From Photorhabdus laumondii subsp. laumondii (GTDB taxonomy: Bacteria > Pseudomonadota > Gammaproteobacteria > Enterobacterales > Enterobacteriaceae): a DNA stretch of 64,000 bases. Made by a program: the position numbers and the translations under genes. Position 1 is the first letter of the stretch; the number at the start of each line of letters is the position of its first letter. The notes beneath the pieces are model-generated. The model saw nothing but the letters and a program-made list of their open reading frames with translations, was not told where the DNA came from and made no database searches. Below are positions 1 through 64,000 of this stretch, in pieces. The DNA is taken from NCBI RefSeq assembly GCF_003343245.1, contig NZ_CP024901.1:4464001-4528000 (forward strand), read 5' to 3'.

Positions 1-423
1 GACAGTGCCCTCTCTTTTGCTTTGATCCGAGGTGGTCACGTAAATACCTGTGTTCTGGGCGGTCTGCAAGTTGATCAACACGCCAATCTAGCCAGTTGGA
101 TGGTACCGGGGAAAATGGTCCTTGGTATGGGAGGAGCAATGGATCTTGTCACTGGCGCGCGCAAGGTCATCATTGCAATGGAACATTGCACCAAAGACGG
201 TTCAGCAAAAATCCTCAAGCAGTGTACTCTGCCACTTACCGCCATCAACAAAGTCAACATGATTGTCACTGAATTAGGCGTCTTCTGCTTTGAACAAGGC
301 CAGTTAATTCTGAAAGAACATGCGCCAAATGTCACATTAGAGACTCTGCGGGAAAAAACCGAAGCAGAATTTAGTATCGCGCATGATCTCAAAATCATGC
401 CTATTCCGATACAGAAGAAATAA
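1..423 (+). CDS. 3-oxoacid CoA-transferase subunit B, C-terminal part (cut by window edge)
   Basis: The reading frame is open from base 1 and ends at a stop at 421-423, so only the last 140 residues are present. The stretch VPGKMVLGMGGAMDLVTGA and the following KVIIAMEHCTKDG match the beta subunit of succinyl-CoA/acetoacetyl-CoA transferases (ScoB/AtoA family), which move CoA between succinyl-CoA or acetyl-CoA and a 3-oxoacid. The catalytic glutamate and the subunit A gene, usually directly upstream, lie outside the window. The exact substrate (acetoacetate or another 3-oxoacid) cannot be told from this fragment. Confidence 0.9.
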   Translation, partial: DSALSFALIRGGHVNTCVLGGLQVDQHANLASWMVPGKMVLGMGGAMDLVTGARKVIIAMEHCTKDGSAKILKQCTLPLTAINKVNMIVTELGVFCFEQGQLILKEHAPNVTLETLREKTEAEFSIAHDLKIMPIPIQKK

Positions 424-717
424 GCCTAATTAGCAGTATCATTAGCTGATTTTATCAGTACTATCCTACCGTTCCACTAATCTAGACAGCTCAGATGTGA
501 GGCAATGGCTGCTGGAATCTGCTCATTATTATCACTGCTCATAAACCAGATAACTCATCATCATTATCATTATCATTATCAATAATCACATCAAGAAATT
601 TGAAGATATTGGAATGACTGTAATTAAAACAAATAACCACTAAAATATTAATAAAATGAAGTAATAATCCTTCAAGAGCGGTCTCTTTATTCCAGATGAA
701 GCATAGAATAATTATAA
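424..717. other. Intergenic stretch with hexanucleotide repeat
   Basis: No credible gene. It holds a short array of ATCATT-type hexamers at about 557-586. A reverse-strand open frame here merely translates the array into Asp-Asn repeats and has no family look. Confidence 0.5.
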
Positions 718-844
718 TATATCCGTCATCTTTCAAGTTGCCTCTTTGTTGGCTGCACTCTCTCACCCCGGTCACATCGTTATCTATGCTCCCGGGGATT
801 CGCTCCCTTGCCGTTGCGATGCATCTTGAAATCTATTGGGTATA
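718..844 (+). repeat. ERIC element, full length (127 bp)
   Basis: An imperfect palindrome starting TATATCCGTC and ending GGGTATA. Its core CTCACCCCGGTCAC and CTCCCGGGGATTCGCTC correspond to the enterobacterial repetitive intergenic consensus. The length is exactly 127 bp, the classical ERIC size. Confidence 0.95.
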
Positions 845-1098
845 AATACTTATTGAATTCTCATAAAATTGTATAGGTGTTTTTATAAGAAGAGTCTTAG
901 CATTCTTATTTAATGAAACAATTAACATATAATTGTAGTCATGTCAGCCCATTTAATATAGAGGCATTAATTCAAGCACATGATTTTTATAGTTTTTGTC
1001 AATTATAGTTATAGAGATAAATTAATTTATTTTTCCATTAATACATTGCACTTAATCTTTAGACTATCTAGCTACAGTGATCATCACCTATTAAAAAG

Positions 1099-1112
1099 GT
1101 GATTTTTATCAC
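1099..1112 (+). promoter_or_regulatory. CRP/FNR-type dyad (GTGA-N6-TCAC)
   Basis: The 14-mer GTGATTTTTATCAC has both half sites of the CRP consensus (TGTGA-N6-TCACA) at the right spacing. It lies about 155 bp upstream of the oxygenase start and 57 bp from a second, similar site. Which regulator binds is inference; FNR sites share the same dyad geometry. Confidence 0.45.
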
Positions 1113-1155
1113 ATCTTAAGATTTAAAAAAATCAGATATAATCATTTTATTTTGG

Positions 1156-1169
1156 GTGATTAAAATCAC
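1156..1169 (+). promoter_or_regulatory. Second CRP/FNR-type dyad (GTGA-N6-TCAC)
   Basis: GTGATTAAAATCAC has inverted GTGAT/ATCAC arms. It is followed by A, completing a TCACA half site. It lies 97 bp upstream of the ATG at 1267, a plausible activator position for the oxygenase-carrier pair. Confidence 0.45.
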
Positions 1170-1266
1170 ACTATCCGTTAATTTTGGTTTTAAAGAAGAA
1201 TAATATATGTAATATACTCCTACTTTTAGGGTTAACTAACATTATTATTTTTCAAAGAGAATATAA

Positions 1267-2271
1267 ATGGATTACCAAAATATATTTAAATTAACCATGC
1301 AAGAAAAACAGGATCTCTTTTTAGCATTAAATAAAATTGATTACGATCCTACCGGTAGTGATTTATATATTCATTTAGTTAAATCCGCCATGATGTCTTT
1401 TTTACCTACAAGAGTAATATCAGCCCTAAATAAACAACGAACATCTATAAACCCTAGACCATATATTATATTAAAGAATGTTCCAACCGATTGTGAAATC
1501 TTTTTCTCTCCATCGCCAAACCAATACACCCCCTCAGCAAAATCAGGGAATATTAGTGAAAATCTTTTAACGGGCATAGCCTCACTCATTGGTGAACCCT
1601 ATTCAATGCTTTTTGAAGGTAAGGAACTCATCAACAATCTCATTCCAACTCATGAGTCGAAAAATGAATATACCGGTCTAGGATTTGATGTCGAACTTGA
1701 CTTTCATATTGAAAACGCAGCCCTAAAACATTTAGAACAATATAATATTTCACCATTGGGTTTATTACTTACAGGTGTCAGGCATGATCCTGGCGGCCCT
1801 TTAACACGCATCTCTGATTCACGCTTATCTATTGCTCAATTAAAGAAAGATGATATAGAAACATTATCTTCACCATTATACAGCATAAAATTACCTTATC
1901 GCTGGCGACAATCCACATTAGTTGGAAAAGAAGAAACGCATCCTGTCCCTCTCATAGCAGAAAACCACATATTACCCAACATCAGTGCTGTATTTTATCC
2001 CGGTATGATAACAGCAAGTACAGCTAAAGCTGAAATTGCTCTAGAAAAATTCTACGCTTCAGTTAAAAGAAATGCAGTAGGAATATGTATTATCCCAGGG
2101 GATTTAGTCTATATAGACAACCGGCTAACTTTGCATTCAAGAGATAAATTTACCCCAACATTTGATAATATAGGAACACCATTACGGTGGTTACAACGCG
2201 TATTTATCTCACCTAACCTTTGGAATCATCGATATTTAAATCAAATAGAGCATAGAGTTTTTTCTATCTAA
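1267..2271 (+). CDS. Clavaminate-synthase-like Fe(II)/2-oxoglutarate oxygenase
   Basis: A 334-residue protein with the TauD/clavaminate-synthase-like fold signature. The iron-binding pair appears as His147-x-Glu149 (FHIEN), typical of amino-acid hydroxylases of this group, which use Glu in place of Asp. The distal His290 sits in GDLVYIDNRLTLHSRDKF, and Arg307 or Arg311 near the C-terminus could hold 2-oxoglutarate. Relatives hydroxylate free or carrier-bound amino acids (arginine, asparagine, lysine) for natural products. The substrate is not evident. A putative AEC carrier begins 12 bp after the stop, so the two are probably co-transcribed. No peptide-synthetase gene is nearby, so the product may be a freestanding hydroxylated amino acid (inference). 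Confidence 0.8.
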   Translation: MDYQNIFKLTMQEKQDLFLALNKIDYDPTGSDLYIHLVKSAMMSFLPTRVISALNKQRTSINPRPYIILKNVPTDCEIFFSPSPNQYTPSAKSGNISENLLTGIASLIGEPYSMLFEGKELINNLIPTHESKNEYTGLGFDVELDFHIENAALKHLEQYNISPLGLLLTGVRHDPGGPLTRISDSRLSIAQLKKDDIETLSSPLYSIKLPYRWRQSTLVGKEETHPVPLIAENHILPNISAVFYPGMITASTAKAEIALEKFYASVKRNAVGICIIPGDLVYIDNRLTLHSRDKFTPTFDNIGTPLRWLQRVFISPNLWNHRYLNQIEHRVFSI

Positions 2272-2283
2272 AAGGACCACCAG

Positions 2284-3201
2284 ATGTTAAATGTTTTCTT
2301 TTCAATTCTACCTATATTCTTGCTAATTACTCTTGGCTTCCTATCTAAAATATATATAAAGGACGTTTCTAGTTTCTGGAATTTTTCAGATAAGTTTGTT
2401 TACTATCTTTTTTTTCCTTGCTTATTAATATTAGATATTAGTGAGGCTAATTTCTCTGGTTCTGACAACTTCTATCCAATCGTATCAACCATAAGTTCAA
2501 CAATAATAATCGCTATTATTATTTTCATCGGTAGATTTTTATTTAACACTACACCAGATCTATTTACATCCATTTTCCAAGGAGGAGTTAGATATAATTC
2601 ATATGTTTTTATAGCACTTTCACAATCACTATTCGGCAGTGAGGGAGTTGCATTATCCGGATTTTTTGTGGCCTATATGATAATTATTACCAATATTATG
2701 AGCGTACTCGTAATGAATCATTATGGTCACGGAAGTAAGAAAAATCTGGGTGGTGCTATCCTTGCTTTAGCTAAAAACCCGCTAATTATTGGTGCAATTA
2801 TTGGAGTATTGCTAAACTACTTTAACATTCATATTACCGGCCCAATCAGACAACTTTTTATTTACTTATCGAACGCAGCTACACCATTAAGCTTAATGTC
2901 CGTAGGAGCTGGATTGATCATCAGCATGCATATAAAAAAGATACTTTCGATTTCTTATGCGACTATACTTAAGTTGGTTTTAATGCCACTCATCACCATA
3001 TTGATAATAAAATATTTAGGTGTATCAGGCGCTTCCGCAAACATCGCTATTCTATATTCCGCAGTGCCTTGTGCCGGCAATGCTTATATATTAGCTAAAC
3101 AAATGGGTGGTGATCATGAGGCAATGGCATCTATTATTACATGGACAACGTTATTATCCATTATTACTGTAACTTTAATTCTTGGCAATATGAAGTTATA
3201 G
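2284..3201 (+). CDS. AEC-family (auxin efflux carrier type) transporter
   Basis: A 305-residue, very hydrophobic protein with about ten predicted membrane segments in the two-times-five layout of the AEC/BASS-like fold. It has the usual N-terminal helix (ILPIFLLITLGFLSK) and polar breaks at about residues 95-110 and 255-270, the latter carrying SAVPCAGNAYILA. Bacterial members move malonate, malate, amino acids or related small acids. Being 12 bp downstream of the 2OG oxygenase, it may export that enzyme's product or import its substrate. Start ATG has AAAGGACCACC in front, a fair ribosome-binding site. Confidence 0.85.
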   Translation: MLNVFFSILPIFLLITLGFLSKIYIKDVSSFWNFSDKFVYYLFFPCLLILDISEANFSGSDNFYPIVSTISSTIIIAIIIFIGRFLFNTTPDLFTSIFQGGVRYNSYVFIALSQSLFGSEGVALSGFFVAYMIIITNIMSVLVMNHYGHGSKKNLGGAILALAKNPLIIGAIIGVLLNYFNIHITGPIRQLFIYLSNAATPLSLMSVGAGLIISMHIKKILSISYATILKLVLMPLITILIIKYLGVSGASANIAILYSAVPCAGNAYILAKQMGGDHEAMASIITWTTLLSIITVTLILGNMKL

Positions 3202-3230
3202 AAATAGGCATAAAACAGAGCGTCATGATA

Positions 3231-3271
3231 TAGAAAACATATTACTCAGAACAAATGTAATATGTTTTCTA
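3231..3271 (+). terminator. Stem-loop after the AEC carrier gene
   Basis: A perfect 15-bp inverted repeat (TAGAAAACATATTAC against its complement at 3257-3271) with an 11-nt loop, 30 bp after the stop. There is no strong T-run, so termination efficiency is uncertain. Confidence 0.55.
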
Positions 3272-3630
3272 TTACTAAATAACCACGTCACATAGTAGGC
3301 CGCTTAATATAAGTCAATCCGTTTTGAATAATCTGATCAATCGCTAAAAACAAAAAAATATACCGTACGTCTGACAAACACCGCAGGAAGAAATATAAGT
3401 ATAAATTTCATATATTAAATACAAATAGCTTTAATATGTTTTTGGTTAAAAAATTTCTAGTTATTTACTGCCATCAACCATACAAAAATAATTAATCTTA
3501 TAAGATATAAGAATATTCCATTATTCTCATTCCTAACTAGACTATGATCGGCATGAGTTGGCGGGAGTTATTTTTACAATAATTCAATATGTTAATTATA
3601 AAATAGTATTATTTAATTTGAGGAAAGTAT
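3272..3630. other. AT-rich intergenic stretch
   Basis: No gene, repeat or RNA recognised between the carrier gene and the tail fibre. It presumably includes the tail-fibre promoter; a weak ribosome-binding site (TTGAGGAAAG) precedes 3631. Confidence 0.5.
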
Positions 3631-5484
3631 ATGAGTCCCAAGAATGATTTTAAAGCTTTTTCTATTAGTAATAATGCTAACGTAGTCAGCCAAGAAGGGT
3701 ATGAAACAAGCTCGGCTTTAAAGACTGGATTTCCACCAGAGAATATTACCACTCATTTACTCAATAAGGTATTACGTCAATCTTCAGCAATATCGTCTAC
3801 AATAGCTAATTTTATCGCGACACAATATGGCGATGATGTTCTGGATGATGGGGATATAGTCAAACTCACTACTCAGTTAAATAAAGCCTTAGAAAAAAAG
3901 ATCGCGACAGAAATTCCAAGTGCTTCACTAACTCAGAAAGGAATTGTTCAACTCACAGATAAAACAGGCAACAGTAATTCACTTGCGGTCACTCAAAAAC
4001 TTGTTTCTGATGTAAATGATAATGCTAACAACAGATTAGCAAAAAACCAAAATGGCGCAGACATTCCTGATAAAAATGCGTTTGTGAAAAATCTCGGCTT
4101 AGCAGAAACCGCCAATTTAGCTAAAAATGCGGTACCGAATAGTAGAAAAATTAATGGGAAAGCGTTAACCGGGGATATCAGCCTGAACGCTGGAGATGTG
4201 GGGGCATTTAGGCTTGGATTAACAGGAAACAACACTGTTAGTAATCAAGTCCCCTGGAATGCAAATACCGGGTTATATGATTTGCTGAGACCTGGAATAG
4301 ATTCTCAGCATATCGCTCATTTCAATAATGGCGTTGGAAGCTGCCCAGCTTTTCAATTGAAAGTGCAGTACAAAAACAGCGGGATTGCTTATCGCTCCGC
4401 CCGTGATAATTATGGTTTTGAGGAAGATTGGACTGATATTTATACAACAAAAAATAAACCAACGGCAGCGGATGTTGGGGCATTTAGACTCGGATTAGCA
4501 GGCGGATACTCTGTTAATAATCCAGTCCCTTGGAATGCAGACACCGGGTTATATGACTTGCTGAGACCTGGAATAGATTCTCAGCATATCGCTCATTTCA
4601 ATAATGGCGCAGGAAGCTGCCCAGCTTTTCAGTTGAAAGTACAGTACAGAAACGGCGGGATTGCTTATCGCTCTGCTCGTGATAATTATGGCTTTGAAGA
4701 AGATTGGACTGATATTTATACAACGAAAAACAAACCAACGCCGGCGGATATCGGGGCATATGCAAAATCCGAAGGATCTGAATTTATCCAGCCAAAGTAT
4801 ATTAATCAAGCGAATATAAGTGATCTTACCGCATGGATAAAATCATTGCCGCAGGGTGGTCATGCATTCAGATTTTCAGGGAATGATAGTGGTATTGGAT
4901 ATGCGTGGTCGGGCGGCTATATAACAAGAATGCATGACATATGGGCAGGATTTGTCGCGCATTATGACTATGCCGGTATTAGCTTTATCCACGGAAATGA
5001 TGGAGGTGGAAACACAAAAGTTAGCCGACTTTGGACAGATAAAAACGCCCGCTCCGACGCTAACGGCATTCTCAGAGTATCCAGCCCAGTTGTAGATATT
5101 CATCCAGACGGAACTTACGAGTTAACCAGCGAAGCTGAAGGAGTGACGGTTAAGCGTATAGATACAGGGAAATATCGTATCAGAGGCTGCAATGGTTTTG
5201 CCAAAGATGGTGCGTGGGGAATTCACGGTGGAACTATCATCCCGGCAGACAGCAACGGGTTAAATCTCATTTGGGTGCGTGAATCGGTAGACACAACCAG
5301 CGGCGATATAACCATCGAATGTTACCATCGTCAAAATAAAGACGCTCCAGAATTTGCTCAAAATAAGCGTGTCAAAAGCGTGACTGCAACAGGAGAAGTC
5401 GTTTATTACCATGATGCTGAACCATGCGATATTCCAGACGGAAGAGTAATTAATATTCGTGTGCAACTACCTGAGAAGTCATAA
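3631..5484 (+). CDS. Orphan phage/tailocin tail-fibre protein with duplicated module
   Basis: A 617-residue fibre. The N-terminal 110 residues resemble Photorhabdus and Xenorhabdus tail-fibre attachment regions. Next comes a fibre repeat (LTQKGIVQLTDKTGNSNSLA) at about residues 100-120, then two near-identical 92-residue modules (residues 191-282 and 283-374), each starting GAFRLGL and ending in TKNKPTxAD. The C-terminal domain (ARSDANGILRVSSPVV to VQLPEKS) is the type found at the ends of lambdoid side-tail fibres, with GKYRIRG and GAWGIHGG. No other phage structural genes are nearby, so it is a leftover or a spare receptor-binding cassette. A terminator follows directly. Confidence 0.85.
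   Translation: MSPKNDFKAFSISNNANVVSQEGYETSSALKTGFPPENITTHLLNKVLRQSSAISSTIANFIATQYGDDVLDDGDIVKLTTQLNKALEKKIATEIPSASLTQKGIVQLTDKTGNSNSLAVTQKLVSDVNDNANNRLAKNQNGADIPDKNAFVKNLGLAETANLAKNAVPNSRKINGKALTGDISLNAGDVGAFRLGLTGNNTVSNQVPWNANTGLYDLLRPGIDSQHIAHFNNGVGSCPAFQLKVQYKNSGIAYRSARDNYGFEEDWTDIYTTKNKPTAADVGAFRLGLAGGYSVNNPVPWNADTGLYDLLRPGIDSQHIAHFNNGAGSCPAFQLKVQYRNGGIAYRSARDNYGFEEDWTDIYTTKNKPTPADIGAYAKSEGSEFIQPKYINQANISDLTAWIKSLPQGGHAFRFSGNDSGIGYAWSGGYITRMHDIWAGFVAHYDYAGISFIHGNDGGGNTKVSRLWTDKNARSDANGILRVSSPVVDIHPDGTYELTSEAEGVTVKRIDTGKYRIRGCNGFAKDGAWGIHGGTIIPADSNGLNLIWVRESVDTTSGDITIECYHRQNKDAPEFAQNKRVKSVTATGEVVYYHDAEPCDIPDGRVINIRVQLPEKS
4201..4752 (+). repeat. Tandem 276-bp duplication inside the tail fibre
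   Basis: Two in-frame copies, 4201-4476 and 4477-4752. Residues such as YDLLRPGIDSQHIAHFNNG and YGFEEDWTDIYTTKNKPT are identical in both. A third incomplete start (GAYAKSEG) follows, suggesting the module family can expand further. Confidence 0.9.
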
Positions 5485-5500
5485 TAATGTAATCAGGATC

Positions 5501-5521
5501 AGGCTCCCTAAAAGGGAGCCT
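5501..5521. terminator. Convergent terminator between tail fibre and cysS
   Basis: An 8-bp perfect stem AGGCTCCC/GGGAGCCT with a 5-nt loop followed by TTAATT. It serves the tail fibre from the left and possibly cysS from the right. Confidence 0.75.
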
Positions 5522-5552
5522 TAATTATCAAAGCAATTGTACTCTATCAGGC

Positions 5553-6938
5553 TTACTTACGACGCCAGCTTGTCCCTTGCGGCCCATCTTCCAGTTCAAT
5601 GCCCATCTCATTTAACTGATTACGAGCAGAATCTGCCAGCGGCCAATCTTTATTTTTACGGGCATCATTACGCTGCTTAATCAGCGCTTCAATTTTCGCA
5701 ATCTCTTCATCATCAGCCTGAATACCACGGTGCAGGAATTGTTCCGGCTGTTGTTGCAACAAACCTAAAATACCCGCCAGCTTGCGTAATTCAGCCGCTA
5801 AGCCATTCGCGGCATCCATATCTTCTGATTTTAAACGATTGATTTCACGTACCATATCAAACAGTACCGAATAAGCCTCTGGCGTATTGAAATCATCATT
5901 CATTGCGTCAATGAAACGCGCCTCAAATATTTCACCACCGGCCGGCGGTACAGAAGCATCTGTACCTCGCAGCGCAGTATAAAATCGTTCAAGTGCGGTA
6001 CGAGCCTGCTTTAGGTTATCTTCTGTATAGTTAAGTTGACTGCGGTAATGGCCTGACAACAAGAAATAACGTACCGTCTCTGCATCGTAATATGCCAATA
6101 CATCACGGATAGTAAAGAAGTTGTTCAGCGATTTGGACATCTTCTCTTTATCCACCATCACCATCCCTGAATGCATCCAGTAATTCACATACGGGCCATC
6201 ATGGGCACAAGTAGATTGTGCAATTTCATTTTCATGATGCGGAAACATCAGATCAGCACCACCACCATGAATATCAAAATGATTACCTAGCTGTTTACTG
6301 TTCATGGCAGAACATTCAATATGCCAGCCAGGACGGCCCGCCCCCCACGGCGATTCCCAACTTGGTTCCCCAGGCTTGGACATTTTCCACAACACGAAAT
6401 CCATCGGGTTGCGCTTAACATCAGCCACTTCCACTCGCGCTCCTGCTTGTAGTTGGCTGAGATCTTGACGGGAAAGCAATCCGTAATCCTGATCACTCTC
6501 GACGGAAAACATGACGTCGCCATTATCTGCAACATAGGCGTGACCACGTTTTATCAACGATTCGGTCAGCGCAATAATCTCCTGGATATGCCGGGTCGCA
6601 CGTGGTTCCAGATCAGGGCGTAAGATATTCAGCGCATCAAAATCTTTGTACATTTCCGCCAACATACGGCCAGTCAGATCATCACAACTTTCACTGTTTT
6701 CTGCCGCCCGCTTGATGATTTTGTCATCAACATCGGTCACATTACGTACATAAGTTAAATCATATCCCAGATAGCGCAGATAACGAGCAACCACATCAAA
6801 AGAAACAAAGGTTCTGCCGTGACCAATATGACACAGGTCATAAATCGTGATACCACACACGTACATCCCTACTTTCCCTGGATGGATTGGCTTAAATTCT
6901 TCTTTCTGACGGCTGAGGGTATTGAAAATTTTTAGCAT
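5553..6938 (-). CDS. cysS: Cysteinyl-tRNA synthetase
   Basis: A class I aminoacyl-tRNA synthetase charging tRNA-Cys in the cytoplasm. The start at 6938 ([12 protein letters not shown]) gives 461 residues, the E. coli length; an upstream ATG at 6959 would add seven extra residues and is unlikely. HIGH is at 37-40 and KMSKS at 266-270. The zinc ligands appear as Cys28, Cys209, His234 and Glu238. Divergent from ppiB, as in E. coli. Confidence 0.97.
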
Positions 6939-7205
6939 CGAGATTTTCCGTAAATTCACTGTACGTGTGTTAAAAATAACGAATTGATAATTCTGGATTT
7001 ATGTCCTTATCTCATCAATAAGTGCTCGATATGGCATAGTCCAATAGGATATTGAAACCTGATATTAAGCGCTTTGCAAGGTTGGTGATCAAGATAGCTC
7101 ACTGAAATTAATATGTACTGACTCATTATGGTAGATGTGATATAAAAGCCGCCTGGTCCAAATGCCCTAACCGGGTTAATCAAAACTATTATTAGGATTT
7201 CAATT

Positions 7206-7700
7206 ATGGTGACTTTCCATACCAATTTTGGCGATATTGTAATTAATACTTTCGCTGATAAAGCTCCTGTAACTGTTGAGAATTTCTTGAACTACTGCCG
7301 CAATAGTTTCTACGATAATACTATTTTCCACCGTGTTATTAACGGTTTCATGATTCAGGGTGGTGGATTCGAACCTGGTATGAAACAAAAGCCGACTGAT
7401 GCAGCTATCAAAAACGAAGCCAATAACGGTCTGAAAAACAACCGTGGTACTTTGGCAATGGCCCGTACTAACGATCCACACTCAGCAACTGCGCAGTTCT
7501 TCATTAATGTTGTTGATAATGATTTCCTGAACTTCCGCTCTGAGCGCCCTGATGGTTGGGGTTACTGCGTCTTTGCCGAAGTGATCGAAGGTATGGATGT
7601 TGTTGATAAAATCAAAGGCGTTTCTACCGGTCGCAGCGGTATGCACCAAGATGTACCACTCGAAGATGTTATCATCGAAAAAGTCACTGTCAGCGAATAA
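7206..7700 (+). CDS. ppiB: Peptidyl-prolyl cis-trans isomerase B (cyclophilin)
   Basis: A 164-residue cytoplasmic cyclophilin with no signal peptide. It has the catalytic [15 protein letters not shown] block (Arg43, Gln51) and the substrate-pocket run [15 protein letters not shown]. Length and ends ([13 protein letters not shown] to VTVSE) match E. coli PpiB. It is followed after 10 bp by lpxH, so the two are probably one transcript. Confidence 0.97.
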
Positions 7701-7710
7701 TTCACTGCAT

Positions 7711-8433
7711 ATGTGTACACTTTTTATCGCAGATTTACATCTCAGCGAACATGAACCGGCAATCACTGCCGGTTTTCTGCGTTTCTTGCGTGAGGATGCC
7801 ATTCAGGCAGATAGCCTCTATATTCTCGGCGATCTGTTCGATTACTGGATTGGCGATGATGATAACAACCCTCTCCACCGTGAAATCGCTAGCGCATTAA
7901 AAACTGTACAACAACAAGGTGTTAGCTGTTACTTTATTCATGGCAACCGTGATTTTCTGCTCGGTTCACGCTTTGCTAAAGAGAGTGGCATCATATTGCT
8001 CCCACAGGAAAAAGTACTGGAACTGTACGGTAAGCGAGTGCTTATTCTACATGGCGACACCTTGTGTACTGATGACGAAGGTTATCAACGATATCGTAAG
8101 CGGGTTCATACCCCGTGGATCCAACGTCTGTTTCTACTATTACCTCTGTCTATCCGTCAAAAAATTGCCGTAAAAATGCGAGCAAACAGCCAATCGGTCA
8201 ACCGCAGAAAATCCGAAGCCATTATGGATGTAAACCAGCAAGCTGTTATTGACACTTTTGAGCGGTATCAAGCTGACTGGATGATTCATGGGCACACTCA
8301 CCGCCCTTTTGTACATGAAGTTCCTCTGCATGATAAAACCGTCTACCGCGGTGTACTTGGCGCATGGCATCATCAGGGATCGATGTTCAAAATAACGGAT
8401 AAATCAATTGATCTTATCTCTTTCCCATTCTGA
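7711..8433 (+). CDS. lpxH: UDP-2,3-diacylglucosamine pyrophosphatase (lipid A synthesis)
   Basis: A Mn-dependent calcineurin-type phosphoesterase that cleaves UDP-2,3-diacylglucosamine to lipid X at the inner membrane face. The ATG at 7711 ([11 protein letters not shown]) gives 240 residues, the E. coli length; the frame is open further upstream inside ppiB but that is not used. Metal motifs are D8-x-H10, [22 protein letters not shown] and HGHTHRP. Confidence 0.96.
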
Positions 8434-8481
8434 TTAATCAAAAACACCCACATCCAGGTATGGCAACGAAAGTATAAAGTA

Positions 8482-8497
8482 ACGCAATCGTTTTCCT
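8482..8497 (+). promoter_or_regulatory. PurR operator of purEK
   Basis: ACGCAATCGTTTTCCT matches the PurR box consensus (ACGCAAACGTTTNCNT) and lies about 85 bp before purE. In E. coli the same position carries the purEK PurR box, at which the hypoxanthine-bound repressor blocks transcription. Confidence 0.8.
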
Positions 8498-8580
8498 TAG
8501 CTTGTGAGCATGATATGATCCGCGGCCTTAAAGCGTTATTTTCATTCTGGTGGACGTTAAAACACAGGAGCATTTGATTT

Positions 8581-9111
8581 ATGACTGCCCAACCTGATTT
8601 AGCAGGAACAGCTCAACACAATGCCAAAATCGCCATTGTCATGGGTTCTAAAAGCGATTGGACGACTATGCAGCACGCGGCTGATATCCTCACTTCTCTT
8701 AATGTACCTTTTCATGTTGAAATTGTTTCTGCTCACCGTACACCCGATAAACTATTCAGTTTTGCCGAGCAAGCTGAGCAAAATGGTTTTGATGTCATTA
8801 TCGCCGGTGCCGGTGGTGCCGCTCATTTACCCGGCATGCTGGCTGCTAAAACGCTGGTACCGGTTCTCGGCGTACCCGTACAAAGTGCTGCACTAAATGG
8901 GATAGACAGTCTTTACTCTATTGTACAGATGCCAAAAGGGATTCCTGTCGGCACACTTGCCATTGGGAAAGCTGGCGCGGCAAACGCAGCTCTACTGGCT
9001 GCACAGATTTTGGCTCGTCATAATAAAGATTTACTGAAACGCCTCAGCCATTGGCGTGAAACACAAACTCAGGATGTACTCGATAATCCCGATCCGCGGG
9101 AGGAAGCATGA
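8581..9111 (+). CDS. purE: N5-carboxyaminoimidazole ribonucleotide mutase
   Basis: Converts N5-CAIR to CAIR in de novo purine synthesis. The 176-residue sequence has the class I PurE signatures MGSKSDW (phosphate loop), [12 protein letters not shown] (catalytic histidine) and [11 protein letters not shown]. An N-terminal extension of about 15 residues precedes the core. Its stop overlaps the purK start by 4 bp, so the pair is translationally coupled. Confidence 0.97.
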
Positions 9112-10205
9112 AGCCAGTTTGTGTATTAGGCAATGGTCAGCTCGGCCGCATGTTACGTCAAGCTGGTGAGCCTTTAGGTATCACGGTTTATCCTGTTGGC
9201 CTCGATGCAGAACCCGAAGCGGTTCCTTATCAGAATAGCGTGATTACCGCTGAAATTGAGCGCTGGCCGGAAACGGCTCTTACTCAGGAACTTGCCCGCC
9301 ATAAGGCTTTCGCTAATCGAGATATCTTTCCCCGTCTGGCCGACCGTTTACCGCAAAAACAGTTAATGGATAGCCTTGGACTGGCAACGGCTCCGTGGCA
9401 ATTACTCTCTGATACCAACCAATGGCCGCAATTATTCTCTGAGCTCGGTAATTTCGTTATCGTTAAGCGCCGCATGGGTGGTTATGATGGCCGAGGGCAA
9501 TGGCGTATTCATCCCGGAGATGAAACAGAATTACCCGCCGATATTTATGGTGAATGTATTGCTGAACAAGCCATTCCTTTTTCTGGCGAAGTTTCACTGG
9601 TAGGTGCCCGCAATAAAAATGGCGATTGTGTGTTCTACCCCTTAGCACACAATTTGCATCAAGATGGCATTCTCCGTGCCAGTATTGTCTCTCCTCAAGA
9701 AAATTACCATTTACAGCATCACCATTTACAGCATCACCATTTACAACAACAGGCCGAGAGTATGTTGTCAGCGATTATGCACGAGTTGAAATATATCGGC
9801 GTGATGGCAATGGAATGTTTTATTGTCGGTGATAATTTATTGATTAATGAACTCGCACCACGCGTTCACAACAGCGGTCATTGGACTCAGAACGGCGCAT
9901 CTATCAGCCAGTTTGAATTACATCTGCGTGCTATTCTGGATTTGCCCATGCCTCGACCAGTAGTCACCGCGCCGTCAGTTATGATCAATTTGATTGGCAC
10001 AGATATTAATGCCCAATGGCTCAGTTTGCCCTTGGTACATTTACATTGGTATGAGAAAGAAGTTCGCCCCGCACGTAAAGTGGGTCACCTTAATCTTTCT
10101 CACTTTGATAAAAATGAATTAAAAAATACATTGCAGAAACTTATCCCCATGTTGCCACCCGAATATCAAAGTGGCCTTGAATGGGCGCAGGAAAAATTAA
10201 TTTAA
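9108..10205 (+). CDS. purK: N5-carboxyaminoimidazole ribonucleotide synthase
   Basis: An ATP-grasp enzyme making N5-CAIR from AIR, bicarbonate and ATP, feeding PurE. Motifs are [11 protein letters not shown] at the N-terminus, the ATP-grasp loop [13 protein letters not shown] and the metal-binding [14 protein letters not shown]. It has 365 residues against 355 in E. coli. The ten extra residues are accounted for by the HLQHH pentapeptide repeats encoded at 9706-9750. Confidence 0.96.
9706..9750 (+). repeat. In-frame 15-bp tandem repeat inside purK
   Basis: Three units of ACCATTTACAGCATC; the third is diverged at its end. They encode [15 protein letters not shown]. The unit is a multiple of three, so copy changes alter protein length and not frame. 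Confidence 0.9.
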
Positions 10206-10313
10206 CTAATTATCTAACACTAACATTGGTTATTTATCGATCTTGTTCTCTTGATTTGTGTCCGCAATAGTCTCACTGTTAAGGATACAAATTAAGAGAC
10301 AGCGAGGCACATA

Positions 10314-10391
10314 TGAATACAGCCATGTTAAAAGTTCGTATTTCTGAAGATATGGACACCGACTCTTTTTATTCTCTGCTATTCCTGTAGG
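10314..10391 (+). pseudogene. Possible RelB/DinJ-type antitoxin fragment
   Basis: A 25-codon frame beginning MNTAMLKVRISEDM, like the N-terminal strand of RelB/DinJ ribbon-helix-helix antitoxins, then ending at a stop after unrelated residues. The homology breaks where the decayed IS630-type transposase begins, so an insertion may have truncated the gene. The match is short; a spurious ORF is possible. Confidence 0.3.
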
Positions 10392-10393
10392 GA

Positions 10394-10801
10394 TATGAGT
10401 TTAAAAACGTTTTCACTTTCTCAAACAACTGCCACATATACTGACAGCCATGATTTCGTGTCACCGTTTCATGCAAGGATTACCACAGACGCCCAATTTT
10501 ATTCAGCCAGGGAGAATAAGCGTGTAAAAACAATAGGTTAAATTTAGGATGGCGGGCCAGTCAATCACTGACCAATCGGCTTTTATGGACATAAAAAACG
10601 GGATGTTTTTCTGAACACATTGACAACGTCTCAATTATTTTCGCCATTTTTTTCATGGTACTCGGGATCGGGTAATTTAAGCGTCGGAGCTGCCCTTCGC
10701 CACACGATCCCCATTTATGTCAGTAACGATAGAAAGTACTGATGGATAATTTTTTTCATCTGGCGTCGTTCATTGCGGGATATAGGCGCTATGATAGGCA
10801 T
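10394..10801 (-). pseudogene. IS630-family transposase remnant with internal deletions
   Basis: Read on the minus strand from 10801 the frame starts MPIIAPISRNERRQMKK, the usual start of this IS630 group. It then jumps to GIVWRRAAPTLKLPDPE and EKMAKIIETLS, then to EKHPVFY. After another gap comes HPKFNLLFLHAYSPWLNKI, then SLHETVTRNHG and MWQLFEKVKTFL. The pieces occur in the correct order but with two large internal deletions, in-frame stops and a frame change, so it is inactive. Inverted ends were not identified. Confidence 0.8.
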
Positions 10802-10834
10802 AATTCAGTCCGTTTAGTGGTTTGAGATTATTGA

Positions 10835-10965
10835 CAATTGATCAGATTGCAAAAATTGGACTGAGTTCCCTCCGAGTGATCTACTATTTTAAAAGTTATA
10901 ATGAACTCTGTTCGGATGCCAAAATCAATAATAAATGGTCACATCAGGCGTATGAACATTGAGGT
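10835..10965 (+). pseudogene. Decayed coding remnant, copy A (unknown gene)
   Basis: A frame reading IDQIAKIGLSSLRVIYYF without stops for about 40 codons. A diverged copy of the same segment occurs at 12717-12790, with stops inside. I do not recognise the family. The pair brackets the Rpn locus. Confidence 0.35.
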
Positions 10966-11063
10966 TTTGACGAAACAGAACAAGTCATTTTGTTTCCGCA
11001 AACAACTCACCTAATCACGTTCCCCATGCTCTTAAGGTGTCATTTCGCTCCCTTATAAATAAG

Positions 11064-11100
11064 AACAAAAATGCCGATTTTGAATATCGGCATTTTGCTG
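11064..11100 (-). terminator. Terminator of the partial Rpn copy (duplicated hairpin)
   Basis: AAAATGCCGAT...ATCGGCATTTT hairpin, downstream (minus strand) of the truncated Rpn copy. An identical hairpin follows the full-length gene at about 11412-11450, showing that gene end and terminator were duplicated together. Confidence 0.7.
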
Positions 11101-11117
11101 TAAAAGAGAAGATGAAT

Positions 11118-11447
11118 TTAATGCTTTAACATTTCAATTTTATCCCGGCTCAATCCGGTACTGGTGACAATAATGTCCAAACTCACGCCATGCCGTAATA
11201 AGGCACGAGCCGTTTCCACTTTACCTTCCTCTCGGCCTAGTTCAATGCCTTCTTCTCGACCTTGCTTGATACCTCGCTCAAGCCCTTTTTGTTCAAGCTG
11301 TTCTGCAATAGTCATCAACATCGTTTCATGCTCCGGAGATTGCTGTTTCAGTCTGACCGGTTTCAGCTTCGCCGGGCAAACGTAAAAGTCCCTTGTATAG
11401 CCATCATCCTGAATAAGAACAAAAATGCCGATTTTGAATATCGGCAT
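11118..11447 (-). CDS. Partial duplicate of the Rpn C-terminal region
   Basis: An open frame of 109 codons. Its last 70 or so residues (SPEHETMLMTIAEQ to LSRDKIEMLKH) copy the end of the full-length Rpn protein encoded next to it, with fewer GREE repeats. The first 35 residues are unrelated; their ATG lies inside the duplicated terminator. The internal ATG at 11321 keeps the same CCGGAG ribosome-binding site, 9 nt upstream, as the full gene, giving a 67-residue product. In E. coli such C-terminal short products inhibit the Rpn nuclease. It could be a stand-alone inhibitor or only a duplication scar. Confidence 0.55.
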   Translation of the reverse strand: MPIFKIGIFVLIQDDGYTRDFYVCPAKLKPVRLKQQSPEHETMLMTIAEQLEQKGLERGIKQGREEGIELGREEGKVETARALLRHGVSLDIIVTSTGLSRDKIEMLKH

Positions 11448-11450
11448 TTT
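11412..11450 (-). terminator. Terminator of the full-length Rpn gene
   Basis: AAAATGCCGAT/ATCGGCATTTT hairpin just after the minus-strand stop at 11472, identical to the hairpin at 11064-11100. Confidence 0.7.
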
Positions 11451-11471
11451 GCTGTAAAAGAGAAGATTAAT

Positions 11472-12434
11472 TTAATGCTTTAACGTTTCAATTTTATCCC
11501 GGCTCAGTCCGGTACTGGTAACAATAATGTCCAAACTCACGCCATGCTGTAATAAGGCGCGAGCCGTTTCCACTTTACCTTCTTCTCGGCCTTCTTCTCG
11601 GCCTTCTTCTCGGCCTTCTTCTCGGCCTTCTTCTCGACCTAGCTCAATACCTTGCTTGATACCTCGCTCAAGCCCTTTTTGTTCAAGCTGTTCTGCAATA
11701 GTCATCAGCATCGTTTCATGCTCCGGAGATTGTTCAATCAGTTGATGGACAAAGTGTGAGAGATCCAGCGTATGTCCATTCAGTAAAATATAGAGTAACA
11801 CCACATTGAGCTGCTCGGTTGTATTATACCCTGCATTCAAGAGTTCCACCAATTGGAGGAGCCATTCCTGCATATCCCGGCAGCGAATATGTTTTTGCAC
11901 CAGCTCCATCAGGGCTACCCCTTTATGCGTCAGGATCTCTTCATCGCTGAGCACACTGACGTCCACCAACGGAAACGCCTGACGGTATAAGCGAGCCGCC
12001 TGTTCGGGGAGCGTGAAACAATCCAGCCACCGGTTTGAGTAAGGATACGGCCGAATCTCACCATGATAAAACAGCAGAGGTGCCACCAACGGGAGTTCAG
12101 TATGGCCTTTTTTCAGGTGAGCCGCCATGGCTAACATGGCATAATACATCAGCCGCCAGGCCATTAACGGGTCAGGGGTGGACTGATGTTCAATCAGGCA
12201 ATAGATATAGCCCTGTCCCCGGGCCGTTTCGACCGAGTACAACACATCACTGTGCAGTTGACGTAAATGCTCATCCACAAAACTGCCGGGCTCCAGTTTC
12301 AATGTGGCTAAGTCACACAACGACTGGATTTCTTCGGGCAAATAAAGGGATAGAAACTCTCTGGCCGTTTCAGGCTGCGTTAAAAAATATTTAAATAATC
12401 CGTCATGGTGAGGCCGTTTTTCTTTCTTTGCCAC
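11472..12434 (-). CDS. Rpn-family (YhgA-like) recombination-promoting nuclease
   Basis: A 320-residue member of the PD-(D/E)xK Rpn family, annotated in E. coli as a putative transposase and shown to be a DNA endonuclease active in phage defence. Visible features: HDGLFKYFL with Asp11 and the catalytic core Asp63 (HSDVLYSV) ... Glu82-x-Gln84 (CLIEHQ). A helical C-terminal region carries five GREE repeats (residues 266-285) and ends in TSTGLSRDKIETLKH. An internal ATG (11711, residue 242) has CCGGAG 9 nt upstream and could yield a 79-residue inhibitory short form. A partial copy of its 3' end follows. Confidence 0.9.
   Translation of the reverse strand: MAKKEKRPHHDGLFKYFLTQPETAREFLSLYLPEEIQSLCDLATLKLEPGSFVDEHLRQLHSDVLYSVETARGQGYIYCLIEHQSTPDPLMAWRLMYYAMLAMAAHLKKGHTELPLVAPLLFYHGEIRPYPYSNRWLDCFTLPEQAARLYRQAFPLVDVSVLSDEEILTHKGVALMELVQKHIRCRDMQEWLLQLVELLNAGYNTTEQLNVVLLYILLNGHTLDLSHFVHQLIEQSPEHETMLMTIAEQLEQKGLERGIKQGIELGREEGREEGREEGREEGREEGKVETARALLQHGVSLDIIVTSTGLSRDKIETLKH
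11580..11639 (-). repeat. Five 12-bp units encoding GREE in the Rpn gene
   Basis: Tandem TCTTCTCGGCCT units on the plus strand, the last one diverged by one base. They encode (GREE)5 on the minus strand. The partial copy downstream has only scattered GREE units, so copy number differs between the two. Confidence 0.9.
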
Positions 12435-13069
12435 AATCTGTTTCTCTGTCTTATTAGTTAGTCATTACCATTTATAGTATTTCTACCAAGCTACAAAAAA
12501 CATCTTCCCATATTTTCTCAGGCAAATCTTTACCGAATGCATTAATAGAAGAGCCTAAAGAATCAAATATCAGAAAAGAAAAAAAGAGAAAACATTATAT
12601 TTACAACAATTACTTTATGAAAACCATTCATTTAAATCAGTTTTTAACTTGCATTCGCATAATGATAATCCCTTTATCAAAATATTGATTATTTATATTT
12701 CCGTTAATCTTGGATGTTCAGATCGCAAAAATTTAACTGAGTTACCTTCAGATAATCTATTATTTTTAAATGCTATTGAGATGGTACGAGACTTCTTACA
12801 ATCAATCTGAAGATTTCTACGACTTTGGTTATCATCAAAAACTCAGATAGTATCTAAGGTACTTTAATTCACTATTTCAAACAAAACTCAAGTTAACTAT
12901 TTATTATGGAATATATGACAAACGGACATTAAAATAATCAAATGTTTGTTATTTAATTGCCTGGAATTAATTGTAGAAGCGGAAGTAAAGTGACTTACCG
13001 CTTCACATTTCAACTCATCCTAACTTATCCTAACTTATCTATATTACTTCAATTATCATATTGATCTAT
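12435..13069. other. AT-rich region with decayed remnant, copy B
   Basis: No intact gene. Bases 12717-12790 resemble 10842-10900 and in one frame read VQIAKI-stop-LSYLQIIYYF-stop, a decayed paralogue of copy A. The rest is AT-rich and unrecognised, with short direct repeats of TCCTAACTTA at 13018-13040. Confidence 0.45.
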
Positions 13070-13196
13070 TATACCCGTTATCTTTCAAATTGCCTCTTTG
13101 TTGGCTGCGCTCACTCACCCCGGTCACATAGTTACCTATGCTCCCGGGGATTCACTCCCTTGCCGTCGCGATGCATCTTGAAATCCATAGGGTATA
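13070..13196 (+). repeat. ERIC element, full length, overlapping a gene end
   Basis: 127 bp from TATACCCGTTA to GGGTATA. Its right end encodes (minus strand) the last 20 residues and the stop codon of the riboflavin-synthase paralogue. Confidence 0.95.
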
Positions 13197-13801
13197 GCAT
13201 TCATCGATCTGGATATCGTATCTACAATCGTTCTGGTTGTTTGATCTATTTCATAATTAAGTAAATCATTAACTTTAATATTACCAAGATTAGTCGCCCT
13301 TAAAGTTTCTGGAATTAAATTCAACTCTATGGTTTTCTCTTCTTCATTTATACCATTTATTGTTAAACTACAGCCATGCAGCCCAATAAATCCTTTATGG
13401 AAAAAGTATTTTATATTATCGCCAGGGATATTAATCACTAATCGATAAGTTTCACCTGTTTTAATAAAATCAACAACTTCTGCTGCGCCTTCAATATGTC
13501 CATATAAACTATGACCACCATTCTCTTTATTCATTTGATGTGATCTTTCAATATTAACTTCATCCCCCACATTTAAAAACTTTAACGTGGTCACATCAGC
13601 CGTAAAATCTGATATATCAAACCAGACGATATCGTTTTTAAATTGGGTGACAGTCAAGCACGTACCATTAATCGCAACACTAGCCCCCACAGAAACATCA
13701 TCAAAAAAATGGTTATTATTACTGACGGTCAATGTACTAAATCCCTCTTTTTTCTCAAGAGATAATACCTTTTCTTTTCCTTGCACAATTCCAGTATACA
13801 T
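13136..13801 (-). CDS. Riboflavin synthase alpha-chain paralogue (RibE/lumazine-protein family)
   Basis: Two lumazine-binding repeats. The ATG at 13801 (MYTGIVQGKEK) has AGAGG 6 nt upstream and is preferred over a GTG two codons earlier. Conserved are NGTCLTVT (nucleophilic Cys region), GGHSLYGHIEG and LIPETLRATNLG in the second repeat. The matching ETLRxTNLG element of the first repeat is replaced by DFTADVTTLKF, so one lumazine site may be altered. The protein could be a second riboflavin synthase or a lumazine/flavin-binding antenna protein as in luminous bacteria. Residues from about 202 on (IPYGFQDASRRQGSESPGA) come from the ERIC element. Confidence 0.8.
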   Translation of the reverse strand: MYTGIVQGKEKVLSLEKKEGFSTLTVSNNNHFFDDVSVGASVAINGTCLTVTQFKNDIVWFDISDFTADVTTLKFLNVGDEVNIERSHQMNKENGGHSLYGHIEGAAEVVDFIKTGETYRLVINIPGDNIKYFFHKGFIGLHGCSLTINGINEEEKTIELNLIPETLRATNLGNIKVNDLLNYEIDQTTRTIVDTISRSMNAIPYGFQDASRRQGSESPGA

Positions 13802-14821
13802 AATCACCCTCTTTTATTTATATTAAGTAGAAATGCCCTTGTTACATTAATAAAGTTTTATTAGCTCTATTAACCACATTTTCCTACCCCATATTTACAA
13901 AATATCTTTTATACCCGTTATCTTTCAAGTTGCCTCTTTGTTGGCTGCACTCTCTCACCCCGGTCACATCGTTATCTATGCTCCCGAGGATTCGCTCCCT
14001 TGCCGTCGCAATCCATCTTGAAATCCATTGGGTATATATACTTAATTTAAATCAAAATTTTAATAACACATTTATAAAGCTAAAAAACCACTTTACCCTA
14101 TAATTTTTAATTATATCAAGCTTTTTGTGAAATGGATGATTTTTTACTATTAAATTGACAATTATCAAACATGAACAAAAATAGAGTCAAAGATTATTTT
14201 TCTAACTTATGGAAACACTTTACTTTGAATATTTATTATTTAATTAAAAACATATAACAATAAAATTGTCAGACAAAAAATTATAATTTACAACATTTAA
14301 CTCATAATCTCTTTTTTATTATAAATAAATCAAACGAATTATCATTTTAAACATTTATTATATTTTTATTCCATGAAAGATAATTACTCAAAATAAATAT
14401 TAAAAAAGATATTTTATCTCTATATTTTAAAAACAAAGCAATAATTATTTAAAGTCGAAAATGGTTTTGATTATACCAAAACAGGCACCCATTTATTATT
14501 GTTATTTATCATGGTTATTCCTCATTAAAAATCAGAATTAATTAAGAAAAATAAATTATATATTTAAGTTAACTAAAATATAATTACACAAATATTTTCA
14601 TAAAACCATTAATTAACAATGTTTTCCCAATAACCAAAACAAAGTTGAATAAACAACCTATCGTTAATTAAATAATCAACATATTACTAACACCGAAAAA
14701 TCACCAAGGTTAAAATAATTTTATCTTTCTACTCCCTCCACCTTTCATCAATAAAATCAAATATCCCTTTGACAAAACCGTCTTATTAGATCAATGTTAG
14801 CAACCACCAGCCCGATACCGT
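13802..14821. other. Long AT-rich spacer
   Basis: Contains the ERIC at 13910-14036 and otherwise no gene. It is very AT-rich with many short A/T runs, a typical candidate for H-NS binding (inference). A TTGACA hexamer at 14769-14774 may be part of the promoter for the following porin gene. Confidence 0.5.
13910..14036 (+). repeat. ERIC element, full length
   Basis: 127 bp, with TATACCCGTTA at the left and TTGGGTATA at the right and a CTCCCGAGGATTC core. Same orientation as the element at 13070, so the riboflavin-synthase paralogue sits between two direct ERIC copies. Confidence 0.95.
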
Positions 14822-15736
14822 ATGAGAAAGGGAACCTTCGTGTTACTTGCCACAAAAATCCATAATACGAAAAACTACCCCCGGCTTTTTTTCACCTTAA
14901 AGCCCTCTTTCCCATTTTCCTGTACCGCTTATCTGGCAATGACTTGGCGTTGGATCGGCACCCGATTAAAGAAAAGCGGATTACCTGCAATGCTATTAAT
15001 GCTATTATTGCTGTCGGCAATCAATCAAGCTCAAGCCGGTCATTTTGTTAATTTTCAATCGATTGATACCAGCCTTTATATGCAATTTGAAAATCGGGTC
15101 GATCCCAGAAAAACCATTTCACCGATTTTAGAGGCTTTCGGCGACTACAGTATCGGCGATATGTACGTCTATAGTATTTGGCAAAATTCGCTGCAAAGTG
15201 ATTACCAAGGTGACAAAAGCACCTACTATTATAAATTTGTCCCTAGAGTGAGCTTGAGTAAAGTCACTGGTAATGACATCTCTTTTGGGCCGGTAAAAGA
15301 TATTCTGTTCGCTCAATGGGTTGCCAAAACTAAAGGTATAGATTACGACTATTTCCCCGGTATCAGTATCGACTGGCAAGCTAGTTGGATTAGCTGGTTA
15401 CGTACAATTTTTTATTTTGAGAATAATGCCAAAGGAAGCTGGAATGATCAGCGAATCCATATCGACTACGGAATTCCCTTCAATAACCGTTTAGGTGATT
15501 TCCGTGTTGTCGGTACTTTTGATTATACCTTAGGTTTGCATGGGCAACCTGAAACTATCGATTTCAAACCAGAATTGCACTATGATTTAGGAAAACGCCT
15601 TGGCAATCAACCCGGTCATTTATGGACTGGCATTGTCCTGAACCCAATAAAAAATAAATACAAAATAAGAGATACCCCTTATTATCGAACGGATCAATTT
15701 AGTTATGGGGTCTTTATTCGATATAGTTTTTTCTGA
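14822..15736 (+). CDS. Tsx/OmpK-family nucleoside-type outer-membrane channel
   Basis: After a signal peptide (WRWIGTRLKKSGLPAMLLML with cleavage after AQA, near residue 72 of this frame), the mature part shows alternating beta strands. It ends in the outer-membrane motif IRYSFF. FVNFQSIDTSLYMQF, GDMYVY and the final strand FSYGVFIRYSFF fit the Tsx/OmpK family of 12-stranded nucleoside channels. The start is uncertain: ATG 14822 has no ribosome site, GTG 14840 has AAGGGA, and ATG 14939 gives the cleanest signal peptide. It heads a putative three-gene group with the MFS carrier and RutA-like oxygenase. Confidence 0.8.
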   Translation: MRKGTFVLLATKIHNTKNYPRLFFTLKPSFPFSCTAYLAMTWRWIGTRLKKSGLPAMLLMLLLLSAINQAQAGHFVNFQSIDTSLYMQFENRVDPRKTISPILEAFGDYSIGDMYVYSIWQNSLQSDYQGDKSTYYYKFVPRVSLSKVTGNDISFGPVKDILFAQWVAKTKGIDYDYFPGISIDWQASWISWLRTIFYFENNAKGSWNDQRIHIDYGIPFNNRLGDFRVVGTFDYTLGLHGQPETIDFKPELHYDLGKRLGNQPGHLWTGIVLNPIKNKYKIRDTPYYRTDQFSYGVFIRYSFF

Positions 15737-15791
15737 TATCGGAATAAAATATCAGAAATTTTCTGATGGCCTTTATCCTGATGGAGTCAAA

Positions 15792-17066
15792 ATGCCCACT
15801 CAACATGACCAGTTCGGACGTACTTATCAGTGGCTCCTACTGATACTTTTGGGTTTAGTTTATTTTCTGGTCACCGCAACCACATTTACTTCGCTAGGTG
15901 TTGTATTACCTAGCATGATCAAGGAATTACACTGGAGTTGGACGGATGCCGGTTTGGGGTTCACTTTACTGGGCTTGTCATGTGGGCTGTCCAGTTACCT
16001 TCCAGCGATGTTTATTCGTCGTACCGGCGTCCGCGCTACCTTAATTATCGGTACGCTTACCTTTATCACCAGTTTTTATATCCTCTATAACACCCACAGT
16101 ATCGCGGCCTATTTTACCGGTACCACCCTACTAGGGATCGGCTTTAGTCTTATGGCAACGGTTCCCGGCACTTATGTCATTAGCCGACTTTTTAAAAAGC
16201 AGTCGTTGGCTTTTGGTATCTATTTCACTATCGGGGGATTAGGAGGCGTGGTCGGTCCGTGGATCTATTTCCTGGCAACCGTATTTTGGGAAAACTGGCG
16301 TATGCACTGGGCAATTTCCGGGATATCACTCACCCTGATTAGTCTATTAACCATTTTATTTATGCGCGAAGGTAAAAAGGAAAACGCCCACGCTGAAAGA
16401 ATTAGCAAAAATCAACAAGACCAGCTCCCCACCAGTATCTATCGCACCAAGGAAATATGGAATGTCCGACAGGCACTGCACACTTGGCAATTTTATGCCA
16501 TTGCCGCCGCTTATACCTCTTTTTTACTGTGTGGGATAACCGTTAATAGCTTCGCTGTCGCCCATATTACTGAAAACGGGTTCAGTGAGTCTGTTGCCGC
16601 CTCCTCGCTCAGTATCTTGGCTTTTATCAATGCATTCTCACGATTTGCAGGAGGCGCTGTTGGTGAATGGCTCGATCCCAAAAAATTGCTTATCGGTAGT
16701 CTGTCGATAATTATCTGCGGCCTTATCGCACTCAGTGCCACCACTTCATGGACATTTTTAATCCTGTTCACGTTGTGTATTGGCATCGGTTATGGCATGA
16801 CTTTTCTGGCATCCAGTATTTTACTGTTCAATTATTTTGGGCGCACGCCTTATCTGGAACTGTTCTCAGTGATGAATCTGATCTCTACTACCGCCTGTAT
16901 CGCCCCTTTTCTGGTGGGAGCAATTAAAGATTATTCAGGTAGTTTTACACCGGCATTTCTCATTATCGCCATACCGGTGCTAACTATTCTGATTATCACA
17001 TTCATAATGCAACCACCGTTACAAATCGTGAAGAAATGTTCTGATAACAGCACATTACTTAACTGA
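15792..17066 (+). CDS. MFS transporter
   Basis: A 12-helix major facilitator of 424 residues. The ATG at 15792 has GGAG 7 nt upstream and is chosen over an open extension that begins inside the porin gene. The loop between helices 2 and 3 carries RRTGVRA. Helix 4 has GIGFSLMATVPGTYVISRLF, close to the oxalate/monocarboxylate (OFA-like) branch. Located between a Tsx-like channel and a RutA-like oxygenase, it probably carries their shared substrate across the inner membrane. The substrate itself is not determined. Confidence 0.85.
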   Translation: MPTQHDQFGRTYQWLLLILLGLVYFLVTATTFTSLGVVLPSMIKELHWSWTDAGLGFTLLGLSCGLSSYLPAMFIRRTGVRATLIIGTLTFITSFYILYNTHSIAAYFTGTTLLGIGFSLMATVPGTYVISRLFKKQSLAFGIYFTIGGLGGVVGPWIYFLATVFWENWRMHWAISGISLTLISLLTILFMREGKKENAHAERISKNQQDQLPTSIYRTKEIWNVRQALHTWQFYAIAAAYTSFLLCGITVNSFAVAHITENGFSESVAASSLSILAFINAFSRFAGGAVGEWLDPKKLLIGSLSIIICGLIALSATTSWTFLILFTLCIGIGYGMTFLASSILLFNYFGRTPYLELFSVMNLISTTACIAPFLVGAIKDYSGSFTPAFLIIAIPVLTILIITFIMQPPLQIVKKCSDNSTLLN

Positions 17067-17126
17067 ATTTAGAAATAAAATGAACCTATAAGATATTCCT
17101 TACCACAGACAAACAAGGAATTCATC

Positions 17127-18191
17127 ATGGCAAAAAAAGAATTCGGTGTATTTCTACCCATAGCTAAAGGTGGATGGATTATTTCCAAAAATACACCACC
17201 ACTCGATGCTTCTTATCAGCAAAACCGTGAAGCAGCTATTCTGGCTGATCAAATTGGTTTGGATTTCATCATGTCAATGAGCAAATGGCGTGGCTTTGGT
17301 GGCGAAACGGAACATTGGGGCTGTTCGTTGGAATCCGTTACGATGATGGCAGGTATTGCCGAAGTGACTCATCATGCTCGGCTTATCGCAACCATGCACG
17401 CCGGGCTGCATAATCCTGCCGTGACAGCCAAAATGATTGCGACATTGGATCAAATTAGTCATGGGCGCGCCGGGCTGAATATTGTCTCTGGCTCATTCAA
17501 AGACGAATTTGAACAGATGGGGGAATGGGATAACAATTTAGATCACGATCAACGTTACGCAATGACCGAAGAGTGGACCCAATTGATCAAACGGCTTTGG
17601 AGTGAGAAGCAGGTTAATCATCAGGGAGATTACTTTAATTTCAAGAATTGTGTTTCTGAACCTAAACCTGTTTCCGTTCCGCGCCCTTATTTGGTCTGTG
17701 CCGGTCAATCAGAATGTGGACTACGTTTTAGTGTGCGTAACACCGATGTGTGTTTCATTGGTGGTAAAGATGAGGAAGAAACGCGACAAATCAGTCTGAT
17801 GGCTAAACGTCTTGCAGCCGAATACGGCACAACCACCAAAACCTTTTGTATGTGTACGATTATTTGCGCTGAAACAGATGAAGAAGCTAAAACGCTGGCT
17901 GAGTTCTATCGTGATGGCTTGGATATAGACGCAGTTAAAAGCATGATGCACAGTTTTGGCGTCGATGTTGGCGAAAAAAGCAATGCGATGGTTGAAAGAT
18001 CCCAAAACGCTTTTATGACCCACACCGCTATCGGCAACCCGGAAACGTGCCGCCAACAATTATCAGATTTGCTGCGTGAATGCGAACTGGACGGCGTTAT
18101 GTTGATCTTCCCTGATTATGTTCAGGGGTTGACCACTTTCGGCGAGAAAATCTTGCCACAACTTAGAGCTGAATTTATCTATACCCAATAG
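17127..18191 (+). CDS. RutA-like LLM-class flavin monooxygenase
   Basis: A 354-residue luciferase-fold, FMN-dependent enzyme. It matches RutA (pyrimidine monooxygenase) blocks: FGVFLPIAKGGWIIS, SMSKWRGFGGETEHW, GRAGLNIVSGSFKDEFEQMG and the phosphate-binding RPYLVCAGQSECGLRF. RutA opens the uracil ring. Here the accompanying rutB-G genes are absent, so a different heterocycle or a different downstream route is possible. The last codons (IYTQ-stop) lie in the adjoining ERIC element, which supplies the stop. Confidence 0.85.
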   Translation: MAKKEFGVFLPIAKGGWIISKNTPPLDASYQQNREAAILADQIGLDFIMSMSKWRGFGGETEHWGCSLESVTMMAGIAEVTHHARLIATMHAGLHNPAVTAKMIATLDQISHGRAGLNIVSGSFKDEFEQMGEWDNNLDHDQRYAMTEEWTQLIKRLWSEKQVNHQGDYFNFKNCVSEPKPVSVPRPYLVCAGQSECGLRFSVRNTDVCFIGGKDEEETRQISLMAKRLAAEYGTTTKTFCMCTIICAETDEEAKTLAEFYRDGLDIDAVKSMMHSFGVDVGEKSNAMVERSQNAFMTHTAIGNPETCRQQLSDLLRECELDGVMLIFPDYVQGLTTFGEKILPQLRAEFIYTQ

Positions 18192-18317
18192 ATTTCAAGA
18201 TGCATCGCGACGGCAAGGGAGTAAATCCCCGGGAGCATAGATAACGATGTGACCGGGGTGAGAGAGTGCAGCCAACATGCAGCCAACAAAGAGGCAACTT
18301 GAAAGATGACGGATATA
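18180..18317 (-). repeat. ERIC element with 11-bp internal duplication (138 bp)
   Basis: Reverse orientation relative to most ERICs here. It holds a tandem repeat of about 11 bp around GCAGCCAACATGCAGCCAACA, making it 138 bp. Its left end contains the stop codon of the RutA-like gene. Confidence 0.92.
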
Positions 18318-18410
18318 AACAACGATAATAGGCCAATAAGCCAGGGAATGGATTCTCCACATCTCGACGAGCGATTACCCATTCCCTAAACGTCTGCAAA
18401 TATCGCCCTT

Positions 18411-20843
18411 TTACCCCTGAACTCGCCGGTGTAATCCCGTACCCCGTAATAACCGAAGCCCCAACCCACTCCCACACAATGAAAGTAACAAGCTGCTGAT
18501 TATTGGTAATAACAGCCACATCTGCCATTCTGGTTGCCACGGAAAATCAAATACCTTGGTCTGTAATAACCAGAGCGCAACCTCAGCCCCTAATGCCGCA
18601 GTAAAACCCGCCATTAATCCAAGCAAAGCAAATTCATACCAAAGCGTACGACGCAGTAGCTGTTTACTGGCTCCCAAGGTGCGATAAACCACTAATTCAA
18701 GTTGCCGTTGATGCATCCCTACCTGAACCTGAGCCAATAGCAGTAATGCGCCACAAACCATGACCAATCCAACCATGACTTCCAATGCCTTACTTACCTG
18801 CTGCAAAATACCCTGAATTTGCTTAATCATCACGCCGGTATCAAGTAGGCTCAACGTCGGAAACTGACGATTAAGATCCGTCAGAAGGCGACCCTCTCCC
18901 TCATAATGGAAACTGGTCAACCAAGTTTGCTGCTGATTTTCTAATGCTTGTTTCGGGAAAATAAACAAGAAATTTGGCCGCAAACTTTCCCAATCCACCA
19001 GTCGAATACTGCTAACGATGGCACTGAATTGCTGCGTATCACCACTGAATGTCAGCTTATCGCCGATTTTGATTGCCAAACGCTCAGCAAGCCCTTGCTC
19101 GATAGAAACCTCATCCTTCTTTAGCGGCCAGTGACCTTCCACCAAGGTATTAAACGGGGGTAACTCCTCTTTCCATGTCAGGTTCAATTCCCGCTGTACC
19201 GTGTTGCTATCCGATCCTCTGGCCTCTGCCCACGCGATAGCTGACTGACCATTAATTTCCGTCAAGCGAGCCAATACCACCGGATAGAATGCCGTAGGTT
19301 TAACCTGATACTGAGCCAGCAAATGTTCTACTTGTGGAATTTGCTGTCCAGTCATATTAATCAGAAAATAGTTTGGACTATCTGGTGGCAATTGGTGCTG
19401 CCAACGGTCAAGCAAGTCTCCCCGGACCACCAGCAACAAAGCAAATAACATAAATGATAAAGAAAAAGCCGCCAATTGAGCTACTGTTTGAAACGGCTGC
19501 CGCAGTAGTCGATTAACCGCCAGACGAAAACTGAGTTGGCGAAGTTTCAAATGACGTAATAACCACAATCCTCCCCAACCAAACACCGCCAGTAATAGCG
19601 CAACCATCATCATGCCTGCAAGTAACGCCCATAACATGGGCTTGGTGCCAACTAACAGACTCAGCCCACTAATGACCACCAATACCGCCAACGGCAAGTA
19701 ATAACGTAACGGCCAGATAGGCGCGATAATATCATTACGCAGCACTCGTGATGGTTGGGTTGCCATTAACTGCTTATACGGACGTATTCCCACCAGTAAG
19801 GCGATAACAGATAACGCACCTAACGCCCATATCCACGGCCAGAATCCTGCTACTGGTAAGGTCTTCGGCAACATAGGGGCCAAAATCTGCACGAGCAGAT
19901 ATTCAAACATCAATCCCAGAAGCGTTCCCACCAGCGCCGCCGCAATTAATATCACCAGCCATTGACCAATCACCCATTTACGCAACGCCCAACGCCCCGC
20001 ACCCAGTGTTTTAAGCACAGCAATCAAATCATGGCGGCTACGGCAATAGTGAGTCATTGATACTGCTACCGCGGCGACAGCGAGTAATAATGTCAGTAAA
20101 GCCGATAACAACAAGAATTGCTGTGCCCTTTCAATCGTTTTTTCCAGCGCCCCGCTGTCCTGTTTCAAGGTATACCAGCGCTGATCAGCTTTAAGTTGGG
20201 GATCAATGAGCTGCTGATACTGATAAACTGCTTCTTTATCACCCGAAAACATATAACGATAAGTCAGGCGGCTACCCGGCTGAATCGCACCGGTAGATGG
20301 CGCATCATCAAGATTGATTAAAATCCGTGGCGCAATCTGAAAGGGATTGAAACCACTGTCCGGTTCCTGAATTAATTCTCCACTCACCTTAAGCGTGGTA
20401 TCACCCACATCGAGATTATCGCCAACTTTGATTTTCAACAATTCAAGCAAGCGAGGTGCAACCAGCACTGTGCCTTTTTCCGCTTTCAAACCCGGTGGAT
20501 GGGTTTCCAGTTCACCATATAACGGGTAATGACTGTCTGCGGCTTTTACATTCGCAAGTTGAGGAATGTCCCCAGCATAAGTCATTGTGGTGAAAGAGAG
20601 TTGGCGACTTAATTTTAATCCCCGTTTTTTCGCCTGCTGTAGCCATTCTTCATCTACCGGATAAGCAGCACGCAGGACTAAATCACCCGCCAGAAAATCC
20701 CGACTCTGGTAATGAACACTTTGATCAATGCGATCACTAATCCTTCCTAAGGCCAGCACACAAGCTACCGCCAAGGTAAGAGATAACCAGACAATCAATA
20801 AAGAAGGTGTGCGCCACTCGCGCCAAAACCAACGCCAAATCAT
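18411..20843 (-). CDS. ybbP: ABC transporter permease of the YbbAP system
   Basis: An 810-residue FtsX/MacB-type permease. The N-terminal helix LLIVWLSLTLAVACVLALG and three further helices flank periplasmic domains, and the last three are at about residues 690-800. It overlaps ybbA by 4 bp, so the pair is coupled. With YbbA it forms a type VII (mechanotransmission) ABC system; the partner tesA next to it suggests release of hydrophobic compounds from the inner membrane (inference from E. coli). Confidence 0.94.
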   Translation of the reverse strand: MIWRWFWREWRTPSLLIVWLSLTLAVACVLALGRISDRIDQSVHYQSRDFLAGDLVLRAAYPVDEEWLQQAKKRGLKLSRQLSFTTMTYAGDIPQLANVKAADSHYPLYGELETHPPGLKAEKGTVLVAPRLLELLKIKVGDNLDVGDTTLKVSGELIQEPDSGFNPFQIAPRILINLDDAPSTGAIQPGSRLTYRYMFSGDKEAVYQYQQLIDPQLKADQRWYTLKQDSGALEKTIERAQQFLLLSALLTLLLAVAAVAVSMTHYCRSRHDLIAVLKTLGAGRWALRKWVIGQWLVILIAAALVGTLLGLMFEYLLVQILAPMLPKTLPVAGFWPWIWALGALSVIALLVGIRPYKQLMATQPSRVLRNDIIAPIWPLRYYLPLAVLVVISGLSLLVGTKPMLWALLAGMMMVALLLAVFGWGGLWLLRHLKLRQLSFRLAVNRLLRQPFQTVAQLAAFSLSFMLFALLLVVRGDLLDRWQHQLPPDSPNYFLINMTGQQIPQVEHLLAQYQVKPTAFYPVVLARLTEINGQSAIAWAEARGSDSNTVQRELNLTWKEELPPFNTLVEGHWPLKKDEVSIEQGLAERLAIKIGDKLTFSGDTQQFSAIVSSIRLVDWESLRPNFLFIFPKQALENQQQTWLTSFHYEGEGRLLTDLNRQFPTLSLLDTGVMIKQIQGILQQVSKALEVMVGLVMVCGALLLLAQVQVGMHQRQLELVVYRTLGASKQLLRRTLWYEFALLGLMAGFTAALGAEVALWLLQTKVFDFPWQPEWQMWLLLPIISSLLLSLCGSGLGLRLLRGTGLHRRVQG

Positions 20844-21526
20844 CTTTCTTCCCTCAATTTTCCATCAACCAACCGCAAGCAACGTTGACAACGGGCCGCA
20901 AGCTGGCTGTCATGAGTGACCAAAATTAATGTTGTGGCATAATCACGATTCAGAGAAAACAGTAAATCAGCAATACGATCACCGGTTTGCCGATCCAGAT
21001 TACCTGTTGGCTCATCAGCAAACAGAATTTTGGGTTGACTGCTGAATGCCCGTGCCAATGCCACTCTCTGTTGTTCACCGCCAGAAAGTTGTGCTGGCAT
21101 ATGTTTCAAACGCTTCCCCAATCCCAGTTGTTCAAGCAATTCAACCGCCTGTTTCCTACTACTATTTTCAGACTCACCACGTAATAAGGCAGGAAGCTGG
21201 ACATTCTCTAATGCGTTTAATGTCGGAATTAACATAAAGGACTGAAAGACAAAACCAACACTTTCAGCCCGGAGTTGCGCCCGCTGCTCTTCATTCATCT
21301 GGCTTAAATTATGCCCTAGCAGCCGAACCTCACCGTCACTGCCATCATCTAACCCGGCAATAATGCCAAGCAATGTGGATTTACCCGAACCCGACTCTCC
21401 CACCAAAGCGATAGTCTGTGCCGACTCGACAACCAACTCAACTCCCTGCAATATAGTGATCTTATGTCCTCCCTGACCAACGTGCTTACTGAGATGCTGA
21501 ACTTCAAGAATATTCCCCGTTACCAT
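20840..21526 (-). CDS. ybbA: ABC transporter ATP-binding protein of the YbbAP system
   Basis: A 228-residue ATPase of the LolD/MacB type. Walker A is GESGSGKST at 43-51, the signature LSGGEQQR, and Walker B ILFADEPTGNLD with a following HD switch (VTHD). It energises YbbP. Its 5' end overlaps the divergent tesA coding region by 33 bp, so both starts share one short control region. Confidence 0.95.
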   Translation of the reverse strand: MVTGNILEVQHLSKHVGQGGHKITILQGVELVVESAQTIALVGESGSGKSTLLGIIAGLDDGSDGEVRLLGHNLSQMNEEQRAQLRAESVGFVFQSFMLIPTLNALENVQLPALLRGESENSSRKQAVELLEQLGLGKRLKHMPAQLSGGEQQRVALARAFSSQPKILFADEPTGNLDRQTGDRIADLLFSLNRDYATTLILVTHDSQLAARCQRCLRLVDGKLREER

Positions 21527-22129
21527 TTACTTTTCCTTTTACTGATGGTGCTATTTAGCGCCAGAGCGACTGCGGCTGATACCCTTCTGATTCTCGGTGA
21601 TAGCCTTAGTGCCGGTTACCATCTGCCTATTGAGCAGTCATGGCCTGCTTTGATGGAAAAAAAGTGGCAAAAATCCGGCAATAAAATCACGGTCATCAAC
21701 GGCAGCATCAGCGGCAACACCGCCGCTCAGGGCCTTGAGCGGCTACCTGAATTACTTAAACAACATAAACCCCGTTGGGTACTGATAGAGCTGGGTGCCA
21801 ACGATGGATTACGCGGTTTTCCTCCACAACACACCGAACAAGATCTACAACAGATCATTACTTTAGTGAAACAAGCTAATATTCAGCCTTTATTGATGCA
21901 GATCCGTCTACCACCAAACTATGGGCGCCGTTATACCGAGTCTTTTGCCAAGATTTACCCCAAACTGGCAGAATATAATCAAATTCCCCTGCTCCCGTTT
22001 TATATGGAGCAAGTCGCCATTAAACCGGAGTGGGTGCAACAAGATGGGTTACATCCTAATCTGGCAGCCCAACCATTTATCGCCGATTGGATGTCTGACA
22101 CACTATCAGCACATCTTAATTATTCTTAA
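21494..22129 (+). CDS. tesA: Multifunctional acyl-CoA thioesterase I / lysophospholipase L1
   Basis: A periplasmic SGNH hydrolase of 211 residues. The signal peptide ends near ARATA/A. GDSLSAGYH carries the catalytic Ser, GANDGLRG is block III, and DGLHPN carries the catalytic Asp and His. The ATG at 21494 (MLNFKNIPRYHLLF) matches the E. coli start; the open extension to 21464 is not used. Divergent from ybbA with overlapping 5' ends. Confidence 0.96.
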   Translation: MLNFKNIPRYHLLFLLLMVLFSARATAADTLLILGDSLSAGYHLPIEQSWPALMEKKWQKSGNKITVINGSISGNTAAQGLERLPELLKQHKPRWVLIELGANDGLRGFPPQHTEQDLQQIITLVKQANIQPLLMQIRLPPNYGRRYTESFAKIYPKLAEYNQIPLLPFYMEQVAIKPEWVQQDGLHPNLAAQPFIADWMSDTLSAHLNYS

Positions 22130-22179
22130 GTAGTAAACTATTAGTTTCAACAAATTGATGTCTATAAGCAGGTAAAGTT

Positions 22180-22965
22180 ATGCAAAAGTCAGTTCTTATC
22201 ACAGGCTGTTCCAGTGGAATTGGTCTGGTGGCGGCCAAAACACTACATCAGCGGGGCTACAGAGTATTAGCAGCCTGCCGGAAACCCGCAGATTTACAGC
22301 ATATGCGCGAATTAGGACTGGAACCTATCGAATTGGATCTTGATGACAAAATGAGTGTTGAACGTGCCGCCGCCGAGGTCATCAAGCTAACCAATGGCCG
22401 TCTTTACGGGCTGTTTAATAATGGCGGCTTTGGTATTTATGGCCCACTCAATACTATCAGTCGTGAACAACTGGAACGGCAATTCTCTACTAATCTATTT
22501 GGTACACATCAACTTACCTGCTTATTACTTCCCGCAATGCAACTTCATGGTGAAGGCCGTATTATTCAAACCAGTTCAGTTATGGGACTGATTTCAACCC
22601 CAGGCCGTGGTGCTTACTCTGCCAGTAAATATGCCTTGGAAGCATGGTCAGATGCGCTAAGAATGGAATTAGCCGGCACAGGAATTAAAGCCTGTTTGAT
22701 TGTTCCTGGCCCGATAAAAACACGTTTTTCAGAAAACGTGAATCAAACGCAAAGCGATAAACCTGTCAAAAACCCCAGGATCGCCCGTCACTTTACCCTG
22801 ACTCCCGAAGCCGTTGTGAATAAACTAATTCATGCTCTGGAAAGTCCGAATCCTAAATTACGTTACCCAGTGACTTGGGTAACCCATGCAGTCGCTATTA
22901 TGCGCCGGATTTTACCAGGAAGAGTAATGGATAAAATACTGAGCAAACAAAGTGGTACAACTTGA
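22180..22965 (+). CDS. ybbO: Short-chain dehydrogenase YbbO (NADP-dependent)
   Basis: A 261-residue Rossmann-fold oxidoreductase. The cofactor loop TGCSSGIG is at 8-15, NNGGFGIYG replaces the usual NNAG, Ser is in TSSVMG, and the catalytic pair is YSASKYALE. E. coli YbbO reduces aldehydes with NADPH. It follows tesA by 50 bp in the same direction. Confidence 0.93.
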   Translation: MQKSVLITGCSSGIGLVAAKTLHQRGYRVLAACRKPADLQHMRELGLEPIELDLDDKMSVERAAAEVIKLTNGRLYGLFNNGGFGIYGPLNTISREQLERQFSTNLFGTHQLTCLLLPAMQLHGEGRIIQTSSVMGLISTPGRGAYSASKYALEAWSDALRMELAGTGIKACLIVPGPIKTRFSENVNQTQSDKPVKNPRIARHFTLTPEAVVNKLIHALESPNPKLRYPVTWVTHAVAIMRRILPGRVMDKILSKQSGTT

Positions 22966-23033
22966 AAGTTAAGAAAATAACCTCAATCTATTTAATCGTA
23001 CCCTGCGATAACCAAATTTAAGAGACTAATTAT

Positions 23034-23891
23034 ATGTTACCGACCTCTATTGGAATTAATGTTAACGAAAGCAACCTCCATCAAATCGTTGAACAGTCTA
23101 TGACTGTACCTGTTTTATTTTATTTCTGGTCCGAACGTAGCCCCCATTGCCAAGAATTAAGCGTAACACTGGATAAACTGGCCGCAGAATATGCGGATCA
23201 ATTCATATTGGCAAAAGTGGATTGCGATAAAGAGCAAATGGTCGCCGCACAATTTGGTTTACGCGCCATTCCTACGGTTTATATTATGCAACAAGGTCAA
23301 CCCGTAGATGGTTTTCAGGGGCCACAACCTGAAAACGTTATCAGAGAGATGCTGACTCGCGTATTACCGAAGCCGGAAGAGTTGAAAGCCGCTCAGGCGG
23401 AAGAACTTATCGCCGAAGGAAAACATCAGGAAGCACTACCGTTATTGAAAGAAGCCTGGCAATTAGCGCCCAAAAACAGTGCAATTGCACTTATGTTGAC
23501 CAAAGTGCAAATTATGCTCAATAATATAGAGGAAGCCCAGGAAATTCTGAATCTTATTCCATTACAGGATCAAGATACTAATTATCACAGTTTACTGGCT
23601 CAAATTGAGTTACAAAAGCAAGCGGCGGATACACCAGAGATCCAACAATTGCAGCAAGAATTCGCCATTCAACCGGAGAATGCCGAGCTAGCTGTTAAGC
23701 TCGCGCTGAAACTGCACGAAGTCAGCCGTAATGAAGAAGCTCTGGAATTATTACTCAGCTTCCTAAAAAAGGACCTTTCTGCTGCCAACGGGGCGGTACG
23801 GAAAACAATGATGGATATTATGTCTGCAATGGGGACCGGTAATACCTTGGCTTCGAAATACCGTCGCCAAGTTTACTCACTGCTTTACTGA
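23034..23891 (+). CDS. cnoX: Chaperedoxin CnoX (YbbN)
   Basis: A 285-residue thioredoxin domain followed by tetratricopeptide-like repeats. The thioredoxin motif is SPHC at 36-39, so the first cysteine is serine, as in E. coli SQHC. CnoX protects proteins against overoxidation by hypochlorous acid and hands them to GroEL. The TPR half covers residues 115-285 ([20 protein letters not shown] and following). Confidence 0.94.
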
Positions 23892-23915
23892 TTTATTTAA
23901 TTGTAAGGAATTGCT

Positions 23916-24836
23916 ATGGATTTATTCGCTTTTGGTGCCGTACCCATTCTGATATTTATTGCGGTGGTTATTGTCTTTACTTGCGTAAAAACCGTGCCAC
24001 AAGGCTATCAATGGACGGTAGAACGTTTCGGCCGTTATACCCGAACTTTATTACCGGGTTTGCATATTATCGTCCCTTTTATCGATCGCATTGGCCGTAA
24101 AATTAACATGATGGAACAAGTGTTGGATATTCCTTCACAAGAAGTGATTTCCCGCGATAACGCCAATGTTACTATTGATGCGGTCTGCTTTATTCAGGTT
24201 GTCGATCCTGTTCGAGCTGCTTATGAAGTCAGCAACCTTGAACTATCCATTATCAATCTGACGATGACCAACTTCCGTACCGTTTTGGGTTCAATGGAAC
24301 TGGATGAAATGCTGTCACAGCGTGATTCCATCAACAGCCGCCTATTACATATTGTTGATGAAGCCACTAACCCATGGGGGGTGAAAATTACCCGTATTGA
24401 AATCCGTGATGTGCGTCCACCAAAAGAGTTGATCTCTGCCATGAACGCCCAGATGAAAGCAGAACGTACAAAACGTGCTGATATTCTGGAAGCAGAAGGT
24501 ATCCGTCAGGCGGCTATTCTGAAAGCAGAAGGAGAAAAACAGTCTCAAATTCTGAAAGCAGAAGGGGAACGTCAATCGGCATTTCTCCAGGCAGAAGCAC
24601 GTGAACGTGCCGCCGAAGCGGAAGCTCGCGCAACTAAAATGGTATCCGATGCGATCGCTGACGGTAACATGCAGGCAATTAACTACTTTGTTGCCCAGAA
24701 ATATACGGATGCCCTGACCAGTATTGGCGCTTCCGGTAACAGCAAAGTCATTATGATGCCTCTGGAAGCGAGCAACCTAATGGGTGCGATTGGCGGTATT
24801 ACTGAATTGATTGGCGAAAGCAAAAAAGGTAAATAA
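23916..24836 (+). CDS. qmcA: SPFH-domain membrane protein QmcA
   Basis: A 306-residue protein with an N-terminal membrane anchor ([19 protein letters not shown]), an SPFH/band-7 domain (residues 25-200) and a coiled coil of [15 protein letters not shown] repeats (about 185-235). It forms large inner-membrane oligomers with FtsH-associated relatives. ybbJ starts 2 bp after the stop. Confidence 0.95.
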
Positions 24837-24838
24837 CC

Positions 24839-25294
24839 ATGATTGCACAGATTGCGGCGCAAACTCCTTGGCTCTGGTTCTCTTTCGGCGGCTTACTGTT
24901 AATTGCAGAGCTTCTGGGAACTGGCGGCTATCTGTTATGGACGGGCATAGCCGCTATCGTTGTTGCGTTTGTCACCTGGCTGCTACCAGGAATAGATTGG
25001 GAATGGCAAGGCATTTTGTTTGCCACTCTGACGCTGCTTTCTGCAATGCTATGGCGCTACTGGTTACGTCGCCGCCCATCAAAAGGCGGCGATACCCTGA
25101 ACCAGAAAGAGCACCAGCTCATCGGTATCCGAGCCAAACTGACTACCGATACTGAAAATGGTTACAGCCGGGTCAAGCTAGCTGATGGAAGCTGGCGAGT
25201 TCACTGTAATAGTGAACTACCAGCCCACACCGAAGTAGAAGTGATCGCTGTTGATGGCATTACCCTGAAAGTAAAACCGGTCAGTTCTCAGTGA
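24839..25294 (+). CDS. ybbJ: NfeD-like membrane protein YbbJ
   Basis: A 151-residue protein with three N-terminal membrane helices (residues 8-75) and a C-terminal OB-fold (residues 90-150, [10 protein letters not shown] to ITLKVKPV), typical of NfeD partners of SPFH proteins. Placed immediately after qmcA, so the two likely work together. Its last codons overlap the cueR stop on the opposite strand by 7 bp. Confidence 0.94.
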
Positions 25295-25689
25295 TGAGAG
25301 CAACAACCCGATAAATGATCTATGATGGGGCATGCAGCCCCGTCATCTCCAGGGCACTCTTCCGCTAAGGATAACAATTTACTTCTTATTTTCTGCAACT
25401 CTTCAATCGCCTTTTCTATTTCAGCCACTTTATGCAATGTTGCCACTTTTACATCAGCACTATGACGATTGGGGTTGCGAAATAACACTAAAAACTCACG
25501 GCATTCATCAAGCGTAAAACCGACCTGTTTTGCCTGACGTAACAGCGTTAGTTCATCAATATGTTTCTGCTGATAATAACGGTAGCCGTTATCCCCCCTT
25601 TCCGGCGGTGTAATCAGATCCTTTTCTTCATAAAACCGGATAGCTTTGCTGGTAAGACCGGTTTTTTGGGCAATCTCACTAATGTTCAT
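25288..25689 (-). CDS. cueR: Copper-responsive MerR-family regulator CueR
   Basis: A 133-residue MerR-type activator with an N-terminal winged helix ([21 protein letters not shown]), a dimerisation coiled coil, and the Cu+ ligands Cys112 and Cys120 in CPGDDGAAC. Ser77 marks the monovalent-metal subgroup. An additional CCSHH tail is typical. It is divergent from copA, the gene it activates; in E. coli the two are separated by other genes. Confidence 0.96.
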
Positions 25690-25698
25690 TTTTTCCCC

Positions 25699-25729
25699 TT
25701 GACCTTACCCTTGAGGGAAGGTTTAACCT
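25699..25729 (+). promoter_or_regulatory. copA promoter with CueR operator
   Basis: The -35 TTGACC (25699-25704) and -10 TAACCT (25724-25729) are 19 bp apart, the over-long spacer of MerR-family promoters. The dyad ACCTTACCC...GGGAAGGT (25702-25722) fills it, closely matching the E. coli copA operator. Confidence 0.88.
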
Positions 25730-25830
25730 CCCCAACAAGTCAGAAACTCACTTGAACTGTGTAGATATTCATCACCAATTATCACACAGGTATGAAGAAT
25801 AATTACATCACTATGTGTTAGGAGTTTTTT

Positions 25831-28566
25831 ATGTCATACACAACTATTTTAACCTTGCAGGGACTCTCCTGTATGCACTGTGTTAACAGTGTGAAAAAGG
25901 CACTAGCAAATCGTACAGATGTGGAACAGGCGGATATTACAATTGATTATGCCAAAATCATCGGTAAAGCCTCTACTGAATCATTAATCGAAACCATTCA
26001 AGCAGCCGGTTACGATGCGATGATTGCCAGCCAACCCGATGTTGAACTGACACTCTCTGGACTGAGTTGCATGCATTGTGCAGGTACGACACGTAAAGCG
26101 CTGGAGGCCGTAGATGGTGTTATCGCCGCAGAGGTGAATACCGAAAAAGCTAAAGTTTACGGTAAAGCCGATGCGGATACCTTGATTGCCGCTGTTGAGC
26201 GGGCGGGTTACCATGCAAAACTCGCTTCTGGTCAAAACTCCCCAAAATCTGAGCCGCTGACATTACCTGCTTCAAACAGACCGGAACCTTTGGCAGCGGC
26301 AACCTCCTCTGTTCCGGTCGAAAAAGCTGACGTATCCGTTGTGAGTGACAGCAATGAGAGCATCCAGTTGCTGTTGGATGGCATGACTTGCGCCAGTTGC
26401 GTGAATAAAGTTCAGAAAGCATTACAAGGTGTTGACGGCGTGGAAAATGCCAGAGTGAATCTTGCTGAACGCAGCGCTTTAATTACCGGCAGTGCCTCAC
26501 CAGAGGCACTGATTAAAGCAGTAGAAAAAGCCGGGTATGGCGCAGAACTGATTCAGGACGAAACTAAGCGGCGTGAACGCCAGCAACAAGTTTCTGACGC
26601 TAATATGCGCCGTTTTCGTTGGCAGTCAGCATTAGCCTTAGTCGTCGGTATTCCCGTAATGGTGTGGGGCATGATGGGCGATAATATGATGCTCACACCT
26701 GAAAACCATCATATCTGGCTGACTATTGGCGTTATCACGCTTGCCGTGATGATTTTTGCCGGTGGTCACTTCTATCGTAATGCGTGGCAAAGCCTGAAAA
26801 ACGGCAGTGCGACAATGGACACATTAGTGGCATTGGGAACGGGTGCAGCCTGGCTTTACTCCATCAGTGTCAACCTATGGCCAGATATTTTTCCACCACA
26901 AGCCCGTCATCTCTATTATGAAGCCAGCGCGATGATTATTGGTCTGATAAACCTGGGGCATGCTCTGGAACAACGTGCCCGTCAGCGTTCTTCAAAAGCA
27001 CTGGAGCGTCTGCTGGATCTGACACCACCGACTGCCCGTGTGGTGACAGAAGATGGCGAAAAAGAGATACCGCTGGCTGATGTCAAACCCGGCATGACGT
27101 TACGTCTGACAACCGGTGATCGTGTTCCCGTTGATGGTGAAATCATTCAAGGTGAGGTTTGGATAGATGAGGCAATGCTCACCGGTGAGCCGATTCCACA
27201 GCAAAAAACCAAAGGCGATAACATTCATGCCGGTACGACGGTGCAAGACGGTACAGTGCTGTTTACTGCCGCCGCGGTTGGCAGCCAGACAACATTAGCT
27301 CGAATTATTAAACTGGTCCGTCAGGCACAAAGTAGTAAGCCCGAAATCGGTCAGTTAGCAGATAAAATTTCCGCCGTATTTGTTCCTGTTGTTGTCGCCA
27401 TTGCCCTGATTGCCGGCGCTATTTGGTATTTCGTTGGGCCAGCACCACAGATTATGTATTCATTGGTCATTATTACCACTGTGTTGATTATTGCCTGTCC
27501 CTGTGCCCTTGGGTTGGCAACCCCTATGTCAATTATCTCTGGTGTCGGCCGGGCAGCAGAATTCGGGGTACTGGTGCGAGACGCGGATGCGCTGCAACAA
27601 GCCAGCACCTTGGATACCCTTGTTTTCGATAAAACTGGTACGCTGACAGAGGGTATGCCTCAAGTGACTGATATCCATACTTTTAATGGGTACAGTGAAC
27701 AAGAAGTATTGCGGTGGGCTGGCGCACTGGAACAAGGTTCTAACCATCCATTAGCCAAAGCCATTCTTGCCAAAGCCAAAGGGCTGACGTTGCCGCAAGT
27801 TGAACAATTCCGTACTCTGGCTGGACTCGGTATCAGCGGTGAAGTGAATGGCACAACCTTGTTGCTAGGTAATCAAGCTTGGCTAGAACAAAATCAAATT
27901 GATACGCAAGAATTAAAATCGTTGATCGCTCAACAGGCAGAACAAGGCATCACACCGGTTCTTCTGGCAGCAGGAGGTCAAGCGGCGGCAGTGCTATCTA
28001 TTCGCGATCCACTGCGTGAAGATACTATGACTGCATTGCAGCGATTACATCACCAAGGCTACCGTTTAGTGATGTTAACCGGTGATAACCCAGTGACTGC
28101 CAATGCGATTGCCAAAGAAGCGGGTATTGATCAAGTGATTGCAGGTGTATTGCCTGATGGCAAAGCTGAGGTAATTCAGAAACTGCAAGCAGCAGGTCGC
28201 AAGGTTGCTATGGTGGGGGATGGTATTAACGATGCTCCAGCCCTAGCGCAAGCTGATGTAGGCATTGCAATGGGTGGTGGTAGTGATATCGCCATTGAAA
28301 CCGCCGCAATAACGCTGATGCGCCATAGTTTACATGGCGTGGCTGATGCGGTTGAGCTATCCAAAGGCACTCTGCGCAATATGAAACAGAACCTATTAGG
28401 CGCATTTATCTACAACACATTGGGGATTCCGATCGCCGCTGGTGTGCTCTATCCCTTTACTGGAACCCTGTTAGATCCGGTAGTCGCAGGTGCGGCAATG
28501 GCGCTCTCTTCAATTACGGTAGTGAGTAATGCTAATCGATTACTGAGGTTTAAGCCTAAGTTCTGA
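25831..28566 (+). CDS. copA: Cu+-exporting P1B-type ATPase with three metal-binding domains
   Basis: A 911-residue inner-membrane pump. Three N-terminal HMA domains have CxxC pairs at 14/17, 80/83 and 187/190; E. coli has two. The transport CPC is at 556-558, the phosphorylation Asp600 in DKTGT, and MVGDGIND and the eight-helix core are present. A slippery heptamer and pseudoknot follow the second HMA (see 26241-26319). Transcribed from a CueR-controlled promoter divergent from cueR. Confidence 0.97.
26241..26319 (+). other. Programmed -1 frameshift site in copA (slippery heptamer and pseudoknot)
   Basis: The zero-frame codons TCC-CCA-AAA contain C-CCA-AAA (26241-26247). After a -1 slip the next codons are ATC and the stop TGA at 26250-26252, giving a 140-residue product holding HMA 1 and 2. 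Five bases later comes stem 1, GCCGCTG (26253-26259) with CAGCGGC (26294-26300). Stem 2 is GACCGGAAC (26279-26287) with GTTCCGGTC (26311-26319). The stems cross, so it is an H-type pseudoknot at canonical spacing. E. coli copA has CCCAAAG at the equivalent place and releases the CopA(Z) chaperone. Confidence 0.75.
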
Positions 28567-28692
28567 ATCACTAAAGAAATAAGTCTGCTTTAATGATGTT
28601 GGGGTGAATCGTAAAAATGCATATCCATGATCGCATTTTACACTTCTACCCCAGCACTTTTTCATATAGCAATGTCCATCCACGTTACTGCA

Positions 28693-29010
28693 TCAAATCA
28701 TCACATCTCCGACAATGTTTTCATTCAGATCGATAACGTGCCCCGTATTGTGCTGCATAGCCTCGTCCAATTCCTTAGGTAAATCACTCACATGGTACCC
28801 GACCTGAATGTCGGCAGACAGCAAGTCAAGGAATGCCCCAATTAACTGGTCTTCGTATTCAACGCTTACATTAGTCACAACAACCTCACCATTACGCAAC
28901 TCAAATACCAATGTGCTACCGGTATCAACACTCAATACCTGACGGATGAACCAAGGTAACGTGATCTGACCTTTAGGAATCAATGTTACCAGCTCATAAA
29001 TATCTGACAT
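28693..29010 (-). CDS. PrlF/AbrB-type antitoxin without a partner toxin
   Basis: A 105-residue protein with a SpoVT/AbrB DNA-binding swapped hairpin (VTLIPKGQITLPWFIRQVL, GSTLVFELRNGEVVVTN) followed by FLDLLSADIQ and a C-terminal acidic tail ending NENIVGDVMI. The layout resembles PrlF, antitoxin to YhaV. No toxin gene lies downstream: only 126 bp separate its stop from copA. It is either an orphan antitoxin or a plain transcription factor. Its start codon is 15 bp from an ERIC element. Confidence 0.7.
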   Translation of the reverse strand: MSDIYELVTLIPKGQITLPWFIRQVLSVDTGSTLVFELRNGEVVVTNVSVEYEDQLIGAFLDLLSADIQVGYHVSDLPKELDEAMQHNTGHVIDLNENIVGDVMI

Positions 29011-29025
29011 AACAAACCCCTAGTT

Positions 29026-29127
29026 TATACCCTATGGATTTCAAGGTGCATCGCGACGGCAAGGGAGCGAATCCCCGGGAGCATAGAGAACTATGTGACC
29101 GGGGTGAGTGAGTGCAGCCAGGGTATA
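29026..29127 (-). repeat. ERIC element with internal deletion (102 bp)
   Basis: Reverse orientation, TATACCCTATGG at one end and GGGTATA at the other. About 25 bp is missing between GTGCAGCCA and GGGTATA compared with the intact copies. It lies in the probable 5' leader of the antitoxin-like gene. Confidence 0.92.
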
Positions 29128-29291
29128 TCATTTTCAAAGAACTAGAAAAGTAAATACAGCGGCCAAATAAAATCTCCTTGTATACTGAATAGTAGTAAAA
29201 GAACATTCAATAGAAATGGATAGAGATACAGTTGTAATATTAACCTGAAAAAATAGTTAGCCTAAAGAATAAATGCTAAACCGGAGCTCAA

Positions 29292-30104
29292 ATGGGACGA
29301 CTGATTAAACACCTTACCAATATATTAGGAATCAATGCCCTCCACCGTTATCCCTATCCTGCTCACGATATTACACTGGCAGGTGATAGACATTTGCATC
29401 TGGTAGGCAGTATTCATATGGGTACGAAAAATATGTTCCCACTTTCAGAAATATTGATAGAACAGCTTAATCAATCCGATACATTAATCGTGGAAGCAGA
29501 TATTACTCAGGCAGACTCCCCATTTCATGATGAGTTTCAATCATATCACCGTATCGAACAACGTTTATCTTCTGAGATGTATCAGAACTTTCAGGACTGT
29601 TGCAATGAAATCCAACAGCAAGAAGAATTCCTCAATCTATTGCCCTCATGGCAAATCGCTTTAATTTTACAAGCTGGACAAGCACAAAACCTTGGATTAC
29701 ATCCCCAATACGGTATCGATTATCAGCTACTAAATGCAGCCAAAGCTCTAGGAAAAACGATTATTGAACTAGAAGGTACTGAATCACAAATTAATTTACT
29801 TAATCAAATTCCCAATAACGGCCTGCCACTATTAGAAGATACATTAACCCATTGGCACGCAAATGCCCGTGCTTTACAAACCATGATCAGTTGGTGGATG
29901 GACTATCAACCTAAACAGCAAGAACATGCTCTACCAACAACTTTCAGTAAAGAGATATACCAACTATTGATGACTGAACGTAATAAACAATGGAATAAAC
30001 ATTTACGGGGATTACCTGCCGGTCGATACCTCGTTGCTGTTGGCGTTTTGCATCTGTATGGTGAAGGGAATTTGCCCAAGATGCTGGCAGAAAAACAGCA
30101 TTAA
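29292..30104 (+). CDS. ybaP: TraB/GumN-family protein YbaP
   Basis: A 270-residue protein with the TraB/GumN fold: GSIHMGTK at about 38-45 with the conserved His, later YGIDYQLLNAAKALGKTIIELE, and the C-terminal GVLHLYGEGNL motif. E. coli has ybaP next to copA, as here. The biochemical role is unknown; family members are proposed metal-dependent hydrolases. No clear signal peptide in this start, which has only a weak ribosome site (GGAGCTC). Confidence 0.85.
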   Translation: MGRLIKHLTNILGINALHRYPYPAHDITLAGDRHLHLVGSIHMGTKNMFPLSEILIEQLNQSDTLIVEADITQADSPFHDEFQSYHRIEQRLSSEMYQNFQDCCNEIQQQEEFLNLLPSWQIALILQAGQAQNLGLHPQYGIDYQLLNAAKALGKTIIELEGTESQINLLNQIPNNGLPLLEDTLTHWHANARALQTMISWWMDYQPKQQEHALPTTFSKEIYQLLMTERNKQWNKHLRGLPAGRYLVAVGVLHLYGEGNLPKMLAEKQH

Positions 30105-30190
30105 AAAAAGGCCAATATTACCTATATTGCTATAATAATATTGGCCAATCATATGAGGAATAATCTGTCATTTTCGTTGTTCTTATTAAG
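30103..30190 (-). ncRNA. chiX: ChiX-like small RNA (SroB/MicM)
   Basis: On the minus strand between ybaP and ybaK, the exact location and antisense orientation of E. coli ChiX. It carries ATTCCTC (30155-30161), the start of the ChiX target-pairing seed, followed by a GGCCAATATTA...TAATATTGGCC hairpin and seven T residues, like the ChiX terminator GGCCAATA...TATTGGCC. The -10-like TAATAT (30197-30202) gives a transcript near 88 nt against 84 in E. coli. The 5' half is diverged, so the 5' end is approximate. Confidence 0.65.
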
Positions 30191-30304
30191 TACGGGATAT
30201 TACCTGTTTGTATACAAGCAACAGAGCCATAGTCAGATTATCAATTCCATCGTTCCATTTCATCCGTTATCCTTAATTATAAAATTACCCTATGTAATGA
30301 AATT

Positions 30305-30781
30305 ATGACACCTGCGATCATTTTGTTAGAAAAACAGAAAGTTAGCTTCGCTCTTCATGCCTATGAGCACGACACAAATGAACATAATTTTGGTGATGAA
30401 GCAGTGAGGAAATTAAGACTCCATGCCAGGCAAGTATTCAAGACCTTACTGGTTGCACTTAATGGTGAGGCTAAAAATTTGGTGGTAGCCGTCACCCCCG
30501 TTTCAAGTGAGCTGGACTTAAAAAAGGTCGCCAAAGTTTTTAAAGTCAAAAAAGCAGAAATGGCTGATCCCCAAATCGCCCAGAAAGTAACAGGGTATCT
30601 CGTCGGCGGGATCAGTCCGCTAGGACAGAAAAAACACTTGCCAACGGTTATTGATAACCAAGCGCAACAGTTCTCAACTATATTTGTCTCTGGTGGTAAA
30701 CGAGGGTTAGATATTGAATTGGCGTCGGCTGATCTCTGTAGGTTGGTGAAAGGCAACTTTGCTGATATTGCAAAAACTTAA
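30305..30781 (+). CDS. ybaK: Cys-tRNA(Pro)/Cys-tRNA(Cys) deacylase
   Basis: A 158-residue YbaK-type trans-editing factor that removes cysteine misattached to tRNA-Pro by prolyl-tRNA synthetase. Motifs include [29 protein letters not shown] (substrate loop) and [14 protein letters not shown]. The lysine of KTL is the catalytic position in the family. The chiX-like RNA lies antisense upstream. Confidence 0.92.
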
Positions 30782-30793
30782 ATTATTACCCAA

Positions 30794-30820
30794 AAAGGGC
30801 TGCTAAAATTGCAGCCCTTT
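30794..30820. terminator. Bidirectional terminator between ybaK and ushA
   Basis: A 10-bp stem AAAGGGCTGC/GCAGCCCTTT with a 7-nt loop between two convergent genes; A/T runs flank it on both sides. Confidence 0.85.
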
Positions 30821-30842
30821 CGATTTATCATTCTGTCAGGGA

Positions 30843-32501
30843 TTATTGATAAATAATTTCACTCTTTGGCTCATAATCAGCCGCTTTCAGTGGTGAATGC
30901 TTCTCGATATAGTCTTTCAAAACTTCTGCATCAACAAAACCGGTGTTGACATAGGTTGGATAATTATCAACACGTGGATAGCCATCACCACCAATAGCAT
31001 TAAAGTCAAGCATTGCCATGCGGTAAGTTTTATGCGGATCTAATGGATTCCCACCGATTTTTACCTCTTTAACACTTTTACCATCAGCAATCAGGCTAAC
31101 ATTCACAAACTGTGCATAAGCACCAGAGTCAACTTTCATATTAGCAATCGCCGCCAGATATTGTTTGACTTCATTGCCTTTCATATCAACGTAAACCAAT
31201 GTGTTGGCAAATGGATGCACTTTCAACACATCTTTATAAGTGATATCACCTGATTCAATCGAATCGCGAATACCACCACCACTCATAATCGCAAAATCAG
31301 CGTCCGCGCGTTCCATCATGGCAGAAAGAACAACATGAGCCATATTAGTCTGAACAAAACGAACTTTGCTGCGATCCCCTTCCAATTTACCCTCAACAGA
31401 CCCCACTTTTACACCAAGCTGTTTATCACCTTTATCTTGATAAGGCATCAGCAACTTTAACATATCCGGGTTTTGTGCAATTTCATGAGTGTAGTAAGTA
31501 CGTTCAGTAGAACCATCTTCCTTCTGCACTTTCTTTTTGAGGTTAATAGGGATCAACTGATAGTGAGTCAACTTCAATTCACCATTACGGAACTGGAAGT
31601 CAGCACGACCAACATATTTACCCCACTCATGAGCCTGAACAATCCAGGTACCGTTCTGACGATCTGGCGAACATGGGGTTCCTGGCACATAATCAATCTG
31701 CTTATAATTTTTATTTTCCGCGGACATACAGACCGGATCTTGTGAATGACCACCGACAATCATATCCAGATAGCCCGCAGGCAAACTGCGAGCCATTTCA
31801 ACATCACCCGGCGCATTAGAACCATGATTACCGTTGTCATAGTGCCCCATATGGGTTGCGGCAATAATCACATCTGGCTTTTCATCTCTCTTTAATTCTT
31901 CAACAACCATTTTGGCTTCTGTCGCAGGAAGACGAAATTCAACATCAGGAAAATTAGCCGGGTTACCGATTTTCGCCGTATCATCAGTCGTCAGGCCAAT
32001 AACTGCAATTTTCACACCTTGCTTATCGAAAATGGTATAAGGCTTGAACAAACGTTTGCCGGTGCTTGTCTGGTAAATATTGGCAGCCAGAAATGGAAAA
32101 GTTGCCCATTTTTCCTGTTGACGCAGTATTGACAGAGGATTATCAAACTCATGGTTACCCAACGCCATTGCATCATAGCCCACCAAATTCATACCTTTAA
32201 AATCAGGCTCGGCATTTTGCAAATCAGATTCTGGTACACCGGTATTTATATCTCCGCCGGAAAGCAGTAACACACTCCCCCCTTTTTTCACGACCTCTTG
32301 ACGGATTTCATCAACTACCGTTTTTTGCGCGGCTAAGCCATACTCACCATAATCGTTATGCCAAAAATGACCATGATGGTCATTGGTGTGCAAAATGGTA
32401 ATGTCATAGGTTTTGTCTTTCTCCCATGCATTTGCGATTGCTGGAAGTAGTGCTATAGATACAACCAAAGCACAAGCTGAGGTCTTGAACGAGAGTTTCA
32501 T
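30843..32501 (-). CDS. ushA: Periplasmic 5'-nucleotidase / UDP-sugar hydrolase
   Basis: A periplasmic metallophosphoesterase that dephosphorylates 5'-nucleotides and splits UDP-sugars. The ATG at 32501 (MKLSFKTSACALVVSIALL) has GGAG and gives a signal peptide ending in ANA; an earlier ATG is not used. Metal ligands are in ILHTNDHHGHFW (Asp41, His43), GNHEFDNP and GGHSQDP. The C-terminal domain has the NGDG-like IGGDGYPR. Confidence 0.96.
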   Translation of the reverse strand: MKLSFKTSACALVVSIALLPAIANAWEKDKTYDITILHTNDHHGHFWHNDYGEYGLAAQKTVVDEIRQEVVKKGGSVLLLSGGDINTGVPESDLQNAEPDFKGMNLVGYDAMALGNHEFDNPLSILRQQEKWATFPFLAANIYQTSTGKRLFKPYTIFDKQGVKIAVIGLTTDDTAKIGNPANFPDVEFRLPATEAKMVVEELKRDEKPDVIIAATHMGHYDNGNHGSNAPGDVEMARSLPAGYLDMIVGGHSQDPVCMSAENKNYKQIDYVPGTPCSPDRQNGTWIVQAHEWGKYVGRADFQFRNGELKLTHYQLIPINLKKKVQKEDGSTERTYYTHEIAQNPDMLKLLMPYQDKGDKQLGVKVGSVEGKLEGDRSKVRFVQTNMAHVVLSAMMERADADFAIMSGGGIRDSIESGDITYKDVLKVHPFANTLVYVDMKGNEVKQYLAAIANMKVDSGAYAQFVNVSLIADGKSVKEVKIGGNPLDPHKTYRMAMLDFNAIGGDGYPRVDNYPTYVNTGFVDAEVLKDYIEKHSPLKAADYEPKSEIIYQ

Positions 32502-32622
32502 GGTATATCTCCATGTTTTTTTAGTGAATTGCCATGCAAAAACAGCTTTTAAAGCTAACAAGGCGGGATAAATTGATCATTTCTTGAGACAGGTTATGTA
32601 TGTTATGCAGTTATTAGATATT

Positions 32623-32749
32623 TATACCCGTCATCTTTCAAGTTGCCTCTTTGTTGGCTGCACTCGCTCACCCCGGTCACATAGTTTGCTATGCTCCCGG
32701 GGATTCACTCCCTTGCCGCCGCGATGCATCTTGAAATCCATAGGGTATA
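32623..32749 (+). repeat. ERIC element, full length
   Basis: 127 bp between ushA and fsr, TATACCCGTCATC to GGGTATA. It lies between two divergently transcribed genes, about 120 bp from the ushA start and 143 bp from the fsr start. Confidence 0.95.
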
Positions 32750-32891
32750 GAACATGTTTTATTTCGTCTTCGCGAGTGTACTATAAAACTATATCCAAGA
32801 TAGTAAAAAATCAACTCTCTGCCTAATATGTATTAAAATTCAACGAATAACCAATATACTGACTATTGATTAAGACAGGTTGGCAGCAAAT

Positions 32892-34109
32892 ATGAGCGAA
32901 CAAAGTAATACCACCATAGTTCCATCTCACCCCAAAAAAACCAGGAATACCGTTTTTACTATTCTTGGGGCAATCAGTGTTTCACACTTATTGAACGATA
33001 TGATCCAATCGCTGATTCTGGCGATTTATCCTTTACTACAATTAGAATTTAACCTAAGTTTTGTGCAAATCGGTATGATTACCCTGACCTATCAGATTAC
33101 CGCCTCTTTATTACAACCACTGGTAGGTCTCTATACTGATAAACATCCACAGCCTTATTCATTACCTGTTGGAATGAGTTTCACCTTATCCGGTCTATTA
33201 CTGCTGGCCTACGCCAACAATTTCCCGTTAATTCTATTAGCATCGGCATTAATCGGAACAGGTTCTTCAGTATTCCACCCGGAATCGTCGCGCGTAGCGC
33301 GTATGGCATCCGGTGGTCGCCACGGATTAGCTCAATCTCTTTTTCAAGTCGGCGGTAATTTTGGCAGCTCCCTTGGGCCTTTGCTAGCCGCTCTGTTTAT
33401 TGCTCCCTATGGCAGAGGCAACGTTGGCTGGTTCTCTCTAGCCGCATTACTGGGTATCATTGTGCTGTTACAGATCAGTAAATGGTATAACGTTCAGAAT
33501 TATATCAAGAAAAATCAAGCCAAAACTGGCCCAGCCATTAAAGTTTTATCAAGAAAAACCGTGATAGGTTCCTTGGTTATTTTGCTCATCTTAATATTTT
33601 CCAAATATTTTTATCTCACCAGTATCAGTAGCTATTATACTTTTTACTTAATACACAAATTTGGCATTTCCGTACAAAGCGCCCAGTTTCATCTGTTTAT
33701 TTTTTTATTCGCAGTTGCAGCAGGAACCATTATTGGTGGACCGCTTGGTGACAGGATCGGCAGAAAGTATGTTATCTGGATATCTATCCTTGGAGTTGCA
33801 CCTTTTACATTAGCTCTGCCTTACGCTTCTCTGTACTGGACAAGTATTCTATCAGTGATTATTGGTGTGGTTCTGGCATCTGCATTCTCTGCGATCCTGG
33901 TATACGCTCAGGAACTTATTCCAGGTAAAACCGGGATGGTATCCGGCCTGTTTTTCGGGCTGGCTTTTGGTATGGGAGGTATTGGCGCAGCGGTACTTGG
34001 TGATATTGCGGACAGAACAAGTATTGAACTGGTTTATCAGATTTGTGCTTTTCTGCCGTTACTTGGCATATTTACCGCTTTATTACCTAATATAGAAGAT
34101 AAGAACTAG
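32892..34109 (+). CDS. fsr: Fosmidomycin-resistance MFS efflux protein
   Basis: A 405-residue, 12-helix transporter that matches E. coli Fsr along its length, for example SVFHPESSRVARMASGGRHG and FQVGGNFGSSLGPLLAA. The ATG at 32892 (MSEQSN) is chosen over a TTG 12 bp earlier. Proton-driven efflux of fosmidomycin and fosfomycin-like compounds is known in E. coli; the natural role is uncertain. Confidence 0.94.
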   Translation: MSEQSNTTIVPSHPKKTRNTVFTILGAISVSHLLNDMIQSLILAIYPLLQLEFNLSFVQIGMITLTYQITASLLQPLVGLYTDKHPQPYSLPVGMSFTLSGLLLLAYANNFPLILLASALIGTGSSVFHPESSRVARMASGGRHGLAQSLFQVGGNFGSSLGPLLAALFIAPYGRGNVGWFSLAALLGIIVLLQISKWYNVQNYIKKNQAKTGPAIKVLSRKTVIGSLVILLILIFSKYFYLTSISSYYTFYLIHKFGISVQSAQFHLFIFLFAVAAGTIIGGPLGDRIGRKYVIWISILGVAPFTLALPYASLYWTSILSVIIGVVLASAFSAILVYAQELIPGKTGMVSGLFFGLAFGMGGIGAAVLGDIADRTSIELVYQICAFLPLLGIFTALLPNIEDKN

Positions 34110-34126
34110 GAAAAGCACCATACAAC

Positions 34127-34154
34127 CCCACATAAAATTTACTTTTTATGTGGG
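34127..34154 (+). terminator. fsr terminator
   Basis: An 11-bp perfect stem CCCACATAAAA/TTTTATGTGGG with a 6-nt loop, extended by AGCAC/GTGCT pairing further out. Confidence 0.7.
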
Positions 34155-34350
34155 AATAGTGCTTATTTACCTCATAAATATTCAAATAGAGCAACACAAA
34201 TACCTGTTACGGGTAATTTAATCCTTTCAATCCATATTTTTTGATGTTTTATTCATTTTTTTAGCGAATTTACCTCGAATTATCTATAAAATACAGTTAC
34301 ACCTACCTCTTCACTATGCTATTTACTAGCCTCAGCAAGAAGGAGTCTTA

Positions 34351-36057
34351 ATGGAGCACTCGACACCACTTATCACCACTCTCGTTGGCGGGTTCTTTAT
34401 CGCTTATCTGCTTGGTATGCTGGCACAACGCCTGAAAATCTCACCGCTGGTTGGTTACCTTACTGCGGGAGTCCTCGCTGGTCCTTTCACTCCTGGTTTT
34501 GTCGCTGATGCATCACTGGCCCCCGAACTGGCAGAAATTGGTGTCATCTTATTGATGTTTGGTGTTGGACTGCATTTTTCACTTAAAGATCTGCTAGCCG
34601 TAAAATCCATTGCTATCCCCGGCGCTATTGCGCAAATACTGGTCGCGACACTACTCGGAGTAGGGCTATCAGCAATACTGGGTTGGGAATTATTTAGCGG
34701 CATCGTCTTTGGTCTCTGTCTATCAACCGCCAGTACCGTTGTTCTGTTACGAGCGCTAGAAGAGCGCCAACTCATCGATAGCCAACGAGGTCAAATAGCT
34801 ATCGGCTGGCTGATTGTCGAAGATCTGGCGATGGTACTGACTCTGGTATTACTGCCCGCAGCTGCCGGTATTCTTGGTAATAAGGAAGCCAATATCGGGC
34901 AGCTAATTATGGAACTTGCCATGACAGTCGGCAAAGTTATCGCTTTTATCTTGCTGATGATTGTTGTTGGCCGCCGTCTAATCCCGTGGGTATTGGCAAA
35001 AACCGCGAGTACCGGCTCCAGGGAGCTATTTACCCTTGCCGTACTGGTTATCGCCTTGGGTATCGCTTACGGTGCCGTTGCTCTGTTTGATGCCTCATTC
35101 GCACTAGGGGCGTTCTTCGCCGGTATGGTATTAAACGAATCAGAACTAAGCCACCGTGCCGCCCAAGATACGCTGCCACTCAGAGATGCTTTCGCCGTAT
35201 TGTTCTTCGTTTCTGTTGGTATGCTGTTCGACCCAATGGTCCTCATTCAACAACCACTATCGATACTGGCAACGTTGGCAATCATTATTATTGGTAAGTC
35301 CGCGGCTGCAATGTTACTCGTTAAGATGTTCGGCCACTCACGCCGGACCGCATTGACGATTTCAGTCAGTCTGGCACAAATCGGTGAATTTGCCTTTATT
35401 CTAGCCGGTCTTGGGGTTGCACTTGGCCTGCTTGATGGAAATGCCCGTAACCTTGTTCTGGCTGGCGCGATTGTTTCTATCATGCTAAACCCAGTTCTAT
35501 TTAGTCTGTTAGATCGCTATCTGGAAAAAACAGAAACCATTGAGGAGCAGTTACTGGAAGAAACGTTGGAAGAAGAGACGCAGATTCCTGTCGATATCTG
35601 CGGCCACACTATTGTTGTCGGCTACGGGCGGGTCGGCAGCTTGCTATGCCAACGCTTGCAGGAAAAAGAGATCCCTCTGGTTGTTATTGAGAACACCCGA
35701 GCCAAATTTGAGGAACTCGGTGAACAAGGTATTAGTGCAGTCATGGGTAACGCTGCCAGCAAAGATATTATGTCACTGGCTCGCTTGGATTGCGCCTGCT
35801 CCCTCCTACTGACTATTCCTAATGGCTATGAAGCCGGTGAGATTGTCGCCTGTGCAAGAGAAGCACGCCCGGATATTAATATTATCGTCCGAGCCGACTA
35901 TGACGATGAAGTTACCTATATCACAGAGCGTGGAGCTAGCCACGTCATTATTGGTGAGCATGAAATTGCTAAAACAATGGCAACTGTATTCGCCAACAGT
36001 GAGCAAAGCTATTCGATTGAACCCCCTCCAGCATCGCCTTTTTCACCATCACTTTGA
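34351..36057 (+). CDS. ybaL: YbaL/Kef-type K+/H+ antiporter (CPA2) with TrkA-N domain
   Basis: A 568-residue CPA2 exchanger. Residues 1-390 form about twelve membrane helices (LLMFGVGLHFSLKDL; GQIAIGWLIVEDLAMVL carries the conserved membrane Asp). Residues 415-535 are an NAD-binding RCK domain starting IVVGYGRVGSLLCQRL. Matches E. coli YbaL (RosB) throughout. Role: K+ or Na+ efflux coupled to protons, gated by nucleotide binding. Confidence 0.95.
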   Translation: MEHSTPLITTLVGGFFIAYLLGMLAQRLKISPLVGYLTAGVLAGPFTPGFVADASLAPELAEIGVILLMFGVGLHFSLKDLLAVKSIAIPGAIAQILVATLLGVGLSAILGWELFSGIVFGLCLSTASTVVLLRALEERQLIDSQRGQIAIGWLIVEDLAMVLTLVLLPAAAGILGNKEANIGQLIMELAMTVGKVIAFILLMIVVGRRLIPWVLAKTASTGSRELFTLAVLVIALGIAYGAVALFDASFALGAFFAGMVLNESELSHRAAQDTLPLRDAFAVLFFVSVGMLFDPMVLIQQPLSILATLAIIIIGKSAAAMLLVKMFGHSRRTALTISVSLAQIGEFAFILAGLGVALGLLDGNARNLVLAGAIVSIMLNPVLFSLLDRYLEKTETIEEQLLEETLEEETQIPVDICGHTIVVGYGRVGSLLCQRLQEKEIPLVVIENTRAKFEELGEQGISAVMGNAASKDIMSLARLDCACSLLLTIPNGYEAGEIVACAREARPDINIIVRADYDDEVTYITERGASHVIIGEHEIAKTMATVFANSEQSYSIEPPPASPFSPSL

Positions 36058-36469
36058 GGAAAGCGACTGCTGATGAATCATTCTCTAGTCCCTACCAAGT
36101 AAGGATCATGAGCCGTTCTTATCACTTAAGTATCAGTGATAAGAACGGCTCAGAGGGGACAAAATGTTCAGTTGAAGTATCGCTTTACTCAATTCTGTAC
36201 AACAAAAATCAATCGGATTATCAATTAATCCTTAGCCCATTCAAGACAAGATTCAGCAACCTATTGAGGTAAATATTTTTTTATTAATAGGAAGGGTAAA
36301 TACCATACATTGAATTTTTAGCGTTACTTAACATGATCATGGTATTTACCCAACTACAACAAGGAAACTCTATACAATCCAAGCTACCTTCAACCACGAT
36401 TAGCTTAATGAGACTATTAATGAAAAAGCCAATCAGTCGGGAGGGCGCAATATCAAACAATCGATTACG
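36058..36469. other. Intergenic stretch with long perfect inverted repeat
   Basis: No gene. The striking item is the palindrome at 36110-36151. The remainder is unremarkable AT-rich sequence between two convergent genes. Confidence 0.6.
36110..36151. repeat. Perfect 17-bp inverted repeat, 8-nt loop
   Basis: GAGCCGTTCTTATCACT and its exact complement. It may be the ybaL terminator, but it is followed by AGAGGGGAC and not a T-run. Such a perfect long stem could also be a protein-binding or recombination site. Confidence 0.85.
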
Positions 36470-37081
36470 TCAAAGATATAAAACACCTTTCATTGACGTG
36501 TAAAACATTGAAACAGAGAAAACACATAACACTAAAGAAGCAAAACGATAAAACAAATCGGGTTTTAAAATTCCTTTTCCCAACTTTCCTACATATAGTA
36601 TTTTCCCAACCCCCACCCAAATCAGGGAAATGGGTAATAGTGCACAAACAAAAACCGTCATGCATGGAATGTATTCTGACCACAAAGTAAATGCAGTAAG
36701 AGGAAATATATATGTAGCAAACACAAAAGCCTTAGGATTCAGCAATGTGGCAAATAATACCGTGATAAAATGGATTTTTGCTACGTTCTTGTCTAATGAG
36801 AAATGCCAAACTTTAAAAGCCAGATAAGCAATGTATGTCGAAGCACACATCTTTAAGATGACCAGTGACCATACGAAAACATGAGAGACTGTAGATAAAA
36901 ATAACCCCCACAAACTAATTGCTGTTATATAACCCAATGCCTCAGCTAATATCAGCCTGAGTGTACTAATAAAACCATGTGAATATCCAGATGATACTAA
37001 AAGAGTATTTGTTGGTCCCGGCATAATTAAGACCATACTCACCATACTGGCAATTCTTATATAATCGTAGTAACTATTCAT
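36470..37081 (-). CDS. LysE/RhtB-family amino-acid exporter
   Basis: A 203-residue, six-helix protein with the RhtB-type N-terminal MVLIMPGPTNTLLVSSGYSHG and the mid helix FATLLNPKAFVFA. The family exports amino acids such as threonine, homoserine or lysine. The substrate cannot be told. No regulator adjoins. The locus is not part of the E. coli order (between ybaL and gsk), so it is probably acquired. Confidence 0.85.
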   Translation of the reverse strand: MNSYYDYIRIASMVSMVLIMPGPTNTLLVSSGYSHGFISTLRLILAEALGYITAISLWGLFLSTVSHVFVWSLVILKMCASTYIAYLAFKVWHFSLDKNVAKIHFITVLFATLLNPKAFVFATYIFPLTAFTLWSEYIPCMTVFVCALLPISLIWVGVGKILYVGKLGKGILKPDLFYRFASLVLCVFSVSMFYTSMKGVLYL

Positions 37082-37520
37082 AGTATCCTCAGCGGCTGTT
37101 ATACATAATAATTAATTATTTGAAATATAATAGGAAATTTTTAATAAAAAATTTCATCATGCTCCTTCCTCTCTTTAAATTAACAATAATAAGTTACGGT
37201 CATTAAATACCATTACTTTCACTTAATAGCTATTAGCTTCATCTTTTCTTCAAATGTTAATAATCTCAATAACTCCAATTCAATAATAAAAGATACATAA
37301 AACCTGTCCTAATATAGGCCACAAATTGAAATAATTACAGCAAACAAAAACTATTTCGCTAAATGATCCTTCTAAGTTATCAATCATAGCTAAAACTTCG
37401 CTATCGGAATTAGCATCAAAAAATACTAATCCACATATCAATACTATACAAAAATATGAAACTCCGTATCAACCCAATGGCTATTTCTAGAATATAGCAG
37501 CCCCAATCCATATATAACTA

Positions 37521-37586
37521 ATATCATTTCTATATATAGTCGATATCATTTCAATATATAAAGAATATCATTTCAGTATATTACTA
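37521..37586. repeat. Three 22-bp repeats with shared core ATATCATTTC
   Basis: Units start at 37521, 37543 and 37565. The first ten bases are identical and the tails diverge. A 22-bp period places the cores on one face of the helix, as in operator arrays. No nearby gene is an obvious target; the LysE-type gene starts about 440 bp away. Confidence 0.7.
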
Positions 37587-37780
37587 ATAAAGGAGTATTC
37601 TCTAGCCAATCATCTTGATTATAATTAGTAAAATCAACAATTGAAAAATCAGTTCCAAGATTTTTAAAAATTGTGATTTTAGTCCAAATTCTTCCTTTAG
37701 CTAATCCCTATTATAATAAATAGAAAAATTAGGTAAATAATCAAATCAGTATGAATCGGATGGGTGATTTTAGCGGTATC

Positions 37781-37903
37781 TATACCCGTTATCTTTCAAG
37801 TTGCTTCTTTGTTGGCTGCACTCACCCCAGTCACATCGTTATCTATGCTCCCGGGGATTCGTTCCCTTGCCGTCGCGATGCATCTTGAAATCCATAGAGT
37901 ATA
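37781..37903 (+). repeat. ERIC element with 4-bp deletion (123 bp)
   Basis: Starts TATACCCGTTATC and ends AGAGTATA. CTCT before CACCCCAGTCAC is missing compared with the 127-bp copies. Confidence 0.93.
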
Positions 37904-38186
37904 GCTATATTAGAAATGTGCCGATACGCGAAATTTTTATATAAAAAACAACAATATAAGTTAAATACAAAAAATAAATAGAAATTTTTATTTGCATATT
38001 ATTGCTATCTGAGTGATATAAATATTCTATTCTAGGACATTTTTGAATATTATTTCAATTTATTTAAACAGATATATAAATAAGAATAAAATACTTTTCA
38101 TTTTATAAATTAGACGAAAAATCATTGCTATTAATAAAATAAACTCTAACTATCATTTACAATCTTAATAAATGATTTTATAGCTA

Positions 38187-38224
38187 AATTTCGGCACCTT
38201 ATTAATTTATACGGTGCCGAAATT
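38187..38224 (-). terminator. gsk terminator
   Basis: A 12-bp stem AATTTCGGCACC/GGTGCCGAAATT just downstream of the gsk stop. Confidence 0.75.
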
Positions 38225-38230
38225 TTAAAA

Positions 38231-39541
38231 TTACCGTTCCCAGTAAGATTCTTCCAAACTATCTTCTTTTTCGGGTAAACCACGGCTTAATCGTGGGGAA
38301 TGCTGACTCAATACCTGATAGCTAACTCTGTTGGCATATTTACATACCTGAGCAAGCGATGAATATGTTAGATAAGTACGCATATGTTTACTGGAATTAG
38401 GCACATTCATTCTGTGGTGATTGTTGGCCGTTATATCATGCAGCAAAGCAGATAAAGCACCATCACCTGCCCCATTAGTATTCATGATTTTTTCTGGTCC
38501 CCCCATATAAGGTTCAATATGGGAATAAACTTTCATCGGAATTTGGCAATCAGATTTACGCATAGCACGGCTAAACTCATAACGGTTAAACTCAGCAATA
38601 GCACCCGGTAACAATGGATGGGTTGTCTGACGCATATAATCTTTTTCCGTATAACCTGCCATATATAATCCAGCCGGACCTGCGGTACACAAAACTAAAT
38701 CGACCCAATCTAGTGCCACATCCGAAGCCAATAGTGGATCACTGAAACCCGTAAGCTCATAAGCTTCATCTTCATTCATTGCCAGAACAGAAATATTCTC
38801 AACCAGAAAATCACGCCACCATTGTGGATCATCAGCAATAACATATTTCGTCCCTAGCGTCAGAACCACAGGTACACTATGCTTTTTCGCATATTCGATA
38901 GCTTTCATGGTTGCTTCTGGCATTGGTTCTCCCGGTTTACAACGAATCAAGTAAGCAGTTAATACCAAAGCAGAAGCTTCAGCAATAATCTTCTCAGGAA
39001 TACTTTCCGGTTTAAGTTGATTCATTTGCCCAGGACTAATGGCAAAAGTCCGCTCACCATTTTCCGTTACTAACGTAAAACAGCGACCAATTGCCCCATT
39101 CACTCCCTGTAAATAGTTCAGATCAGTACGGCTAGACGTGTTACATAAGTAGCGGTAAGCATAACTGCCAATCTGAATATTACTACACATAGTGCCCAGT
39201 AAGACGGAACGATCATCGGCAAGAACTGAGTAATTATGTAAAGTATTACCAATAGTGCCACCAGCAAATTCGTGGCTAATAAGATTATTATCAGTAAGTT
39301 CTTTATACAGGGTTTCAGCTACATCATCTTCAATAACTAATGAATGCCCCTGGCTGAGGTTATAGCGCTGGATAAAATCTTCATCTACTTTCGCCTCAAT
39401 ATCCACTAATGTCTGATCGATACCAACGATATAAGCTCGGTTATTCTCACCATCCATCATCTCTTTAATTGGCTGGAGTAAAGGATCACGCAGACTGACG
39501 GGAAAATAGTGTTTTGATTTACGTTTACCAGGGAATTTCAT
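38231..39541 (-). CDS. gsk: Inosine/guanosine kinase
   Basis: A PfkB-family ribokinase-fold enzyme of 436 residues that phosphorylates guanosine and inosine in purine salvage. Starts MKFPGKRKSKHYFPVSLRDP, as in E. coli. The FAGGTIGNTLHNYSVLADD region carries the sugar loop, and NTNGAGDGALSALLHD is the C-terminal PfkB anion-hole motif with the catalytic Asp. Confidence 0.95.
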   Translation of the reverse strand: MKFPGKRKSKHYFPVSLRDPLLQPIKEMMDGENNRAYIVGIDQTLVDIEAKVDEDFIQRYNLSQGHSLVIEDDVAETLYKELTDNNLISHEFAGGTIGNTLHNYSVLADDRSVLLGTMCSNIQIGSYAYRYLCNTSSRTDLNYLQGVNGAIGRCFTLVTENGERTFAISPGQMNQLKPESIPEKIIAEASALVLTAYLIRCKPGEPMPEATMKAIEYAKKHSVPVVLTLGTKYVIADDPQWWRDFLVENISVLAMNEDEAYELTGFSDPLLASDVALDWVDLVLCTAGPAGLYMAGYTEKDYMRQTTHPLLPGAIAEFNRYEFSRAMRKSDCQIPMKVYSHIEPYMGGPEKIMNTNGAGDGALSALLHDITANNHHRMNVPNSSKHMRTYLTYSSLAQVCKYANRVSYQVLSQHSPRLSRGLPEKEDSLEESYWER

Positions 39542-39639
39542 TTTTGATTGATGCTATAACGCCAAAAGGTGCAGCATATTAGCACAATAAAAACGGACAG
39601 GCAGCAAATGTCACTACGACATTTACTGCCAAGGAAAAC

Positions 39640-40743
39640 TTAAGCCGCTTGCTGACGACTACGTACCATATGACGAATTAGAACAGACACCACAGCCAAG
39701 ATCAGCCCAAGGAAAGCACTGCCTATTAAGATAAGTAGACGCTTCGGTGAATCTTTCGCTGTCGGCTCATAAGGAGCCTGCATATATCTAAATGGTTGGA
39801 AGTTAACTTTATCTACTTTAAGTGCTTTCAGCTCTTTTATATAGAACAAACGGTTACGTAAGTCAGCATCAATCAAAGTGGGATCTTTTATCTCCTCTGT
39901 AATCTGCAACTTACGCTGTAATGCATCAGCCCCCAAAGCAATGGAATAATCTGGATCGTCTTTGATCATTGCCCCTTCACTGGAAATAGGCTTTTTAATT
40001 CCTGCCGAATTAGCGATAGATAATGCATGTTTCAATCGCTCAACATTAGCTTCCTGTATATTATTCACACGGTTTAAATCAACGCTATACAAACCTTCAG
40101 AGTAATTAAGCTTTTGTTTTACCATATCACTTAATTCACTCTTCACCTGTTCATGGACAACAGACGACACATAGTCAATATAGCCATTTAACAGATTATA
40201 TGCATCTTCTGCGGTTCCAGCACTGAAAGTCAATTTAGTTTCACCATTTTCATCATCTTTTTCCGCTTTTGAAGAAGATGAAATATTATCATTCACAATC
40301 TTTTCAATAAGTTTTCTTTTTACAAGTGGTGAATGATCACCTGATTCAGCCACCAGATTTTTAAAATATTCTGTATTAACCAGATATTCTTCACGCAAAA
40401 CCCGTGAATTAAAATTATTTAAAAAATTATTATACAGTGATGATGAAGTTACTGATGGTTGTAGATTTAAAACCTCTAACTTAGTCAGGATATCTTTAAG
40501 TGGTTGTATTTCTTCAAGTTGAGGCTTAACAATAGAAGCCGAACTGCTCCACTTTTGTGGCATCAAAGATGCTGCTACAAAGCCAATAACAGCAAAAAGG
40601 ATGGTAACAGTAATAATCAATAACTTTGATTGAAATAAAACAGAGAATAACTCAAACAAATCAATTTCATCATCTTGTTTTGAATTGTAATAATTAAAAT
40701 ATTCTTCACTGAAATTAGTGCCTTTAATCGGTTTATTACTCAT
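39640..40743 (-). CDS. Wzz/FepE-type polysaccharide chain-length regulator
   Basis: A 367-residue inner-membrane protein. It has membrane helices at residues 45-65 (ITVTILFAVIGFVAASL) and 340-360 (LILIGSAFLGLILAVVSVLI) flanking a long periplasmic coiled coil. The pattern is that of PCP1 copolymerases controlling O-antigen length. It replaces aes of the E. coli order between gsk and hemH. Whether it serves O-antigen or another glycan is not visible. Confidence 0.85.
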   Translation of the reverse strand: MSNKPIKGTNFSEEYFNYYNSKQDDEIDLFELFSVLFQSKLLIITVTILFAVIGFVAASLMPQKWSSSASIVKPQLEEIQPLKDILTKLEVLNLQPSVTSSSLYNNFLNNFNSRVLREEYLVNTEYFKNLVAESGDHSPLVKRKLIEKIVNDNISSSSKAEKDDENGETKLTFSAGTAEDAYNLLNGYIDYVSSVVHEQVKSELSDMVKQKLNYSEGLYSVDLNRVNNIQEANVERLKHALSIANSAGIKKPISSEGAMIKDDPDYSIALGADALQRKLQITEEIKDPTLIDADLRNRLFYIKELKALKVDKVNFQPFRYMQAPYEPTAKDSPKRLLILIGSAFLGLILAVVSVLIRHMVRSRQQAA

Positions 40744-40926
40744 TATTTATATCCAAATCCAAATATGCTGTTACTAATTGATATACAAAACATCATCCCA
40801 CTGAGCGAGCCTATAGGTTAATTCCCATTTACTCTGAAACAAGTATGGCAGTTCCACTAGGCTAGCATCCGTGTAGCAATATACCTTAAAAAGCCAATGA
40901 ACCCTAATGATAGATTAATCCTATCA

Positions 40927-41904
40927 CTATTCATCCCTATTTCTGACAAACCCGTTGACCAACTCTTCAAGTAGTAAAATATGACTAGCATTGTCGTTAA
41001 GCGCCGGAATATATTCAAATTTTTCCCCACCAGCATTAAGAAACATCTCTTTATTTAGCTGTTTTATCTCTTCCAGCGTTTCCAGACAATCAGACGAAAA
41101 ACCAGGGCAAAGTACCTGAATATGTTTTATTCCCTGATTAGGTAGCGTTTTCATCGTTTGATCTACGTATGGTGTCAGCCATTGCTCACGGCCAAAACGT
41201 GATTGATAAGCCATCATTACCTGCTCTGTCGGATAATTAATTGCTTGCTTTAGCAATCGTGTTGTTAACTTACACTGCTCAGCATAAATATCACCCGTAT
41301 CAACAAAACGCTGCGGAATGCCATGATAGGAAAGCAATAATCTGTCTGGTTGACCATGCTTATCGAAACTCTGCTCAATAGTTTCTTTCAGTGCAGAAAT
41401 ATAAGCCGGATGATCAGCATAACTACGAATAAAGTGCATCCCAGGAATAGTGCGGTATTTTTGCAATACCAGACTGACACCATCAAATACAGCCGCAGAT
41501 GAGGAACCAGAATATTGGGGATAAAGTGGTAAAACAATCAGCTGCTCAACATTCTGCTTAAGTAAGTTGTCAATCGCTTGTTCAAGAGATGGAGAACCGT
41601 AATTCATTCCCAGTTCAACAGGGATGCCAGCAAGTCTTTCTGCCAGTAATTTCTGTTGCCGACGGCCATATACTAACAGAGGAGAACCTTCATCAGTCCA
41701 AATTTTCTGGTATAACTTTGCTACACGTGAAGAGCGGAAAGGCAAAACAAAACCATATAATATTGGCTTCCAGATAAATCGAGATAAATCTATGACTCTT
41801 TTATCGCTAAGAAACTCAGCTAAATAACGTCTTATAGCCGCAGTTGTCGGTTTATCAGGAGTGCCAAGATTAACTAATAAAACACCAAATTTACCGTTGT
41901 TCAT
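40927..41904 (-). CDS. hemH: Ferrochelatase
   Basis: Inserts Fe2+ into protoporphyrin IX, the last step of heme synthesis, at the inner membrane. 325 residues. [14 protein letters not shown] at the N-terminus, [16 protein letters not shown] with the catalytic His, and [14 protein letters not shown] with the conserved Glu-rich helix. Confidence 0.96.
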
Positions 41905-42036
41905 TATGTCGATCCTTCATTATTTCGCTAGTGAAAACCCTAACATAATAAAATACAGATGAAAATCATGTTTATCTACGAAAACAATGAGGAAAAATCG
42001 ATTAATTTACCTGATACAGTAAATAAATAATATAGG

Positions 42037-42062
42037 ATAAGGCGACTTATTAGTCGCCTTAT
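42037..42062 (-). terminator. adk terminator
   Basis: An 11-bp stem ATAAGGCGACT/AGTCGCCTTAT with a 4-nt loop, downstream of adk on the minus strand. Confidence 0.8.
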
Positions 42063-42080
42063 AAGAATCACTCAGGCTGA

Positions 42081-42752
<672 letters not shown>

Positions 42753-42845
42753 TTATATTTTGAGAAAACGAGTCACCATACCATTTAGCATGGGGTTCGC
42801 TCAAGGAAACAGGTAAACGATTTCGTGATATTTTTCTGTAAAAAT

Positions 42846-42881
42846 AAACCACGCCCCATCTCATTATCAGAGGCGTGGTTT
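42846..42881 (-). terminator. htpG terminator
   Basis: A 10-bp stem AAACCACGCC/GGCGTGGTTT, followed on the minus strand by a T-rich run (TTATTTTTAC). Confidence 0.85.
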
Positions 42882-42907
42882 CTAATCGTCACCAAAAAAT
42901 GATTAAA

Positions 42908-44806
42908 TCAAGCTTTCTCAGACAACAATAGCTGATTCATACGGCGAATAAACTGATTTGGGTCTTCCAACGTGCCACGCTCAGCAAACAATGCCTGATC
43001 AAGCAACAGTTCAATCCAATCCGCAAATTGAACTTCATCACTGATATCAGCAGCCAGTTTTACCAACTGATGATCAGGATTCAGTTCAAAATTGTACTTA
43101 ACGTCCGGCACCTGTTGACCAGCCGCAGCAAACAATTTCGCCATCTGCGTGCTCATTTCATCCACATTTGTTGTGACAATTGCTGGAGTATCAGTCAGAC
43201 GGTGAGTCAATTTAACCTCTTTTACGCGATCACCAAGCAATGTTTTTACACGCTCAACAAACGGCTCTAGCTGCTTTTCAATTTCTTCCTGTTCGGCTTT
43301 ATTTTCATCTGCCAATTTATCCAGGGATTCATCAGCTTTACTGACTGATTGGAATTTTTTACCATCAAAATCAGTGAGGTATCCCATCATCCATTCATCA
43401 ATGCGCTCTGACAGTAACAGAACTTCAATACCTTTCTTACGGAACAACTCCAGATGAGGACTGTTTTTCGCCGCAGCATAACTGTCTGCGGTGATGTAGT
43501 AAATCTTATCCTGACCTTCCGTCATCCTACTAACATACTCTTCCAGAGAAACGGTTTGTGCCGAGCTGTCATTATGAGTAGAAGCAAAACGTAGCAATTT
43601 AGCGATAGCTTCTTTGTTGGTGCTATCCTCTGCCGGACCTTCTTTCATGACCAGACCAAACTGTTGCCAGAATTGCTGGTACTTTTCTGCATCATCTTTC
43701 GCCAGTTTATCCAGCATCTGTAATGCACGTTTGGTCAATGCATTACGTAAATTACGGGTAATAGAGTTATCTTGTAAAATTTCACGGGAAACGTTCAGCG
43801 GCAAGTCGTTGGAGTCAATCAAGCCACGGACAAAGCGTAAATAGTTCGGCATAAACTGTTCCGCATCATCCATAATAAACACACGCTGGACATACAATTT
43901 CAACCCATGCTTATGCTCACGGTTCCACATATCCCACGGAGCCTGAGATGGAATATAGAGCATGCTAGTATATTCCTGCTTACCTTCTACGCGGTTATGG
44001 CTCCAGATCAGCGGATCAGTAAAATCATGAGAAATATGTTTATAGAACTCTTTGTACTCTTCATCTGTAATTTCAGATTTACCACGAGTCCACAAAGCTT
44101 GGGCTTTATTAATCTTCTCCCAAGTTACTGTATCCTCTTCACCTTCTTCTTCGCTCTTATTTTTGGTTTCAATTTCAACCGGCAAGGCAATATGGTCAGA
44201 GTATTTACTGATAACAGAACGCAAACGCCAGTCATTCAGGAATTCATCTTCTCCTTCACGTAAATGAAGGGTGATCTCTGTACCACGGGTTTCTTTTTCA
44301 ATATCGGCAATCGTGTAATCACCTTCACCAGCAGATTCCCAAAATACGCCCTGATCAATTGAAGCGCCGGCAGCACGAGTACGTACAGTGACTTTATCAG
44401 ACACAATAAATGCAGAGTAAAACCCAACACCAAACTGACCAATTAACTGGCTGTCTTTAGCCTGATCTGAACCAATAGATTCCAGAAAAGCTTTTGTTCC
44501 TGATTTAGCGATTGTTCCAAGATTATCGATGACTTCATCACGAGTCATACCAATGCCATTATCACTAATCGTGATGCATCTCTTCTCTTTATCAAAAGAA
44601 AGACGAACGCGTAGTTCACCATCATTTTCATAAAGTTTTGGAACAGATAATGCGCGGAAACGTAATTTGTCAGCAGCATCGGAAGCGTTTGAGATTAGCT
44701 CACGAAGGAAAATCTCTTTATTGGAATAGAGTGAATGGATCATTAATTGCAGAAGTTGTTTTACTTCAGATTGAAATCCACGGGTTTCCTGACCTTTCAT
44801 ACTCAT
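42908..44806 (-). CDS. htpG: Hsp90-family chaperone HtpG
   Basis: A 632-residue GHKL-ATPase chaperone. [12 protein letters not shown] carries the ATP-site Asn and the magnesium site, with [17 protein letters not shown] and GTEITLHL following. The middle domain includes the catalytic Arg in NVSREILQD. The ATG at 44806 has GAGG 6 nt upstream and is preferred over the ATG two codons later. A sigma-32 promoter lies upstream. Confidence 0.97.
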
Positions 44807-44860
44807 TTATTACCTCAATCTAAATCCAGTTCAGACAGACAAAATCAGACGATAATATGC

Positions 44861-44889
44861 AGATGGGGATAAATAAGTTGAATTTCAAG
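44861..44889 (-). promoter_or_regulatory. Sigma-32 (heat-shock) promoter of htpG
   Basis: On the minus strand CTTGAAA (44883-44889) and CCCCATCT (44861-44868) are separated by 14 bp. This is the RpoH consensus, about 55 bp upstream of the start. Confidence 0.88.
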
Positions 44890-45038
44890 TTTGATTATCC
44901 AAAAGAATGTAAAGTCATTCTTGATCATAGCAGAATGAAGTAACTGCTTCCCTTGCTCCGGTGATGAAAGATATCGCCAGTACCCAAAAAACCACCTTTG
45001 CCACCGCTCAGACCGTCTGGTGTTTTCTAAACAATAAC

Positions 45039-45065
45039 TATACCCGTAATCTTTCAAGTTGCCTC
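45039..45065 (+). repeat. ERIC fragment (left end only)
   Basis: TATACCCGTAATCTTTCAAG followed by TTGCCTC, then sequence unlike any ERIC. A truncated element near the boundary of the TonB-receptor insertion. Confidence 0.8.
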
Positions 45066-45324
45066 GCAGTAACTTTCAATTATCGCCTTTGGACAGCCGG
45101 TTATCGTTAATCCACTCATCAACAATATTTTTTATCCGATGGGCCGTAAAACCTCGTTTCTCAGAGTGGAAAGAATATCAGAATTGAAATCATCTCCTCC
45201 TTCGTTAGCACGCACACAAAATAATCACTTTTGTTTTTTTTACTGTAGTTATATTTTCATTTGTTTACATTTTCATGCGAAACGTAAATAATATTGATTC
45301 TCATATACATTTAGAGAAAAAATA
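45066..45324. other. Upstream region of the TonB-dependent receptor
   Basis: No gene seen. Contains a candidate Fur box at 45288-45306 close to the receptor start. Confidence 0.5.
45288..45306 (+). promoter_or_regulatory. Candidate Fur box
   Basis: AATAATATTGATTCTCATA resembles the 19-bp Fur consensus GATAATGATAATCATTATC, best in the ATTGATTCTCAT core. It overlaps the leader of a TonB-dependent receptor, where iron control is expected. Confidence 0.55.
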
Positions 45325-47397
45325 ATGGAAAAATTATTCAATATTTACAATCACATAGCAAAACCAAGCTTATATGTAACTTTGATGTCTGTATCTATGC
45401 TATCTCACGCAGCTCCAGCAAATACCATCTCTAATGCAAATGATAAGACGATTAAACAAGCAGAAGAGAAAACAGGAGATACTCTTGTTGTGATTGCTAA
45501 CAACAATGCACAAGATGATGGAAAAATTAGCAGCAATGAAATAAAAGTCAGACAGCCTCAAAGTGTCGGTGAAATATTAAAAAATGTTCCAGGTGTTCAA
45601 GCCGGACATCCTAGCGGATTAGGTCAGCGCTTTAAAATTCGTGGTATGGATGACCAATTCATAAACATTACTATCGACGGTGCAAGACAAGAGGGATATC
45701 ACTTCCACCACGCAGGCAATTACGGAATAGACCCTGAGTTATTAAAACAAGTTGATATCAACATCGGTAGCAACAGTATCACATACGATACAGGTGCAAT
45801 TGGCGGGGCACTAAAATTTGAGACTATAGACACGGATGACTTATTAACCCCCGGTCAATTATTTGGAGCAAAAAGTAAACTGAGCTATTCAAGTAATGGT
45901 TCTGAATTCCAAAAATCACTGGCCGCCTATGGGAAACTAGGTGCTGTTGATTTATTAGGATATGTTAACCATCGTAATATGCACGATTCTGAATCCGGCA
46001 GAGATGGACGAGGAAGAGACTCAATTCCTACAGATGGGAAATTACTCAATTATCTATTAAAAACAAAATTCAATCTTACCGATGAACAGTATATTAGCTT
46101 ATCAAAAGAACATTATAAAAATGATGCAGAAACCAACTTTAGATTAAATTTTGGACATGATATAAATAATGGAAAGAAAGGGAGGTATGAAATAGACCGT
46201 GATACCCATAATATCACTTATGGTTACACTCCAACCGATAACGATTTAATTGATCTAAAAATTTCCGCATATCATACTGAACAAACCTTTACCCATATGA
46301 AGCCAGTAAGCGGTGATGGGAAAGGCTTCGATACTATTGTAAAAACGCAAGGCATTAAACTTCGCAACACATCCAACTTTGATACACAGAATCTATTCCA
46401 TTCATTAACCTATGGGTATGAATATTTTGATACCAGAATGGCTTATACCGATGTAGAAGAAAACATAAACAAAAAAGATATAGAAAAAGGAAAAGCATCT
46501 TCCTTCTACTTAGAAGATGATGTCCAGCTTGGCAACTTCCATGTAATACCGGGTATCAGATGGGACCACTATAAATATCAAACTGTTAATAAAAAGGAAC
46601 AACCTTTTGAGAAAAGCTATTCACATATCTCAAAAGCACTCGGTTTAAAATATGAGCTAGGAAAATCAACAACATTATTTACCAACTACACTGAATTATT
46701 TAGAGGTCCATTAGGTAAAGAAATTGGTCTGGGATTAACTAATCATAGTAATAATTTAAAAGCAACAACGGGATACAACCTGGAAGCTGGATTGATTGGT
46801 TCTTACCCTGCCATTTTTACTGACAACGACACGCTAACTATCTCAGGGAAAGTCTTCCAAACCAATTTCAAAAACCTGTCAACAACTTTAGCCAACAGAG
46901 AATTGCATAACATCCCTAAAGCAAGGCTGGAAGGATTTGAGTTATCTACAGGTTATCGTATTAAGGGGCTAGGTTTAAGAGCTAGTTATGCAAAAGTAAA
47001 TGACAAAATTGTCAAAGGCAACGAGTTATTTAAAGAAGGTCTTGAATTCGAACCATCACTTGGTGATTCAATTACAGTTGGCGGCAGTTATTTGTTTGAC
47101 AAAACTGATATTGAAGCCGGCTGGAACTCCCGATTTGTATTATCTAAAAACTCCAAAGGCAAAGGTGGTAAAGGTGGTAATAGCGCTGTAGACGTTCATA
47201 AATCTGGATATGGTGTAAGTGATATATATATCGCTTGGTCTCCAAAAACAGGAACATTTAAAAATACCGAAATACTGTTGGGCGTAGATAATATCTTTGA
47301 TAAACGTTACAACGAGCATTCTTACTACCTGAATACTACTCAAGGACAGGAAGAAAAAGGCCGTACGTATAAAGCAACGATTTCTTACAAATTTTAG
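45325..47397 (+). CDS. TonB-dependent outer-membrane receptor
   Basis: A 690-residue receptor. Signal peptide ends near SHA (residue 29). A TonB-box-like DTLVV lies at 52-56, followed by a plug domain (QPQSVGEILKNVPGV, RFKIRGMDDQFINITIDGAR) and a 22-strand-type barrel ending ATISYKF. The LFRGP and NNLKATTGY elements resemble the FRAP/NPNL boxes of heme-type receptors, but catecholate receptors are not excluded. NSKGKGGKGGNS near the end is an unusual Gly/Lys-rich loop. Inserted between htpG and recR, absent there in E. coli. Confidence 0.88.
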   Translation: MEKLFNIYNHIAKPSLYVTLMSVSMLSHAAPANTISNANDKTIKQAEEKTGDTLVVIANNNAQDDGKISSNEIKVRQPQSVGEILKNVPGVQAGHPSGLGQRFKIRGMDDQFINITIDGARQEGYHFHHAGNYGIDPELLKQVDINIGSNSITYDTGAIGGALKFETIDTDDLLTPGQLFGAKSKLSYSSNGSEFQKSLAAYGKLGAVDLLGYVNHRNMHDSESGRDGRGRDSIPTDGKLLNYLLKTKFNLTDEQYISLSKEHYKNDAETNFRLNFGHDINNGKKGRYEIDRDTHNITYGYTPTDNDLIDLKISAYHTEQTFTHMKPVSGDGKGFDTIVKTQGIKLRNTSNFDTQNLFHSLTYGYEYFDTRMAYTDVEENINKKDIEKGKASSFYLEDDVQLGNFHVIPGIRWDHYKYQTVNKKEQPFEKSYSHISKALGLKYELGKSTTLFTNYTELFRGPLGKEIGLGLTNHSNNLKATTGYNLEAGLIGSYPAIFTDNDTLTISGKVFQTNFKNLSTTLANRELHNIPKARLEGFELSTGYRIKGLGLRASYAKVNDKIVKGNELFKEGLEFEPSLGDSITVGGSYLFDKTDIEAGWNSRFVLSKNSKGKGGKGGNSAVDVHKSGYGVSDIYIAWSPKTGTFKNTEILLGVDNIFDKRYNEHSYYLNTTQGQEEKGRTYKATISYKF

Positions 47398-47793
47398 CAA
47401 AATCAAACTAAAATATTCGGAAAATCATTACATTAAAACAACAATATAATTTTCTTAACGGCGGTTAGATAAACCGCCGTCTTCAGATAATACATGTCCA
47501 GGATGTCGGTTATGGACAACAAACCAGCCCTATTGGTTGATGACGCCGATCTACTGATAGCTCCTGTGGCACGATAATAATGAGTTCAATTCAGTACTCG
47601 ATATCTAAGCCTCCTCGGAGCCTCCATTTGGATGCTTTGACGAACACGACTGGCTAGGGTTTACAACATTTTTTGCTATAGCGACACGCGCCACATAAAT
47701 GTAGCGCCTCAAAGTCTTTACGATTTGATTTACACAGGGTTACAACACCATTCCTTTCCAACCTAAATAAAACCGTAAAACATTAACGTAAAA
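47398..47793. other. Spacer between receptor and recR
   Basis: Holds a terminator at 47458-47480 and a 27-codon ATG frame at 47494-47577 that I cannot place in any family and do not call a gene. The rest shows nothing recognised. Confidence 0.5.
47458..47480 (+). terminator. Terminator of the TonB-dependent receptor
   Basis: A 9-bp perfect stem ACGGCGGTT/AACCGCCGT with a 5-nt loop, 60 bp after the stop. The T-run is weak. Confidence 0.75.
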
Positions 47794-48399
47794 TCAATAA
47801 GTAATCTTCTGCCGACCAGCAAGTGAATGGGACAATGTCGTACCATCTACCATCTCAAGTTCACCACCAACCGGCACACCATGAGCAATACGGCTTGCTG
47901 TTACACCATACTGAACGCATATCTCTGCGATATAATTGGCAGTGGCCTCTCCCTCCACTGTCGGATTAGTCGCCAGAATCACCTCGGAAATCTCTTCCGT
48001 GGCGAGACGATCCTCAAGACGATCTAAACCAATATCCATTGGACCAATGCCATCTAATGGGGATAAATGCCCCATCAATACAAAGTAACGCCCGGCAAAC
48101 TGCCCGGTTTGTTCAATAGCATGAATATCCGCAGGGCTTTCAACCACACAGATTTGACCATTTTGTTGACGGCGTGGATTAGCACAAATTGTGCACTGTT
48201 CTTGTTCGGTAAAAGTCCGGCAATATTTGCAGTGTCCAATTTCTGACATTGCTCTGGTCAATGCCTGTGCCAAACGCATTCCACCACTGCGATTACGCTG
48301 TAGCAGATGAAAAGCCATCCGCTGTGCAGACTTAGGGCCAACCCCTGGTAAACAGCGTAATGCTTCCATCAAGGATTCAAGGAGAGGACTGGTTTGCAT
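47794..48399 (-). CDS. recR: Recombination mediator RecR
   Basis: A 201-residue RecF-pathway protein that loads RecA on gaps together with RecO. It has a helix-hairpin-helix ([20 protein letters not shown]), a zinc finger with two Cys pairs (CKYC, CTIC) and a Toprim domain beginning [14 protein letters not shown]. Its start overlaps the ybaB stop by 1 bp, within a dnaX-ybaB-recR operon. Confidence 0.96.
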
Positions 48400-48728
48400 C
48401 AGAATGGCATCTTAAAGCCTGGTGGCAATTGCATACCACTGGAAATGCCTGCCATTTTCTCTTTCTGAGTCTCTTCAATACGACGGGCTGCGTCATTGAA
48501 TGCGGCAGCAATCAGGTCTTCCAACATCTCTTTGTCATCTTCCATCAGACTTGGATCGATCTCAACACGACGGCAATTATGAGCACCATTGATAGTCACT
48601 TTAACCAGACCTGCTCCCGATTCCCCCGTTACTTCCAGACTGGCGATCTCTTCTTGCATTTTCTGCATTTTGTCCTGCATTTGCTGGGCCTGTTTCATCA
48701 AATTGCCCAAACCACCTTTACCAAACAT
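48399..48728 (-). CDS. ybaB: Nucleoid-associated protein YbaB (EbfC)
   Basis: A 109-residue coiled-coil dimer, starting [18 protein letters not shown] and ending [12 protein letters not shown], as in E. coli. Binds DNA as small tweezers. Lies between dnaX and recR, all in the same direction; 56 bp separates it from dnaX. Confidence 0.96.
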
Positions 48729-48784
48729 AGATTTCTCTCTTCGCTATGGCTACATCGTACAACAAGGTACAGATTGCAGCATGG

Positions 48785-50761
48785 TTAAACCGGTCGGATA
48801 CTCTCTTCATCCAATTCAGCATCAAATACCTGCCGCAATGTTTGAATAGTTTTATCCGCAATAATTGATTGGCGAGCTTGTGCCAATTTCTCTTCATAAA
48901 TGGCTTGTCGCCACTCCAGCGGAGTTTTCTCCGCAGGATTATCATCTTCAATAATACTGAATTCAACCGTTACGCCGTACAACTCACTTAAAGCCCCCGC
49001 TAATGACTTTTGTGCGAAAGCAGAATTAAGGTGGCGCTGGCTCGAACGCAAGTGTAAACGGATATTATTTGCGCTAATCTGCTCTTTGAATGCATTTAAT
49101 GCCAATTGCTGCACCAGTTTAGGAATTTTAAGTTTACCAACTTCTGCGGCCCATGCATCTCTCTGTTTAGATTCTTCCGTTAATTTCTCTGCCAGCTCTG
49201 GTGTTTTTTCATGTTCCAAAGCTGTTCTTAAAGCCTTTGGTGTGGCCACATGAGTTTCTGTTTTCTCCTCAATATTCTTGGCACGCCAACGGTAAGCTTC
49301 TTTTTTCTCAGGTTTGTTTTCCTGTTTTTTATCTATTGATGACTGAGGTCGCTGTCCTGACACTGCGGCAAGCCGTTCCAATGCTGAAGTTGCTGACTTC
49401 ATCTTAACAGGCATAGCCGATTCAGGCTTTTTTGTTGGCGTTTGCTCTTGCTGTCGGGATAACACATTCCTTGCTTTCAGCAACTGCGCGGTTGGGCTTG
49501 ATGCAAGCGCCTGAGGTATCTGGGGTTCCGACTGAGAAGCTCTATCCAATGGTGCCGGTTCATTAATATCATTAGCAGGTGGCACATCTCCCTGAGCACT
49601 ATGTTTCGGCTGTGCTGTAACTGATGGTATAACCGCAGGATGTACCACCGGTGCCGCAACCTCTTCAATAACTGTTTTCGGATGAAATGCCAAAGCTCTG
49701 AACAGAGCCATTTCAACACCCATCCTGCGCTCCGGTGCATACGGCAAGTCCCTACGACCAATCAGCAAAGTTTGATAATAAAGTTGCAAATCTTCCGGTG
49801 AAACAGCTTTTGCCACTATCCGCAAACGGCCTTCAATTGATGAAGAATCGCTCTCTGGCTGAGAAGGTAACAATTGGAGCATTGCAATACGATGCAGCAA
49901 TGCAAGAATTTCTACGAGCAAATCCTCCCAATCAGCCCCCCGTGAAGCGACTTGTTCCACCAATGCCATAACCTGCTGACCGTCAGCTCGAATCAATGCT
50001 TCAATGATTGATAATGGCTGTTCATCATCTAACGTTCCTAGCATCAAGCTGACTATTTCAGTTGTCACCAAGCCTTGTCCGATAGCAATAGCCTGATCGG
50101 TCAGACTCAAAGCATCACGCATGCTACCATCAGCAGCACGAGCCAATAGTTGACGAGCGCGGTTATCGCTCTCTATATGTTCAGCTTTAAGAATACGCTC
50201 AAGCTGATCGCTTATTTGACCTATATCCAGCGATTTGAGATGGAATTGCAAACAACGGGAAAGAATAGTCACTGGCAATTTTTGCGGATCAGTCGTTGCT
50301 AGTAGAAATTTCACATGCTCAGGTGGCTCCTCCAACGTTTTCAATAATGCATTGAAACTGTGGCGAGAAAGCATATGTACTTCATCAATCAAGTAGACTT
50401 TAAAACGCCCACGAGCCGGAGCATATTGCACGTTATCTAGCAATTCACGCGTATCTTCAACTTTAGTACGGGAAGCCGCATCAATTTCAATTAAATCGAC
50501 AAATCGCCCCTGTTCAATTTCAAGGCAATTAACACATTTACCACAAGGCTTATCAGTAATACCTGTTTCACAATTTAGCCCCTTAGCAAACAAACGGGCG
50601 ATCGTTGTTTTCCCGACACCTCTCGTGCCAGAAAATAAATAGGCGTGATGAAGCCGGCCATGGGCAAGACCATTAGCTAACGCGGTCAGGATATATTCCT
50701 GACCAATTACATCAGAAAATATTTGTGGGCGCCACTTACGGGCAAGTACCTGATAGCTCAT
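48785..50761 (-). CDS. dnaX: DNA polymerase III subunit tau (and gamma by frameshift)
   Basis: The 658-residue tau clamp-loader subunit. Walker A is GTRGVGKT (45-52), the zinc Cys64, Cys73, Cys76, Cys79 match E. coli, and Walker B is LIDEVHML. After residue 443 an A-AAA-AAG heptamer allows a -1 slip that ends at a nearby stop to make gamma. The C-terminal domains IV-V (YRWRAKNI onward) bind DnaB and the polymerase core. Confidence 0.96.
   Translation of the reverse strand: MSYQVLARKWRPQIFSDVIGQEYILTALANGLAHGRLHHAYLFSGTRGVGKTTIARLFAKGLNCETGITDKPCGKCVNCLEIEQGRFVDLIEIDAASRTKVEDTRELLDNVQYAPARGRFKVYLIDEVHMLSRHSFNALLKTLEEPPEHVKFLLATTDPQKLPVTILSRCLQFHLKSLDIGQISDQLERILKAEHIESDNRARQLLARAADGSMRDALSLTDQAIAIGQGLVTTEIVSLMLGTLDDEQPLSIIEALIRADGQQVMALVEQVASRGADWEDLLVEILALLHRIAMLQLLPSQPESDSSSIEGRLRIVAKAVSPEDLQLYYQTLLIGRRDLPYAPERRMGVEMALFRALAFHPKTVIEEVAAPVVHPAVIPSVTAQPKHSAQGDVPPANDINEPAPLDRASQSEPQIPQALASSPTAQLLKARNVLSRQQEQTPTKKPESAMPVKMKSATSALERLAAVSGQRPQSSIDKKQENKPEKKEAYRWRAKNIEEKTETHVATPKALRTALEHEKTPELAEKLTEESKQRDAWAAEVGKLKIPKLVQQLALNAFKEQISANNIRLHLRSSQRHLNSAFAQKSLAGALSELYGVTVEFSIIEDDNPAEKTPLEWRQAIYEEKLAQARQSIIADKTIQTLRQVFDAELDEESIRPV
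49422..49433 (-). other. Programmed -1 frameshift site in dnaX (gamma subunit)
   Basis: The zero-frame codons ACA-AAA-AAG-CCT contain A-AAA-AAG (49433-49427 on the minus strand). After a slip the reading is AAA-AAA-GCC-TGA, giving a gamma of about 446 residues ending in KKA. E. coli uses the same heptamer and stops after KKE. Confidence 0.85.
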
Positions 50762-50857
50762 TGATACCGGGAAAATCGAATACAGTTGAGCACCATGCTA
50801 ACACAGCCTCACTATAGACAGCGAGGCCGATATGTTAGTAATACGAAAATAAGCAGA

Positions 50858-51409
50858 TTAATGATCTGGGAATTCAAGTAGAGTAAAACTACTTACACCT
50901 TGTCTTTGCAGACGCTCAACACCACCTAAGCCAAGCAAACCAATAATAAAAGCCGCTTCAGAAACCTCACCACCTAAACGACGGATTAAACGAACAGTGG
51001 CTTCAACCGTACCACCCGTTGCCAGCAAATCATCAATAACCAGCACCTTATCGTTTTCTCTTACGCTATCCTTATGCATTTCCAACGTATCAGTGCCATA
51101 CTCCAGATTGTACGTTTCACTCAATGTTTCCCGAGGTAGTTTGCCCGCTTTACGAACAGGAATAAAACCAACACCAAGGCGTAATGCAACCGGGGCTCCA
51201 AACAGAAAACCGCGAGCTTCAGTGCCAACTATTTTTGTGATGCCTTTGCCCTGATATCGCTCTACCAGAAGATCAATTGTTGCCTGGTAGGCAAGAGGGT
51301 TATCCAGTAAAGTGGTAATATCACGAAAAAGAACCCCCGGTTTTGGATAATCAGGAATAGTTTCAATACTGTCTTTAATAAATTGCAGTTGCTGCGCATT
51401 TGCGGTCAT
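50858..51409 (-). CDS. apt: Adenine phosphoribosyltransferase
   Basis: A 183-residue enzyme of purine salvage making AMP from adenine and PRPP. The ATG at 51409 ([15 protein letters not shown]) matches the E. coli start; an earlier ATG adds eight unlikely residues. The PRPP motif [13 protein letters not shown] and the hood TEARGFLFG are present. Confidence 0.96.
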
Positions 51410-51552
51410 AATCGGTGCCAATGAGTAGAACACGAAGGTGCTAAAATCTATTCAAACTGATAGAAAAAAGCAACTAATGAACACGCACCAGCCTACTTTT
51501 TGTCGTCCCAGATTAATTCCGCTTCGCAAGGCATAACCATTTTAAGGTATAA

Positions 51553-52095
51553 ATGAATACGCAGCCGTTATTAAATTTACTCGAAAAACAGGTCGATATA
51601 CTGGCGGAAGAGATAGCACCATTAGCAGACACACCATTCTCTACTGCCCGGTTTGATCAGGCTTTATTTAACCGACACAGCGATAAACTCCGTGGTTATC
51701 TACAAGAAGTCAGGCACAACATGGAACAACTCAAAGAGTGTGTGCAAGATCACCGAACCGAACAGGTCGCATTTCTGACTGAACGCTTAGTTGCCCAAAT
51801 AGAAGCATTAAGGCGTGAATTGTCTACCCAGTCATTGAGAAAAAAAGAGAGCCGATTTGAGCATAAACAACAAGCTACTGACCTGTATCACAAACTGGCT
51901 GAACATCAGGATTATGAACGCCGCCTGCTCGCAATGATCAATGATAGAGAGCTAAAATTGAATCAACAAACTACACTTAGTCATCAACAAAAAATACAGA
52001 AAGAAATCGCGGCATTAGCCGGAAGACTAGCACGTTGCCGTCAATCTCTGATGCGTATTGAAAAATCAATCGAATACAAAGAGAACATGGACTAA
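51553..52095 (+). CDS. priC: Primosomal replication protein PriC
   Basis: A 180-residue helical protein that loads DnaB on stalled forks by the PriC pathway. N-terminal domain (LLEKQVDILAEEIAPL, TARFDQALF) and C-terminal SSB-binding helices ending RLARCRQSLMRIEKSI. E. coli has ybaN between apt and priC; here ybaN is absent. Confidence 0.88.
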   Translation: MNTQPLLNLLEKQVDILAEEIAPLADTPFSTARFDQALFNRHSDKLRGYLQEVRHNMEQLKECVQDHRTEQVAFLTERLVAQIEALRRELSTQSLRKKESRFEHKQQATDLYHKLAEHQDYERRLLAMINDRELKLNQQTTLSHQQKIQKEIAALAGRLARCRQSLMRIEKSIEYKENMD

Positions 52096-52117
52096 CGATT
52101 CAGATGAGGAATGTTTT

Positions 52118-52285
52118 ATGTCCGTCGAACATGCACCACCCGAAGTTCAACTTGCTGTTGATCTGATCTATTTACTGGAATGCAATGAAATCACTCCTGA
52201 AATCGCACTCGCCGCACTGGAAATAGTCAAACACGATTATCAAGCAAAATTAGCGAAGCAATCACCATCGGCAAAGGAGTATTGA
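52118..52285 (+). CDS. rsmS: RsmS (YbaM), DUF2496 small protein
   Basis: A 55-residue protein that follows priC by 22 bp. The ATG at 52118 (MSVEHAPPEVQLAVDLIYLL) has GATGAGGAATG in front and matches E. coli YbaM; the open frame upstream overlaps priC and is not used. In plant-pathogen relatives RsmS affects the Rsm secreted-enzyme network; its molecular function is unknown. Confidence 0.88.
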   Translation: MSVEHAPPEVQLAVDLIYLLECNEITPEIALAALEIVKHDYQAKLAKQSPSAKEY

Positions 52286-52413
52286 GCGATTTACTTCAAC
52301 ACCTTAATAGATATCTTGATCGATACTATAAAAGATTCTTATTTGTCTTAAGTATGTGATCATACATTCATATCAATATCAGCCTTTGCTAAATTTCAAA
52401 CGGCTTTATATCG

Positions 52414-52851
52414 TCATTCACTCTTTCCACTATTTCGTTTAAGAAGCGTTGAAGAATAATCATCCGCAGCAATTCGAGTGCAAAGCGATTCCCATTCACA
52501 GCCTATACAAGCAGATCTTATGATCCCACGATTGAAAGCCCATCGCGCCTGTTTTAAATAGGTCTCATCAAGCCTCAACGTATGACCTATATCAATTGAT
52601 CGGCCCATAAGAGAACCAACAGCGTCCAAAGCTCGACTATCCCGGACAATGACACTCTCGCCAAAGCAATGAGGTTTGTCTTCTCCAAGCAAAGGAATAC
52701 ATATGTCATCCGGCCCTGCCACAATCAAGATATCCTCGTCCCGAATTCGAGGAATAATCCTATTGTAATTTTCAACAAAACCAGTGGAATATCCGTTGCC
52801 AGCGTAGGTAAAAATACACAAAAGGTGATGACCTCTCAGAGATATTGTCAT
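52414..52851 (-). CDS. DUF1284-family protein
   Basis: A 145-residue protein starting MTISLRGHHLLCIFTYAGNG, the LRxHHLLC signature of DUF1284. It has Cys residues at CIPL, HCFGES and CIGCEWESLC that could bind an iron-sulfur cluster or zinc. The ATG at 52851 has AGGAACG and is preferred over the ATG eleven codons earlier. Divergent from the 2OG oxygenase with a 122-bp gap. Function unknown. Confidence 0.8.
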   Translation of the reverse strand: MTISLRGHHLLCIFTYAGNGYSTGFVENYNRIIPRIRDEDILIVAGPDDICIPLLGEDKPHCFGESVIVRDSRALDAVGSLMGRSIDIGHTLRLDETYLKQARWAFNRGIIRSACIGCEWESLCTRIAADDYSSTLLKRNSGKSE

Positions 52852-52973
52852 TGTTGCGTTCCTAAATGTGATCAAATGTTGCATTTTTATACAACCAATG
52901 CTATATGATGAATACTGACCATCAACAGATCAATTTTTCTAATATAAAGAAAATCGGCTAGGAGTCGACTATT

Positions 52974-53738
52974 ATGTCGTCACGGTGGGTATCAAACGAG
53001 CTTGTCAAATTATCATCAGAAAGCTTGCAGGCAATCATAGACAACAAGATTCCAGCTGCGATGATAGATGATTTTGCAACGACAGAAGAAACAGAACAAC
53101 TTTCGTCTGCAATCCTGAGCATAAAGGCAAAACCCTATGAATTCGGAAGGCCGGGGTTTTATTTGGGAAATACACTCGCTCATTATCGTGATCGACCAAA
53201 AGAGCAATATTTTTCTCAAGTTAGCGTAGCTGAACAAGATCGCATCCAAATTATCAATCAAGCTTTTGATCCAGTTGATCGGTTCATGCGATACACCAAT
53301 CACGATACAAATTTCAGCATTTCAGTCGCAGAAGAGCCGGGGTTCGGTCCCTATTTTGCCGGTATCGTCCGAATTATCTCCGGTGGCTCAGATCTACATG
53401 TAGATTACGCACCCACTTTTGCGAAAGGGAATTTAATCATCGGAGATATATCGACTCAACTTGCTTGGAACCTCTATATTTTATCTCCCTCTCAGGGAGG
53501 AGAAACCGTGATCTATAATCAACCATTCAAGAGTACTGTGGTTGATAAAACATACAAGCCGTATGACAGTTCTCTATTAGTTGATTGCGAATCTTTCACT
53601 TTTCGACCTCAAGTTGGTTCAGTCGTTATTTTCAACACAACTAACCCTCATATTGTCCTGCCTGCAAGTGGCAATCGCATTGCAACAGGCTCCTTCATCG
53701 GTGTATTAAATGAGAAGAAGCTGATTTTATGGTCGTAA
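52974..53738 (+). CDS. 2-oxoglutarate/Fe(II)-dependent oxygenase
   Basis: A 254-residue double-stranded beta-helix protein with iron ligands His142-x-Asp144 (DLHVDYAP) and His226 (NPHIV). Arg235 is in position to hold 2-oxoglutarate. It resembles prolyl-hydroxylase-like enzymes acting on small molecules. Divergent from the DUF1284 gene and next to the biotin ECF genes, in an insertion absent from E. coli. The substrate is unknown. Confidence 0.8.
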   Translation: MSSRWVSNELVKLSSESLQAIIDNKIPAAMIDDFATTEETEQLSSAILSIKAKPYEFGRPGFYLGNTLAHYRDRPKEQYFSQVSVAEQDRIQIINQAFDPVDRFMRYTNHDTNFSISVAEEPGFGPYFAGIVRIISGGSDLHVDYAPTFAKGNLIIGDISTQLAWNLYILSPSQGGETVIYNQPFKSTVVDKTYKPYDSSLLVDCESFTFRPQVGSVVIFNTTNPHIVLPASGNRIATGSFIGVLNEKKLILWS

Positions 53739-53830
53739 TACATCTCAGCGAAACATTTGGGACCTGAATATTAAGATTGCTTTTTCTTACTCTACCATCA
53801 TTGTATTTATTGTAACAATTATCTCAGGAG

Positions 53831-53858
53831 AAGCGTCACAATAGGCACAATGACGCTT
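53831..53858 (-). terminator. bioY terminator
   Basis: An 8-bp stem AAGCGTCA/TGACGCTT at the end of bioY on the minus strand. Confidence 0.65.
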
Positions 53859-54405
53859 AAGAACGCGGTTCAAGAGTGGGGTAAGCCCGACGAACCGTTT
53901 TCGCAATCAAAATAACCAGTACGATTTTGATAATATCTCCCGGTATGAACCCAATTGAACCTACGGCTGCTTGCCAAGTGCTGATATTAGCAAATACGGC
54001 AATCCACGGGATACCGATTACATAAACAACCATAATTCCGCCAAAGACAAGAAATACAGCTTCTTTAAAGGTATTCAGTTTTGCAAGATTTTTCTCATAC
54101 AAATAACCGATAACAAAAGCGGCAATCGGCCATGCCAAAATAAAACCACCACTTGGACTGAGAAATACACTCAATCCTCCCCGCCCTCCAGACATTACCG
54201 GTAATCCAACGGAAACAAACACACAAAAGAGCAACAATGCCAATCCACCCCGTTTCGCACCAATAATGGCACCAGCAAGCATTGCTCCCATTGACTGCGC
54301 TGTTATCGGAACGCCCACAACGGGAAGTGTCAGTGGCGGAAATAAACCCAGTGCTACGGTTAAAGAGGCAAATAGTGCTATATAAACAATATCTTTGGTA
54401 GACAT
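53857..54405 (-). CDS. bioY: Biotin ECF transporter S component BioY
   Basis: A 182-residue, six-helix membrane protein with the BioY pattern VPITAQSMGAMLAGAIIGAKRGGLA and GGRGGLSVFLSPSGGFILAWPIAAF. It binds biotin with high affinity. Works with the energy-coupling genes upstream (ecfT and ecfA type), all in one operon. Confidence 0.92.
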   Translation of the reverse strand: MSTKDIVYIALFASLTVALGLFPPLTLPVVGVPITAQSMGAMLAGAIIGAKRGGLALLLFCVFVSVGLPVMSGGRGGLSVFLSPSGGFILAWPIAAFVIGYLYEKNLAKLNTFKEAVFLVFGGIMVVYVIGIPWIAVFANISTWQAAVGSIGFIPGDIIKIVLVILIAKTVRRAYPTLEPRS

Positions 54406-54445
54406 TTAATCCCCCTCTCTTTTCAATAAAACCACAGCCTCTGTT

Positions 54446-55075
54446 TTACTTGCTGCTTGATTTACTTTTGTCAAATTCTGGATCATAAGACCTCGCTTCA
54501 ATCGCGGCAGAAATATCGTCTGCCATTTTGAGCATCCGCACAATAACAGGAACTGCAATTGCAATGACACTCTTATCAAGACCTCTTGCTTTCTGCGCCT
54601 CCCGTACTTCTTCTGTAATTGACGCCAGAACAGGGATAAACCGCAAAGCAAGCGATAAAGCCAAGCTCACCTTTCCAGGATTGATACCAAAATAATACAG
54701 CCACCCAAGCCCCTTTTCCAACGCGTCGATCATATCAGAAGAACGAGTAGTGAGAGTGACCAGCGAGGCCAACAATAAAAGAGAGATAAGACGAACTATT
54801 ACAAGTACACCTGCGGTCCAGTGGTGTAGAAACAATTGGACTATAAAAATAAGCACGAAGATCCATAACGCCGGCCGTAATTGCATCCAAGCCGTTTTTA
54901 ATGAGATTTTGGCTAACAAGTATAAAAGTACGATGCCCGCCAATGCCGCAGCAGAAAGATCGATACGCGGAACAACGAAAAGCAATGTTCCCAGAATGAG
55001 CAAAGAAATAATTTTAAACCCAGGACTCACTCGATGCACAAATGATGAACCAGGATTATATCCAGACAGGCTCAT
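54446..55075 (-). CDS. bioN: ECF transporter T component (BioN)
   Basis: A 209-residue EcfT with N-terminal membrane helices and the coupling motifs [12 protein letters not shown] and [11 protein letters not shown] that contact the ATPase. It shares a 4-bp overlap with the upstream ATPase gene. The BioMNY arrangement matches biotin transporters of alpha-proteobacteria. Confidence 0.9.
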
Positions 55076-55746
55076 AACATCATCCTTACGTATTCAGGAA
55101 TAGCAATAGAGGGTATGTCATCAACAACAACACGACCATCATCAAAAACCAGAACACGATCAAATCCCGCCAAAAAATCAAGGTCATGAGACACTACAAT
55201 TACAGTTTGAGATAAGTTATCGATTGCTGCGGCAACACGGCGCTTGTTTCGTAAATCCAGCAAGGTTGTAGGCTCATCGAAAATAATGTAATCGGGCTCC
55301 ATCACCAGAACACCGGAAATCGCAAGGAGTTGTTTCTGACCACCACTTAAAAGATGGGCTGGATGCTCCCTAAATTGAAGTAAATCATAGCGTGAAAGCG
55401 CCTCTTGAGTTCTTTGTCGAATCGTGTCCTTGGAAAAACCAAGATTTTTCATTCCAAAGGCCAAATCTTCTTCAACAACAGGAAACACGATCTGATTGTC
55501 AGGATTCTGAAATACGAAACCAACCTTACGCCGGATCGCTTTACCCTCCGTTCTGGTGTTCAAACCATCCACCAAAACATCACCATTTTTCGGCACCAAT
55601 AATCCATTAAGAAGACGTGCAAATGTACTTTTACCACAACCGTTGCTACCTATGATGGCAATGCGTTTTTCCTTTAGCTGCAAATTTAATTCTTGCAATA
55701 TCACTCGCTCGCCATAGGCGTACGTTACATTTCGTATTTCCAGCAT
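55072..55746 (-). CDS. bioM: ECF transporter ATPase (BioM)
   Basis: A 224-residue ABC ATPase. Walker A is GSNGCGKST at 33-41, signature [10 protein letters not shown], Walker B YIIFDEPT followed by the D-loop LLD, switch VVSHD. It pairs with the T and S components in an energy-coupling factor system for biotin. First gene of the operon; no BirA-type operator was recognised upstream. Confidence 0.92.
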
Positions 55747-56159
55747 AGATGGTTATCCCTTAACAATTGTGGCCCGCAACTTAACACTGCCCCCATTTAG
55801 CACGGTGTCTACCTGCAAAATCCGTAGGGAAAATTCAATCAATACACTGATTTCAGCGTTATCAATCAGTTCCAACTTACTGATATTACAAGCCCTTACT
55901 CCACACTTGCCGAATTTAATCAGTACATTTTACACAACCAGAATCTTCAACATTTACCTTAGGGTATAGCCTTTCTTTGATCTCTTCTCTAACAAAACCG
56001 GCAGCAGTATCTGATATTAGAAATAATTTCAGCTTAGTTTCTCAGTCTAATCCCTTATATAACAGCAGATAAGCAAAGAGCATAAGATAATGACTTTTGG
56101 CCATTAACCACATTGTTAGCAATTACCAAAATAGAATTCACCTCTATTATTCTAGTTCT
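55747..56159. other. Spacer between bioM and acrR
   Basis: No gene recognised. A plus-strand open frame at 55769-55969 has no family features. E. coli has mscK, priC and rsmS around this position; mscK is missing here. Confidence 0.5.
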
Positions 56160-56801
56160 TCATTTTTCAGCAATTTTCATATGCTCACTATATTTAAGCA
56201 TATCGATAAAACTATCCACTAACGACTCCGCTTCTTTCTGAATATCAAAACTATCTGGTGCAAATAACCAATTTTCCAACAAGCCCGTTATCAATCCTCT
56301 TAACATGATAGCCGCTCGCCGCAGATGAAGATTATAAGGAAGCTGGCCTGATGCAATACAACCAGAAAGAGACTCTTCAATACGAACATAGTCTGCAACA
56401 CACAGTTCCTGACGCACTTCCACCAAGGCAGACATTTCACCAACAAACTCACATTTGTGGAAAAAAATCTCCATTAATAGCCGGTTTTTCGGATCATCAA
56501 CGACCGACGTCAGGATATGGATGATTAAAGTTCTTAAAATCAGGAGTGGATTATTAGGATATTTTGCTTGATACTCTTTTTCTAATTCGTCAATCTTAGA
56601 ATCTGTTATTCTACAGGCTTCGGAAAACAGGTCTACTTTATTTTTAAAATGCCAGTAAATTGCCCCACGGGTTACCCCAGCCGTTGTGGCAATATCTGTC
56701 AGTGAAGTAGCCGAGACACCGCGCTCAGAAAACTCTTTTATAGCTGCGTCTATAATCTGTTGCCGGGTCTCCTCAGCCTGTTGTTTAGTTTTTCGTGCCA
56801 T
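56160..56801 (-). CDS. acrR: TetR-family repressor of acrAB
   Basis: A 213-residue TetR regulator with an N-terminal helix-turn-helix (TSLTDIATTAGVTRGAIYWHFKNK). The C-terminal ligand domain binds diverse drugs, which releases the operator. It is divergent from acrA, with the operator in the gap. Confidence 0.95.
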   Translation of the reverse strand: MARKTKQQAEETRQQIIDAAIKEFSERGVSATSLTDIATTAGVTRGAIYWHFKNKVDLFSEACRITDSKIDELEKEYQAKYPNNPLLILRTLIIHILTSVVDDPKNRLLMEIFFHKCEFVGEMSALVEVRQELCVADYVRIEESLSGCIASGQLPYNLHLRRAAIMLRGLITGLLENWLFAPDSFDIQKEAESLVDSFIDMLKYSEHMKIAEK

Positions 56802-56829
56802 ACACTCTATTTTTAACCTAAAATGGATT

Positions 56830-56853
56830 TACATACATTCACGTATGTTTGTA
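56830..56853. promoter_or_regulatory. AcrR operator
   Basis: TACATACATTCACGTATGTTTGTA is an inverted repeat close to the 24-bp E. coli AcrR site TACATACATTTGTGAATGTATGTA. It lies between the divergent acrR and acrA starts. Confidence 0.88.
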
Positions 56854-56930
56854 TTATAGCATGCTGTTATTAATGGAGTAATGGTTTTACGGATTGAAGG
56901 GTCAACATCTAAAAATATTGAGGTTTACTT

Positions 56931-58124
56931 ATGCGAATAAACAGGGGAGTTTTGCCTCTGGCTACAGTACTGGTACTCTCAGGCAGCTTAGCTCTTTCAG
57001 GATGTAACGACAAAGACTCTCAGCAAGTTGCTGGGAACCAACAGGCTCCTGAAGTCGGTATCGTGACGCTGAAAACTGAACCTCTGATGGTCACGACGGA
57101 ACTTCCAGGCCGAACATCAGCCTTCCGCATTGCAGAAGTTCGTCCACAAGTAAGTGGTATAATTCTGAAACGAAATTATAAAGAAGGTAGCGATGTAAAA
57201 GCAGGCGCTTCTTTATATCAGATAGATCCAGCAACTTACCAGGCTGCCTATGACAGTGCTAAAGCTGATTTGGCAAAAGCTCAGGCTCATGCAGAGATCA
57301 CACGCTTGACAGCGAACCGATATAAATCACTGTTAGGTACAAACTATGTTAGTCAACAGGAATTTGATAAAGCCAGCGCCGACTACGCACAAGCGGATGC
57401 TATAGTACAGGCAGCAAAAGCGGTCGTAGAGACCAACCGTATCAATTTGGCATATACCAAAGTTACAGCGCCGATTAGTGGTCGTTCCGGCAAATCTACG
57501 ATAACTGAAGGTGCTCTGGTTTCTGTTGGTCAACCAACAGCACTGACAACTGTTCAACAACTGGATCCAATTTATGTGGATGTCACTCAGTCAAGTGATG
57601 ATTATCTGCGTCTTAAAAATGAAATCGCTAAAGGTATTGTGCAGAAAGAGGACAATAAGGCTAAAGTTCACCTAATCATGGAAAATGGTAAAAACTACAG
57701 TGAAACAGGTTACTTAGAATTCTCTGATATTACTGTAGATGAAACAACAGGCTCTATCACTATCCGTGCAATATTCCCTAACCCAAATGAAGAGCTACTT
57801 CCAGGCATGTTTGTTCGTGCAAAATTGGAAGAAGGTATTCGCCAGGATTCAATACTGGTTCCTCAGCAAGGAGTTACCCGTACACCTCGTGGTGAAGCTA
57901 CTGTCATGGTGGTTGGTGCAGACGAAAAAGTCGAACCGCGCGTTATCACTACCAACCAAGCTATTGGTGATAAATGGCTAGTAGCTTCCGGTCTGAAAGC
58001 AGGTGATCGGGTCATCGTTACTGGTTTGCAAAAAATTAAACCCGGCATCCCGGTTAAAGCAGAAGAAGTGGACTTAAATGCAAAACCTGCTGCGAACCAA
58101 GCTGAACCTGCGAAAAAGTCTTAA
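56931..58124 (+). CDS. acrA: Efflux adaptor lipoprotein AcrA
   Basis: A 397-residue membrane fusion protein. Lipobox LSGC with the lipidated Cys at 25, then a coiled-coil hairpin between the two halves of the lipoyl domain (TYQAAYDSAKADLAKAQA; VEDNR-like pair SGRSGKSTI). Bridges AcrB and TolC. acrB follows after 27 bp. Confidence 0.96.
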   Translation: MRINRGVLPLATVLVLSGSLALSGCNDKDSQQVAGNQQAPEVGIVTLKTEPLMVTTELPGRTSAFRIAEVRPQVSGIILKRNYKEGSDVKAGASLYQIDPATYQAAYDSAKADLAKAQAHAEITRLTANRYKSLLGTNYVSQQEFDKASADYAQADAIVQAAKAVVETNRINLAYTKVTAPISGRSGKSTITEGALVSVGQPTALTTVQQLDPIYVDVTQSSDDYLRLKNEIAKGIVQKEDNKAKVHLIMENGKNYSETGYLEFSDITVDETTGSITIRAIFPNPNEELLPGMFVRAKLEEGIRQDSILVPQQGVTRTPRGEATVMVVGADEKVEPRVITTNQAIGDKWLVASGLKAGDRVIVTGLQKIKPGIPVKAEEVDLNAKPAANQAEPAKKS

Positions 58125-58151
58125 TTTAGGATTCATAGGAGTCAGTGATTC

Positions 58152-61100
58152 ATGCCTAAATTTTTTATAGATCGGCCAATCTTTGCATGGGTAATCGCAA
58201 TTATCACCATGCTGGCTGGGCTGTTGGCAATTATGAAATTACCCGTAGCGCAATATCCTACTATTGCACCACCGGCGATTTCTATCTCTGCAACTTATCC
58301 CGGCGCAGATGCCACCACTGTGCAAAACACAGTGACTCAGGTTATCGAACAGAACATGAATGGTATCGATAACCTAGTTTATATGTCTTCCGACAGTGAT
58401 TCTGCTGGAAACATGAATATCACACTAACCTTTGAGGCCGGTACTGATCCCGATATTGCACAGGTACAAGTGCAAAACAAGCTACAACTCGCTATGCCTC
58501 TGTTACCACAAGAAGTGCAACAGCAAGGTATACGTGTAGATAAGTCCACGACCTCTTTCTTGATGGTTGCCGGATTCATCTCTGAAGATGGTTCAATGTC
58601 ACAGGACGATATCTCTGACTACGTTGGTGCAACTGTCAAGGACCCTTTAAGTCGCGTAACCGGTGTAGGTGATACAATGCTTTTCGGTAACCAGTATGCC
58701 ATGCGTATCTGGTTAAATCCTGACAAGCTCGTTAACTACAAGATGACGACTTTGGATGTAATAAATGCAATCAAAGCGCAAAATAACCAAATAGCCGCCG
58801 GTCAATTAGGGGGAACCCCTCCGGTTCCAGGTCAACGCCTGAATGCGTCGATCATTGCTCAAACACGTCTAACTTCACCGGAAGAGTTCAGTAATATTCT
58901 CTTGCGCGTCAATACTGACGGTTCTCAGGTCCGTCTGAAAGATGTAGCAAAGGTGGAACTAGGTGCACAAAGCTACAACATCATTGCCCGCTATAACGGT
59001 AAACCTGCTGCGGGTATCGGTGTCAAACTAGCGACAGGCGCTAACGCTTTGGATACATCCAAAGCAGTAAAAGAAGCGCTAAACAATATGGAACCTTTCT
59101 TCCCTCACGGGCTGAAAATCGTCTATCCATATGACACCACACCATTCGTTAAAATCTCTATTAACGAAGTGGTAAAAACACTGGTTGAAGCAATTATGCT
59201 GGTGTTCGTGGTAATGTACCTATTTCTCCAAAATTTCCGCGCAACACTCATTCCAACCATTGCAGTTCCAGTCGTACTCTTAGGAACATTTGCAATACTC
59301 GCTACATTTGGCTATTCAATAAATACATTAACCATGTTTGCTATGGTTCTTGCCATTGGCTTACTGGTAGACGATGCCATTGTTGTTGTAGAAAATGTTG
59401 AACGTGTTATGCAGGAAGAAGGTCTATCGCCAAAAGAAGCAACCAGGAAATCAATGGGACAAATCCAAAGCGCCTTAGTTGGTATTGCAATGGTGCTGTC
59501 TGCTGTATTTATCCCAATGGCCTTCTTCGGCGGTTCAACCGGTGCAATTTATCGTCAATTCTCGATCACTATCGTATCTGCAATGGTATTGTCTGTGCTG
59601 GTAGCATTAATCCTGACACCAGCTCTATGTGCTACCATGTTGAAACCCATTGCCAAAGGTAGCCATGGTAAGCAGACCGGCGTCTTTGGCTGGTTCAACC
59701 GCATATTTGACAAAAGTACCCACCACTATACTGACAGCATTGGTCGCATTCTACGTAATACAGGCCGTTATCTGGTAATTTATGTATTCCTGGTGGCAGG
59801 TATGGCCGTCATGTTCACACGTTTACCATCCTCTTTTCTTCCTGAAGAAGATCAGGGAGTATTGCTGACAATGGTTCAATTACCTGCGGGGGCGACACAG
59901 GAACAAACAGAAAAAGTTCTAGATAAAGTAAGCGATTACTTCAATACAGAAGAAAAAGATCGTGTGGTTTCTGTATTTACTGTCAGTGGCTTTGGTTTTA
60001 GTGGGCAAGGTCAAAACACTGGGTTGGGATTTATAAGCCTGAAAGACTGGGGTGAACGTCCGGGGGCTGAAAACAAAGTACCTGCTATTGTTGCCAGGGC
60101 TAGTGCTCACTTCCAGACAATCAAAGAAGGTATGGTTTTTGCGTTTAACATCCCGGCAATTGTAGAGTTAGGTTCAGCAACTGGCTTTGATTTTGAATTA
60201 ATTGATAAAGCAAACCTTGGACATGACAAACTGACAGCAGCCCGTAATCAATTACTTGGCATGATACAACAGCATCCAGATATGTTAGTAGGTGTTCGTC
60301 CTAATGGTCAGGAAGATACCCCTCAATATCGGCTCAGAATTGATCAGGAAAAAGCTGAAGCTCTCGGTGTTTCCATCGCTGATATTAACTCAACACTCAG
60401 CACGATGTTTGGTAGTAACTATGTGAACGACTTTATTGATCGCGGTCGTGTCAAAAAAGTTTACGTTCAGTCGGAAGCACCTTATCGTATGTTGCCAAGT
60501 GACATCTACAAGCTGTATGTCCGTAACAAACAGGGTGAAATGGTTCCATTCTCTGCCTTTACAGACACGTCCAAAGAACCCTGGACCTACGGTTCACCAC
60601 GTCTGGAACGTTACAACGGCTTACCATCAATGGAAATTCTGGGTGAAGCCGCTCCGGGTAAAAGTACCGGTGATGCAATGGCCCTAATGGAAGAGCTGGC
60701 ATCTAAGCTACCAAATGGAATCGGTTTCGACTGGACAGGTATGTCCTATCAGGAACGTTTGTCTGGTAATCAAGCCCCAGCTCTATATGCATTATCATTG
60801 ATAGTGGTATTCCTCTGTCTGGCTGCACTGTATGAAAGCTGGTCAATTCCATTCTCAGTTATGCTAGTAGTACCATTAGGTATCGTTGGAGCCTTGTTAG
60901 CAACAACATTCCGCGGCTTGGATAACGATGTTTACTTTAAAGTTGGCTTGTTGACCACTATCGGTTTGTCAGCTAAGAACGCGATACTCATCGTTGAATT
61001 CGCCAAGGACCTGATGGAAAAAGAGGGCAAGGGGTTGATAGAAGCTACGCTAGATGCGGTAAGAATGCGTCTTCGCCCAATCCTAATGACATCACTAGCA

Positions 61101-61301
61101 TTTATGTTAGGTGTTATCCCCCTAGTACTGAGTAATGGTGCAGGATCCGGCTCTCAAAACGCAGTGGGTACTGGGGTATTAGGCGGAATGATTGCAGCAA
61201 CCTCGCTAGCCATCTTTTTCGTGCCGGTATTCTTTGTGGTTATAAGACGACGTTTCAGTAAGAAAGCTGAGGAGATTGAACCCGCATCAGAATCTCACTA
61301 A
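58152..61301 (+). CDS. acrB: RND multidrug efflux pump AcrB
   Basis: A 1049-residue, 12-helix RND pump, the E. coli length. The proton-relay aspartates are in [14 protein letters not shown], and the final helices carry [15 protein letters not shown] with the conserved Lys. Works as an asymmetric trimer with AcrA and TolC to expel drugs and bile salts. Confidence 0.97.
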
Positions 61302-61919
61302 ATGCTACCAACAATAACCAGAAGGCCGTCAAATCGGCCTTCTTAAATATAATCGTTGCTTCCATCTGATAAGATTCTGATCATTAATCTATCCGCTTAA
61401 TATTTAAGTAATTTCGTTTAAATTTAATTATAATCACCACTTATGAGTATAAAATAGCTTTAAAAATCCAAGCATTAGTGACTTTAATAAAATTAATATA
61501 AAATTTGTCGGACAAAAATTACTTTATCTTTTTTTACACTAAATGACAAAAAACAATACCAGCACATAGTGACTTATGTAATAATGATGTTATATTCATT
61601 GATTATTGTAGCCATCAGGCTATAATCTGCCGTTACTGGTATCTGAGGGTAATACTGTTTTATATAAATCTACATATTCACTCACACATACTAGCCGCTA
61701 TTTATAGTTTATTGAGTTAAGGTATGAATTTTTGTTAAGAGCTGATTCTGGTTTACTAGAAGCGAATCAGAGCCATCTGTAGAAAAGATAAATAATCCCA
61801 AAGAACGATTATAGATACATAATAATAATCTCTTGAAAAAAATTTTATTTTACGTGTATATGCTTAGTGTTTAACTCAAAAAAATTAAGTAATGGCATAC
61901 ACAGCAAGATCAACATAGC
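61302..61919. other. Spacer between acrB and the tomB remnant
   Basis: Contains the acrB terminator at 61320-61343. The rest is AT-rich with no gene recognised. Confidence 0.5.
61320..61343 (+). terminator. acrB terminator
   Basis: A 9-bp stem AGAAGGCCG/CGGCCTTCT with a 6-nt loop, then a short T pair and AT-rich sequence. Confidence 0.8.
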
Positions 61920-62302
61920 ATGGATGAATATTCACTCAAGATGACATAACATTGATGAATTAGAATGCTTATGTGAAAATCTAAGGCGAGAAGTACTTCT
62001 AGTGTAGAGTACACAGAGATGAGACTGGTTGTAAAAATGGCTTCTACATCTCAGGATAATTTAAAGCTAAACAAATAGATTGAATACATATCAACTTTCG
62101 TTTGGTACTTTAAAATAAAATATTCTGATGATTTCAGCCTTCTCACTTGAATTGATAAATGTATTGATAATACATATAGTTATACTTTGTTTAGAAACAA
62201 ATTAAGATTAGCGTTTCTAAACTTATGGAATGGTAAAAAAACTAATGAACGCTTAACCAGCGTCCTGTTACAGGATTTAAATTGCTCCTTGAGCAAAATT
62301 TG
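61920..62302 (+). pseudogene. tomB: tomB pseudogene (antitoxin partner of Hha)
   Basis: ATG at 61920 opens MDEYSLK, the TomB start, then a stop and a frame shift. A second frame gives IDELECLCENLRREVLLV, matching TomB HDIAQLKFLCES. A later frame gives TSQDNLKLNK-stop-IEYISTF, then FKIKYSDDFSLLT-stop-ID, aligning with TomB TSAINLQLNELIEHIATF and YKIKYNEDNKLIEQID. Stops and frame changes make it non-functional. hha follows 53 bp downstream, in the E. coli order. Confidence 0.8.
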
Positions 62303-62355
62303 ATTGAATATTTCCCTCAATAATTTTTTATATATGTTAAATAAGAAAGGCGATT

Positions 62356-62559
62356 ATGACTAAAACTGATTATCTGATGCGTTTAAGAAAATGCACCACG
62401 ATTGATACACTGGAACGTGTGATTGAAAAGAACAAATATGAACTTTCAGGAGATGAACTTGAACTATTCTACTCTGCTGCGGATCATCGCCTAGCTGAGC
62501 TGACCATGAATAAACTGTATGATAGAATTCCACCTTCAGTATGGAAATATGTTCGCTAA
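62356..62559 (+). CDS. hha: Hha, H-NS-associated modulator
   Basis: A 67-residue small protein that binds H-NS and StpA and modulates expression of horizontally acquired genes. Starts [15 protein letters not shown] and ends SVWKYVR; lacks the first five or so residues of E. coli Hha. AGAAAGG 5 nt upstream supports the start. Its antitoxin neighbour tomB is decayed. Confidence 0.95.
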
Positions 62560-62589
62560 AATAGTCTTTATCAGATAGAAAGTGATCCG

Positions 62590-62611
62590 AGCCGGTAAAG
62601 TGCTATCGGCT
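62590..62611 (+). terminator. hha terminator
   Basis: An 8-bp stem AGCCGGTA/TATCGGCT with one G-T pair and a 6-nt loop, about 30 bp after the stop. Confidence 0.65.
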
Positions 62612-62632
62612 TATTAGGTTACCAATGAAATT

Positions 62633-62745
62633 GGCGAGGGCTCTGCCAGCGACATCCCGGCACACACATCCCCTGCTATGGCTGCTTCCTTCCGGACCTG
62701 ACCAAGTTAACAAGTTAGCGTTGCGGGAGAACCAACAGAGCCCCC
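62633..62745 (-). ncRNA. ffs: 4.5S signal recognition particle RNA
   Basis: The minus-strand transcript starts GGGGGCTCTGTTGGTTCTCC and has the apical CCGGAAGGAAGCAG loop that binds Ffh. It folds into the single long hairpin of bacterial 4.5S RNA with GGCTCT paired to AGAGCC at the ends. About 113 nt, one less than in E. coli. Confidence 0.97.
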
Positions 62746-62870
62746 ATTGTGACGTGTTGCTTTAACTCTAAAGCGTCGCCATTATCATTCATACCTACTT
62801 AAATAGCAAGACAAGCAGGCCCGAATGCTGGTTTATTGCACATTGCAAATCAATACAATAAGGAAATGTA

Positions 62871-63317
62871 TTATCTAACGGCTTTCAACGTAATTTCGAC
62901 ATCTTTAGTCTTCCCATTATTAATCACTTCATATGCTGTATCTGTAACAAACATCAAGCGGCTATGCAGCGAAACAGAAGCTCTGACAACAATGCGTGCA
63001 TTCGGCTTAATTTTGTTTGGCTGATAAGGCAAAACAAAATGGAAAGGTGATTGTTTCCCACCTAAACGCTCTACCTTCTGAGACAGAGTAACTGAAGGCG
63101 CATCAGCCAAAGACACATCAGATAACGCCACTGTCAGAACAGCATCTGCTGGCAATGCTATACGCTGTAGTATATTAATATTACCTTCAACAAAAGACCG
63201 TTTCATTAGATTTTCAATCTGCTCCACCTGAGTATCTGCTACCTCAGCACCTTTGACATTACACCCAACCAAAGCAACCGCTAGTAATACGCCAGCGGGT
63301 AACTGCCATAATTTCAT
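62871..63317 (-). CDS. ybaY: YbaY lipoprotein (pilotin-like)
   Basis: A 148-residue lipoprotein starting MKLWQLPAGVLLAVALVGC; the lipidated Cys follows the LVG lipobox. The ATG at 63317 has GGAGG 7 nt upstream; an earlier ATG is only 1 nt from that site. YscW-type beta domain to the C-terminus. Divergent from tesB, as in E. coli. Function unknown. Confidence 0.9.
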   Translation of the reverse strand: MKLWQLPAGVLLAVALVGCNVKGAEVADTQVEQIENLMKRSFVEGNINILQRIALPADAVLTVALSDVSLADAPSVTLSQKVERLGGKQSPFHFVLPYQPNKIKPNARIVVRASVSLHSRLMFVTDTAYEVINNGKTKDVEITLKAVR

Positions 63318-63567
63318 ACACATTCCTCCATTATTAACTAATCTATATAAATATTAAAATAAATTGAAATATCAAATCATTAAATCTAAATCATTTGAAT
63401 TATAGATTAAAAATTTGAACATAAAACGCCAATAAATCTCACATTCTTTATTGCACCGCTGTTAGGACTTAAAACATTTACAATTTAGTTATTTATTAAT
63501 CATCTATTAATGAGACAATAATCATCCCTTGTACTCTCGATAACCTAATAGAAAACAAAGGCATATT

Positions 63568-64000
63568 ATGAGCAAGTCATTACAGAATCTGATAAATTTG
63601 ATGAAATTGGAAAAAATTGAGGAAGGTATTTACCGAGGGCAAAGCGAAGATCTCGGTTTTCCTCAGGTTTTCGGAGGACAAGTGATTGGTCAGGCACTGT
63701 ATGCTGCCAAACAAACCGTTGTCGATGACCGAATGGGCAACTCTTTCCATAGCTATTTCTTACGCCCCGGTGACAGTCACAAGCCTATCGTCTATGATGT
63801 TGAGATTTTGCGGGATGGAGGAAGTTTTAGTGCCCGGCGAGTTAGTGCAATACAGAATGGTAAACCTATCTTTTATATGACTGCCTCATTTCAAAGTCAC
63901 GAAGAAAGTTTTGAACACCAAAATATAATGCCGGATGTACCCTATCCAGAAGAACTTATCCCTCAGGATGAAATTGTGAAAAAAATGTCGCATCTGCTGC
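63568..64000 (+). CDS. tesB: Acyl-CoA thioesterase II, N-terminal part (cut by window edge)
   Basis: The ATG at 63568 ([20 protein letters not shown]) starts a frame open to the window end, 144 codons. [27 protein letters not shown] and [19 protein letters not shown] belong to the first hot-dog half of TesB. The second half, with the catalytic Asp-Thr-Gln triad, lies outside the window. Confidence 0.95.

Follow-up and report, generated by a model that had tools for sequence, protein, structure and literature searches.

The closest described system is the copA gene of Escherichia coli, in which -1 frameshifting gives rise to a 70-aa copper chaperone, a phenomenon established according to three publications (PMC5009743, PMC9548414, PMC7558416), the last of which also reports stimulation of the E. 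coli copA frameshifting by the nascent chain. In PMC4066793, C_CC.A_AA.A and C_CC.A_AA.G appear among the frameshift-prone motifs picked in E. coli, C_CC.A_AA.G being the best one (54% with the IS3 pseudoknot). According to PMC9548414, the claim for human ATP7B was later contested. In E. coli K-12 we found the same element as described below after the first of the two HMA domains, at a gene for which RefSeq annotates a second product; this agrees with the earlier note, which had E. coli copA slipping at CCCAAAG after its first HMA, frameshifting there being established in the literature. Similar elements are said to have been noticed in copA of other bacteria in the 2017 work of Meydan.

A probable frameshift signal in copA of Photorhabdus laumondii

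The window (the whole stretch of 64,000 nucleotides from P. laumondii subsp. laumondii that was analysed) contains copA (25831..28566, + strand), which encodes a 911-aa Cu(+)-exporting P1B ATPase with three HMA domains (NF007952 CopA, 1690.9 bits vs a cut-off of 1316) and is divergent from cueR (25288..25689, - strand), encoding a Cu(I)-responsive regulator of the MerR family (TIGR02044, 183.9 bits vs a cut-off of 147.4). On its other side, an ORF of 105 aa, AbrB-like by eye (28693-29010, - strand), lies between copA and a TraB-like gene (29292-30104). HMA1 (25849..26016, Pfam, 2.1e-8) and HMA2 (26047..26214, Pfam, 1.3e-9), both with the CMHC motif, form the chaperone side, and the membrane-proximal HMA3 (26374..26538, Pfam, 4.0e-19; CASC) is kept by the ATPase. 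Directly after HMA2, as the earlier note had proposed, lies the slippery heptamer C_CCA_AAA (26241..26247), read in the copA frame. Reading the zero frame to 26247 and then slipping by -1 adds a single codon (ATC) before the TGA stop (26250..26252), and the predicted product (25831..26252) has 140 aa, with two Pfam HMA stretches in residues 1-139 and NSPKI as its C-terminus. Both of its HMAs are of the CxxC chaperone type, and it matches the CopZ model NF047957 in two stretches (105.3 vs a cut-off of 85 bits).

A spacer of 5 nt separates the heptamer from a pseudoknot with two covarying stems: S1 of 7 bp, formed by GCCGCTG (26253..26259) and CAGCGGC (26294..26300), and S2 of 9 bp, formed by GACCGGAAC (26279..26287) and GTTCCGGTC (26311..26319). 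The S2 5' arm lies within the S1 loop and the S2 3' arm past S1, with loops of 19, 6 and 10 nt, i.e. the arrangement is of the H-type. The one-codon extension, the crossing of the two stems and the spacer agree to the base with what had been claimed from the sequence at the outset, and the two-HMA product of 140 residues stands as a prediction from the reading frame and Pfam. An in-phase heptamer, a covarying H-type pseudoknot and an early -1 stop are all characteristic of copA-type programmed -1 frameshifting; the single HMA of ~70 aa expected for its product is replaced here by two HMAs and 140 aa. Because one to three HMAs precede the same signal across the loci analysed below, we interpret the 140-aa product as a putative size variant of the copA type.

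We therefore consider it highly probable that the window copA carries a copA-type programmed -1 frameshift signal, at which the slip would release a two-HMA product of 140 residues, likely a chaperone, the rest of the ribosomes making the 911-aa pump. In this model, the pseudoknot (26253-26319) would make ribosomes on copA pause; some of them would shift from C_CCA_AAA to CCC_AAA and terminate after one further codon, the outcome being a soluble protein whose two HMAs bind Cu(I), and the non-slipping ribosomes would continue to the pump with all three HMAs. Slipping at this site is very likely, since the E. coli counterpart of this element is proven in the literature, and we infer its occurrence and rate here from that analogy. 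The short protein would most likely serve the pump as a cytosolic copper chaperone, as suggested by its homology to E. coli CopA(Z) and because the genome yielded no separate CopZ: a search with PF00403 at E<=0.001 identified only copA (three domains) and one open frame of 769 aa (one domain), and no stand-alone HMA gene.

Conservation of the heptamer and the stop

The family sample comprised 149 genomes, approximately one per genus, in 90 of which a copper ATPase was matched at E<=1e-100; 83 genus-level copA loci, with 61-100% identity to the window copA, were examined. A slippery heptamer is present just upstream of the last HMA in 81 of them (CCCAAAG in 43, CCCAAAA in 37, AAAAAAA in one), and among the 78 genus-level loci in the normal frame the -1 stop follows one codon past the slip in 77, and after 18 codons in L105. 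The heptamer was found in 12 of 12 Photorhabdus genomes and in 29 of 30 Xenorhabdus genomes (28 by script and L190, with a mismatch in the S1 5' arm, by eye); in another Xenorhabdus locus, L196, as many as 24 codons precede the -1 stop. The more distant copA of genome G111 (51% identity) has an in-phase CCCAAAG followed by a different S1, self-complementary by eye, and no clear S2.

Three copA genes have no slippery heptamer, namely L099 (genome G128) and L111 (G103) among the 83 genus-level loci and L199 (G170) among the 30 from Xenorhabdus, hence the heptamer is dispensable. The loss in L111 looks recent, because CCCAAAA is kept in three other species of the same genus. A stand-alone CopZ was looked for in these three genomes and none was found.

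Beyond these loci, copA genes of Photobacterium and Vibrio (L010-L012) have no CCCAAAR in phase. Of seven further copper ATPases taken from the family sample, the five counted (L267, L268, L270, L271 and L273; L269 and L272 were left out) have no CCCAAAR in the ORF. A strict pattern of heptamer plus S1 matched in 33 of 394 order-sample and 5 of 274 class-sample genomes, and 11 of these matches (7 and 4, respectively) lie outside the family of the window; the pattern misses copies with an altered S1, so outside-family relatives with other stems may escape it. Leaving aside G507, G472 and G468, the remaining eight outside-family matches could be read at the locus level, and none of them has an HMA motif or DKTGT within ~3 kb, both of which are present in the copA controls L229 and L216; these matches were dropped as copA signals. 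Chance matches to the pattern occur also within the family (L232, L242).

Evidence that the pseudoknot is maintained as RNA structure

The window contains 355 heptamers of the form X_XXY_YYZ per strand, in any phase. A strict pseudoknot (S1 of at least 7 and S2 of at least 9 perfect pairs in H-type order) was found downstream of only the one at 26241, and relaxation to at least 6 pairs in S1 and at least 7 in S2 added one heptamer on the + strand and six on the - strand. A scan of 25600-26700 against Rfam gave no match above the gathering score, the two weak matches to snoRNA families falling far below theirs. It could be argued that the linker DNA is conserved for its protein sequence, with no RNA signal, as it encodes the recurring residues S-P-K-S-E-P-L-T ... 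A-A. However, when the linker was recoded synonymously 10,000 times with the codon usage of the gene, the strict pseudoknot never reappeared. When 82 sequences (the 81 genus-level loci with the signal and E. coli K-12) were compared each with its own synonymous null, the best pseudoknot was at or under the 5% tail in 76 and beat all 200 rewrites in 48; six (L088, L095, L100, L126, L129 and L145) fell short of 5%, in L095 probably due to a linker longer than the tested 87 nt.

Compensatory changes in the stems point in the same direction. When alignment A1 (82 sequences: the window, 80 loci and E. coli K-12) was scored against the stems of the window copA, 89.6% of cells were paired (96.0% in S1 and 84.6% in S2), and 11 of the 16 pairs, eight of the nine in S2, showed changes on both sides, with 54 such cells, counts that lean upward owing to the relatedness of the sequences and to the use of one of them as the source of the structure. 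On each of five measures all 500 shuffles scored lower, and sliding the structures by 1-3 columns reduced the paired fraction to 20.1-55.5%. The outer pairs are weak, with frequent unpaired cells at the outermost pairs of S1 (columns 13-81, 23 of 82) and S2 (columns 60-103, 64 of 82), and at columns 68-95 (24 of 82). By eye, the clearest single cases of covariation are L112, L166 and L162; in L112 (G148), AAAAAAA replaces CCCAAAR and both stems are altered in a compensated fashion. With the heptamer conserved and the stem changes compensatory, relatives bear out the signal on both counts that the earlier note had named for checking it. Conservation for protein alone is thereby refuted at the sequence level and hardly credible, the more so as the frame-swapped lineages described below keep the DNA signal though the reading frame through it changes.

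The signal as a border between HMA domains

What is new in the present analysis is the regularity in the distribution of HMA domains around the signal: one to three precede it and exactly one follows. Among 123 signal-bearing loci, a single HMA motif was found downstream (within up to 230 residues) in all 123, and the upstream number is one in 64, two in 55 and three in four loci, with HMAs counted by CxxC, so that degenerate copies without this motif are missed, and with loci that are not all independent (the pairs L008/L141 and L009/L153 need care). The last HMA has CASC in 123 of 123 loci, and 168 of the 186 upstream HMAs have CxHC or CxKC; CASC is absent among the 12 commonest upstream motifs, which cover 183 of the 186. 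In a tree calculated from 67 columns, the last HMAs, including those of Vibrio and Photobacterium, cluster together (SH-aLRT 100), separate from all remaining HMAs. As judged from these comparisons, the signal appears to act family-wide as a fixed border, with one to three HMAs on the chaperone side and one distinct HMA on the pump side. In one locus, L307 (G952), HMA1 is located in its own open frame of 108 aa, apart from HMA2 and the pump, the frame break lying upstream of the signal.

The earlier note took the extra HMA of the window copA for a gain on the chaperone side. This is not supported, as close relatives show losses by recombination. Two upstream HMAs are present in 11 of 12 Photorhabdus genomes and in 24 of the 28 Xenorhabdus loci counted. 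The only Photorhabdus locus with one, L178, is HMA1-like for ~20 residues and HMA2-like thereafter, a chimera best read as a deletion by HMA1/HMA2 recombination, i.e. a loss; the single HMAs of L202, L203 and L205 resemble HMA1 except for their HMA2-like ends, and that of L207 is mostly HMA1-like. The direction visible near the window is therefore loss. Farther away, 36 single HMAs (L116-L150 and L168 from E. coli K-12), which belong mostly to the E. coli clade (L119 is an exception), are all closer to HMA1 of the window, while those of L103, L113 and L165 are closer to HMA2 and L161 is a tie. This division of the singles into HMA1-like and HMA2-like suggests differential loss from an ancestor with two upstream HMAs, the deep root being weak in the domain tree, and E. 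coli itself may have lost one upstream HMA. Gains on the chaperone side occur too, because four of the 123 loci have three upstream HMAs. The fewest changes in the upstream number on the 82-row tree, in which the branches to L123 and L168 (E. coli K-12) are of zero length, are about eight (nine as printed, with L158 miscounted due to a CxxC upstream of the start codon).

Frame-swapped and chaperone-only relatives

The most interesting outcome of this analysis are relatives in which the two products have changed places or parted. In L161 (G004), L167 (G107) and L165 (G115) the heptamer is in the phase of the chaperone and the spacer is one base shorter, because of which the chaperone terminates unaided (ending in AAPKPRR, AAPKLRR and SSPKLSR, respectively) and the pump is in the -1 frame, entered through CCC_AAA. 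The stems are retained, and in none of the three loci did any of 200 synonymous rewrites do as well. G004 and G107 differ by a dS of 0.56, with dN/dS of 0.148 for the pump and 0.22 for the chaperone, and their pump frames run without a stop for 795 and 794 codons. When 392 genomes of the family were searched by pattern, the swapped spacing turned up in five: these three, G104 with a decayed pump, and G879, where the match is not in copA. Three other species of the genus of G115 have the normal frame. Protein clusters with the same short ends number five for PKLRR/PKPRR and three for SSPKLSR, one of them identical to the query in each case. A sequencing error behind the swapped frames is unlikely, as G004 and G107 share the swap, the pump frames are open and clusters with the same ends exist. 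We also noted three clusters of 73-aa chaperones (P0009-P0011) that stop directly at SPK, i.e. right after the slip codons.

In the swapped lineages it is likely the pump that would be made by -1 frameshifting. The main alternative is re-initiation before the last HMA: candidate start codons in the pump frame precede it in the swapped loci, above all in G115, where an ATG and a GTG preceded by GGAAGAAG would both leave the last HMA whole. Some room is also left for relaxed selection on copA in the lineage of G004 and G107, as the gene is damaged in the relatives G104 (L264, pump in fragments) and G026 (L266, chaperone part absent and pump frame broken). In the window itself, the short HMA product could in principle come mainly from shortened transcripts or proteolysis, with only a minor contribution of slipping. 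In favour of such a source, the title of Drees 2017 on E. coli copA includes the words "Differential transcript formation". This explanation accounts neither for a heptamer that is in phase and followed by a pseudoknot, nor for the stop after a single codon or the swapped lineages; we regard it as very improbable.

In other relatives only the chaperone is left. The place of copA is taken by a gene for a single HMA of 65-67 aa in 5 of 5 sampled genomes of genus g25, 2 of 2 of genus g17 and 1 of 5 of genus g26 (L274-L278 and L289-L291), flanked by TraB-like and cueR-like genes (named by eye); it ends near the expected position of the heptamer and the pump part is absent. With dN/dS of 0.04-0.12 among the five g25 genes (L274-L278), this chaperone is under purifying selection without the pump. 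A different copper ATPase, at 43-44% identity, is encoded in G024 and G016, the two chaperone-only genomes looked at in this respect.

These genes are relevant to yet another explanation, namely that slipping serves to lower the output of the pump (attenuation), one pump being lost per slip, and that the two-HMA protein is a by-product, which would fit the three signal-less copA loci in genomes with no separate copZ. We consider attenuation unlikely, as opposed to it there is at least one CxxC HMA upstream of the signal in 123 of 123 loci, g25 keeps the chaperone alone under purifying selection, and both parts are constrained in the swapped pair G107/G004. Moreover, the short copA product, in the 2017 work of Meydan, reportedly helps E. 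coli survive copper.

Taken together, the evidence inclines us, with some reserve, to a joint reading in which the copA signal would be an evolving border between a growing and shrinking chaperone array of one to three HMAs and a one-HMA pump. A one-base shift after the heptamer would have swapped the roles in two lineages (G004 with G107, and G115), and elsewhere the pump would have been deleted and the chaperone become a free gene, a natural series that begins with a recoded fusion and ends with separate genes. What has been a lone textbook case, E. coli copA, would thereby become a device of the whole family, with a rule that can be tested: the pump has one private HMA and the chaperone has everything upstream of the signal. 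The swapped lineages offer natural tests of slipping, as a pump with the last HMA should need a ribosome slip or a re-start, and their genes may be annotated as broken, hiding a working copper pump.

Comparison with known systems

A full-text literature search, covering titles and the beginnings of abstracts, returned no description of a two-HMA or swapped copA, and an earlier mention is possible. As in -1 frameshifting of the dnaX type, which involves a different gene and is characterized by A_AAA_AAG with a hairpin and, upstream, an SD-like element, the product of the slip is the shorter one and ends soon past the slip site. The short product of the window resembles stand-alone CopZ in scoring above the cut-off of the CopZ model; unlike CopZ, which is a separate gene, it would arise from recoding inside copA and has two domains in tandem. 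Multi-domain chaperones made in this way could bind two or more Cu(I) ions or hand copper between their own domains, and a two-HMA chaperone poses directly the question of what tandem HMAs serve for. The mechanism of frameshifting is already known, the two-domain product representing a variant. The likeness to E. coli copA and CopA(Z) extends to the gene, the class of the heptamer (CCCAAAG there, CCCAAAA here), the positions of the stems and the stop after one codon, whereas the product has 140 aa and two HMAs here as opposed to 70 aa and one there, and the pump keeps three HMAs here and two in E. coli.
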